DNA from: a virus
DNA length: 43,173 nt
Reading direction: 5' to 3' (one strand)
Virus record (IMG/VR): IMGVR_UViG_3300046001_007608
Span: 1 to 43,173 of that record
In this document: positions 1 through 43,173 of the stretch, in pieces
Layout: each line of letters starts with the position of its first letter
Position numbering within the stretch: position 1 is the stretch's first letter
Translations under genes and position numbers: made by a program
The notes under the pieces: model-generated
Databases searched by the model: none
Seen by the model: the letters and a program-made list of their open reading frames with translations, nothing else
What the model was told of the DNA's origin: nothing

Positions 1-177
1 AATTGCATTGAAGCATATGGTAAAAAATATATGACTCATCCCAATGATACAGCAAAACTCTATGCTGTTTCAAGGCTGGTTGATGCTGAAGTAATCAAAA
101 GGATGGAAATTATCAATGAAAGGAACTCCAAGGATGGAACTATTTTTGTTGGTCATTGTGGTAATAGTGATCTGTAA
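1..177 (+). CDS. C-terminal end of an unrecognised protein (5' end outside window)
   Basis: Frame 1 is open from the first base to a TAA at 175-177, giving the last 58 residues of a protein that begins upstream. The visible part is a mixed helical tail (a MTHPNDTAKLYAVSRL stretch followed by a charged helix) with no motif I recognise. Its position just before the large terminase would suit a small terminase subunit or another packaging accessory, but that is positional inference only. Its end overlaps the start of the next small gene by 44 bases, as is common in this window. Confidence 0.5.
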   Translation, partial: NCIEAYGKKYMTHPNDTAKLYAVSRLVDAEVIKRMEIINERNSKDGTIFVGHCGNSDL

Positions 178-337
178 TTGGAATGATATTAAGGAAGTAT
201 GGAATAATCCTGTTATTATTCCTCCAAAGAAACCTTGGAAGTATGCTGGATGGAATGGGTATCATCGTTGTAGAAGGAAGAATTCCTTTAATGGAATGAA
301 ACGATTCTTTAAATCCTCAGGAAGAAGGAAGTTCTAA
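134..337 (+). CDS. Small hypothetical membrane protein
   Basis: A 67-residue frame ends directly against the terminase start (TAA at 335-337, ATG at 338). I chose ATG 134 over the in-frame ATG 116 because AAAGGA at 119-124 sits 9 bases upstream. Residues 2-16 form a strongly hydrophobic stretch (LFLLVIVVIVIC) able to act as one membrane segment or signal anchor. The remainder is basic and aromatic, ending in an Arg/Lys-rich tail. No family is recognised. A small inner-membrane or DNA-binding accessory protein is possible. Overlap with the upstream frame leaves some doubt that it is real. Confidence 0.5.
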   Translation: MELFLLVIVVIVICNWNDIKEVWNNPVIIPPKKPWKYAGWNGYHRCRRKNSFNGMKRFFKSSGRRKF

Positions 338-2278
338 ATGCAACTGATTAAACCAAGAAGGATACTCAACCAGAATAGAAACAAAAGGACATTGGAAAAA
401 ACTATTCAGGAAAAAGAACTTGAAGTACGGGCCAAAATCAAACGATATATCCCAAAAGGATATAAGGATGGTGGTGAAGGATTCATTCAATGGTGTAATG
501 ACTTTGTTTGTGTTCCTGTGTATGCTGAAGGTGATGATATGGCAACATGGGTTCCTCTTGGTAAACTATCCGATGTTGCAAATCCCAAAACTGGTAGATC
601 CTCAAAGCAAATGTGGGAATCTCAGTGTGAAGTTGCGCGGGAAGCTCTGCAAATGGAAAACAACAGATTCATCTATCGATTGATTGTCTTCTGTTGGCCG
701 CGTGGTGATGGTAAATCCTTATTTGCCTGTCTGATCCAACTATGGAAATTCTTCAACTGGCCGCGTCAACAAATTATGCTCGGTGCCAATAGCAAGGAAC
801 AGACAAAATTCGTCCATTATGACATCATACGCGACATTATTATCAACTCTCCCAGGTTATATGAGATGATCGGTGGAGAAAGAAACATTCAAGAAAAGGA
901 AATCAGAATTGTTGACTCTGAAGGAAACGTTCGGTCCATGATTCGATCAATCTCATCCTTTTCAGGTATTGTTTCCAATATCACAGGGTATACCTTCTCA
1001 GAAATCTTCGACATGAAGAATCCTAAATTCTTTGTTCAGCTTGATGGGTCTATTCGAACTATTCCCAATGCTTTAGGAGTTATCGACTCCACTGTCTCTG
1101 CCAAAGACCACATCCTTTACAAACTGTATTCCAATTTCATGACAGGAAAGAGTAAAACCGTCTTCTTTTCTTATAGATTTAGTAGGAAAGGTGATGTTGG
1201 GGACTATTGGAACCCCAATATGGATGATGCACAACTCAGAGACTATGAAACCAAGTTCCCTCTTGGGGATTTTGAAAGATATTTCCTCAATAAGTGGAAT
1301 TCCGGTAACGTAAAGGTCTTTTCTAAGGAACAAATCGAAGAAATTGGTATTATAGGAGCTGATAATTATATCCTTAATCATGAAACAGTGCAAGAAATCC
1401 TCTTAGATCGAACAAAAACTGAAGAAATGATACTCGATTTGTCTGATCGCAATAAGCAATTGGACCAAAAATCAGTACCTATTTTCAGGGAAAAGATCGA
1501 ATTTGCTTCGCGTAGACTGCAAAAAGTAGATTCCTTATACGTTTTAAAAGACTCATTTGAACGTCCTATCATGCTGAACAACTCTGGTTTACAGGATTTA
1601 GGAGACAAATTCCAGACTGATTGGTCTATTATGTCAGGAATTGATATGGCAGATCCTTATGCAATCCGGGGAAAAGCTCGTTCCATTGTCACTATTGTTG
1701 CCAAAGGACTTGCAGGAAGTATGAATAATCCATATGCCATCAATAATCTATCTCCTAAATACATATATTTTCTTCTCATGCTTGCCCAGGCCGAAAAGAA
1801 CTCCATTGACAATATTAAAGACATCCTGGAAGAAGCTGATGGGGAATACCAAGGCATAGACACCCTTTGTTCGGAACGATACGGTGTTTGGGATATGGAG
1901 GCATGGTGTGAAGAGAGAACAATCAAATTCGAACCGGTCTTTCCTAATTACGAACGACAGAGAGAAGCTTTTAAGGAATACTTCATTGCTATCAAAGAAG
2001 GACGCTACAAAGCCCCTTTTGTTTATCTTGCCGGATCAAAGAATAAAAATATCTTAACAGAGGAACATTTGAACTTTGATCATGATTCGGAAACAAAATG
2101 GTTTGGTTCCTCAGAAAAGAATGAAGTTCGGGGCATTCAGGATGATACAGTATTTTCAGGAATGTGGTGTGTTTTTGGAGGACGTATGCTGACTTCAGCA
2201 GACTTTCGCCAGAGGATTATACATAATGAGAGCTTTGGCTATTTCCAAGGAAATAAAGATTTAATAGGCAAATATTAA
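338..2278 (+). CDS. terL: Terminase large subunit (packaging ATPase and nuclease)
   Basis: This 646-residue protein is the motor that translocates phage DNA into the prohead and cuts it. The N-terminal ATPase half has a Walker A-type loop PRGDGKS at residues 121-127 (Lys126), an adenine-pocket region around 145-160 (MLGANSKEQTKF), a Walker B-like strand GYTFSE ending at Glu222, and a coupling motif GVIDSTVS near 247-254. The C-terminal RNase H-like nuclease shows Asp436 in SGIDMADP, an acidic region near GIDTLCSERYG, and the paired Asp602/Asp603 in the usual late DDTVFSGMW motif. Length is slightly above the usual 450-600. The aspartate normally preceding the catalytic Glu in Walker B is Ser here, a tolerated variation. 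The start is set by GGAAG just upstream and by abutment to the preceding stop. Confidence 0.93.
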   Translation: MQLIKPRRILNQNRNKRTLEKTIQEKELEVRAKIKRYIPKGYKDGGEGFIQWCNDFVCVPVYAEGDDMATWVPLGKLSDVANPKTGRSSKQMWESQCEVAREALQMENNRFIYRLIVFCWPRGDGKSLFACLIQLWKFFNWPRQQIMLGANSKEQTKFVHYDIIRDIIINSPRLYEMIGGERNIQEKEIRIVDSEGNVRSMIRSISSFSGIVSNITGYTFSEIFDMKNPKFFVQLDGSIRTIPNALGVIDSTVSAKDHILYKLYSNFMTGKSKTVFFSYRFSRKGDVGDYWNPNMDDAQLRDYETKFPLGDFERYFLNKWNSGNVKVFSKEQIEEIGIIGADNYILNHETVQEILLDRTKTEEMILDLSDRNKQLDQKSVPIFREKIEFASRRLQKVDSLYVLKDSFERPIMLNNSGLQDLGDKFQTDWSIMSGIDMADPYAIRGKARSIVTIVAKGLAGSMNNPYAINNLSPKYIYFLLMLAQAEKNSIDNIKDILEEADGEYQGIDTLCSERYGVWDMEAWCEERTIKFEPVFPNYERQREAFKEYFIAIKEGRYKAPFVYLAGSKNKNILTEEHLNFDHDSETKWFGSSEKNEVRGIQDDTVFSGMWCVFGGRMLTSADFRQRIIHNESFGYFQGNKDLIGKY

Positions 2279-2285
2279 ATAATCG

Positions 2286-2313
2286 TTGACAATGATAGAA
2301 CTTTCTGTATAAT
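2286..2313 (+). promoter_or_regulatory. Strong sigma70-type promoter for the structured RNA and capsid genes
   Basis: A perfect -35 hexamer TTGACA (2286-2291) and a perfect -10 hexamer TATAAT (2308-2313) are separated by 16 bases. Transcription should start near 2319-2321, exactly where the first stable hairpin of the downstream RNA begins. It lies 8 bases after the terminase stop codon. It is the best promoter in the window. Confidence 0.85.
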
Positions 2314-2318
2314 CACGC

Positions 2319-2870
2319 ACAAGGTGTACGTTTACTTGCATGGGTTCCGTACACGCCGAGGATGTATAAAGAAAATAGAAGTCGCCTGTTATTACCGGCA
2401 AAATGACTTCCTTAAAATGTTTGAGATGGATCGGTTTTCACCCCAAAAGGCTACCATTGGCCTCCTCCACATCACCGATTCATTGAAAACAATCTTCACC
2501 CTACTGGTTGATAACTATGCATCATGTTCAATAAAAATCCTTTGACCGGGTTTACAACGGGCGACCTCCTACAGCATCAGAAGTGATGCTTTTGTTGTTT
2601 GTAGGATATACAGTGCTAAAAAATGCGATCAGTTTTAGGATTAAGTCTTAACAGCTTCAAAAACTCATGAGACTTAATTTGGTGTCCTTCCGCCAGTATA
2701 GAGGGAGCAGGGGGTTCTGGCCTACCCAGTCCAATGACGAAAGTCGGACAACATAGGGCGCACTGGTAAAGCGATAAGGATTCTGTAGAAATACAGTTAC
2801 GGTTTCTGAAGTTAGGATTTACTTGTATTAAAGTTTCTTTAAAGAATCATGAGAAACAAAAGTAAAACCC
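2319..2870 (+). ncRNA. Large structured non-coding RNA between terminase and portal genes
   Basis: About 550 nt with no convincing gene, beginning at a strong promoter and packed with stable hairpins. By eye: 2324-2330/2348-2354 (7 bp); 2378-2383/2405-2410 with inner 2384-2386/2397-2399; 2425-2435/2474-2484 (11 contiguous pairs, three G-U) with inner 2448-2451/2460-2463; 2498-2501/2548-2551 stacked on 2506-2509/2544-2547; 2567-2573/2600-2606 stacked on 2574-2579/2584-2589; 2616-2621/2633-2638, sharing its last base G2638 with 2638-2650/2668-2680 (13 pairs with G-U); 2692-2697/2762-2767 enclosing a GAAA-capped hairpin at 2729-2749; another GAAA-capped hairpin 2783-2796; and 2833-2838/2852-2857, optionally closed by 2815-2822/2862-2869. 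Size, phage setting and ornate folding resemble the known large phage RNA classes GOLLD and ROOL, but I cannot show homology to either. Alternatives are a very long leader controlling portal translation or a processed packaging-related RNA. The 3' end is uncertain. Confidence 0.7.
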
Positions 2871-2933
2871 TTGCCAGCAGAAAGAGACGCCCGAATTTTC
2901 TTTTCTTTTTCCCACCTTTTAGGAGAAGAACTT

Positions 2934-4598
2934 ATGACAAAACTTGTTACACCCCCAAACGCTGATTTCTTTGCTTCCTTATCAGATGATGAACTTAGAG
3001 GCATGAAGTTTTCAATGCCCTGGCAAGTTGGTTATGATGGAGGATATGAAGACAGTAAAGATGCTGATGGGTTTGACACCACAAAATCCGCAGATGGTGG
3101 AGAACTTTCAAGAGAAGAACTCCAAAGAACATGTTGGGAAAAATTCCACTTAAATCCTCAGATCAACACATCTGTTCGTGGCTTGATGGGCAGACTTACC
3201 GGAATGGGGTTTGAAACTTCCTCAGAAAATACAGAAATCAATGATGCAATCAATGAAGTTTATTATGATCACAGAAACAGGCTGTATAATTACTTTCCTA
3301 AGTTTGTAGCAAGGAGTAATATTGAAGGTGAATTGTTTTTATGCCTGACTTGTCATGATGACGGTTTTATTGAAGTTGATTTTGTAGATCCTTCCAATGT
3401 AACAGGAGGTGGTGATGAGAGTTCCGGTATTATTTTCCATCCTTCTAAACCCCTTTTTCCTCTGTATTACAACATTACTAATCCTAATGATCTCAACCCA
3501 AACAAGCAGATTGAGCAGATACCGAGTATCAATATGGCTCGTTATCCAGATCTTATTAATGTTGCCAATAAGATTGCTGCTGTCAAAGGAATTTCACGCG
3601 ATTACCAAAAAAACAGTATCAAGACAAAACGCAATCCGTGGCAAAAATTAGGATATTATTATAGATTCATTGTAGCATGGGACAAGGGGTTTATGACTCG
3701 AAGGGCTGTTTCATTTTTAAGGACAACTCTTCAATGGCTTAATCATTATGAGAATCTGAAGAAGTATGAAATCGATCATAAAAAGTCCTCAGGAAGTTAT
3801 CTGTGGACTTTTCAGTTTGAAGACGCAAGATCCTTCAAACTCTGGCTTGCTCTTACGCCGGAACAACGGGCAACCACTGGCATCATGGCAAAGAAGACTC
3901 CTGGCGGCACCCTTGTAATTCCTCCGGGCATCAAACTCGTTGCAGTGACTCCACAACTTCCGAAGATCTCAGATGGTGACACAGACATTCTTGAAATGGT
4001 TGCTTCTGGCTTAAATGAGCCGTCAGATATCATGACTGGATCATCCAAAGGCACCTTTGCGGCTGTCAAGGCATCCAGAGGTCCAATGACAGATAGGACT
4101 TCAGATGAGATTGCGTATTTCGATAGGTTTTTGAAATATGATTTTTGGAGTGCTGTGTTTTTTTTGAAAAGCCAAATCAGCAAATTCCCATCGGTGTTTA
4201 AAGTGAATGAAGCGGTGTCCTTTGATAAAAAGCAGGAACCCGTTTTTAAGACGATACCCAAAAAGCCTGAATTCCTCATTGATATATCCTACCCAATCTC
4301 TGAAAGTTCCGACACAGAAGCTCAAGCAAGGGCATTTCTTGGAGTTAAACATGGGAATATGAGCGACACACTTGGAATTCCCAATTCCTACATTGCCAAA
4401 AAGATTGGCATTGGGAGCTATGGACGGCAACGTTTGATCAAAGCAACCGAAGATGAAAAATATCCGGAATTGGTTTCTGAAGCTGATTTGGCGGCAGCAG
4501 GAATGAATCCAAATGATCCAGGAAACCAAGAAACTAATCAGGAAAAGAAGATTGTCACCCCAACAAAAAAGCTTGTAAAACCTGCGAAAAAGTCTTGA
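2934..4598 (+). CDS. Portal protein
   Basis: A 554-residue protein placed directly after the terminase and before the protease. It forms the dodecameric ring through which DNA enters the head and to which the neck binds. Portal-like features are an early helical segment with NPQINTSVRGLMGRL, an acidic wing region with WNLD-like strands (DFVDPSNV), a long central part, and the clip/crown-like PSDIMTGSSKGTFAAVKASR segment near residues 355-380. The C-terminus is Lys/Pro-rich and probably disordered. A longer frame from 2871 exists, but AGGAGAAG at 2921-2928 fixes the start at ATG 2934. Identification rests on gene order and these segments rather than one diagnostic motif. Confidence 0.82.
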   Translation: MTKLVTPPNADFFASLSDDELRGMKFSMPWQVGYDGGYEDSKDADGFDTTKSADGGELSREELQRTCWEKFHLNPQINTSVRGLMGRLTGMGFETSSENTEINDAINEVYYDHRNRLYNYFPKFVARSNIEGELFLCLTCHDDGFIEVDFVDPSNVTGGGDESSGIIFHPSKPLFPLYYNITNPNDLNPNKQIEQIPSINMARYPDLINVANKIAAVKGISRDYQKNSIKTKRNPWQKLGYYYRFIVAWDKGFMTRRAVSFLRTTLQWLNHYENLKKYEIDHKKSSGSYLWTFQFEDARSFKLWLALTPEQRATTGIMAKKTPGGTLVIPPGIKLVAVTPQLPKISDGDTDILEMVASGLNEPSDIMTGSSKGTFAAVKASRGPMTDRTSDEIAYFDRFLKYDFWSAVFFLKSQISKFPSVFKVNEAVSFDKKQEPVFKTIPKKPEFLIDISYPISESSDTEAQARAFLGVKHGNMSDTLGIPNSYIAKKIGIGSYGRQRLIKATEDEKYPELVSEADLAAAGMNPNDPGNQETNQEKKIVTPTKKLVKPAKKS

Positions 4599-4616
4599 CC
4601 CCTGTAAAAAAACTTC

Positions 4617-4644
4617 TTGACAAAGGAAATAATTCTGCTAAATA
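4617..4644 (+). promoter_or_regulatory. Possible sigma70-type promoter upstream of protease/scaffold gene
   Basis: TTGACA (4617-4622) is followed after 16 bases by TAAATA (4639-4644), preceded by TGC as in an extended -10 element. The site lies in the 90-base gap between portal and protease. The -35 is perfect but the -10 is weak (3 of 6), so the call is tentative. It would give the capsid genes extra transcription. Confidence 0.45.
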
Positions 4645-4649
4645 GAGGT

Positions 4650-4670
4650 TAAAGGAAAGATTGTCCTTTA
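4650..4670 (+). promoter_or_regulatory. Leader hairpin before protease/scaffold gene
   Basis: TAAAGGA (4650-4656) and TCCTTTA (4664-4670) form a 7-bp hairpin with a 7-base loop. It lies just downstream of the candidate 4617 promoter and ends 18 bases before the ATG, so it would sit at the 5' end of that mRNA. There is no U-run, so it is not a terminator. A role in mRNA stability or ribosome access is possible. Confidence 0.35.
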
Positions 4671-4688
4671 GAGAGAGAGGAAAAGACC

Positions 4689-5840
4689 ATGACTATCGAA
4701 GACAAACTTGTCCCAAAAGGGGCTATGAGATTTATTGACAAAGGATGTCAAGCCACTACCATATTTTCCAAAGGAGAAGATGGTCAGGATAGATCGCAGA
4801 TGAATATGACGGTTTATTCCGGTGGAGTGATCAAAAATCATTGGTATTGGGACGATTTACTGATTGATCTGGAAGGTATGAAGGCAGGAATGTCTAAATA
4901 CCCGGTTCTTGAAGATCATGAAACTTCCAAGAAAATTGCTTTTTCAGGGAAACCCATTGTTAAGGATGGTTCTTTGCAATTGAACCCTGAAAATGTTGTA
5001 TTTGTTGAAACGGAACATAGTAAGGAGTTTCAGACCCTTTCTAAACAGGGATTTCCATTTCAATCCAGTGTTCGTGTCAACCCCCGTAGAGTAGAACGCA
5101 TTGTTGAAGGTTCGGAAGCAATGGCGAATGGAAAAGTCCTTAAAGGACCGGCATCAATTTTCCGTGAATGGGATTATGTCGAAGGTTCTGTCTGTGTTTT
5201 TGGATGGGATTCCCAAACGTCTGCATCAGCGTTTTCGAAAGATGTCGTTCAATTCGATTATGAATTAATGTTATCAAAAACCAACGATACAAAAACCCCC
5301 TCACAGGAGGAACCACCAATTATGGATCTCGATCAGTTTAAGAAAGATCACCCCGAACTGTTTACGGAGATTGTCAAAACCGCAACAGATCAGGCCGTTG
5401 CATCTTTTGCCCAGGAGAAAACCAATTTGACCGGTATCATTGATAAACTGACCGTAACGCTTACGGAAAGTGATACTCAGATCAAGGAATTGGCAAAGAA
5501 GGATGCAATCCGGGCAGAAAAGGAAATGTTTGCCGAGGCCGAAGTTATTTGGATGACAAAACTCAGTGCCAGTGAAATTCCTGAGCGTATGTTCGCCAAG
5601 GTCAAGAAAAATGTGAGTCATAATGCATTCGTCAAGGATGATATGCTGGACAAAACTGCTTTTTCGGCAGCCGTTGATGAGGAATTGAAGGATTGGGCGG
5701 ATTTCAAATCCACTTCTACTTCAGTTCAAGGCCAGGGATTCTCTCAGAAGGACGTTGAGAGTAATACCGCAATTGTGGCGGAAAACACCAAAATAGCTGA
5801 TGCATTGTTTGCAATGGTCAGTGGTAAACCCGCGAAATAA
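4689..5840 (+). CDS. Prohead maturation protease fused to scaffold domain
   Basis: A 383-residue protein between portal and capsid genes. Residues 1-190 look like a prohead protease: a strand-rich region with PVLEDHETSKKIAFSG near 74-90, where His in DHE is a candidate catalytic residue. A later segment (residues 153-180, FREWDYVEGSVCVFGW) matches the usual EVSLV-type strand before the end of such domains. Residues 212-383 are acidic, helical and coiled-coil-like, as expected of a scaffold. The protease would self-cleave and remove scaffold during head maturation. A strong internal ribosome binding site separates the halves. The specific protease clan cannot be fixed by eye, and a catalytic Ser is not obvious. 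Confidence 0.72.
   Translation: MTIEDKLVPKGAMRFIDKGCQATTIFSKGEDGQDRSQMNMTVYSGGVIKNHWYWDDLLIDLEGMKAGMSKYPVLEDHETSKKIAFSGKPIVKDGSLQLNPENVVFVETEHSKEFQTLSKQGFPFQSSVRVNPRRVERIVEGSEAMANGKVLKGPASIFREWDYVEGSVCVFGWDSQTSASAFSKDVVQFDYELMLSKTNDTKTPSQEEPPIMDLDQFKKDHPELFTEIVKTATDQAVASFAQEKTNLTGIIDKLTVTLTESDTQIKELAKKDAIRAEKEMFAEAEVIWMTKLSASEIPERMFAKVKKNVSHNAFVKDDMLDKTAFSAAVDEELKDWADFKSTSTSVQGQGFSQKDVESNTAIVAENTKIADALFAMVSGKPAK
5305..5310 (+). promoter_or_regulatory. Internal ribosome binding site for nested scaffold start
   Basis: A consensus AGGAGG lies inside the protease frame, 11 bases before the in-frame ATG 5322. Such perfect sites are rare inside coding sequence, so it is unlikely to be accidental. 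The spacing is somewhat long. Confidence 0.6.
5322..5840 (+). CDS. Nested scaffold protein (internal start, same frame as protease)
   Basis: The ATG at 5322 is codon 212 of the protease gene, is in frame, and would give a 172-residue scaffold beginning MDLDQFKKDHPELF. The sequence is charged, largely helical and has a coiled-coil middle (QEKTNLTGIIDKLTV onward), matching the family pattern. The arrangement is like lambda C/Nu3, where scaffold is made separately from the protease fusion. It would build the interior core of the prohead and be digested later. The linker before it (residues 196-211, NDTKTPSQEEPPI) is Pro/Thr-rich, as expected for a domain junction. Confidence 0.65.
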   Translation: MDLDQFKKDHPELFTEIVKTATDQAVASFAQEKTNLTGIIDKLTVTLTESDTQIKELAKKDAIRAEKEMFAEAEVIWMTKLSASEIPERMFAKVKKNVSHNAFVKDDMLDKTAFSAAVDEELKDWADFKSTSTSVQGQGFSQKDVESNTAIVAENTKIADALFAMVSGKPAK

Positions 5841-5854
5841 GGAGGTCGTGCATT

Positions 5855-6538
5855 ATGGATAATTTTCACGGGGATTCCCCGAACGTTGCTTACGGGCCAC
5901 TTCAAAAGGATTACAGACGACTTTTTTATTCAGATGAAGCTGTCTGCCTTATGGTCCCGATCACTCTGGCAGAAGGGTACGGCGTTCTTAAAGCCGGTAC
6001 AGCCCTTGCCAAAAACACATCAGCCCTGTTGACCGGCAACAAGAATAAGTATTTTCCTTATTCTCCCGCCGCAATCACCGGAACTGAAGAAGCTCCTGGA
6101 CGCGCCTATCTGGTTCAGCCTACCGTGAATGGCTCCAATTTGCTTTATGTAACGATGAATGACAGTTACAAATTCAAAGTGGGTGATGACATTTGCGTTA
6201 TTGATGACACCACTTCCGGCGAAAATCTCGGTGCCATCACAGCTATTGACCGAACTTCCTTTACCCATATGGCAAAAATCACTTCTACTTCCAATGCCGG
6301 TGCTACTCCGTTCACGGTTGCCCGATTCGCATTTGTTGCGGCTGAAGGATACGATGCTTGTGTTGGTATCATCGGCAAATCGGTTGATTGCGGCACTGGC
6401 GATAAATCTGCGGGGGCAAATGCTTCCCTGTTGATTTCCAATTTCATCGTTTATACGGCAGGACTGGCAAATGTGGATGCGGCAGCGATTGCTGATCTGT
6501 CTCTTACCACACACGGTCAGTTCACCATTTGCAAATAA
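5855..6538 (+). CDS. Head decoration protein-like virion protein
   Basis: A 227-residue beta-rich protein directly before the major capsid gene, the usual place for a gpD-like capsid decoration protein. The outer parts fit that fold: residues 30-57 (VCLMVPITLAEGYGVLKAGTAL) and residues 168-227, where GIIGKSVDCG and a final strand resemble the end of gpD-type domains. Residues 91-163 look like an extra beta module centred on FKVGDDICV and are related to a module in the capsid protein and two fibres. The ribosome binding site is AAGGAGG. It would stabilise the expanded capsid from outside. Confidence 0.65.
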   Translation: MDNFHGDSPNVAYGPLQKDYRRLFYSDEAVCLMVPITLAEGYGVLKAGTALAKNTSALLTGNKNKYFPYSPAAITGTEEAPGRAYLVQPTVNGSNLLYVTMNDSYKFKVGDDICVIDDTTSGENLGAITAIDRTSFTHMAKITSTSNAGATPFTVARFAFVAAEGYDACVGIIGKSVDCGTGDKSAGANASLLISNFIVYTAGLANVDAAAIADLSLTTHGQFTICK

Positions 6539-6552
6539 GGAGGAGTTGAACC

Positions 6553-7818
6553 ATGAGAGGTATTGCTGATATTCCCGAACTTCGTCTTGAAGTTCTTCAA
6601 GATTTTATTACCCGATTTACATCTCCTCCTGAATTGACCCTTTCCAATTTGTTTGGAACTTCTAATACGGTTTCAGATACGATTTATTGGGAAAGTCAGG
6701 AAGGTGGTCGTGGAATGGCTCCGTTTGTAGCTCCCGGCGTACCTTCCCCGCGTACTGCTCCTTATGGAGTGACCAAGCATTCGGCAACTGCCGCTACTTG
6801 GAAGGAGAAGATGTATTTCGATGAAGAGTTCCTGAACAACCTTCGTAAGGAAGGAACTCTGAATCAGTATTATGCATCAGCCCAACGTTTGGCAAAAGAA
6901 ATGGCAGGACTGACCTATCGTTCCATGCGGCGTAAGGAATGGATGTTTTCCAAAATGATGTTCAATGGCGGCTTCGCCTATCAGACCACCGGTGGTACTC
7001 GTGTGGCTATTGATTATAATCTTCCTGCTGAAAATACTCCGACTCTGACCACCAATTACATGTGGACTGCAACCGGCAGTTCCGCTACGGTGGACATTTT
7101 TGGGGACATCATGGACGGAAAACAGGCCATCAAGGATGCTACTGGTGCCTTCGTTGATCGTGCCATATGCACCACCAAAGTTCTTCAGTATATGGCACAA
7201 GATCCCACAATACGCGCTCTGCTTGCAAAATCCGCGTTCGGTAATGGTGATCTGTTTACCGGCACCAAGAACAAACTGCTTGGGATTAATCCCAAAGTGG
7301 TTGCATCTCTTCTGGACATTCCTTTCCTGGAAATCAACGATGAGATGTACGAAATCCGCGCCTTTCTGACAGGACCCGTTGTTGGATCTTCCACTGTGGC
7401 AATTCCTGTTGAAGATACCACGGATTTTGAAGTCGGGTACAAACTCCGGTTCGTTGATGTTTCTGCCGGTACATGGGAAGAGGAAACTATCCTTTCTGTT
7501 CAGCACGAATCCAGCACTGTCACCGTTGCTGCGGCTCCGACTGCCAGTTTTAAAGCCGGTGAGGATTTCGTGTTCATGCGAAAGACTTTTATTCCGAGCA
7601 ACAAGTTCACCCTGTTTGCTTCCAGTGTCGAAAATCGCCCCATTGCCGAATACATCGCCTGTCCTTATGGCCTTGGACGTACGTACGGTATGCAGACTGA
7701 TCGCAAGGAAACTTGGGACCCGGATGGTGTGTTTTTGCGAGTTCAGGATAAAGGTCTTCCGGTTCTGTATCAACGGGACGCCATTTACAACCTGACCGTC
7801 ACCAATATCATTGCCTGA
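6553..7818 (+). CDS. Major capsid protein, lambda gpE-like, with inserted beta domain
   Basis: A 421-residue shell protein following the decoration gene. The N-terminal half has the gpE-family look: an early TLSNLFG segment, then DTIYWESQEGGRGMAPFVAPG, a helical part near 100-135, and a conserved-looking C-terminal part (residues 345-421) containing FIPSNKFTLFA, GRTYGM and KGLPVLYQRDAIYNL. Between EIRA (267-270) and FIPS (347-350), where gpE relatives have a short loop, there is an insertion of about 70 residues (272-343) forming a separate beta module around DTTDFEVGYKLRF. The insertion probably faces outward on the shell. AGGAGG stands 10 bases before the ATG. Expression should be the highest in the window. 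Confidence 0.85.
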   Translation: MRGIADIPELRLEVLQDFITRFTSPPELTLSNLFGTSNTVSDTIYWESQEGGRGMAPFVAPGVPSPRTAPYGVTKHSATAATWKEKMYFDEEFLNNLRKEGTLNQYYASAQRLAKEMAGLTYRSMRRKEWMFSKMMFNGGFAYQTTGGTRVAIDYNLPAENTPTLTTNYMWTATGSSATVDIFGDIMDGKQAIKDATGAFVDRAICTTKVLQYMAQDPTIRALLAKSAFGNGDLFTGTKNKLLGINPKVVASLLDIPFLEINDEMYEIRAFLTGPVVGSSTVAIPVEDTTDFEVGYKLRFVDVSAGTWEEETILSVQHESSTVTVAAAPTASFKAGEDFVFMRKTFIPSNKFTLFASSVENRPIAEYIACPYGLGRTYGMQTDRKETWDPDGVFLRVQDKGLPVLYQRDAIYNLTVTNIIA

Positions 7819-7838
7819 TAACGGATAGGAGCAATCGA

Positions 7839-8093
7839 ATGTCGAAGACGACCGTGTTTGTGCTGAACACTACACTCAAATCAGGCAATCATGTCTATCT
7901 GAAGGGATCAAAGTTCTCAGAAGATGATTTACCTGATGATTTAAAATTGGAAGTGGATGGTAACGCGGGAACAATCGAAGTCTTCTCTTATGGGGAGGAC
8001 TTCGAAGGTTCATCCTTTGATCCAAAAGAAACCATCTCATTCAAAAATCCAAAGAAGAAACTGCTCGGAAAATCCAAAACTCCGAAAAGTTAA
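7839..8093 (+). CDS. Small FluMu-like protein after capsid gene
   Basis: An 84-residue protein with a single small domain (residues 1-50) in which a YLKGSKF segment is followed by a DLPDDL turn and a GTIEVF strand. This is the pattern of the small Mu-like proteins found after capsid genes in Mu-type and related phages. The rest is a Lys-rich disordered tail ending KSKTPKS. The role of the family is unclear; it may bind the head vertex or DNA. The ribosome binding site is TAGGAG. Confidence 0.45.
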   Translation: MSKTTVFVLNTTLKSGNHVYLKGSKFSEDDLPDDLKLEVDGNAGTIEVFSYGEDFEGSSFDPKETISFKNPKKKLLGKSKTPKS

Positions 8094-8126
8094 ACGCGAA
8101 AAGCCCTGAAATAATGAAGGCGTACA

Positions 8127-8591
8127 ATGACCAGAGATGATTTGCTCGAACTACTCCCGATTGAAGTCAAGGGCTTATCCCGTTATTTGGCAGAAGAGGA
8201 TTATGAAAATGCCGTTAACGATGCCTCGAATGAAACTGGATGGTTGTTCCCAATAACAGGAAGTGACGTTAAACAAACGTCCTTTATGGAGTATTGGATT
8301 AAGTCCAGGGCTAAACGTCATTTATTTTTCTACTTGATGTCCGAATCTGCCCACAAGTTCAAGTACGATGTCATATCCTTAAATCAACGCTTTGATCATT
8401 ATGCCTTAATCCTTAAAAAGATGGATGAGGATTGGGCAAAATTCGTTGAAGAAAATCCGGAGTTGTTCATCTCTGGTGATCCTGCAAGTTGGTTCTGTAC
8501 AAAAATCGATGCAGGATTTGCTTACGATAAATTTGGAAACGATGTCACATATGATCCTACATTGCCTGTTATTGCTTCTGGTCAGGAGTAA
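8127..8591 (+). CDS. Head-tail connector (adaptor) protein
   Basis: A 154-residue, mostly helical protein in the first neck position after the capsid gene. It begins with MTRDDLLELLP, the usual start of gp6/gp15-type adaptors that bind the portal, followed by amphipathic helices (YENAVNDASNETGW; MEYWIKSRAKRHLFFYLMSESAHKFKY) and a Trp-containing C-terminal helix. Adaptors of this family form a 12-mer under the portal. Assignment rests on size, predicted helicity and gene order. Confidence 0.55.
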   Translation: MTRDDLLELLPIEVKGLSRYLAEEDYENAVNDASNETGWLFPITGSDVKQTSFMEYWIKSRAKRHLFFYLMSESAHKFKYDVISLNQRFDHYALILKKMDEDWAKFVEENPELFISGDPASWFCTKIDAGFAYDKFGNDVTYDPTLPVIASGQE

Positions 8592-8593
8592 TT

Positions 8594-9211
8594 ATGTCTA
8601 TTGGTCCTGATATTAAAGAAGCTTTACAGGATGTAGGAACTTCTTTTACTATTTTACTTCCAATTCCTATTACTGAATCTGAAAAGCTTGTATCCAAGGG
8701 AAATTCTCAGGCAACGAAGCCTTTTATTCGAGAATTCTTTCTTGAGGCTACTCTTGCATATGACACTCAGGCGATTTCCGGTGCTGTTATTAAAGCAACG
8801 GCTTCAGCAATTCCTTATTTGGTGATGAATAAAACTCCTAATATTTTTGAGGATGAAGTCATTGAATATAAGGCTGTCCTCTACAAATGTAATGTGAGTG
8901 GTGAGATTTTAAGGATATCTGGTGAATCTGATTGGAATGGCCAATACCAGAAAACGCCCGTTTTTCAAGTCATTCGGGCCAATGCTTATGCTCTACAAAC
9001 TGAGATATTAGCCGGAAGTGGTATCCTTGTTGATCAGGAAATAGGAGCTATATCAACAGATCGTCAGGATTTATATGTTCCATACTATTACCAAATCCGA
9101 GAATTAGATCGCTATCAAACGGTATCCGGTGAGAATTATCTTGTAAAAGCAGTGAAAAAAAGGTTATATGATAACATTGATGTTTGTGAATTGATTCCCG
9201 ATCAACGTTAA
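8594..9211 (+). CDS. Probable head-closure / neck protein
   Basis: A 205-residue beta-rich protein two bases after the connector stop. The C-terminal segment (GENYLVKAVKKRLYDNIDVCELIP) has the strand pattern of head-closure barrels, where a Gly-x-x-Tyr turn precedes two strands ending the protein. The longer N-terminal half (PFIREFFLEATLAYDT onward) is unlike short SPP1 gp16-type proteins, so another neck role is possible. It is the last head/neck gene before the sugar-modification cassette. Confidence 0.42.
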   Translation: MSIGPDIKEALQDVGTSFTILLPIPITESEKLVSKGNSQATKPFIREFFLEATLAYDTQAISGAVIKATASAIPYLVMNKTPNIFEDEVIEYKAVLYKCNVSGEILRISGESDWNGQYQKTPVFQVIRANAYALQTEILAGSGILVDQEIGAISTDRQDLYVPYYYQIRELDRYQTVSGENYLVKAVKKRLYDNIDVCELIPDQR

Positions 9212-9241
9212 AATAATTTCAATCCGTAAAGGAGTTCAAAA

Positions 9242-11332
9242 ATGAACAAAGTTTTATTGATAGGGGAAAACCCTTCAGGTCCAACCGGAAACGGGCTTAT
9301 GATGCAAGGAATTCTCGGTCAGATTGATCCTGCAACCACAGAAGTTTTCCTTTTTTGTCCTTGTTCTGATTTTGCCCCAAATCTTTCTATTCAAAATTCC
9401 ATTCGAATTATTCCTTCAGATGATTTAAAGCGTCAAGATATATGGGGTTCTCAGAAACTCCTTACAATCTTGAGTACCAATAATCTCGATTTCATTGCTT
9501 TTATTGGAGTGGATATTTGGAGATATGTTTCTATTATCCAGAATATCAAACAAATCCAGCAGAGAAACAAATTCAAAATCATCCATTTGTTTCCTTATGA
9601 TCTTCAATACCTGGATAGGGAATTCATTCAGTATGTCAATATGATTGATATTCCTTGTGTTTATTCCCAATACGGGTTTGATATGTTGAAGGATCATGTT
9701 TCGAATTTACAGTATTTCCGTCCTTATATGCCACATAAGGAATTATTCTTTCCTTATTCTGATGAGAAACGCCAGGAAGCAAGATCAATCCTGTTTCCAA
9801 CAGTCTCTCCTGATACATTCATTTTTGGATTTATCGGTCCCAATCAGATTCGAAAAGATCCTCAGAAAGTCATTAAAGCTTTTTCAATGCTGAAGAATAT
9901 GAATCTTAAACAGAAATCTATTCTTTATATGCATACAGACTTTCGAAATGGGGTATTTAATCTTCCAAAATATGCCGCAAGTTGTGGATTAGTTAATGGA
10001 GATCTTTTGACAAAGCCGGAAGATTCCTATTCCCCGTTTGAAAAAATGCCTGATGTTTATAATGCCTTGGATTGTTTTGTGAATTGTTCTATGCAGGAAG
10101 GACTTTCATGGACAACAATTCAGGCCATGCTTTGTGGAGTGCCTGTCATTGCTTCCGATTCAACGGCACATATTGAATTGGTTAAGGGATTTGGTCAACT
10201 CTGCCCTTGTTCAAACGAATCATATATCCCAATTAAAACTGTCAATGGCAGTGCATGGATTGACGCAAAATCCTGCACATACGAGGATATATTTACGGGC
10301 ATGAAATATATGCTGAAATATAATGTTAATGCAAAGGCTTTGGCTGTAAAAGGCATTGAGAAAATGAAAAATTGGTTTGACGGCTGTTCCAATTTCAACG
10401 ACCTTACTAAAATCATGCCTGTTGAAGCTGCAAAGCCTTTGATTCCAGCAATCCTTTTTATGCAACACAGTGCTGCCGGTGATGTACTTATGACAACCCG
10501 CTGTCTGAAAAGGATACGCGAGAAACACAACAATTTACCACTCGTTTACATGACCCAAGAGAAGTTTCAGGGGATCGTGAAAGGCAATCCCGATGTCACA
10601 TTGATTGCTGATTGGAATCCTGAACTTAGAACTCAGTATCAAGTGGTCTATAATCCTCATGGAGAACATATCCTGAAAGGTGGTTTTAACAATCTGGATG
10701 TCAAACTGGCTGACATGTACCCTTATTTTTGCAAGGTGAAACCGGATGATTTCTTTATTGATTGTGAACAGCCGGACGTTTTTTTTGTTCATGATGAGCG
10801 ATTAATTGATAAATCCTTATCACCGAATCAGTATCAGTGTCCGGCACCTTATGTTGTTGTTCATACAACAGGTGGTGATCCTCAGTATCGTACTTACTCT
10901 CACATGGGTATGGTAGTTAAAGGATTGACTCTGCCAGTGGTTCAAATTGGGTCGGTAACTGATATTTATTGTCCAGGAGCAATTGATCTTCGGGGAATTC
11001 TTTCTTTTAATGAAACAGCATGGGTAATGAAAAATGCATCTGCGGCAATCGTCATTGATTCGTTTCCTGCACACTTGGCTGGTGCGCTTGACACTCCTTG
11101 TATTGTTTTGTACGGTCCTGCTCCTGCTCGTGTCGTTGGTCCTATTCATAAAGGAGTACCCGAAAATCTTTGGTTTGACATGGAACCAAATAAACTCGAT
11201 GTTTGTCCTAATATGACTAATTGCCACGGACAGATTAGAAGTTGCCAAAGTCCGTGCATTAATTCAATTAATCCTATGGAAATTAAAAAGAATCTTGTCA
11301 AAATATTGGAACAGGTAATTCCTTATGAGTGA
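9242..11332 (+). CDS. Two-domain glycosyltransferase (GT4-like plus GT9-like)
   Basis: A 696-residue fusion of two glycosyltransferase units. The N-terminal unit (about 1-390) is GT-B, GT4-like: it opens with KVLLIGENPSGPTGNG, has a FGFIGPNQIRKDP hinge near 197-209, and near 280-305 the family signature EGLSWTTIQAMLCGVPVIAS with its catalytic Glu. The C-terminal unit (about 400-696) is like GT9 heptosyltransferases: AAGDVLMTTRCLKRI at its start, VVVHTTGGD, then DSFPAHLAGALDTPCIVLYGPA. A run of Cys (CPNMTNCHG, SCQSPC) ends it. It probably transfers two different nucleotide-activated sugars. Substrate and target cannot be read. It opens a cassette inserted between neck genes. Confidence 0.85.
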   Translation: MNKVLLIGENPSGPTGNGLMMQGILGQIDPATTEVFLFCPCSDFAPNLSIQNSIRIIPSDDLKRQDIWGSQKLLTILSTNNLDFIAFIGVDIWRYVSIIQNIKQIQQRNKFKIIHLFPYDLQYLDREFIQYVNMIDIPCVYSQYGFDMLKDHVSNLQYFRPYMPHKELFFPYSDEKRQEARSILFPTVSPDTFIFGFIGPNQIRKDPQKVIKAFSMLKNMNLKQKSILYMHTDFRNGVFNLPKYAASCGLVNGDLLTKPEDSYSPFEKMPDVYNALDCFVNCSMQEGLSWTTIQAMLCGVPVIASDSTAHIELVKGFGQLCPCSNESYIPIKTVNGSAWIDAKSCTYEDIFTGMKYMLKYNVNAKALAVKGIEKMKNWFDGCSNFNDLTKIMPVEAAKPLIPAILFMQHSAAGDVLMTTRCLKRIREKHNNLPLVYMTQEKFQGIVKGNPDVTLIADWNPELRTQYQVVYNPHGEHILKGGFNNLDVKLADMYPYFCKVKPDDFFIDCEQPDVFFVHDERLIDKSLSPNQYQCPAPYVVVHTTGGDPQYRTYSHMGMVVKGLTLPVVQIGSVTDIYCPGAIDLRGILSFNETAWVMKNASAAIVIDSFPAHLAGALDTPCIVLYGPAPARVVGPIHKGVPENLWFDMEPNKLDVCPNMTNCHGQIRSCQSPCINSINPMEIKKNLVKILEQVIPYE

Positions 11333-11486
11333 ACAACGAAAGGATTATGAACGTATTGAAGATGAGAAGTTCAAAGAAATATCACGATATTGTCCTTGGA
11401 ATGAGGAATTTTGTGAAGTAACCAACAGATATTGTAAGAAGGAAGAGTGTGCCGTTTGGCATTTTTTCAAATCCTTAAATGGGTAA
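11325..11486 (+). CDS. Small four-cysteine protein
   Basis: A 53-residue gene overlapping the glycosyltransferase stop by 8 bases (ATGAGTGA). It has Cys23, Cys30, Cys37 and Cys42 (spacing 6, 6 and 4) with His46, suggesting one bound zinc ion or an iron-sulfur centre. Its charged N-terminus is helical. Translational coupling with the upstream gene and the ribosome binding site of the following one suggest it is a real member of the cassette. Its function is unknown; an accessory to the glycosyltransferase or radical SAM protein is possible. Confidence 0.6.
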   Translation: MSEQRKDYERIEDEKFKEISRYCPWNEEFCEVTNRYCKKEECAVWHFFKSLNG

Positions 11487-11498
11487 AAGGAGTTTAAA

Positions 11499-12251
11499 AT
11501 GAGAATAGTAATGAAGTGTCTCAATGAACAACACAGTGTCAAAAGATGTATTGGAGATTTCCATGATGAATCCTGGGCAACAGATATCATTGTTATTGAT
11601 GGAGGATCTTCAGACTACACTGTTCAGGAATTGAAGCAGTTCAATAAGGTGAAAGTGTTTGTTCACCCATATCTGGACTGGTATCATGATCAGGAAATCA
11701 TGCAAGCCAATATCATGATGTCTTACGTTCCGAATGGCTCAATCTTCTTTTCCTTGGACTTCGATGAAAGATGTTCCCCTAATTTGAAGTCCTTTCTCGC
11801 AGAAGTTGATCGGACCAATCAAATGCCTGAAGGGGCTGATCTGGTTCATATCCCAAGAAGAACCACTGAATGTTTTCGGTATAATAATGGGGAAAGCTCT
11901 TTTGCCATATTGGGAGATGATGGATGGCCTGTCGAAAGTCATCAGATCGGACAATATCCTGATTACCAGCCGAGATTGTTCAGAAGGACTCACAAGATGC
12001 ACTGGTGCCAAAGTCCCCATAGAGTTCCTTTGGGGTATGAAAAGATTCACAATGTTGATCCGACATTGGGGATACATATTGAACATTTTGCAAAGGATGA
12101 TTCCAGAGATCGTGATTGGATTGAAAAACGATGGCTTCGTCCTTTGGCAACTCGTAAAGCTCTCGGCCTTCCTTCTGATCTTTACGATTTTCAAATTAAG
12201 TCTGATTATGCTGAAGCAGTGGACCCTGCTTATTGGAAGGATAAATCATGA
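11499..12251 (+). CDS. Glycosyltransferase family 2-like protein
   Basis: A 250-residue GT-A fold enzyme. The nucleotide-binding strand ends in IDGGSSDYT (residues 33-41) and the metal-binding DxD is in SLDFDER (Asp87, Asp89). The C-terminal half has HRVPLGYEKI and a His/Asp-rich IHIEHFAKDDSRDRDW segment, where His in IEHF is typical of the family's acceptor or metal site. Such enzymes add one sugar from a nucleotide donor. AAAGGAG precedes the ATG. It overlaps the methyltransferase by ATGA, so the two are translationally coupled. Confidence 0.75.
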   Translation: MRIVMKCLNEQHSVKRCIGDFHDESWATDIIVIDGGSSDYTVQELKQFNKVKVFVHPYLDWYHDQEIMQANIMMSYVPNGSIFFSLDFDERCSPNLKSFLAEVDRTNQMPEGADLVHIPRRTTECFRYNNGESSFAILGDDGWPVESHQIGQYPDYQPRLFRRTHKMHWCQSPHRVPLGYEKIHNVDPTLGIHIEHFAKDDSRDRDWIEKRWLRPLATRKALGLPSDLYDFQIKSDYAEAVDPAYWKDKS

Positions 12252-12799
12252 ATAAATGGCTGGAAGTACCAGGATGGTTTGAACCAGATGAAGGAGCAAA
12301 ACTTCAAGAACTTGCCAAAGACAAGATTTGTGTTGAAATTGGCAGCTTTAAAGGACGTTCTGCTGCATGTATGGGACCGGTAGCTAAATGGGTACATTGT
12401 GTTGATTATTTCAGGACTGATGTTGGAGACGGTCAGAGTCAAGTGGACCATCTTACAGTTTTGGATGAGTTCAAACAAAATACCAAAGGATACAATATTG
12501 CTATTCATATTGGAAGTTCCTTACATGCGTGTGAGAAGTTTAAACCTGAGTCCGTTGATCTTGTGTTCATTGATGCTTTGCACACGTACAAAGGAGTTGT
12601 CTGCGACATTTTTTGTTGGTGGGATATCCTGAAAATGGGGGGCATATTCTGCTTTCATGATTATGGGTATGGATTTACCGGAGTTACTGAAGGAGTAAAT
12701 CGCATCTTCCATCACCTGGATGGTCAGGTAGGATCATTTGCATGGGTTGCAAAACGTCGAGAGGATTTTTGGAAACTTCCTGTTTGGGAGGGGAAATGA
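12248..12799 (+). CDS. Class I SAM-dependent methyltransferase
   Basis: A 183-residue Rossmann methyltransferase of the Methyltransf_24 type. The SAM-binding loop is VEIGSFKGRS (residues 29-38), the acidic second-strand residue lies in HCVDYF, and strand four with its loop is DLVFIDALHTYKG. Then comes GGIFCFHDYGYG, normal for sugar or O-methyltransferases of this group. It is likely to methylate a sugar or lipid acceptor made by the neighbouring glycosyltransferases. The start overlaps the preceding stop. Confidence 0.8.
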   Translation: MNKWLEVPGWFEPDEGAKLQELAKDKICVEIGSFKGRSAACMGPVAKWVHCVDYFRTDVGDGQSQVDHLTVLDEFKQNTKGYNIAIHIGSSLHACEKFKPESVDLVFIDALHTYKGVVCDIFCWWDILKMGGIFCFHDYGYGFTGVTEGVNRIFHHLDGQVGSFAWVAKRREDFWKLPVWEGK

Positions 12800-14007
12800 A
12801 ACCAGATATCACTTTGGTTTTCCCATCAAGTCCTTTTCTTGAAAACCCAATTATGTTTCCCCCTTTAGGAATCATGTATCTGAGTGCCTATCTGAAGATA
12901 TACGGACTTCAAGCCCAATGTCTTGACATGGCACTCGGACACACACCTGAGATGGCTGAATCAGATACCATAGGGCTTTCCTTTACAACTCCGCAAAGAG
13001 ATGAAGCGTATAAGCTGGCAAAGTATTACAAGTCGATAGGAAAGACTGTTATTGCTGGTGGACCACATCCTACTCATATGAAGAAGGAGTGTTTGGAAAA
13101 TGGAATTGATAAAGTCCTTAAAGGATATGGAGAGGTCCCATTGGTACAATATCTCCTCGGAGGAGATTTCAATAAAAACAGTCTTTATGCGGCTAACACA
13201 GGACATTTGTTTACACCGTTCCCTGATCGTGATGCTCTGCCCATTAAGGATTACTATCAGGAAATCGAAGGTCGTCAAGCAACTCCGATCATCGCTTCCA
13301 GAGGATGTCCGTATAAATGCTCCTTCTGTTCAAAGATCAGTAAGAAATTCTACATTCAGGATGCGGAAAGGACCATCCTTGAATTGGAACATTTGGAGAA
13401 CAGATATGGTTTTAAAGCATTTTCCATCTACGATGATACGATTGCCGTGGATAAAAATCGGTTGAGGATATTGGCTGAACGATTAATAACTCATAATTAC
13501 AAGTTCAGATGCTTTTGCAGAGCTGATCTTTTGGGGAGTGAATTGGTGTGCCATCAACTCGCTATGATGGGAGTTACTGATGTAGGTATTGGAGTTGAAA
13601 GTGGTTCGAATGAAATCCTTAAATTGAACATGAAACAAAGTACCAATGTGGTAAACACCATTGCGGTTAAGAATCTCCAAAAGTACGGTATTCGTGCAAA
13701 AGCATTTCTCATTGTTGGTCTTCCAGGAGAAACAAGGAAGACTGTTCGAGAAACTGAGGAATGGATTGAATATGTCAAGCCTGATGATATTGCGGTTTCT
13801 GTGTTCCAACCACTTCCCGGATCAAAAATATTTGTAGATCCTGAAAAATGGGGAATTGAATTTGAATACAATGGCAATCCTATGTGGTATAGGGGAAAAT
13901 CAGGAGAGTACCAACCGACCATGAGAACCAAGGAACTTTCTACTCAGGATATTATTGAGTTGAGAGATTCGATGGAAAGGAATTATGGAAATCACATTAT
14001 TCATTAA
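12796..14007 (+). CDS. Radical SAM protein with N-terminal cobalamin-binding-like domain
   Basis: A 403-residue protein. Residues 1-135 are a B12-binding-type flavodoxin-like domain (PPLGIMYLSAYLK, GGPHPTHM) as in the BchE/methylase class. Residues 160-385 are a radical SAM TIM-barrel with the cluster motif CPYKCSFC (Cys171, 175, 178), a GVESGSNEIL strand and FLIVGLPGET. A canonical DxHxxG cobalamin ligand is not obvious, so bound cobalamin is uncertain. ATG 12796 is preceded by GGAGGGG and overlaps the previous TGA. A longer in-frame start at 12742 is unlikely. It may methylate or otherwise rework a sugar or protein. Such enzymes are rare in phage late regions. Confidence 0.82.
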   Translation: MKPDITLVFPSSPFLENPIMFPPLGIMYLSAYLKIYGLQAQCLDMALGHTPEMAESDTIGLSFTTPQRDEAYKLAKYYKSIGKTVIAGGPHPTHMKKECLENGIDKVLKGYGEVPLVQYLLGGDFNKNSLYAANTGHLFTPFPDRDALPIKDYYQEIEGRQATPIIASRGCPYKCSFCSKISKKFYIQDAERTILELEHLENRYGFKAFSIYDDTIAVDKNRLRILAERLITHNYKFRCFCRADLLGSELVCHQLAMMGVTDVGIGVESGSNEILKLNMKQSTNVVNTIAVKNLQKYGIRAKAFLIVGLPGETRKTVRETEEWIEYVKPDDIAVSVFQPLPGSKIFVDPEKWGIEFEYNGNPMWYRGKSGEYQPTMRTKELSTQDIIELRDSMERNYGNHIIH

Positions 14008-14380
14008 GAAATCTGGAAATGAAAATCTTGGATGTTCAAAGACGGCCAAATCCTTTAAACATGAGGATATTGAGTTATTAGATATTATTTTCATTGACAA
14101 ATTCTCTGATATCAACTATGGAAGGATTAGATCGGAATGGTATATAGTTCTGTACGATGATGAATCCATTGAATCCCGATTGCTGGATACGTTTAAAGTT
14201 GTATGCAATCAAATGATTTTTGATGGGTTTTCCTTTTACAAAATTGATAAAGAATCCAAAGTAACCCTTTGTCCTCGATTATTTAGGAATTGGGTTGAAA
14301 TCGACCCGGAAAGATTATATCCTTCAACCCCTGTAAAGATGGAAACAATACTTGATGGCTGGATAAGAGAATATGGTTGA
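13985..14380 (+). CDS. Hypothetical cassette protein
   Basis: A 131-residue protein starting inside the end of the radical SAM gene (23-base overlap, AAAGGA 5 bases before ATG). It has alternating strands and helices (ELLDIIFIDKF, WYIVLYDDESIE) that resemble a part of a GT-A glycosyltransferase core (the acidic YDDES turn), but there is no full nucleotide-binding motif. It may be an inactive or accessory fragment of that fold. Function unknown. Confidence 0.5.
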   Translation: MEITLFIKKSGNENLGCSKTAKSFKHEDIELLDIIFIDKFSDINYGRIRSEWYIVLYDDESIESRLLDTFKVVCNQMIFDGFSFYKIDKESKVTLCPRLFRNWVEIDPERLYPSTPVKMETILDGWIREYG

Positions 14381-14939
14381 TATACGGATGAATCGGCAAT
14401 CAGGATACTATGGGTATCAAAGTCCCATTAGAGCAATGATTTATACTTATGGTCATGTGGCTGAAGCTTTTGTTAGGGAAGCCAATAATATGACGCATAA
14501 TTGCGCCAATGAATTCAAAACGTTGTTGATCTGGAATATTGCCACTGGTAAATATGATTCTTTGTATGATCCTCTGTCTCCAAGTTACAAATTATGGAAG
14601 AAAAATCAAGAAGGATCACAAGAAGGATTTTGGAAACTTTGGGGTTCTTTACAATCGAGTTTTAGTGTACGTCCGACTCCTAAAGGATATTCAGTTGGTG
14701 TCGAAAAGAGCGTGTTGCCAAGTAGAACAAGTTCATGGGGAACAAAAAAGAAGATAACCCCTGTTTGGATGTACTATTGGTATGGGGAAAAGGGCAGGAA
14801 CGCATTTTCAAGAAATGGAATGAATGTTGCTGTACAACCTCCACGTCCTATATTTATGCCAACGTATGATGAGTATAAAGTAGGATTTTTGGATAAACGT
14901 AGAAAGGCAACCCTCGACAAGATTGCAAGGGAATGGTAA
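14373..14939 (+). CDS. Tail completion / neck protein (gp10-like)
   Basis: A 188-residue protein resuming the structural order after the cassette. The C-terminal segment VAVQPPRPIFMPTYDEYKVGF followed by a basic amphipathic helix is the hallmark of phage neck/virion-morphogenesis proteins of the HK97 gp10 type, which end with a Pro-x-P-F/M-x-P motif and a helix. The N-terminal helix (MIYTYGHVAEAFVREANNM) fits the same group. The protein joins the closed head to the tail. It overlaps the preceding gene by 8 bases and the next by one. Confidence 0.6.
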   Translation: MVDIRMNRQSGYYGYQSPIRAMIYTYGHVAEAFVREANNMTHNCANEFKTLLIWNIATGKYDSLYDPLSPSYKLWKKNQEGSQEGFWKLWGSLQSSFSVRPTPKGYSVGVEKSVLPSRTSSWGTKKKITPVWMYYWYGEKGRNAFSRNGMNVAVQPPRPIFMPTYDEYKVGFLDKRRKATLDKIAREW

Positions 14940-15154
14940 TGGAATTACTTAAAGTCTATCCCAAGGACATCACATTGTTGATCGAATTTCCTTTAAAGGA
15001 ACTCGATGCATTGTTGGAGTATATGAATCGAGCTACCATTTTATTTGATAGTGCAAAAGATCCTGAATTTAAGGTCAAAGCAGATATTGCTACAGCCTTA
15101 ATTAAGTCCTTGGATCAGATGTACGATTCAGTAAAGGAACATACCAATGCTTGA
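14939..15154 (+). CDS. Small hypothetical helical protein in neck/tail operon
   Basis: A 71-residue acidic helical protein. ATG 14939 overlaps the previous TAA by one base and has AAGGGA 6 bases upstream; the in-frame ATG 14933 lies too close to that site. Two helices are separated by SAKDPEFKVKADIAT. No family is recognised. Its tight coupling to tail completion and terminator genes suggests a chaperone or small neck factor. Confidence 0.6.
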   Translation: MELLKVYPKDITLLIEFPLKELDALLEYMNRATILFDSAKDPEFKVKADIATALIKSLDQMYDSVKEHTNA

Positions 15155-15596
15155 TGCAACAGCGAAAAAATCAAATTTTTATTATTCCTTGAAAAAGTAC
15201 ATCATCGACAACCTCAATCGTACTGAGGGAATACTTGTTATTTTTGACAAGTTTCTTCCTCCCGCGATCAATGTAGGAAGATGGTTGTTTGTAGTTCAGA
15301 ATACCCTTGATCGAGATACTGTGTCGGAATATCGATTTGATATTTACTGTGTTACCCGACAAGATTATGAAGGCGATCTCTTAACCGAACTTGTTGATAA
15401 GGTGACAGGGTATTTTTTATATGATGAAACAAAAACTGATACGTTAATAAGAATTCCTTTTTACAGCGCAACAACGGGTAACCAGATAGGCAGCATGGTT
15501 ATTTCGGATGTAAAAGAAAGTGATCCTGTTGATGCCCCTGATCAATCCAAATTTACAATCCTTTCAATCATTGCTAAAATGGCGTCAAAGATATGA
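15147..15596 (+). CDS. Tail terminator-like protein
   Basis: A 149-residue alpha/beta protein in the position of lambda gpU/gpZ-like tail-end proteins, directly before the tail tube region. An N-terminal helix (FYYSLKKYIIDNL) is followed by strands (GRWLFVVQNTL, SEYRFDIYCVTR) and a helix (DLLTELVDKVTGYF), the pattern of tail terminators that cap the tube. It overlaps the previous gene by 8 bases and the next by 4. Confidence 0.55.
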   Translation: MLDATAKKSNFYYSLKKYIIDNLNRTEGILVIFDKFLPPAINVGRWLFVVQNTLDRDTVSEYRFDIYCVTRQDYEGDLLTELVDKVTGYFLYDETKTDTLIRIPFYSATTGNQIGSMVISDVKESDPVDAPDQSKFTILSIIAKMASKI

Positions 15597-15820
15597 ATGA
15601 GAAAAAACTATTCGTCAATTGTGAGAAATGTGGTAAGCGTTTGATTGAAAGACTTCCAAATGGTATTTGGAAATTCGTGTTTGGAAAGAATTTGGAGGAA
15701 CTTGGTGAACCTCCGGTCGAAATGCTTATTCAAGGAAACATTGTCCTAAAATGTTTGCGTCGAAGTTGTAGACATAAAAATCAGTTGAACTTTTTCCCCT
15801 TTTTTGCTAAAGATGAATAA
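15593..15820 (+). CDS. Com-like zinc ribbon protein
   Basis: A 75-residue protein with NCEKCGK (CxxC, residues 9-12) and CLRRSC (Cys54, Cys59), a split zinc ribbon ending in a KNQLNFF strand. This is the shape of the small Mu Com-type zinc ribbon proteins; Com binds mRNA to activate translation of mom. Placement between tail terminator and tube genes is unusual. It may bind RNA and regulate translation of the adjacent tail genes, or play a structural role. The insert between the two Cys pairs is longer than in Com. Confidence 0.55.
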   Translation: MNEKKLFVNCEKCGKRLIERLPNGIWKFVFGKNLEELGEPPVEMLIQGNIVLKCLRRSCRHKNQLNFFPFFAKDE

Positions 15821-15862
15821 TTCCTCTCTCGCTTTGCTTTAAGGGATGCAGTTCAATAGGGA

Positions 15863-15918
15863 AATCTCCTAAAAAGATGGTTCATATAAACAATAAGATT
15901 TACCAAAATAAGGAGATT
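15863..15918 (+). promoter_or_regulatory. Inverted repeat covering the tail tube ribosome binding site
   Basis: AATCTCCT (15863-15870) is perfectly complementary to AGGAGATT (15911-15918), which holds the ribosome binding site for ATG 15923. Pairing would hide the site in an 8-bp stem with a 40-base loop. The long loop makes the stem weak alone. The rest of the 102-base gap (15821-15922) holds no terminator that I can see. Confidence 0.4.
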
Positions 15919-15922
15919 CATT

Positions 15923-16504
15923 ATGTCAAGAAGTGGTCCGGTAACAAAGGATACCTCAACTATTGCACTTGGATTGGCGCAAATTCGTGTTGGTCCTGCT
16001 GCCGCTAATATTGCCGATATCCATCCCTGTTTGCTCGCCGCCAATTCAATTGGTGCATTGGCAAACACTAAGTTTGTAGGAAAAGCGGATTGGTTCGTTC
16101 TCGAATCAGGATTTCCCCTTTTGCCTGACTTTACCACAGCACTCAGAGAAGGAGCTTCTTTGGAATGTTCTTTCAAGGAATTTACTCCCGCCAACGTTGC
16201 CATTGCCTATGGCAAAGATCCGGCTGCACTGACACAGGTACATTCCGGGGAACTTGCTCTCGGTGGTCGTGTTGCTCCTGATTACATTCGTATGGAAGCT
16301 GTGTACACGTACCCCAACGGTGTCAATTTCATGCACATCATCTTTCCTCGCGCCCAGGTATCCGCGTCTATGGAAATTGATATGAAGGTTGAGGATGCTG
16401 CGAATGCTCCGATTGTATTTGAAGCCAAACGTGCGGATTCGGAAGTAACCGGCGGAAATGCAGTTTGGGATGCCAAACCTCTCGGCAGAATTGCCTGGTC
16501 TTAA
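15923..16504 (+). CDS. Tail tube protein
   Basis: A 193-residue beta-rich protein in the normal tail tube position, before the tail chaperone. It has an N-terminal arm, a central DFTTALREGASLECSFKEFTPANVAIAYG segment (the tube-family helix that lies between two sheets), and C-terminal strands (NFMHIIFPRAQVSASMEIDM; DANAPIVFEAKR). It polymerises into stacked hexamer rings around the tape measure. The codon choice (GC-richer, well-used codons) fits high expression, like the capsid gene. A terminator-like hairpin follows, typical of an abundant transcript. Confidence 0.82.
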   Translation: MSRSGPVTKDTSTIALGLAQIRVGPAAANIADIHPCLLAANSIGALANTKFVGKADWFVLESGFPLLPDFTTALREGASLECSFKEFTPANVAIAYGKDPAALTQVHSGELALGGRVAPDYIRMEAVYTYPNGVNFMHIIFPRAQVSASMEIDMKVEDAANAPIVFEAKRADSEVTGGNAVWDAKPLGRIAWS

Positions 16505-16530
16505 CCTGTAAGCTAACTGTCTTACAAACA

Positions 16531-16558
16531 GGGGATGGGCGTTTGCTCATCCCCTTTC
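16531..16558 (+). terminator. Intrinsic terminator-like hairpin after tail tube gene
   Basis: GGGGATGGGC (16531-16540) and GCTCATCCCC (16545-16554) form a 10-bp stem with one G-U pair and a GTTT loop, followed by a short TTTC. The U-run is short, so it probably stops only part of the transcripts. It would lower expression of the chaperone and tape measure relative to the tail tube. Confidence 0.65.
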
Positions 16559-16579
16559 AATCCTTTAAGGAGAAGTAAC

Positions 16580-17065
16580 ATGGAAAATGAAATGGAAATC
16601 CTCAATCCGGATATTAAGAAAGTAGTGGTTGGAGTTCGAAAACTTCGAAAAGTTACCATATACCCCCTCTCCGTTGTTGACCAGATGAAAGTCACCGATC
16701 TTTTTCAGGAAGCTTTCGGGGCGTTCATTGCAAGCAAAAACCTCAATGAAATGCAGTTTGTTGCATTATTTATCACCATTCTCAAGACCAATCTTCCCAA
16801 AGTTCTCTCCCTTGTTACTGATCCTGAAGAGGATTCGGAAAAACTTCTTTCGGAAATAACAAATAATCAACTGACAGTGATTGCCAACGTCCTTTATGAG
16901 ATGAATTATGCGTTGATCTCAAAAAACGTAAACGGCCTCCTGAAGAAACTTCCTCAGACGACAGTGAAGGAATCACCTTTGGAGAGGCCGTTGCAACCGT
17001 CTGTCAAGTCTACGGATATCGCCTCGAAGACTTTTTTAGGAAATCTTGGAGAAACGGAGGATTAA
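16580..17065 (+). CDS. Tail assembly chaperone (unshifted product, gpG-like)
   Basis: A 161-residue acidic helical protein between tube and tape measure genes. It starts with a beta stretch (KVVVGVRKLRKVTIYPLS) and continues with helices (LFQEAFGAFI; FVALFITILKTNL), as in siphovirus tail chaperones that coat the tape measure until the tube assembles. AAGGAGAAG sets the start at ATG 16580; the in-frame ATG 16535 lies in the terminator-like hairpin. Near its end is a slippery heptamer leading to a longer frameshifted form. Confidence 0.8.
   Translation: MENEMEILNPDIKKVVVGVRKLRKVTIYPLSVVDQMKVTDLFQEAFGAFIASKNLNEMQFVALFITILKTNLPKVLSLVTDPEEDSEKLLSEITNNQLTVIANVLYEMNYALISKNVNGLLKKLPQTTVKESPLERPLQPSVKSTDIASKTFLGNLGETED
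17032..17038 (+). promoter_or_regulatory. -1 ribosomal frameshift site (T TTT TTA)
   Basis: The zero frame reads ACT TTT TTA GGA. T TTT TTA fits the X XXY YYZ rule for -1 slippage exactly. It lies 27 bases before the unshifted stop at 17063-17065 and opens a long -1 frame that runs to the tape measure. This is the classic arrangement of tail chaperone genes. Confidence 0.85.
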
Positions 17066-17337
17066 CCATTGCCCAAACCTTCTTCCTATTTGATAAATAC
17101 CAGAGTTCCAAATATAGGGAAGATAGGTTTACTGCGGCGGTTCATGGCATTGATCTTGATAAAGAAACAGGAAATAAAAGTTCGGATGTAACTCCCACAA
17201 AGACACAGCAAAGCAATTTTATATTCGGTGATCCTACTGATTATGAGAAACTTTCTGAAGAAGAACGTGTTTCCCGAACTCAAGAGATGATGGGTAAACA
17301 TAAAGATTGGGCAGGAAATCTCAAAATAAATATATAG
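17038..17337 (+). CDS. Tail chaperone frameshift extension (gpT-like part of gpGT)
   Basis: This -1 frame is reached by slippage at 17032-17038 and is read from A17038 to TAG 17335-17337 (99 codons). With the upstream 153 codons it gives a fused protein of about 252 residues, written join(16580..17038,17038..17337). The extension has no good start codon of its own. It contains FFLFDKYQSSKYR and an acidic KLSEEERVSR helix, and ends one base before the AGGATG at the tape measure start. In lambda the extension recruits tail tube subunits while the G part binds the tape measure. Confidence 0.82.
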   Translation, partial: RKSWRNGGLTIAQTFFLFDKYQSSKYREDRFTAAVHGIDLDKETGNKSSDVTPTKTQQSNFIFGDPTDYEKLSEEERVSRTQEMMGKHKDWAGNLKINI

Positions 17338-17347
17338 GATGCCGAAT

Positions 17348-20300
17348 ATGGTTGATCAAAGCAATACTCTCAATACTGTTTTCACTGCTGATACTTCTGA
17401 TGCCCAATCTAAGATTAAAAAATTAGTCTTAGATATTGCCAGTTTGGGGAATATGTCAGAAGTTTTGGCGATTAAGTACAATGCCCCAAGAATGATATTA
17501 AAGGACTTTCTTAACGTCCTTGATTCCAATTCCAAATTTTCAGGAGTATTAGAACGTCAATTACAATTGGTAATAGATCGGGCCAGAGGATTATCTCCAA
17601 GTTTTGAGGATCTTTCAAGATTTGCTTCAAAATTAGGAATCGATCTATCCAAGGTGGGTACTGAATCTTCTCTTTTGGTTAAAGGGCTGATGGCTCTTGA
17701 AAACCAAGGAGAAGTTGCCCAAAAGTCCTTTTCCAATTTTGCTGAAATAGTAGGGATTAATTCGGAAAAATTAATTCCTTTTGCAAACAATATAAAAATA
17801 GTTTACGATCATTTATCCTCTATTCCTGAAGCTTCTTCGAAGTACGCCACTGCACAATCCGAAATATCCGATGCCACTTTATTATCCAGAAGAGCTACCC
17901 AATTATTAAATAAGGATATTCTTGCAATTGGGGAAGGATATCTTGCTCTCAGTTCTGATATTGTAACTGTTGGAACATCAATAAGTTCACAGGAAGAGTT
18001 TTTTAAATCCTTATCTAAAGAAAACAAAAAATTAGCTGAAACAGTTCGGGAAGTTATTGCAGCAAAAGAAGGGGATAAGGAAGCAACTCAAGCAGTAATT
18101 ACCAATGCTGTTCAACTTGTGGGAAGTGTCCAACAGGTAAGAAGTGCCTTAAAACTATCAACTGAAGATACGATTAAACAAGAAGGAACTCTTCGGTTAA
18201 TGGGACAAGCGGCATTATCCGTTGCAGATATCAACAAAAAATTATCCATTGAACAAGGACTTTTAACAAAAGCATACTATAATGAAGCAACTATTCTTCA
18301 AGTTTTAAATGGAGAAATTAAAGCAACGGTTCCTAATTTAGTGGAAATGGTTGCTTTGAAGTATAAAAACAGAGAAATAATTCAAAATTTATCCACTGAG
18401 TATCCTAAACTTGGTGCGGGAATTTCTTCAGTAAGGAAAGATCAGGAATTTTTATCTGAAACAGTGAAGATGTTCAATGAAGTTTATGGTCCTGTTTATG
18501 GTAAAGTTTTACAGGACATGGCAGAAAAGGACAAACTTGCTGGAACTGCCTTAGTTGATATGGCAAACAAGATTGAGATCGTTGCTCAGAATACAAAAGG
18601 ATTAATTGATGCTTCCGTTATTGTATCTGCTGCTGCTATTAGAGAATCAGAAGCAATAGATACAGCCACCATGAGTTTAGCAAAACAGCAGGATTTCATT
18701 ACACAAGTAGTCAAATCCCATGAGCAATTTGCCAATACTTTAATGAATGAAGGAACTGTATTAGAATCTGTATCAGGTTCGAGTGAAAGAACAATACAGG
18801 CAATAGGAAATTATGAGGAGTCTATAAATAAGGCTTCTTATGCAAGTGGAGCTTTTTCAGAATCTTCAAAGGAATTGATTACGGTTTCCCAAGGAATCAG
18901 AACTGCCCAGGAGCAGTTGAAGATTGCTTATGATGGAACTGCTGCATCTTCCAATGAATCGGGAATGTATTCCAAAGCTTTAACTGTCAGTTTAAAGGAT
19001 TTGGAACAAGCTCAACAGAAAACAAATGCTTCTTTTAAGGAAGCAAAAACAGTTTATTCTAATTTAAAGGATGAAACAGATAAAGCTGGTAAAGCAACCG
19101 AAGATGCTGGAAACAAAGCCAAAAATGCAAAAGGATTTTTTGATCAGTTCTTCAATACACTCAAAAATTTTGTGGTGTTTCAGATTGCTTCATCCATTGT
19201 GTCAGGATTCATGCAAAGTATTACTGGTGCTGTTCAAGCTGCATCACAATTTGATCAGACTCTTCATAGTTTAAAAGCCATTACCGGAGCAACGGTAAGT
19301 GAAATGGCAGGAATGTCTGATACAATTAAGAATATAGCGGCTAGTTCCATTTACAGCACAACAGCTATTGGGGAAGGTCTTCAGATTATGGCTCAAGCAG
19401 GATTGACTGCTGCTGAATCTGTTTCCGCTATCAAAGCTGCATCGAATCTTGCTACCGGCACCCTGGAAAAAATGGAGAATACCGTTGATCTCCTTACATC
19501 CACAATGTCTTCCTACAACATTAATGCTCTTGAATCGGGACGTGTATCAGACATCCTTGCAATAGCTGTCAACAAATCCAAACTCTCCATTGATAAATTG
19601 AGGACATCTCTAAACTATGTAGGAGTTATTGCGGCCCAATCTGGTTTATCCTTAGAACAAACATCCGCTTCTTTGATGGTTTTGGCTGATCGGGGTATGA
19701 AAGCCAGCACTATTGGAACAGGATTCAGACAAGTTCTTGATAAATTGATTGCCCCCAACGAGAAGCTTCGTGAAGCATACCAAGCACACGGAATTGCCCT
19801 TGAGAAGATCAGTCCTTTAACTGCTGGATATGAAACTTCATTAAAGAACCTATCCATTGCTCTTTATGACTCAGACACGAAAACTGTTGATACTGCAAAG
19901 GCATTTGAACTATTTGGAATAAGAGGAGCGCAAGCTGCTGCAATTTTGATTCAGGCATACACTTCCGGTGAATGGAAGGATGCCATGAATTCTTTTGATG
20001 AGTCTGGAACTGCTGCAAAGATGGCTGCTGAACAGATGCTTGGTTTAGGAGCTATGTGGGATAACCTTGTTGCTAAAGTCAGTGTGTTAATGGCATCCTT
20101 GGGTGAAGGGGGATTGACGGCTGCTCTTAAAGGAATCGTAAAAAGTTTCTCCTTTTTTATTGATGGAATCCAGGCTTTTTTAAATATGAATTTTGGGGGA
20201 TTAGGAGTCTTAATTCAAATTTTAACGGCATTCACGGCATTATTGGGGGTAACATCTGTTGGTTTAACTGTTTATACTCTCATAATGACTTCGGCTACCA

Positions 20301-23300
20301 CTGCCACAGGATATTTATCGGTAGCAATTGGGTACTTATCAAGATCCTTTATGACTTTGACCGCCGCAATGATGTCAAATCCCACTATGGCATTGGTAAC
20401 TGTCATAGCTGCGGTTGTAATGGCATTGAAGATTTATTCAACACATCTTGACTCTGTTGTTGAAGGACATAATAAACTTGTCAATGAAGCAAAGCAGATG
20501 GTTGGAACTTTGGATTTACTTCAAAAGTCTTTAAGCGGTATGTCTGAAGGATCAAGAGAATACGAAACTCTTCTTAAACGATTAAAATCTGAATATCCTG
20601 AATTAACTAAAGAGATTCAAAAGGTTACAGGAATAACTGATATTTCCACTTTATCTTATAAGGAATTATCAGATGCAATGGAAAAGGTCCGTCAAATAAA
20701 ATTGAATGAAGCCATTGATGAGAATGTTAAAGCTCTTAGAGCATTGACTGATCAAGTAAATGGCGTTGGAGCCATTTTTGTTTATTTAGGAGAAGTTGGA
20801 AATAGGATAATTCAGATGTTTTCTGCTTTGGCAGATGTTTTAATATTTGTAACTACCCTACACCAACGTTTTGCAAATTTAGTTAATCCTGTTGCTGAAG
20901 AAATGATTGCCGCAAATGCAAAAACTGCTGAAGCAGTGAAAAATTTAGCGCAATCCTATGTTGACGCTGGTAAGGATATATCAAAATCTCTTGAAGAACA
21001 AAAAGCCACATCCATTGCAAAATTGGAAAGTGATGTTCGATTGGGTAAATATTCTCAGGAAACTTATACTGAATTATTGAGGCATATCAACACAACCTAT
21101 ACCAAGATTGCCGAACGTTTAGGAGCTTCTAAAATTCATTATGAAAAATTCACAAATTCAGTAAAAGGAATTTACGGGGATTTGTCAGCAAAACAAAGGG
21201 CAGAAATTCAATCTGTTGTTGATGAGGAAGAAAAAGCAGTTGAAAAATTTATGAAATTCGGTAGGGATAAAAAACTAAGTGCTGAAGAAATTGATGGGGA
21301 GATTTATGCAATTCGGTTAAGATATCAGTTGAAAGCCTTGGGACTTCTTTCCGATTCAGTTAAGAAGGAATATGAAACACAGACAGAAAAATACACCAGA
21401 GAAGAAGGATTAATTGAGCAGAAATTGGCATTGGTTCAAAGTGGGATTGATAAAGAACAAAAACTTTATGATAATTTGTCTGTTTATAGGGATGGAGCAA
21501 ATAAAAAAGATTACGCTGAAATGCTCAAACACAAAAATAATCTTGCAACTTTGAATGCAACTCATGAGGATATAGTACGAGCGCAACGAAATATTACATT
21601 CGAACATCAGAAAAAATTGATGTCCGATACGATAACTGAGATCAAAGCCAATGTTGCTTTCCAGATGACGTTTCTTCAAGGATTTGAACAAGAGAAAATC
21701 AAATTAGCCATAGCAGAAGCAGACGCAACGTTAACAGCAAAAAATTTGATGTTAAAGGCCGAACAAGATTATATCGCAAAAAGGATTGAAAGTGGTAAGG
21801 CTTCGAAGGCTGAAATTGAAGCATCTGCGGATAGAGAGAAAGCTTTGATTCTTGAAGTTACTCAGGCTCAAACTGCATCAATAAATGCTCGACTCTCTGA
21901 TATGAAATTATGGCTTGATAAGAGCAACGAATATCAAGCTCAAAGATTAGAATATTCAAAGGATATGATTAAACAAGAACAAGAAGCCTTAAAACGAAAT
22001 TATGATGAACAGGTATCCCTTGCAAAATCAGCATTGGATAGAAAATTAGTATTGATCACCACTGAACAAAAATCAACTGACATCCTTTACAAATATCACA
22101 GTGAACAGGAACAGAATGCATTAAAGGAAAAACTAAAAAATCTTGAGACTGAAGAACTAAGTGCCGGGGAATTCGCAAAAAGGATTTTTGATGCCAAGTC
22201 CGAATACTTTAATCAAGGATTACAGCGATATCAAGATGATTCCAACAAACAGATTAATTTGGCAGAATTTACAACAAAAAGTGTTATTGAAATTGAAGCA
22301 AAAAAACAGAAAGCAAAAATCGATTACTATACCGAAATTGACCGCCTTGCAAAAGAAAATTTGACACAAATACTTGCTCTTGAAGAAAAGGATTTACAAA
22401 ATACTCTCAGAATAATCAATGAGAAATTCCTGATTGAACAGTCTACGAATCAAAGTTTAAAGGATTTGCAGAATGTTCAATCAGATTATTCAAAGACAAC
22501 ACAGGCCAAAATACTCCAAGTAACTACCGAAGGAACCTCTGCCCGAATTGCCCTGGCTACACAAGAGACAGAAGCCACTAAAACTGAATACAATAAACGA
22601 GAAGAGGCATTTTTAAATCAAATTACTCGAAGTGGTAAAACGGTTATAGAGGACATTACTTTAAGAGGATCAGCACTTGTTAAAGAAACTGAGCTGACAA
22701 AAAAGGAGTTATCTGATAGGAGTATATCCTGGGTTCAATTCGGGGAGGAAGTTTTCCGAGTTGTTGATAAGCAGACTTTGGCTGTTCAGTTAGGATCTGC
22801 TACCCAAGCCGGTGTTGTTAAAAAAGGAATAGATGATCAGATACTTTCAATAAGAACAGTAACCACTGAATCCATTGCCGAATTAAAAAAACAAGGAGCA
22901 CAATACGAAGTTTTCAATGGACAGGTTGTGAAGATAACAACCGGGACATACGCTGATATTAAAAAGAACTTCACCAATCTCACTGATGATGAAAAGAAAA
23001 TGTTTGTTCAATTGGAAAAGGATATTCTGATTTCTTTGGATAAAAGAAAACAAGGATATTTGGATTATGTAACATCTGCAAAAGCCAATATCGAATCCTT
23101 AAAAGCAGCGGAAATAGCGGCTTTGGCAAAGGTTGATGAGTTGGTGAAGAATAAAAGGACAATCTCAGAATCCTTTGCTGAATCTGAACGCAAAAATCGT
23201 CAGACAATGATGACTGAAACTCAAAAATTCAATGATGAAATAAAAAATATCAATATGTTGATGAATAAAGCCAAGACGACCGAAGATAAAAAATATCTTG

Positions 23301-24736
23301 ATGCGGCAGTTGCAGCATCCACGGCTCTTATTGGATCAGAAGTAAAAGAAGGTGAAACCATTGTCAAATCTAAACGGGATGTGATGGAAATAGTCAGTCA
23401 ATTGTTGAAGGATGAAGCTGAATTATCCCAAAAATTGAATGAAAAGGAAATAGAAAAAACTAAAGAAGCTGCGGCTGCAATGAAGGCAAAGTATGAGGAA
23501 TTAAAAAAATCTGTAGATGAAGCGAAAGTTAAAATTGATGAGTTGGGTAATATGAAGGTTGAGATTCAAACAACTTCCTTTTTAGCTTCGACAAGTATTA
23601 TTTTTGAGGAGATTGACAAGATACTGGCAGCAATAAAATCAATCAAAGAAAATGCTGTCATGGAAATAAATGATGCGTTTATAAAGGAACAATTACGAAA
23701 GTTAAGTTCCACATTTGATATATTCATTGCGAAAGTAGGGGAAGTAAAAAATCAGCCAATTGAGTTGAAAATTGAGGATGCTGGATTAACTGAGGCAATA
23801 ACAAAACATGCTGCGGAATTAGAGGAATTAAAGAAAACTCAAGGATTGATTAAGGAAGTAAACTTTGGTCAAGTTGAGTCTTGGGAGAAAATTTTAGAAT
23901 CCTTAAATAATAATAAAACCGGTTTGCAGCGATTGATGGAATATATTACAACAGAGTTTAAACCAGTAGCCACAATTGATTTTAAGGCAAAAGGAGTTGA
24001 AGGGAAAGAAAATATTTCAGAAGCAATAGTTGAATTAAAAGCAATGCCGGTTTCACTTCAGGAGGCTTATACAGCTTCTCCTAATCCTACTCTGGCAACT
24101 TTGTTCAACATGGATGTCGGAGATTCCGTTGCGAGGACTTTTAGTGCGGGGATTGATTGGATAAAAGAAAAAATAAAACAATTGGTGGATAATCCCACAA
24201 AATCGACTCATGATGTTGTTGTAACAGGAATTATGGATTTGCAAGCTGCCATTGATAAACACAGTCAATTGGATGGCACACATACTGATTCCTACCATAC
24301 TGTTCATGTTACCACTGTTGAGGATGGGGAAAGTGGTGATGCCGGAAATCAAAGAACCGGTGGATACATTGCAGCAAGATTCGGAGGATTTATTCAGAAG
24401 TTGAGAAATGGTGGGGCGTTCTCTGGAAAACTTCCTGGGTATGGTGGAGGGGATATTGTAAATGCCAAACTCGAACCAGGAGAATTTGTTCTCAGAAAAG
24501 AGGCAGTACGAAATATTGGGGTTAATGCTCTTAGGGGAATGAATAATTTAAATTCCTCAGTGGCTAAAGGATTTAACCATACACCAAATAACCAGCAACA
24601 GGAACAATTATTCTCTGGACAATTACACACAATCAATCTAAATATAGGAAATGTCATCCATAAAGTTTATGGGGATTCAAATGTCCTTAATGATTTAACT
24701 TCTTCCTTACGAAGAACACGCCTTATGACGGCTTAA
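17348..24736 (+). CDS. Tape measure protein
   Basis: The largest gene (2462 residues). It sets tail length and probably helps form the DNA channel at infection. A TP901-type core lies near residues 595-830 (FFDQFFNTLKNFVVFQIAS; GLQIMAQAGLTAAESVSAI; SALMVL-like SLMVLADRGMKAS). A hydrophobic cluster at about 945-1030 could hold two or three membrane segments. Residues 1090-2250 are coiled-coil and Gln/Lys/Glu-rich. The C-terminus (near 2350-2400) carries GGAFSGKLPGYGGGDIVNA then LEPGEFVLRKEAV, normal for the family. AGGA at 17336-17339 with 8-base spacing favours ATG 17348 over ATG 17339. At about 0.15 nm per residue, the tail would be near 370 nm. Confidence 0.93.
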   Translation: MVDQSNTLNTVFTADTSDAQSKIKKLVLDIASLGNMSEVLAIKYNAPRMILKDFLNVLDSNSKFSGVLERQLQLVIDRARGLSPSFEDLSRFASKLGIDLSKVGTESSLLVKGLMALENQGEVAQKSFSNFAEIVGINSEKLIPFANNIKIVYDHLSSIPEASSKYATAQSEISDATLLSRRATQLLNKDILAIGEGYLALSSDIVTVGTSISSQEEFFKSLSKENKKLAETVREVIAAKEGDKEATQAVITNAVQLVGSVQQVRSALKLSTEDTIKQEGTLRLMGQAALSVADINKKLSIEQGLLTKAYYNEATILQVLNGEIKATVPNLVEMVALKYKNREIIQNLSTEYPKLGAGISSVRKDQEFLSETVKMFNEVYGPVYGKVLQDMAEKDKLAGTALVDMANKIEIVAQNTKGLIDASVIVSAAAIRESEAIDTATMSLAKQQDFITQVVKSHEQFANTLMNEGTVLESVSGSSERTIQAIGNYEESINKASYASGAFSESSKELITVSQGIRTAQEQLKIAYDGTAASSNESGMYSKALTVSLKDLEQAQQKTNASFKEAKTVYSNLKDETDKAGKATEDAGNKAKNAKGFFDQFFNTLKNFVVFQIASSIVSGFMQSITGAVQAASQFDQTLHSLKAITGATVSEMAGMSDTIKNIAASSIYSTTAIGEGLQIMAQAGLTAAESVSAIKAASNLATGTLEKMENTVDLLTSTMSSYNINALESGRVSDILAIAVNKSKLSIDKLRTSLNYVGVIAAQSGLSLEQTSASLMVLADRGMKASTIGTGFRQVLDKLIAPNEKLREAYQAHGIALEKISPLTAGYETSLKNLSIALYDSDTKTVDTAKAFELFGIRGAQAAAILIQAYTSGEWKDAMNSFDESGTAAKMAAEQMLGLGAMWDNLVAKVSVLMASLGEGGLTAALKGIVKSFSFFIDGIQAFLNMNFGGLGVLIQILTAFTALLGVTSVGLTVYTLIMTSATTATGYLSVAIGYLSRSFMTLTAAMMSNPTMALVTVIAAVVMALKIYSTHLDSVVEGHNKLVNEAKQMVGTLDLLQKSLSGMSEGSREYETLLKRLKSEYPELTKEIQKVTGITDISTLSYKELSDAMEKVRQIKLNEAIDENVKALRALTDQVNGVGAIFVYLGEVGNRIIQMFSALADVLIFVTTLHQRFANLVNPVAEEMIAANAKTAEAVKNLAQSYVDAGKDISKSLEEQKATSIAKLESDVRLGKYSQETYTELLRHINTTYTKIAERLGASKIHYEKFTNSVKGIYGDLSAKQRAEIQSVVDEEEKAVEKFMKFGRDKKLSAEEIDGEIYAIRLRYQLKALGLLSDSVKKEYETQTEKYTREEGLIEQKLALVQSGIDKEQKLYDNLSVYRDGANKKDYAEMLKHKNNLATLNATHEDIVRAQRNITFEHQKKLMSDTITEIKANVAFQMTFLQGFEQEKIKLAIAEADATLTAKNLMLKAEQDYIAKRIESGKASKAEIEASADREKALILEVTQAQTASINARLSDMKLWLDKSNEYQAQRLEYSKDMIKQEQEALKRNYDEQVSLAKSALDRKLVLITTEQKSTDILYKYHSEQEQNALKEKLKNLETEELSAGEFAKRIFDAKSEYFNQGLQRYQDDSNKQINLAEFTTKSVIEIEAKKQKAKIDYYTEIDRLAKENLTQILALEEKDLQNTLRIINEKFLIEQSTNQSLKDLQNVQSDYSKTTQAKILQVTTEGTSARIALATQETEATKTEYNKREEAFLNQITRSGKTVIEDITLRGSALVKETELTKKELSDRSISWVQFGEEVFRVVDKQTLAVQLGSATQAGVVKKGIDDQILSIRTVTTESIAELKKQGAQYEVFNGQVVKITTGTYADIKKNFTNLTDDEKKMFVQLEKDILISLDKRKQGYLDYVTSAKANIESLKAAEIAALAKVDELVKNKRTISESFAESERKNRQTMMTETQKFNDEIKNINMLMNKAKTTEDKKYLDAAVAASTALIGSEVKEGETIVKSKRDVMEIVSQLLKDEAELSQKLNEKEIEKTKEAAAAMKAKYEELKKSVDEAKVKIDELGNMKVEIQTTSFLASTSIIFEEIDKILAAIKSIKENAVMEINDAFIKEQLRKLSSTFDIFIAKVGEVKNQPIELKIEDAGLTEAITKHAAELEELKKTQGLIKEVNFGQVESWEKILESLNNNKTGLQRLMEYITTEFKPVATIDFKAKGVEGKENISEAIVELKAMPVSLQEAYTASPNPTLATLFNMDVGDSVARTFSAGIDWIKEKIKQLVDNPTKSTHDVVVTGIMDLQAAIDKHSQLDGTHTDSYHTVHVTTVEDGESGDAGNQRTGGYIAARFGGFIQKLRNGGAFSGKLPGYGGGDIVNAKLEPGEFVLRKEAVRNIGVNALRGMNNLNSSVAKGFNHTPNNQQQEQLFSGQLHTINLNIGNVIHKVYGDSNVLNDLTSSLRRTRLMTA

Positions 24737-24747
24737 AAGGAGTTGTT

Positions 24748-25713
24748 ATGCCGATATTGACAGAGCAAATCAAGTTTTACAAATCGATGTATGTTAATGA
24801 CTCCTTGACTAATGGAGGAAGAATTGGTGATACCCTCATAACTGATGGGGCTTTGAACAACCTTTTCAGGAATATTCAGTCCTCAGAACGAGAAGCCGGT
24901 ATTGATCTGTATAGGAAGTTCTTTATCAAGAACGAAAATCCAAATGATCTTTCTTTGGATAATCCTAATATTCGAATTTCCAATGTGTCTTCAGGAGAAG
25001 ACTATTTCCAGATTGCTCTTGGAACAGACACGGATAATCAAGCCATTGCCGATGATATTACTGACTGGTATGGATCAGGTTATCTTCATGCTGATTTTGG
25101 TCCGACAGAGAGCAGTTTAGATATCATCTGCAAACAGGCCAGCGGTTTACCCTCTGGAAGCTCGTTGATGATTTCCAATGGTCTTCAGCAAGCCGAAATG
25201 GTAATGCTTGGAACTCCTTCATGGAACGGGTCAATCGCAACTGTCACTATTTCAGGTGAAACCGGATTGACTTTTTTAAGGGACGTATCCATTGTGAGTG
25301 CGATCATTCCTTTTGACAATATAAGTCCTTCTCTGGAAAATTGGAGTGAGGGCAGTGCTGCCGGACTTTATGATGAAACCTTGTACCCGGTAACTCTTTA
25401 CAATATTGGGACGGTAACGGAAAGTTGGACGTTGACCTTCACTTCGAGTACCGCATTCGGAGTATCAGGAGCGATTGTCGGAAATGTAGGAACTGGTGTC
25501 ATTACAGAAAACTTTGTTCCTGTTAATGGATCAGGATATTATTTCAATTTGGATAAAATGGGGTGGTCTGGTTTGTGGGAATCAGGAGATACCATCACAT
25601 TCAATACTGTTCATGCAGCACAAGGAATTTGGGTAAAAGAGTCGGTTCCTTTAGGAGCCGTAAGTCAGTCAAACAATTTGATGTCGATCAGCTTAATTGG
25701 TGAATCAGCTTAA
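24748..25713 (+). CDS. Tail tip virion protein
   Basis: A 321-residue beta-rich protein directly after the tape measure. Its N-terminus has SSEREAGIDLYRKFFIKNEN, a segment recurring in phage proteins placed at the tail tip, followed by IRISNVSSGEDYFQIALGTD. The C-terminal half (LYNIGTVTESWTLTFTSST; GTGVITENFVPVN; GDTITFNTV) forms a beta sandwich. It is probably a minor tail or baseplate protein; the exact role is unknown. Confidence 0.5.
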   Translation: MPILTEQIKFYKSMYVNDSLTNGGRIGDTLITDGALNNLFRNIQSSEREAGIDLYRKFFIKNENPNDLSLDNPNIRISNVSSGEDYFQIALGTDTDNQAIADDITDWYGSGYLHADFGPTESSLDIICKQASGLPSGSSLMISNGLQQAEMVMLGTPSWNGSIATVTISGETGLTFLRDVSIVSAIIPFDNISPSLENWSEGSAAGLYDETLYPVTLYNIGTVTESWTLTFTSSTAFGVSGAIVGNVGTGVITENFVPVNGSGYYFNLDKMGWSGLWESGDTITFNTVHAAQGIWVKESVPLGAVSQSNNLMSISLIGESA

Positions 25714-25726
25714 AAGGAGAACTATC

Positions 25727-26155
25727 ATGGCTGTTGTAAATACGCTCAGTAACAATTTCAAAATTCGATTGATGAACAAAGAAGTTGACATGAATTCAGA
25801 TGTCTTCAAAATTTCCCTCATGAACACTGCCTTTGCCTTCAATCCTGCAACCCATGCGTTATGGGCTGATGTAAGTGCTTCGGAAATCGCTGCCGGTAAT
25901 GGATACTCTGCCGGTGGACAGACACTTCAGTCAGGGGAACTTGTTCAGGACAATTCAGCGAATAAGGGAGTTATGACATGGCACAATGCTGAATGGTTGG
26001 CTGCTGGTGGAGACATTGCTGATACAGGAGCAGCCATAATCAGAGACACTTCGGTTTCAGGAGAACTCATTGTGGGATGTAGTGATTTCGGTGTGAATTA
26101 CTCGACCCTCAATGGAATGCCTTTAAAGTTCGTATCAATCGCTGTCAGCTTATAG
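25727..26155 (+). CDS. Tail-associated protein (single copy of a domain repeated downstream)
   Basis: A 142-residue protein starting at ATG 25727 after AAAGGAG; a longer in-frame ATG at 25697 would overlap the previous gene. The domain reads FKIRLMNKEV, FAFNPATHALWADVS, EIAAGNGYSAGG, MTWHNAEWLAAGGDI, GELIVGCSDFG. The same pattern (IALMNRFFVFDPDTHERF, EIEEQNGYESG, GLIVGCLSL) is at the C-terminus of the gene at 27762. Such domains occur in many phage fibres. The likely role is a short adhesin or fibre-attachment part. Confidence 0.55.
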   Translation: MAVVNTLSNNFKIRLMNKEVDMNSDVFKISLMNTAFAFNPATHALWADVSASEIAAGNGYSAGGQTLQSGELVQDNSANKGVMTWHNAEWLAAGGDIADTGAAIIRDTSVSGELIVGCSDFGVNYSTLNGMPLKFVSIAVSL

Positions 26156-26165
26156 GATAAATGAT

Positions 26166-27752
26166 ATGGCATTTACAATTCGGGCATCAGCAGGACCAAA
26201 TTGTTCGATAAGTCCATCTGGTAATGTATCTATTACACCAGGAGGTCATCAGTATTTTACTTTTACGGCAAGTCCTGGATATGCTTTACGCATTTTCGTA
26301 AATGGCGTTTCCTTAGGAGACAAGACTGCTTGGTATGTACTCGATTCATATTTGTTTAGTAATGTCATGTCAAGCCATACTATTGAAGTTATTGCGACTA
26401 AGACATATTTAACAATTACAGCAATATCAGGAATAAATGGAACAATTACTAATTTGGGAATTACTCCTATAACTGAAGGAGGTCACATATATTATAGTTT
26501 TTTTCCTGATCCTGGATACATAGTTGATTATATATTTGTAGATGGCGTTTCTTTAGGAGATCAGACTGCTTGGTATGCACTCCAGTCATATTTGTTTAGT
26601 AATGTTATGTCAAGCCACACCATCGAAGTTGGTTTTATAAGACAATTTGACATAGTTGGAATTACTTCTTCAGCTACAGGAAGTGGCACAATAGTTCCAT
26701 CTGGAATAGTTTCTGTGGATATTGGTGCAAATAAAACATTCACAATAACTCCTTTTCATGATTCTTCAATAACTTCTGTATTGGTTGATGGGGTGCCTGT
26801 ATCAATCGACGTAAACGGAAGTACCGGAATTGGAAGCTATACATTCACCAATTTACAAGATGATCACACAATTCAGGCTGTGTTTCCATATGTTACCTAT
26901 CCTATTACAGCAACAGCAGGAGCAAATGGTAGTATATCCCCATTAGGCTCCACATCTGTTTCTCAAGGAGGAAGTCAAACATTCACGATAACTCCTAATG
27001 CTCAATATGCAGTTGAATCGGTATTGGTTGATGGGGTATCAGTAGGACCAGTACGTAGTTATACATTCGGTAATGTTCAAACTGCACACACAATTCATGT
27101 GACTTTTTCAAACAACATTAAGTCAATCGTTGCATCAGCAGGACCAAATGGTGTAATTAGTCCTTCTGGAACTCAAGGAGTTACTATTGGGCAAAGTAGG
27201 ACGTTTAATTTTACTGCCAATGCAGGATATCAAATTGATACAGTAACAGTTGATGGTGTTTCACAAGGAACAATCAGTTCATATACGTTCAGCAATGTAC
27301 AAACTGATCACACCATTTCGGTTACGTTTAAACTGTTCGATTCCTATTTGATCACAGCAACATCAAACACCGGAGGAACTATTTCTCCTTATGGAAGTGT
27401 TGCCGCAGTTAAAGGAACAAATAAGTCTTTTACAATAACTCCTGATGCTCATTCCCAAATAACTGATGTATTGGTTGATGGTGTATCTCAAGGGGTAATA
27501 ACTTCCTATACATTCACAAATGTTCAGGCAGAACACACCATTTCAGTCACATTTGCAATTGATTCTTATTCGATTATTTCAGCAGCCGGACCAAATGGAA
27601 CCATTGTTCCTTTAGGAACTACAATGGTTTCTTATGGAGGAAATCAGGGATATGTTATTACTCCCAATGAAGGTTATCGAATTCAGGATATCATAGTGGA
27701 CGGAGTTGCTGTTGTAATGCCATCATCAGGAGCTTTATTCATAACTGATTAA
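26166..27752 (+). CDS. Repeat-rich tail adhesin with InlB-like beta repeats, C-terminally truncated
   Basis: A 528-residue protein made of seven units of about 75-80 residues of the InlB B-repeat-like type: consensus SAGPNGSISPSG, then a TFTITPNAGY strand, VDGVSxG, YTFSNVQxxHTIxVTF. Six units are complete. The seventh stops at VDGVAVVMPSSG and lacks its YTF-to-VTF half, ending in ALFITD and a TAA. Units 1 and 2 are near-duplicates and recently copied. The repeats form elongated rods found in cell-wall adhesins and phage fibres. The next gene begins in the same reading frame 9 bases after the stop and holds two orphan last halves, hinting at a split ancestor. Confidence 0.7.
   Translation: MAFTIRASAGPNCSISPSGNVSITPGGHQYFTFTASPGYALRIFVNGVSLGDKTAWYVLDSYLFSNVMSSHTIEVIATKTYLTITAISGINGTITNLGITPITEGGHIYYSFFPDPGYIVDYIFVDGVSLGDQTAWYALQSYLFSNVMSSHTIEVGFIRQFDIVGITSSATGSGTIVPSGIVSVDIGANKTFTITPFHDSSITSVLVDGVPVSIDVNGSTGIGSYTFTNLQDDHTIQAVFPYVTYPITATAGANGSISPLGSTSVSQGGSQTFTITPNAQYAVESVLVDGVSVGPVRSYTFGNVQTAHTIHVTFSNNIKSIVASAGPNGVISPSGTQGVTIGQSRTFNFTANAGYQIDTVTVDGVSQGTISSYTFSNVQTDHTISVTFKLFDSYLITATSNTGGTISPYGSVAAVKGTNKSFTITPDAHSQITDVLVDGVSQGVITSYTFTNVQAEHTISVTFAIDSYSIISAAGPNGTIVPLGTTMVSYGGNQGYVITPNEGYRIQDIIVDGVAVVMPSSGALFITD
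26302..26630 (+). repeat. Direct DNA repeat inside adhesin gene (two 89-base copies, 240 bases apart)
   Basis: Bases 26302-26390 and 26542-26630 match at about 79 of 89 positions by eye, with an offset of exactly 80 codons. They code the GVSLGDKTAWY to SSHTIEV part of units 1 and 2. Most of the differences are silent, showing a recent unit duplication. Confidence 0.75.
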
Positions 27753-27761
27753 GGACAACCA

Positions 27762-27830
27762 ATGACTAATAAAATCGCAGTAAATTGGAATGGACTTCCT
27801 AATCTCATGTCAAAAATGAAATTAGGAACT
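27762..27830 (+). repeat. Dispersed repeat: start module shared with gene at 37387
   Basis: Bases 27762-27830 and 37387-37455 agree at about nine of ten positions, coding the first 23 residues (INWNGLPNL-like segment with KMKLGT). The match stops abruptly after codon 23. The copies lie 9.6 kb apart, in the same orientation. Confidence 0.75.
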
Positions 27831-29909
27831 CCTAATCAGTTACGGTATATCAAACCGAAGAATTTGGCTGCAATTATTTTTCCCCCAAAAGGAGCAGATT
27901 CGGACAGCCCATTACCATTTGTTATTGGCAATGTGAATTTCATGAATGTTTCCAGAGATCACACGATAACCGTGAGTTTTATTAAAAATGGGGAAGAACC
28001 TGTTCCAAATACGTTAGGAAATGTTCAGTTTATTGGTGTGAAACAATCTCACACGATTCAAGTTTTTTTTGGATTTTATATTCCTACTCCTGAACCAATT
28101 GAGGATCACACCAAATTATTATTGAATTTTGATGAGCCTGTTTTATATACTCCTATAAGCGCACAAGCTGAATTGAATATTCCTTGGAGTGGTGTATTTT
28201 CTTCTGTTGACAGCAGTAATTGGAATCATGAGATAACTGTAGCAAAAGTGGGAGGAATAGGACAAACCTCGGAATATTTATCAGGATTAATCAGCACTGC
28301 TAAAATGGTTGCAGGTAATTCATCCGCGCACTTTGAAAATATGGGTGGTGGAGGATTTTACATGAATCAAATTCCTGGGTGTAAAATAGGAACAGGAGAT
28401 TGGACCATTGATTGGTGGTGGACGTTTGAATTTGAAATAAATATTAATTTTCCAAATAAAATAGGACCATATTTGCCAGGACTTACTTCAGGATTTGGGG
28501 CTTCCTTTTTTAATCTGAGGGATGATTCCTATACAAATGTAGATGGATCAGCCAATCAGAACGGAGAAGTTAATACACTGGCTGGTCAATTAGAGCAAAA
28601 AGCAGGAATACCAATTGTATTGGAAAGCGGTATTGCTGATGCGAACGAAAGTTACGAAACATTAATTGATACCAGTAAATCCTGGGAAGTAAATTCACTT
28701 GTGAATAAATTCCTTGTGATTACCTCGGGTCCTGGAAGTAATCATGTTTTGTCCAGTCCCGATACTCCTCAACGAATTGTTTCAAATACAGCAAATTCGA
28801 TAACTGTTTATTTTAGCGCAGATTTTTCTACTTTTCCTAATCCCACAATATATTTTGGAATTAAGGAATATCTTACAGAAGAATCTCATTATGAAATTCA
28901 GGAAATAAACTACATATATCATATGCAGTTAACTTATGATAATAGAAGGGATTTCTCTTCTGGATCTCCTGTATATGATGGTATTTGGCCTTTCGAATTA
29001 TTCACTGAATATGAACAACACCACATAGCCTTTGTTCGATATAACGGCAATATCAAATGTTATGTAGATGGAACGGCTCTTACTCAAAGTACCCAAATTC
29101 CTTTTTCATTTACTGAGAGTAGTCAATATAACTGGATGTTAAGTGGAGGAATAACTGATACATTTAAAGGATGGACTGATATATTCAGAGTTACAGACCT
29201 TGCATTGTTCACAGAGGATTTTGCTCCTCGATATCAGTCTGTAGATCATATCATTAATTTCAGTAATTTGGTGGTTTTGGACACTGATTTTACTCCTCCT
29301 TCAACACCATTTATTGAGGTTAATCCTGAATTTGATTCCACAATGACTTTGGAAGTTGTGATAAGAGCATCAGGAGAATTTGATATCCTTCTCGATTCTG
29401 AATTGGCTTTGGAATTGATAAGGGAAATATTGATTCCTTCCACGACATTTAATTCAAATATGTCCTTATACACATTCAATCAATTGATCGAAGTTCAAAG
29501 GGATTTTGTTTTCAGTAACAAATGGAAACGGGAAATGTTCGACACATATTCCCATGTTCCAGGAGTTGAAGGAGATTACCGAATTGCTTTGATGAATAGA
29601 TTTTTTGTTTTTGATCCTGATACGCACGAAAGATTTATTGATCAAATTGATTCCTACGAAATTGAAGAACAAAACGGATATGAATCTGGACTTCCCCTTT
29701 TGTTTAATGACTTTTCTTTAGACGGTATTTTGTCCTTCAATGACTTTGAATTGTCAGTTGGGAAATTGGAATCAATAAGTTCTTTGGTTATTTACGATTA
29801 TTCGACTGATGTAAAAGGATTGATTGTTGGATGTTTATCACTGGAACATTCCATGTTATTTGATGAATCTATGATCAAGTTGTCAGATCTTTCTTTTCAG
29901 ATTATATAG
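27762..29909 (+). CDS. Multidomain tail fibre/adhesin with laminin G-like domain
   Basis: A 715-residue mosaic. Residues 1-24 duplicate the start of the small gene at 37387. Residues 45-110 hold two orphan last halves of InlB-like units (NVSRDHTITVSF; GVKQSHTIQVFF). Residues 120-500 form a concanavalin/laminin G-like fold (HTKLLLNFDEP; GDWTIDWWW; HIAFVRYNGNIKCYVDG). Inserted within it (about 285-380) is the module DTSKSWEVNSLVNKFLVIT with IVSNTANSITV, also seen at the ends of both long fibres. The C-terminus (about 580-715) matches the 25727 protein. It is probably a receptor-binding side fibre. It is in the same frame as the upstream gene, separated by one stop; TAAGGA precedes the ATG. Confidence 0.65.
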   Translation: MTNKIAVNWNGLPNLMSKMKLGTPNQLRYIKPKNLAAIIFPPKGADSDSPLPFVIGNVNFMNVSRDHTITVSFIKNGEEPVPNTLGNVQFIGVKQSHTIQVFFGFYIPTPEPIEDHTKLLLNFDEPVLYTPISAQAELNIPWSGVFSSVDSSNWNHEITVAKVGGIGQTSEYLSGLISTAKMVAGNSSAHFENMGGGGFYMNQIPGCKIGTGDWTIDWWWTFEFEININFPNKIGPYLPGLTSGFGASFFNLRDDSYTNVDGSANQNGEVNTLAGQLEQKAGIPIVLESGIADANESYETLIDTSKSWEVNSLVNKFLVITSGPGSNHVLSSPDTPQRIVSNTANSITVYFSADFSTFPNPTIYFGIKEYLTEESHYEIQEINYIYHMQLTYDNRRDFSSGSPVYDGIWPFELFTEYEQHHIAFVRYNGNIKCYVDGTALTQSTQIPFSFTESSQYNWMLSGGITDTFKGWTDIFRVTDLALFTEDFAPRYQSVDHIINFSNLVVLDTDFTPPSTPFIEVNPEFDSTMTLEVVIRASGEFDILLDSELALELIREILIPSTTFNSNMSLYTFNQLIEVQRDFVFSNKWKREMFDTYSHVPGVEGDYRIALMNRFFVFDPDTHERFIDQIDSYEIEEQNGYESGLPLLFNDFSLDGILSFNDFELSVGKLESISSLVIYDYSTDVKGLIVGCLSLEHSMLFDESMIKLSDLSFQII

Positions 29910-29917
29910 GATAAATT

Positions 29918-31288
29918 ATGTCGGGTCTTGACGATTATTCTCGATTTTATTGGACAGTTGACCAAGCTGGTAATTCTGCCATTAGTGGGGAAGCATCCAA
30001 TTTTCCCTCATTTTCGACACAAGATTATCCTTCCACATATAATCCTTATGTATCCGGTGAAATAGGACTTGGTTATAGATTTTATTCGTATGATCCTTTG
30101 GCAGTTCCAACAAGGACTCCAAGTAGCTGGTTGTTAAATGACAAGACAAGCCCCTTTGCTCCTTTAGGATTAAATGCTTTTTGTTATGAGGATTACACAA
30201 TTGATTTCTTTTTAAAAGTCTCTGGTGAATCCTATCAACACATAATGGGAGTAGAAGATTGGTCCATCTATTATGAGGATCATCAAATTCACCAAATACA
30301 AGGAGGTTCATTACATACATCCTGTATATGCAATCTGAGTGGTGAATTCCGGCATATCGAATTTAACAGATCACTTGGAGTCAATAGGATATTTGTAAGT
30401 GGTGAATCTCAGGTTCTCATTGATGATTTATGGAGTCCTATCCCAATAGCAGAATCGGCACAATGGCATCTTGGAGTGATTGACTACTCCTTACGAAATG
30501 TCGATTTTGTTATTGATGGATTACATTTTTCAACAGGAGTTGCAAGACATCAAGAGAATTTTGTTCCTCAAAAGACAGCTTACACACGTTTGGTAGTAAC
30601 AGGAATTGCTTCTCCTGATAATGGATTAATTTTATTTTCAATTATTCCTGAAATGCAAGTTGAGTTTCCTTCCTGGGAATCTACAATATTTGCTACGCAA
30701 AATAATAGGATTAGATTTTCAGAAGATTCCACCATTGCACTGACAATGGCTCCTGATGAAACAATCCCTGCTGATGTGATTGATCATATTACATTCTCTG
30801 ATCCTTTGGAATTGTTTTCCGGATTTTACGGAGAAACTGTTTATTCAGGAATTACAAATGAAATCCTTATCGAATCTGTTTTTGATTTACAGGTTCAATT
30901 GGAAGAATCCACTGTTATCAATGAAGGAGTAATCTTTGATTTAATCGGTAATACAATTCAATTGCCTATTTCAATGGAAGTTGTTATTGAAGCTTCTACA
31001 TCAAATAAAGTTTCCTTTACGTTTGGTTTTGTAAATGCACTTGAATTACAAATAGGATTTAGTTTTTCAAATTCCTTGAATGCTGATTTTGAGACTTCCT
31101 TTTCATTTAAAAATTCTTTAACATCTAATGTATCGCTTTCGTTTAGTTTCAAGAATAGGATACTCGCTGTCAATGAGTTTCAGAAAAATTTCACGTTTTT
31201 TAACCGTATTCTAACCTCTGAACCTGTGATCGGAAACCCCGAAGAATATACAGGATTTTATTTTTCTGAAATACATGGAGTTCAATAA
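29918..31288 (+). CDS. Tail virion protein with C-terminal FxF repeats
   Basis: A 456-residue protein. The first 220 residues are a beta-sandwich that resembles the laminin G-like fold of its neighbour (EDYTIDFFLKVSG; VDFVIDGLHFSTG; AYTRLVVTG). The last 110 residues hold short imperfect repeats (FTFGFVNAL, FSFSNSL, FSFKNSL, FSFKNRI, FTFFNRI) about 18 residues apart. These would give a regular beta solenoid or zipper. Its stop overlaps the next start (TAATGG). It may be a fibre attached to the hub; function unknown. Confidence 0.55.
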   Translation: MSGLDDYSRFYWTVDQAGNSAISGEASNFPSFSTQDYPSTYNPYVSGEIGLGYRFYSYDPLAVPTRTPSSWLLNDKTSPFAPLGLNAFCYEDYTIDFFLKVSGESYQHIMGVEDWSIYYEDHQIHQIQGGSLHTSCICNLSGEFRHIEFNRSLGVNRIFVSGESQVLIDDLWSPIPIAESAQWHLGVIDYSLRNVDFVIDGLHFSTGVARHQENFVPQKTAYTRLVVTGIASPDNGLILFSIIPEMQVEFPSWESTIFATQNNRIRFSEDSTIALTMAPDETIPADVIDHITFSDPLELFSGFYGETVYSGITNEILIESVFDLQVQLEESTVINEGVIFDLIGNTIQLPISMEVVIEASTSNKVSFTFGFVNALELQIGFSFSNSLNADFETSFSFKNSLTSNVSLSFSFKNRILAVNEFQKNFTFFNRILTSEPVIGNPEEYTGFYFSEIHGVQ

Positions 31289-33192
31289 TGGCTGCTACCC
31301 CAATAAATATATTGATTGATGGAGAATCCTTACTGAAATACTTCAGCAATGTTGCGGTGAAATTCTCAGAAGGAATGTTTTGCAACTCCATTGATATAGG
31401 AATTGTTTCTGATGCACTTTGGTCTAAGTTTGATCCTATTTCGAATTTTGGATTGCTGAGACTTCAGGTTATTTTAGGAGAAATGAATTATGAGTTTTTG
31501 ATTGAGGAACGCAATACCACTGTTTCGATTCCAGGAGTTTCCTTTTCAGCATGGGGAAGATCAGCACAAGCATTACTTGATCGGCCTTATGCAAACCCTT
31601 TGTTATCTGATTTGGAAGAGAAAGTACATCCTTGGCAAAGTGGGGATGTAATGGCAACTCAGATAATTCAATACGCAATCAATTATTGTTGTTCTTCCTA
31701 CATAAAAAGCAAAGTTGTTGTTCATTGGAATGTGGATGATTTCGTTGTTTATAAGGATAGTTTTTCGACAAGCAACAGTTCCCCAATGGATATCATCTCT
31801 CAATTGGTAAGCGTTGTAGGAGCAGAAGTCATTGCAAATGCAGACGGTTCCTTAACTGTTCAGGAATATTCAGTGGGTACTTTGGACCCGGTTACTAAAC
31901 TAACTGAGGATATTTCAATTCAGGAATATAATGATTTGGATCATATCATATCACTGAATGACGATGTTGTTTATCCTATTGGGTACAACAGCGTTGTGGT
32001 GAATGGGTATGGCAGCAGTAGCACCGGAGGAGATGGTGCCAATACGATCTATTTATCTGCGGAACTTCAGGAAGATGATTTGAAAGGATGGGAATATGGG
32101 CGATCTCGAAAGGTCAAAGTATACAACTATCATCCTAAAAATTTAGGAGTTGCAACTGAAGTTCTTGGGCATGGTTATTCATCACTTGATGGAGCTAACG
32201 GAATAGAGGATAGAACTGAAACAGTTTTGTTGACATGGGGAGACGGCAATACTCAATATCCTAATACTAATGGATTAACTCAAGTTAAAGGAGATGAAGA
32301 TATTCCTTTGGCATATAAGACTGTCAGTTACAGATGTTATTGTGCAACAGGATATATTAGATCTTATATTACGAAAAATGATGTTCTTAAAGAAGGAATA
32401 GCAGCGTTTTATTTTTCAGATCGTACTGGCATGGCAACGATAGGATTTGATTATTATGAAATTCCTCTTGAGTCTGATAGTTATGAGGTTCAATTGGAAT
32501 TGAATGAAACTGAGTTAGATGCGGATCAGTTTTACATAAAAGGCATAGTTTTAGGATATGATTATTCTAATATAAAAAGGATATATACTACAACAGGAAC
32601 TTATGTTTCGCAATATGGTAATGTTGGGACTAAACGTTTCATAGAGGATGTTTCTTTTACAAATGGAACAGGACAATTAGCCCATCCATTTTGCCAATGC
32701 AGGACATATTCTTTTTATGATAATTCAGGATATATATTATCATTTAAAAAAAATAGGACCGAAGTTGTAATTTCAAATTATGACTCAACAGCACACCCTT
32801 TGTCTTCATTGGCTGCAATTGATTATGAATCGTTATCCGGGGAACTCTATGCCCCAATACCCTGGTCCTTTGTTGGGAAATCATTTTCGATTTATTTGGA
32901 TACAAATAGCGGTTCAACAATGTCAATCTCAAAAACCGTTAATAACACAGATATTCCTATTGAAGTTGATAAAAAGGATATTTCAATATTGGTTAAGGAT
33001 TTTGCAACAGATGTTATTATTCCCAATGCAGATGTTGTGGTGGATGGAATTTCAAGAGGAAGTACAGACGCCGATGGAATCATAACCATTATTGGTATAT
33101 CAGTGGGTGATCACACAATCAAAATAACTGCATCAAATTATCTTGATTCCGATGAGGATGAACTTGCAAATGACACTTTTACAGTTTCGTAA
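31288..33192 (+). CDS. Tail hub / baseplate central protein
   Basis: A 634-residue protein with the look of gp27/gpD-type hubs. The N-terminal strands (INILIDGESLLKYFSNVAVKFSEG; ADGSLTVQEYSVG at about 188-200) are joined by a helical stretch (DVMATQIIQYAI; PMDIISQLVSVVGAEV), the typical hub element that precedes a beta barrel. The middle is beta-rich. The last 70 residues form a carboxypeptidase-regulatory-like/Ig-like domain (VKDFATDVIIPNADVVVDG, GSTDADGIITI, GDHTIKITASNY), which may bind surface glycans. The hub closes the tail tube. Two small genes follow that look like missing hub parts. Confidence 0.65.
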   Translation: MAATPINILIDGESLLKYFSNVAVKFSEGMFCNSIDIGIVSDALWSKFDPISNFGLLRLQVILGEMNYEFLIEERNTTVSIPGVSFSAWGRSAQALLDRPYANPLLSDLEEKVHPWQSGDVMATQIIQYAINYCCSSYIKSKVVVHWNVDDFVVYKDSFSTSNSSPMDIISQLVSVVGAEVIANADGSLTVQEYSVGTLDPVTKLTEDISIQEYNDLDHIISLNDDVVYPIGYNSVVVNGYGSSSTGGDGANTIYLSAELQEDDLKGWEYGRSRKVKVYNYHPKNLGVATEVLGHGYSSLDGANGIEDRTETVLLTWGDGNTQYPNTNGLTQVKGDEDIPLAYKTVSYRCYCATGYIRSYITKNDVLKEGIAAFYFSDRTGMATIGFDYYEIPLESDSYEVQLELNETELDADQFYIKGIVLGYDYSNIKRIYTTTGTYVSQYGNVGTKRFIEDVSFTNGTGQLAHPFCQCRTYSFYDNSGYILSFKKNRTEVVISNYDSTAHPLSSLAAIDYESLSGELYAPIPWSFVGKSFSIYLDTNSGSTMSISKTVNNTDIPIEVDKKDISILVKDFATDVIIPNADVVVDGISRGSTDADGIITIIGISVGDHTIKITASNYLDSDEDELANDTFTVS

Positions 33193-33201
33193 GGATTAAT
33201 A

Positions 33202-33537
33202 ATGCCATCAACAATCATTGTCAAATGTGTTCGAGGATTAGGAGATAGAGTTGCTCCCCCAATATCTGACCAAATGATCACCACTCAGAATATAGCTGCA
33301 AAGAGAGGAAAGAGATTTTTAGATGATCCTTCTCAAGGTGGGTATTATGTAGTGGTCAAAAGAACATTGCAAACGGTTCACAAATCAAATGAAGTTCTTC
33401 CTACTAAATGGATTTCTGTGACTGATAGTCATTTGGGATTACGATCAGTAAAACTCAAAGTTAAGGAATATTCCATTAACATAACTCCTTCTTCAGTTTG
33501 GGCAGTCATCTCAACTGAGCAATACAAGGAACGATAA
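33202..33537 (+). CDS. Small tail tip protein, hub-domain-like
   Basis: A 111-residue protein immediately after the hub. The C-terminal part (DSHLGLRSVKLKVKEYSINITPSSVWAVI split over two strands) has the pattern of the last hub domain in gpD-like proteins, a D-x-x-LGL turn followed by a strand and SITPSG-like loop. The start has MPSTIIVKCVRG. It may be a hub domain split off as its own gene. It overlaps the next start by one base (TAATGG). Confidence 0.5.
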   Translation: MPSTIIVKCVRGLGDRVAPPISDQMITTQNIAAKRGKRFLDDPSQGGYYVVVKRTLQTVHKSNEVLPTKWISVTDSHLGLRSVKLKVKEYSINITPSSVWAVISTEQYKER

Positions 33538-33938
33538 TGGCAACTGAAATTCCTAAAGTCGAAAAAAGTCAAGGATATGATCAGATGATTTCAATGAATC
33601 TCATCTTTTTTGAAGAGATTCAGCGTTTAAGTAAATCAAGACTTAATCCTCCCATCTTTGATACTGGAATAATCATTGAAATTTTAGGAACTAAAAATTT
33701 TAAGTACAAAGTAAAAATGGCTGATATGGGATCTGTAGTTACTGCAACAGGAGCAGATTCAAATGCAGCTAATTTTTCCTGGTCAAGGCCAACATCTGTT
33801 TATAAAAAAGGAGCTTTAGTTTTGGTTATGTGCATTCCGAGTACCTATCTTTTTCAAAATCCTGCTATGACATATCAAATTATGGCTGTTCGGCAAACCG
33901 GGGTATATGAACCTGTAACTGAAGAAGTTCCTGTGTAA
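33537..33938 (+). CDS. Small baseplate/tail tip protein, OB-fold-like
   Basis: A 133-residue beta-rich protein. Residues 45-110 (DTGIIIEILGTKNFKYKVKMADMGSVV; YKKGALVLVMCIPS) resemble the OB-fold domain of phage baseplate spike or hub proteins, with the YKKGALVLV strand filling the position of GDxVLV. It may be a central spike or hub insert. Placement between hub and CAP protein fits a tip component. No clear family. Confidence 0.45.
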   Translation: MATEIPKVEKSQGYDQMISMNLIFFEEIQRLSKSRLNPPIFDTGIIIEILGTKNFKYKVKMADMGSVVTATGADSNAANFSWSRPTSVYKKGALVLVMCIPSTYLFQNPAMTYQIMAVRQTGVYEPVTEEVPV

Positions 33939-33947
33939 GGAAAAGTA

Positions 33948-35891
33948 ATGGCCGATCAAACGATTGTGTTACATACGTTGAACAAATACGGAATTCCTTG
34001 TGCTGATGTAACCGAGTATGTAGGTTCTCCATCAAGTCCTTCAATAAGTGATGGAGGTCAAGGAGTTTTTTATCTACAAAAAAGTGGGTACACGTATTTG
34101 GTCAGAACCAAATTAAAATCAAGCACCATACCAATGCCTGATCCTTTTGAGCCTATTACGGGAATAGAAGGATTCAATTTTTGTTTTTTCAGAAATGATG
34201 GCGTAGATGGATATATTGATTATTATTCATTGGGATCAGGATCTTTGATTAAAACTGTAAAATTGCCTGATCAAATAAGTGATTCTTATGATGCAAATTT
34301 ACTTCCTCATGTGGCAATAGAAAATTCGTATGTCACAGCTAAATTGCTGACACATCCTGAAGCATACCAACGGTACATAAGAAACCTTGATGGTTCTTTA
34401 ACATTGGATAGTTTCACTGATATACAAATGACCTTGCCTCTGAATGCCATAACGTATATTGGGAATTTGGTAATTGATTATAACGGGCAAATTATTGCTC
34501 TTCCTTTTTATGATGGGTGTTGGTTGGAACAGGATACCTACTCACTTGTTCCTTCTAATACCGGAGATGGGTTTGTACATTTCAATTCGTTTGGAGTGAA
34601 TAATGCTGGATATATCTCCCAAACAGGACGTTTGTACAAAGAAAATCCTAACACGATTCAAAGTTCTGATCCTGACATCAAAAGAGACATTGTGGATAAA
34701 GATGATCTTTTTGTAGGATCTCTTACAGATTATGTAATTCAAGTTGAAGCGTGGACCCTTGCAACCAATGAATGGTTGGATTGGTTTTTAGATAATTTGG
34801 GTTATGATATTCGAAACAATTCACATCTGTTGGTGCCTGTTTTTAATCAGAATTATGATGATGGTAATACTCAATCTAAATTAGGAACAGGGATAATAGT
34901 TGGAAGGTATATCAAGAATCAAAGTGTCACCAATTTATTCATCTGTGTTGCATCTGAATTAAAGGATTCCACATCAGGAATTCGATGTTTTCAAAGATGG
35001 TTTAATTCTTCTGGATATTGGATGTATGATTTTATTTATCCCAATGCTGAAACTGATCCTTCGATTCAATACACATCAGGAAGAGTTGATCATTGGGGAT
35101 CTTTTTATTATGTGATTGCAAAAGTTAATGGAGAATCCTATTTAAGGAGATACGATTTATACAATGGAACGTACAATGAATATCTTTTAGAAAATCCTTA
35201 TAAGGATATTCCATATGAAGGATATTACAAATTAAAAAATAAAGAGATCGTTGATGGTAAATACATCGTGTTGAATACATCAGCAGGACATTTTGTGTTT
35301 TTTGATGCAATGAACCCTGCATCCGGAATTCAAGGAGAGATAGTTATTTCCATAACAACACAGGAAGAAGGATTTTTTATTATTCCTCAAATTGGAGACA
35401 ATCAGCCAGCATCAGCAGTTACGAACAGACTACTTCAATTATGCAATTCAATACGATCATTGAAAATGACCTGGGCAGCTAATCAAGTTCAAGTTTGTCA
35501 AGACCATGCCAATTGGTGTGTGGCAAATGAAGTGTTCCAACATGAGGGACCAGGAGGTAACTCTGTAGGGGATCGAAATCATTATGCTGGTGTTTATGCT
35601 GGTGTTTCTGAGAATATTGATATAGTAATGACTTCGACAGAAAATAAAGAGCAGACCGATGCTTATGAAGATTGGATTGCAAGTCCTCATCATTTGGAAG
35701 GAATAATTAGGGGAGGAAATAAATATATGAGTTTTGCCTCTGCTACTTATCCTTATTCTGTTACAGAAATTGCTGTTGCAGCAGGAATGTGGGATGGCAC
35801 AAGTTACACAACTGAACCCACAATTCGCATTGTTCAGGAATACGAAAGAGGAAAATTGAAACTTTACGTTCAGAACTTTATCTGGTATTAA
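33948..35891 (+). CDS. Tail protein with C-terminal CAP (SCP/PR-1-like) domain
   Basis: A 647-residue protein. The first 480 residues are beta-rich with repeated aromatic strands and no recognised family; they may form a propeller or a set of beta-sandwich domains. Residues about 487-614 fit the CAP superfamily: LLQLCNSIRSLKMTWAANQV, then HANW, FQHEG, HYAGVYAGVSENI, YEDWIASPHHL and a final KYMSFASA strand. The cavity residues usual for CAP (two His, two Glu) have matches in HANW, NEV or QHE, SENI and SPHH. Some CAP proteins bind sterols or cell-wall material, but a catalytic role is unproven. A phage tail CAP domain is unusual. Confidence 0.68.
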   Translation: MADQTIVLHTLNKYGIPCADVTEYVGSPSSPSISDGGQGVFYLQKSGYTYLVRTKLKSSTIPMPDPFEPITGIEGFNFCFFRNDGVDGYIDYYSLGSGSLIKTVKLPDQISDSYDANLLPHVAIENSYVTAKLLTHPEAYQRYIRNLDGSLTLDSFTDIQMTLPLNAITYIGNLVIDYNGQIIALPFYDGCWLEQDTYSLVPSNTGDGFVHFNSFGVNNAGYISQTGRLYKENPNTIQSSDPDIKRDIVDKDDLFVGSLTDYVIQVEAWTLATNEWLDWFLDNLGYDIRNNSHLLVPVFNQNYDDGNTQSKLGTGIIVGRYIKNQSVTNLFICVASELKDSTSGIRCFQRWFNSSGYWMYDFIYPNAETDPSIQYTSGRVDHWGSFYYVIAKVNGESYLRRYDLYNGTYNEYLLENPYKDIPYEGYYKLKNKEIVDGKYIVLNTSAGHFVFFDAMNPASGIQGEIVISITTQEEGFFIIPQIGDNQPASAVTNRLLQLCNSIRSLKMTWAANQVQVCQDHANWCVANEVFQHEGPGGNSVGDRNHYAGVYAGVSENIDIVMTSTENKEQTDAYEDWIASPHHLEGIIRGGNKYMSFASATYPYSVTEIAVAAGMWDGTSYTTEPTIRIVQEYERGKLKLYVQNFIWY

Positions 35892-35911
35892 ACTTTAAAA
35901 GGAGTTATGAA

Positions 35912-37390
35912 ATGGCTTATAAATACACAATCAATAAAGCAATGGTTAATAGAGAAGCCGCAATAACAGAGATTCACACTCAGCTTCTTGCAATGGGTTG
36001 GGATTATGTGGATGGTATATGTGCTGCTGCAACTGGTATTCCTTATACTGATGTTAATGTGACTGACAATACATTCACGAAAGTAGGACATACATTTGTG
36101 AATGGAGATGCTGTTCAGGTTCAAACTACTGGTACTGTTCCTGGCGGATTAGCAATTAATACCCGATACTTTGTTGTGGATGTTTCCGGTAGCACTTTCA
36201 AACTTACAGAATCAGTTTACAATGGTGCTGCTATTGATATAACCAGTCAAGGAACTGGTAATCATACGATTTTTGAAGCTGGTAGGATTTATAAATCTAC
36301 GGGGGAAAATTCAGATAGAATTCCTGAGTATATTTATATGTATACACACATATCAGCCACCATTATTTATTTTAGAGCGCATTACAAATACAGCGCCATA
36401 ACGAAAGTATTCGAAGGATCTTCCGTTAATTATTATTTGGGACAAGTGACAACAAATCAAACAGGATTTTATTTGTGGATTTGGGGAAATAAAAATCATG
36501 TCCTAATAGGGACAAAGGTTGTTAGTACGTATTATGAATCATCTTTTGGGTGGATTAAGGCTTTTTTTGATTTAAAAACTGCATTTACGCAAGCTGCAAC
36601 TTCCGGAGACAGTGCGGTTTTGAATGTAACAAGCACTGTCGGTTTTGAAGTTGGCTATTCTTACCAAATACTTGGAGCAACACTTGAAGGCAGGGATAAT
36701 GTAACTATTTCTGAAATTACAAATAGTACACAAATGAAAGTATCTAATCTTCCTCGGAATTATTCTTCCGGATCTTTGATAGGAAACAATCCATCTGTGT
36801 TTGGTGTAGTTCAGGTAAATGGCTATTTTATCCCCACTTGCAGTTCGGACAATGTAGGTCTTGAAAATAATAATGGATTTATGACCAGTTTTGAGATTGT
36901 AATTCCAAACTCCTGTATTGATCCTGATTATCGATTGAATAAATACATACTTCAACCTTGTATCTTTTCTGCTGATATGAGCCAAAATCAGCAATCCGCA
37001 TCTTCTGGCGGATACTTAGATGAAAATATACTTTCCGCGCCAAGTACCGGAATGGTAATTGAGGATACTTTTGCAGTAGGGAAACTTGATTCGGGAACTT
37101 CTACTGGAACAGGTAATACAACTTCGGTTATGAATGACACTGGTAAATTATGGACGGTGAATGCTTTTGCTAATAAGGTGGTTGTGATTATATTTGGTGC
37201 AGGAGCAGGAATGATCAAAAAGATTGTGTCAAATACTGCAACTGCAATCACAATTTCATCTGATTATTTGTTTGAAGCTATTCCCGATAATACTTCTCAA
37301 TATATTATTTGTGATGAAGGATACAGATACTTTTCGAATGGGACAGGGGTAGGGAATAATCCGTACTTAGCATGTAGAGAGGGTATATGA
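35912..37390 (+). CDS. Long tail fibre protein A
   Basis: A 492-residue fibre. N-terminal helix (MVNREAAITEIHTQLLAMGWDYVDG) attaches to the tail. Then comes a beta module with DNTFTKVGHTFVNGDAVQV and GTVPGGLAINTRYFVVD, a domain around KSTGENSDRIPEYIYMYTH, a SAVLNVTSTVGFEVGYSYQIL module, and the end module DTGKLWTVNAFANKVVVI with SNTATAITI, finishing CREGI. The gene at 40826 is its paralogue along most of this length. AAAGGAG precedes the ATG. It probably helps form the receptor-binding apparatus. It overlaps the following small gene by ATGA. Confidence 0.72.
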   Translation: MAYKYTINKAMVNREAAITEIHTQLLAMGWDYVDGICAAATGIPYTDVNVTDNTFTKVGHTFVNGDAVQVQTTGTVPGGLAINTRYFVVDVSGSTFKLTESVYNGAAIDITSQGTGNHTIFEAGRIYKSTGENSDRIPEYIYMYTHISATIIYFRAHYKYSAITKVFEGSSVNYYLGQVTTNQTGFYLWIWGNKNHVLIGTKVVSTYYESSFGWIKAFFDLKTAFTQAATSGDSAVLNVTSTVGFEVGYSYQILGATLEGRDNVTISEITNSTQMKVSNLPRNYSSGSLIGNNPSVFGVVQVNGYFIPTCSSDNVGLENNNGFMTSFEIVIPNSCIDPDYRLNKYILQPCIFSADMSQNQQSASSGGYLDENILSAPSTGMVIEDTFAVGKLDSGTSTGTGNTTSVMNDTGKLWTVNAFANKVVVIIFGAGAGMIKKIVSNTATAITISSDYLFEAIPDNTSQYIICDEGYRYFSNGTGVGNNPYLACREGI

Positions 37391-37590
37391 CAAATCAAAT
37401 TGCGGTAAATTGGAACGGACTTCCTAATCTCATATCAAAAATGAAATTAGGAACACATGAAAAAACTAAAATTTATAATGAGACAAAAACTGTTACAGGA
37501 CAGACAATGAAATTTGCAATGTCTGATCCTCGTTTAGCTGCTTCATTACCAGCTCACCAAAAGAACAGTCTTTTTATTGTATCAAGGTAG
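37387..37590 (+). CDS. Small hypothetical protein after fibre A
   Basis: A 67-residue protein overlapping the fibre stop by 4 bases. The first 23 residues are copied at the start of the gene at 27762. The rest (ETKTVTGQTMKFAMSDPR onward) is Ser/Lys-rich. A fibre assembly chaperone or capping subunit is possible by position; no family is recognised. Confidence 0.55.
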   Translation: MTNQIAVNWNGLPNLISKMKLGTHEKTKIYNETKTVTGQTMKFAMSDPRLAASLPAHQKNSLFIVSR

Positions 37591-37595
37591 GATAT

Positions 37596-38000
37596 ATGAC
37601 AACAACAATAGGTGGCATCACTCTTGATAGGGATATGATTTTTGAAGATGAGTTTAAACACTCATTAATAAGAGCAGAATCCACCCCAACATTGGGAGGG
37701 GGTATGGTGATTCAAGAATTCCAGGCAATGGAAAAAGGAAGGCTTATTACTTTGATCTCTACTGAATCACAGGGTATGCAGAAGAAGTCCACTGTTCAAT
37801 TATTGAAAGATCTTTCCAATGTAGTCAATGGGACATACCCTCTTGTTATATCCTCAAATGGAAAGACCTTCACAAAGACTGTTCGATTTGTCAATGAAAT
37901 TCAAGGAGGAGCAGTTCAGTTCACTCCTTTTCAGGATAGACAAGGATTGCATTCTGATACCATTTACTACAAAGGAGTTATTTCATTGATGGTTGTTTGA
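37596..38000 (+). CDS. Tail tip-associated protein
   Basis: A 134-residue beta-rich protein. The order of segments (GGITLDRDMIFEDEF, LGGGMVIQE, KGRLITLIS, VQLLKDLSNVVNGTYPL, GKTFTKTVRF, FTPFQDRQGLHSDTIYY) is that of a small tail protein common in phages with Mu-like or lambda-like tips. It is probably a distal tail or adhesin-linked part. Downstream lies a promoter-like site, so this gene closes its operon. Confidence 0.5.
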   Translation: MTTTIGGITLDRDMIFEDEFKHSLIRAESTPTLGGGMVIQEFQAMEKGRLITLISTESQGMQKKSTVQLLKDLSNVVNGTYPLVISSNGKTFTKTVRFVNEIQGGAVQFTPFQDRQGLHSDTIYYKGVISLMVV

Positions 38001-38002
38001 TC

Positions 38003-38030
38003 TTGACAAATACTTCCCATTGTGCAATAT
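38003..38030 (+). promoter_or_regulatory. Possible sigma70-type promoter upstream of second fibre block
   Basis: TTGACA (38003-38008) is a perfect -35. After 17 bases stands AATATG (38026-38031) preceded by TGC (extended -10). The -10 itself is poor (3 of 6). It lies in a 99-base gap and is placed to transcribe the 38100-43155 gene block. Confidence 0.5.
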
Positions 38031-38045
38031 GAAGAGACATTGAAA

Positions 38046-38098
38046 TCAATCTCCTTTAGGAGAAAAAATATTTATATATATTGAATAAAGGAGATTGA
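38046..38098 (+). promoter_or_regulatory. Leader hairpin hiding the ribosome binding site of gene 38100
   Basis: TCAATCTCCTTT (38046-38057) is perfectly complementary over 12 bases to AAAGGAGATTGA (38087-38098), which contains the ribosome binding site AAGGAG and ends one base before ATG 38100. Pairing would block initiation. A competing 5-bp hairpin, TCTCC (38050-38054) with GGAGA (38059-38063), uses part of the same bases and would free the site. The AU-rich loop (38064-38086) could melt with temperature. This looks like a translational switch. Confidence 0.65.
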
Positions 38099-38099
38099 A

Positions 38100-38432
38100 A
38101 TGTCAGGACAAATAGAAAACCTTCTTCGTGTTATGGTTAATGGTGATAAGGAAGCAGTCATCACCGCAGTTGCAGTAACTCCTATTCCTTCTCTTTTTAC
38201 TTCCCAATTGGTTCAGGGCTTTCCAAGAAAAGCAATTTGGGCTTATAACAATTCTCATATAAATTCAGGAGAATGTTATTATGGGTATGTTTCTGGAATT
38301 ACTCCTATTATGTATTCACGTCCTATTCCGGTTGGGGCCGTTGTTGAAATCCCTGTAACTACTAATATCCCTTTGTATTTTCGGAGTGCTTCTGGTGAAC
38401 TTGGGGATATCAGGATTGAGGAGATTGCATAA
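38100..38432 (+). CDS. Small beta-rich virion protein
   Basis: A 110-residue protein opening the second fibre block. Strands RKAIWAYNNSHINSGECYYGYVSG and VGAVVEIPVTTNIPLYFRSASGELGDIRIEEIA form a small beta sandwich as in tail/fibre accessory proteins where a variable GVTP-like loop faces outward. Its ribosome binding site is buried in the leader hairpin at 38046-38098, so it is probably regulated. It overlaps the next start by one base. No named family. Confidence 0.55.
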   Translation: MSGQIENLLRVMVNGDKEAVITAVAVTPIPSLFTSQLVQGFPRKAIWAYNNSHINSGECYYGYVSGITPIMYSRPIPVGAVVEIPVTTNIPLYFRSASGELGDIRIEEIA

Positions 38433-38896
38433 TGCGAAGAACTCAGACAAATTTGAAAACAAAATTCGGAAATCCAAAAATAATGTTTACACCGGAAGGG
38501 GGTATTGCCATTCGGGTAACAAATAAAACTGGAAATCCGAGTATTAAAGGATATTGTGTAACTCCTGTTTCATCACAGGACAAAGCGGTTCAGTTGGTAG
38601 AAATTGGTGTTCCCAATTGTTGCGGAGTTTTTTATGAATCGGGAGTTGCGGATGGATCGGAAGTTTGGGTGGTGGTTTCTGGAATTGCTGATGTGTACTT
38701 TTGGGGTAATACTGTAAGAGGACATTTGGCTCGTACTGGCATAGCTTCAGATACAGGAGAAGTTTCAGGACAAGCTTTGTCGGAAGCTGTTCCCGAATCC
38801 CCGTTTGCAACGGATAAACATTTTTGTGAGATTGGGCATGTTATTGAATCTCGAACGGGTGCTGGACTTGCAAAAATCATTATGCATTTCAACTAA
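38432..38896 (+). CDS. Beta-rich virion protein
   Basis: A 154-residue protein. It has a gpD/decoration-like barrel look: GIAIRVTNKTGNPSIKGYCV, VADGSEVWVVVSGIADVYF, then FCEIGHVIES and a final strand LAKIIMHF. Such domains cap or decorate fibres and capsids. A Cys pair (NCCG) is present in a loop. Function in the tail is inferred from position between two fibre-block proteins. Confidence 0.5.
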   Translation: MRRTQTNLKTKFGNPKIMFTPEGGIAIRVTNKTGNPSIKGYCVTPVSSQDKAVQLVEIGVPNCCGVFYESGVADGSEVWVVVSGIADVYFWGNTVRGHLARTGIASDTGEVSGQALSEAVPESPFATDKHFCEIGHVIESRTGAGLAKIIMHFN

Positions 38897-38905
38897 GGAG
38901 TAATG

Positions 38906-39319
38906 ATGAATTGCGTTCCTTATAATTTTGATATGGAAATTAGAGAAGGTGGTACGTATGATAAGTATCATCGGTGGTCCATTGTAGGAGGTTCCCCTGT
39001 TCCTATAAATGGATTCACCGCTTTATTTACAGGCAGGAAAAAACTCACGGACGATACAATTTTATTAAGTTTTTCTGAATCATCTACTCCTTGGGTAGCT
39101 GATGGAGATTCTGGTATCTATATCCTTGATGATGGGGCTGATCCTGATCTTGTTGGTAAATACCAAATTTACATCAAAGACAATGATACCTTAGGATTGT
39201 GTGTGAATCATAAGGATATTGTGGGCGTATACAACATGCTTCTCTATAACGCTTTAGGAGAAGCAGTGGTGTGCCAATATGGAGTGCTGACAATAAAAGC
39301 TTCTACGGTGAGAATATGA
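38906..39319 (+). CDS. Fibre-associated beta-sandwich protein
   Basis: A 137-residue protein. ATG 38906 is preferred over the adjacent ATG 38903 because AAGGAG (38895-38900) is 5 bases from it. The domain reads FDMEIREGGTYDKYHRWSI, PINGFTALFTGRKKL, GIYILDD, GKYQIYIKDNDTLGL, YNMLLYN, CQYGVLTIKAS. This is the frequent phage beta-sandwich found just before fibre genes (DITLRQGxxF … DLTGYxA … YDL … G.V). It may link fibres to the tail tip. Confidence 0.58.
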   Translation: MNCVPYNFDMEIREGGTYDKYHRWSIVGGSPVPINGFTALFTGRKKLTDDTILLSFSESSTPWVADGDSGIYILDDGADPDLVGKYQIYIKDNDTLGLCVNHKDIVGVYNMLLYNALGEAVVCQYGVLTIKASTVRI

Positions 39320-39813
39320 CCGATTATGCTTTTGAATCTCAAGACAATGGGACTGTTATTGTTTCAGATAATCCTGTTGTAGTATTTGAAACAGTGCAGG
39401 AAGTAGTTCATCAATTTGAAACTTCTCCTCCAAAAGGGGATAAAGGTGATCCTGGTGTTACTGCTGGACAGATTTTAGAGTACCCCGTAGCTTACCCAAT
39501 GAGTGGTCATCGAATGGTGTTCATAAATGAAAATGAAGAGGCAGAGTATGTATCAAGCGCAAATCCTTTTCACGCAAATAAGGTTATTGGTATGACAACG
39601 GGGGCTGTTATTTCCGGCTTGATAGGAATTCAAAGGGGCGGAGAATTAACTGAGCCTTCCTGGAATTGGACTTTGGATATTCCTATTTGGATAGGAATAG
39701 ATGGGCTACTTACTCAAGTTCAGCCAGTATTAGGATTCAGTTTAATTATAGGATTCCCTATTACCCAAACAAAAATATTTATCAGTATTCGTGAACCGAT
39801 TTTTTTAATATAA
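39316..39813 (+). CDS. Collagen-like fibre protein
   Basis: A 165-residue protein starting at ATG 39316 (overlapping TGA) rather than the longer frame from 39271. Residues 35-45 hold a short collagen-like tract GDKGDPGV, the usual trimeric link in phage fibres. The remainder has SGHRMVFINENEEAEYVS, then GELTEPSWNWTLDIPIWIGIDG and LTQVQP, a typical fibre tail domain with repeated W-x-W, ending VSIREPIFL-like. It should trimerise. Confidence 0.68.
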   Translation: MTDYAFESQDNGTVIVSDNPVVVFETVQEVVHQFETSPPKGDKGDPGVTAGQILEYPVAYPMSGHRMVFINENEEAEYVSSANPFHANKVIGMTTGAVISGLIGIQRGGELTEPSWNWTLDIPIWIGIDGLLTQVQPVLGFSLIIGFPITQTKIFISIREPIFLI

Positions 39814-39823
39814 GGAGTAACAA

Positions 39824-40417
39824 ATGGCCGCGCATAAATTTTTGAAGAACAATGCTGGTGTTATGACTGAGGAAGCTGCTGTTGCTACATCTGCTGGTGC
39901 AGGAGATGAAGGCAAACTACCGGCTTTGAACGGAAGTGGTGTCCTTGATGCATCGATTGTAAATTCAAAGACCACATCAGTCGGTGCCGGTGATTCGGGG
40001 AAGTTACCGGCATTAGGAGTATCTGGACAGTTGGATTTGTCCTTTATGCCAACAGGGATTGGTGCTGATACTGCTGCTATTACTGCTTCTGAGGCTTTGG
40101 CAGCAGGGGATTTGGTAAATGTCTATGATTCTACCGGAGCCAAATGCAGGAAGGCCGATGCTTCTACTGCTGGAAAGGAAGCACATGGATTTGTCCTTGC
40201 GGTTGTGGAAAATGGAGCAAGTGCTACGGTGTATTTTGAAGGATCTAATACACAGGTAACAGGATTGACTCCTGGGAAGCAATATCTTTCCACAACTCCT
40301 GGTCTTTGTTCTGCAACGGCTCCAACCGGAAGTGGAAATGTGGTGCAGAGAGTGGGGGTTGTGGTTAGTGCGACTGTCCTGAACTTTCAATATCTTGACC
40401 CCATTGTATTGGCGTAA
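39824..40417 (+). CDS. Decoration-type fibre protein with duplicated N-terminal repeat
   Basis: A 197-residue protein. N-terminal repeats SAGAGDEGKLPALNGSGVLD and SVGAGDSGKLPALGVSGQLD (residues 22-72) are tandem copies. The C-terminal domain is a decoration/fibre unit (SEALAAGDLVNVYD, GFVLAVVENGASATVYFEG, PGKQYLSTTPG, RVGVVVSATVLNF). Such units decorate fibres and bind receptors. It is preceded by TAAGGAG. Confidence 0.65.
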   Translation: MAAHKFLKNNAGVMTEEAAVATSAGAGDEGKLPALNGSGVLDASIVNSKTTSVGAGDSGKLPALGVSGQLDLSFMPTGIGADTAAITASEALAAGDLVNVYDSTGAKCRKADASTAGKEAHGFVLAVVENGASATVYFEGSNTQVTGLTPGKQYLSTTPGLCSATAPTGSGNVVQRVGVVVSATVLNFQYLDPIVLA

Positions 40418-40420
40418 AAT

Positions 40421-40804
40421 ATGGAAACAAAAAGACCACTATGTGTTTATGCAGGGGAAACAAAGGAATTAACCGAAGGAGATAGTATCACTGGTGTTGA
40501 TTCTGAATATCAACCTACTTACGCAGTCGATTTAACTATTGATTTTAGTTTGGGATCTGGTCAATCCGTTCTTCTTACAGGAAACGTATCCCTCACCCTC
40601 ACTAATATGATAAATGGACATCCTTATAGGCTTATCATGATACAGGATAGTTCTGGTAATAGGACAGCATCATTTGTAACCACTGTAAAATGGCCTAATG
40701 CCACAGCTCCTACGTTAACAACATCCGGGGATAAAGTCGATATTTTCACGTTCATAAAGTCCAGGGATGTTATTTATGGGGACTTGGCTAAAACATTTTA
40801 TTAA
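40421..40804 (+). CDS. Small fibre-associated protein
   Basis: A 127-residue beta-rich protein with TIDFSLGSGQSVLLTGNV, LTNMINGHPYRLIMIQDSSG and VKWPNATAPTLTTSGDKVDIFTFIKS. This is the common phage fibre unit with a buried WPxGTxPxxT-like loop (here WPNATAPTLT) seen in tail-fibre and capsid-fibre proteins. It sits three bases after the previous stop with a weak ribosome binding site, so it may rely on coupling. Confidence 0.6.
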   Translation: METKRPLCVYAGETKELTEGDSITGVDSEYQPTYAVDLTIDFSLGSGQSVLLTGNVSLTLTNMINGHPYRLIMIQDSSGNRTASFVTTVKWPNATAPTLTTSGDKVDIFTFIKSRDVIYGDLAKTFY

Positions 40805-40825
40805 GCAACTTTTATAAGGTAAATC

Positions 40826-42772
40826 ATGGCTGTTTATAGACATCACCTATATAGCATTTTACCATTAATGACAGCTAATAATGCACCAAGTCCAATAGTT
40901 ATTAGTGATTCTACTTCATTATCTACTGCATATTATGCATGTAATAGAGGAGAAGGAGATGCAGGATGGTACGCATCTGGAACTACCGGGTACTGGCAAG
41001 TTTATCTTGGCACGACAGGCAGAATTGTAATTTCCTACACCCTTGTATATAATGTTCAATATGGCACATATCCAACTGATTGGACTTTTTTAGGTAGTAA
41101 TGATGGCACAAACTGGACCACATTAGACACGATCACAGGACAGGTTTTTGGTGGGAACGAAATGAAGACTTATTCAATTTCAAACTCAACATCCTATACT
41201 TATTATAAGATAAACGTTACAGGAAGTGGTAACGCAAGTTGGGTTGGATTTGGTGAAATAGAGTTGATAGAATCCAGTCCTGCGGAATTTACAGAAACCA
41301 CTACCAATGCGTATAAGACAGTTGTTGCAAAAAGTTTGGCAACAAGAACACTAGTTCTTGGAGAGATTTTTACTCAAATGGAAGCAATGGGATGGACTCC
41401 CATTGATGGAAAATTTACCCCTATCACATTTTCCTATACGGCTGTAAGTATAGCTGCGGATACGTTTACTTACAATAGTCATGGTCTGGTAGACTGGATG
41501 CCTATACAGATTACATCAACAGGAACGGCTCCTGGGGGAACGGCAAAGCTTGCATTGTACTATATCACTCAAGCCACAACAAATACTTTTAAACTTACAG
41601 CAACAGTCGGCGGATCTCCAATAAATATCTCATCACAAGGAACAGGAAATCATACCATTGCCAATGCTTATCGAATTTACAAGTCAAATGGTGTCAATGC
41701 TGATAAGATATATGAGCGTGTTAAAATATCATATTGGGAGTCTATAACAGTAATTAAGTTCTCAGTTTGGTATAAGTACGATTTTGTTTTTAAAACTGAT
41801 GAAGCTGGCTATGCAACAACTTTTGATTTAACTGTGTCAAATACAGCAAATTATCTTTGGATTCATGGGAATAAGGATTTAGTTCACATAACACTGAAGA
41901 TAAGCACTACATATTATAGGCTTATGTTCGGACACATGAAAACATTCACACCATTATCAACAAATTTAACACAGGCAGTTTCAGCAGGAAGTGGGGTAAC
42001 TTTAAATGTCGCCAGTACAGCCGGATTTGAAGTTGGATATTCATATTCTCTTTTAGGAGCGACAATGGAAGGGATAGAAAGAGTCACGGTCGCTTCAATT
42101 ATTAATTCAACATCTTTAACCGTTACCACCCTTGTCAATAGTTTTTCTTCTGGCTCACGGTTTGCCATACTCCCTTCAACTTTTGGAATCTGGTCCAATG
42201 GTTATTACTATTTTAATCCTACGATTCCCATAGGGGGGAGTTCATCGACTCCTCTTGCCAATAACGCAAGTTATTCGAGTCATGGCTACATGATCCCTCA
42301 GGGATCTATTGACCCCGATTATGCTTCAAATAAATATATGCTTCAACCACTTTTATTTCATTCGGCATCCGATATGTCCCAGGCTAATTTTTATGCTGGA
42401 TACTACATGGACGAGTATTTCTTAGTTCCTCCATATACAGGTTTGGTTATTGAGGATACCTTCGCAATAAATAGATTGGATTCTGGAACATCCTCAGGAT
42501 CAAATTCAGCATCAATATTGAATGACACAAGCAAGTCCTGGACAACCAACGCTTTTGCAGGGAAAGTAGTTATCATCACGTCCAGTACAGGAATAGGGCA
42601 GATAAAAAAGATTGCTTCAAATACTGCCACAGCTTTAACCTTAGAGACAGGCTGGACATTCACAACAGTTCCAATTAATACTTCGAACTATACCATTTGT
42701 GACGAAGCGTACAGGTTTATAGCTGATGCGGTTAATCTTTCACTGCCTATTGCTCTTAGAGAAGGTATTTAA
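40826..42772 (+). CDS. Long tail fibre protein B with discoidin-like domain
   Basis: A 648-residue paralogue of fibre A with an added N-terminal domain. Residues 12-150 fit the discoidin/F5-8 type C fold: SPIVISDSTSLSTAYYACN, GTTGYWQVYLGTTGRIVI, PTDWTFLGSNDGTNWTTLD, TYYKINVTGSG and a WVGFGEIELIE ending. From about residue 155 on it matches fibre A: EIFTQMEAMGWTPIDGKF, TAPGGTAKLALYYITQ, SNGVNADKIYERV, VASTAGFEVGYSY, DTSKSWTTNAFAGKVVII, ending ALREGI. Discoidin domains bind sugars. It is probably an alternative or complementary receptor-binding fibre. Confidence 0.75.
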   Translation: MAVYRHHLYSILPLMTANNAPSPIVISDSTSLSTAYYACNRGEGDAGWYASGTTGYWQVYLGTTGRIVISYTLVYNVQYGTYPTDWTFLGSNDGTNWTTLDTITGQVFGGNEMKTYSISNSTSYTYYKINVTGSGNASWVGFGEIELIESSPAEFTETTTNAYKTVVAKSLATRTLVLGEIFTQMEAMGWTPIDGKFTPITFSYTAVSIAADTFTYNSHGLVDWMPIQITSTGTAPGGTAKLALYYITQATTNTFKLTATVGGSPINISSQGTGNHTIANAYRIYKSNGVNADKIYERVKISYWESITVIKFSVWYKYDFVFKTDEAGYATTFDLTVSNTANYLWIHGNKDLVHITLKISTTYYRLMFGHMKTFTPLSTNLTQAVSAGSGVTLNVASTAGFEVGYSYSLLGATMEGIERVTVASIINSTSLTVTTLVNSFSSGSRFAILPSTFGIWSNGYYYFNPTIPIGGSSSTPLANNASYSSHGYMIPQGSIDPDYASNKYMLQPLLFHSASDMSQANFYAGYYMDEYFLVPPYTGLVIEDTFAINRLDSGTSSGSNSASILNDTSKSWTTNAFAGKVVIITSSTGIGQIKKIASNTATALTLETGWTFTTVPINTSNYTICDEAYRFIADAVNLSLPIALREGI

Positions 42773-42774
42773 TA

Positions 42775-43155
42775 ATGGCGATTATAAATTATAACGCATC
42801 AAGGCTTAATTTTTCCATCTTTCTTAACAGTGTAAGGTGGGCAGAAAGAGTTTGTTCGGTAGAGGCAACTCCTACTATACGCGATGCGTTAAAATTTAGT
42901 TTTACGATTCAGAATTGCCCTTATCATTTCAATCCTAATTTTGTTTGTCCATTAGGAATATTTCAACCTTTTGCATTTATGAACACAGAAAGTTCAAATT
43001 GTAAAGTAGGATTAACAGCCTCAACAAAAAACTATCCTGCTCGCATAATGAGATTTAATCAGTCAAATTGTAGGGATTGGTATAATCCTGGATTTGTTTG
43101 TCCATTATCCGTTTCTTCAACACCAAGAACCAATTTATTTTTTTTGAATGGATGA
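42775..43155 (+). CDS. Terminal fibre-block protein with internal repeat
   Basis: A 126-residue protein two bases after the second fibre. Its two halves share a motif: NCPYHFNPNFVCPL and NCRDWYNPGFVCPL, each with two Cys, and a Phe-rich strand. This tandem repeat suggests a two-domain beta protein with disulfide or metal-bound sites. It follows fibre B as the small 37387 gene follows fibre A, but the sequences are not alike. Function unknown; the window ends 18 bases after it. Confidence 0.55.
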   Translation: MAIINYNASRLNFSIFLNSVRWAERVCSVEATPTIRDALKFSFTIQNCPYHFNPNFVCPLGIFQPFAFMNTESSNCKVGLTASTKNYPARIMRFNQSNCRDWYNPGFVCPLSVSSTPRTNLFFLNG

Positions 43156-43173
43156 TTTGTGGAAAATTTATTT

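Follow-up and report, generated by a model that had tools for sequence, protein, structure and literature searches.

In the window (the whole 43,173-nucleotide stretch of viral DNA analysed here), the packaging genes are terL (338-2278; PHROG terminase large subunit) and a gene in the portal position (2934-4598), with a head maturation protease and then a major head protein downstream. The protein encoded at 2934-4598 is named by no family model and is taken as the probable portal from gene order and conserved linkage to TerL in ~100 relatives. A gene-free gap (2279-2933) separates the terL stop (2278) from the portal ATG (2934); it contains the portal ribosome-binding site (AGGAG, 2921-2925) and is the largest of the window. 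An earlier note, made from the sequence alone, had described a 655-base gene-free stretch opening with a perfect promoter in an otherwise gapless genome; the gap is exactly 655 bases and the promoter is present, beginning 8 bases past the terL stop, but 'gapless' is only roughly right, as the next largest gaps measure 273, 166, 102 and 99 bases. The 273-base gap (17066-17338) precedes a tape-measure-like gene of 2,465 amino acids (PF10145). Elsewhere in the window, a 696-amino-acid protein encoded inside the structural gene cluster (9242-11332) matches both glycosyltransferase group 1 and heptosyltransferase (GT9).

Relatives of the locus were collected from viral contigs by scans for TerL, portal and the RNA pattern. 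Six distinct sequences carry the element that fills the gap: the window, L002, L003, L004, L149/L257 and L005. A further four contigs (L001, L091, L092 and L094) are identical or nearly identical to the window, and a seventh sequence, present in L258/L346, is a 3' fragment only. Carriers share 66-78% TerL identity with the window, and the element lies between TerL and portal in all six. The features of the window, with the helices that the six sequences support, are as follows.

2286 to 2313, + strand: sigma-70-type promoter, TTGACA-N16-TATAAT, matching the consensus at 12 of 12 positions.
2319 to 2897, + strand: structured RNA of ~580 nt with conserved 5' and 3' ends, found in six distinct contigs plus the 3' fragment and supported by covariation.
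2324 to 2354, + strand: P1, a 5' hairpin of 7 pairs (2324-2330/2348-2354); double changes in 5 of 7 pairs, 95% of cells paired.
2337 to 2521, + strand: PK1, a long-range pseudoknot joining the P1 loop (2337-2341, 2343-2346) to 2513-2521; double changes in 5 of 9 pairs, 94% paired.
2355 to 2503, + strand: 5' variable domain, with strongly folded hairpins whose sequence cannot be aligned between homologs.
2536 to 2782, + strand: PA, the helix that closes the core domain, with 7 pairs (2536-2542/2776-2782); 100% paired across all six sequences, double changes in 6 of 7.
2549 to 2566, + strand: small hairpin with one PK2 strand in its loop; GGU/ACC, GUC/GAC, GAC/GUC and GAU/AUC occur, with two double-changed pairs.
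2558 to 2893, + strand: PK2, loop CGGGCG (2558-2563) with 3' tail CGCCCG (2888-2893); 100% paired.
2567 to 2606, + strand: PC, a hairpin with an asymmetric U-rich internal loop; double changes in 4 of 6 lower-stem pairs, apical hairpin refolded in every homolog.
2611 to 2765, + strand: closing stem of the inner multi-branch junction, the core helix CAGUGC/GCACUG (2611-2616/2760-2765); 100% paired, CAGUUC/GAACUG in L004.
2639 to 2679, + strand: PB, a 10-pair hairpin; double changes in 9 of 10 pairs.
2681 to 2705, + strand: H-type pseudoknot of S1 (2681-2684/2691-2694) and S2 (2686-2690/2701-2705); 100% paired.
2712 to 2727, + strand: Py, a hairpin (2712-2715/2724-2727) with two double-changed pairs; not alignable in L005.
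2729 to 2749, + strand: PH, a GAAA-tetraloop hairpin with three double-changed pairs; absent from L005.
2783 to 2872, + strand: 3' variable hairpins, including CUGUA-GAAA-UACAG (2783-2796); stem-loops are predicted in the homologs, with no sequence in common.
2896 to 2910, + strand: U-rich tract right after PK2, a candidate release or termination site; present in six of seven sequences and shortened in L005.

The asserted structure comprises 13 helices and 74 pairs, of which 39 are changed on both sides; 96.8% of the 432 cells are paired across the six sequences, and the covariation score is 0.51. When partners were slid by 1-3 columns, only 35-43% of cells remained paired, with 3-7 double-changed pairs and scores of 0.06-0.13. 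The structure was derived from the same six sequences, and column permutation and held-out controls were therefore added. When the aligned sequences were searched de novo for helices, PA, PB and PC, rich in compensatory changes, came out on top. Permutation of columns with relatedness kept gave a maximum helix score of 21.5, against observed scores of 39.5 (PA, the top helix) and 27.5; the third helix (19.0) taken alone falls within this null. With four sequences used for training, no more than three helices were recovered, and these were paired at 16 of 19 and 20 of 20 positions in the two sequences held out (chance, 37-40%). A 5-pair segment of PK1, whose partner strand lies ~175 nt downstream of the P1 loop, was recovered from three sequences, with three to four of the five pairs formed in the three held out. 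Among the asserted pairs, 21 cells are G-U and 3 are A-C, which identifies the + strand as the RNA strand; the minus strand has a similar folding energy and was rejected on these wobble pairs. As a whole, the 622-nt stretch is thermodynamically unremarkable (z = -1.5), so stable helices alone would not suffice for the claim, which is carried by covariation.

Support is best for P1, PK1, PA, PB, PC and the small hairpin. It is weaker for PK2 and the core helix, in each of which a single pair varies and the others are invariant, and for S1 and S2, with one or two varying pairs. PK2 has five invariant pairs and one that is G-C in three sequences and A-U in three (CAGGCG/CGCCUG); one pair of S1 varies among U-A, U-G and C-G, and S2 shows U-G to U-A. 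Altogether, two long-range pseudoknots (PK1 and PK2) tie both ends of the RNA to the core, which holds one local pseudoknot. The conserved 3' tail reads CCAGCAGA-N6-CGCCCGAAUU, and its CGCCCG forms PK2. Since this tail (2888-2893) pairs with 2558-2563, the RNA extends to at least 2893. A pairing of CUGGU (2504-2508) with GCCAG (2873-2877) was left out of the model, as L002 and L149 carry a C-to-A change without compensation.

Around this constant core the peripheral helices vary, a pattern shared with other large folded RNAs: L002 has an insertion, L005 a loss, and the 5' hairpins are unrelated. The L002 insertion (~120 nt, at ~5450-5580) lies in the PB loop and could itself form a long hairpin, an instance of natural peripheral growth. 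Because L002 adds this sequence and L005 does without PH, peripheral parts are dispensable. The 5' variable domain is more stable than shuffled sequence in the five homologs tested (z = -3.2 to -5.5), and the 3' variable hairpins have z values of -0.8 in the window and -2.3 to -3.5 in four others. In the window, a U-rich 3' strand (UUUUGUUGUUU) comes after the PC apical hairpin (2573-2600 in all), near a conserved A-rich stretch (2617-2624); a U-A triple-helix arrangement of the two is possible.

The region encodes no protein: each frame of every homolog contains 3-18 stops and no open frame is shared, which rules out a conserved reading frame. Identity of the core RNA to the window is nonetheless as high (70-79%) as that of the terL gene (67-73%). 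At gathering scores nothing in Rfam matched, and permissive Rfam scans of the window, the L257 and L005 regions and other loci gave chance-level matches only, among them sub-threshold CRISPR-DR49, snoRNA and SAM-II matches that were dismissed. The ROOL (RF03087) and GOLLD (RF02032) models each matched none of the six records at E ≤ 10, and neither family appeared in the Rfam cmscan output, for ROOL the permissive scan included; the 14 control genomes for the ROOL model were equally without a match, which leaves that negative without a positive control. Open-licence papers yielded no report of an RNA at a terL-portal locus. The element is several hundred nucleotides long and has a covariation-backed multi-branch fold, pseudoknots and no ORF, the descriptive marks of a large ornate RNA. 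On comparative sequence evidence it represents a genuine class that had not been catalogued before, within the already known general kind of large structured phage RNAs. The earlier note fares well here: the large structured RNA that it proposed is borne out by covariation in related terL-portal regions of the six carriers, its two GAAA-capped hairpins are found at 2729-2749 and 2783-2796, and its caution that membership of GOLLD or ROOL could not be shown, and that the class might be new, agrees with the model searches. The extent it gave (2319-2870) stops too early for the RNA.

The RNA was sought beyond the carriers. The next TerL relatives (≤58% identity) lack it and mostly have gaps of ~30-250 bases, and it was absent from all other terL-portal relatives examined (~100 loci). 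Looser RNA patterns reached ~170 loci, where a covariance model accepted as real only the known carriers and L149. This model, R2, covers the inner core of the RNA only and scores the six carriers at 108-201 bits; on related loci it returned nothing else convincing, and 41 whole related records held no copy at another site. L102/L118 (E = 0.014) and L144 (E = 0.034) gave weak matches limited to 50-73 bases round the search pattern, which were taken as chance. The RNA pattern had no match in prokaryote genomes. A TerL search of prokaryote genomes found one distant relative, in a Desulfobacterales metagenome-assembled genome, without the RNA, and the RNA was absent from 297 genomes of that genome's phylum in a search run without a positive control. 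Cultured phages and plasmids gave no match. As judged from these searches, the class is narrowly distributed and belongs to one narrow clade.

The TTGACA box is invariant in all six carriers, directly upstream of the RNA, and a TTGACA-type promoter occurs within a few tens of bases of the TerL stop in most relatives, whether or not they have the RNA. In every full-length carrier the RNA is thus the 5' leader of the portal operon. Whereas the earlier note's structured RNA stands, its reading needs correcting on this point, and a role in cis has to be weighed. A scan of the window found no promoter-like site downstream of the RNA and ahead of the portal gene, and the RNA is therefore probably part of the portal mRNA. 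A terminator-like hairpin inside PC (2573-2590) passed our scan in only two of the six carriers, the window and L002. Across the six carriers we found no conserved terminator hairpin with a T-run before the first gene, the mark of an intrinsic-terminator leader or attenuator, and no conserved terminator/antiterminator alternative pairing was seen.

We favour, at even odds (roughly 0.5), a reading in which the RNA works as a separate late RNA scaffold released from the transcript. The RNA begins where the promoter right after terL would start transcription, and both of its ends are locked by PK1 and PK2. Transcription would start near 2319-2320, and when the portal-capsid operon is switched on, RNA polymerase would make the RNA first, the fold forming co-transcriptionally. 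Termination or cleavage within the U-rich tract (2896-2910) would define the 3' end, at PK2 or immediately behind it, while part of transcription would run on into the portal gene. The product would be an abundant, separate RNA scaffold of late infection, as has been supposed of GOLLD and ROOL. Against release at the U-rich tract, that tract is shortened in L005. A more specific version, that PK1 and/or PK2 pair between molecules to give an RNA-only particle wired into the capsid operon in late infection, is unlikely; were it true, it would add a third, unrelated phage lineage of RNA assemblies to GOLLD and ROOL.

The strongest competitor, which we regard as a tentative but serious alternative, is a cis-acting leader that controls the entry of polymerase or ribosomes into the genes for portal and capsid, much as a very large attenuator or antitermination site would. 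The post-terL promoter is the usual portal-operon promoter in relatives with and without the RNA, the RNA sits between this promoter and the portal ribosome-binding site in six of six carriers, and neither a promoter-like site after it in the window nor a copy elsewhere in the 41 related records was found. The RNA was found only in a single operon's leader within one narrow clade, a distribution that fits a cis-acting leader as well as it fits a standalone RNA. However, relatives with the same gene order and the same promoter manage with leaders of mostly ~30-250 nt that lack the RNA, and its size, three pseudoknots and free peripheral variation go beyond the known antitermination leaders of phages. 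Lambda-type late-operon leaders and HK022 put RNAs resemble it as transcribed leaders between a late promoter and structural genes, but they are short and simple, and the RNA here lacks a terminator/antiterminator arrangement.

Three other explanations fare worse. A remnant of a self-splicing intron or mobile ribozyme would suit a slot that in relatives receives mobile cargo, HNH endonucleases included, and the RNA is big enough for a catalytic core; yet no group I or group II model of Rfam, D1D4 of group II included, matched in full or permissive scans, no gene is interrupted and the RNA was seen at a single locus only, so that we consider it very unlikely. The constant position between terL and portal hints, only superficially, at an RNA of the packaging motor that acts on the portal as phi29 pRNA does, another structured phage RNA, and the loop-mediated long-range pairings could in principle be intermolecular. 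We find this hard to credit: the ~100 relatives with homologous TerL and portal do without the RNA, so the packaging machinery needs no such molecule, unrelated cargo fills the slot in other phages, and phi29 pRNA is far smaller than this ~580-nt RNA and serves a different type of ATPase. An ordinary untranslated spacer with chance hairpins, for which the modest whole-stretch z might speak, is refuted by covariation, as well as opposed by the held-out predictions and the gene-level conservation, and its probability is negligible.

RNAs as large and complex as this one are rare, to our knowledge. ROOL forms a homo-octameric cage. Like ROOL, the present RNA comes from a phage or prophage setting, has a similar length (574 positions in the ROOL model), a complex pseudoknotted structure and a variable linker; unlike it, the RNA lies in a late-operon leader and has no model match. 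The ROOL env-120 example measures 659 nt, and ROOL often lies near tRNA islands (PMC12286853). The phage setting is shared with ROOL and GOLLD, but the window has no tRNA. GOLLD, also large, ornate and from phages, likewise has a 5' region of lower conservation; the RNA described here differs from it in being smaller, narrowly distributed, at another locus and without a model match. GOLLD expression rises in phage lysis, and kissing loops join molecules in GOLLD and ROOL particles (PMC12286853). OLE RNA, ~600 nt, highly structured and noncoding (PMC9723947), is similar in size and degree of structure but is bacterial, from Bacillota, and the RNA here matches no Rfam family. The new class, independent of and unrelated to GOLLD and ROOL, offers one more case in which to ask why phages keep large structured RNAs. 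Its position ties it to head-gene expression, so that timing and role can be tested by operon-level experiments, and the six-sequence alignment with its structure model yields concrete mutants in which PK1 and PK2 are broken and restored.

Other relatives have an empty terL-portal slot or one that holds proteins or a tRNA, in most cases downstream of a promoter of the same type. The protein cargo comprises an HNH_3/AP2 protein, a VanY-type peptidase, and DUF1353 or JAB-domain proteins. From the comparison of loci we infer that the slot takes in cargo, which in one clade is the RNA. The HNH_3/AP2 proteins, which are homing-endonuclease-like, are found in L048 (7884-8507) and L070 (4123-4635). 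Members of a more distant clade (L313, L314 and L316) have a tRNA just past the terL stop; that of L313 (3258-3362; Rfam RF00005, 49 bits, 105 nt) was missed by ARAGORN. In L054/L264, L265, L266 and L269, a near-perfect inverted repeat lies ~35-62 bases past the terL stop and is followed by T-runs. One example reads GGATAGTC-N5-GACTATCC; these repeats overlap the expected transcription start of the portal-operon promoter and may be an operator or attenuator.
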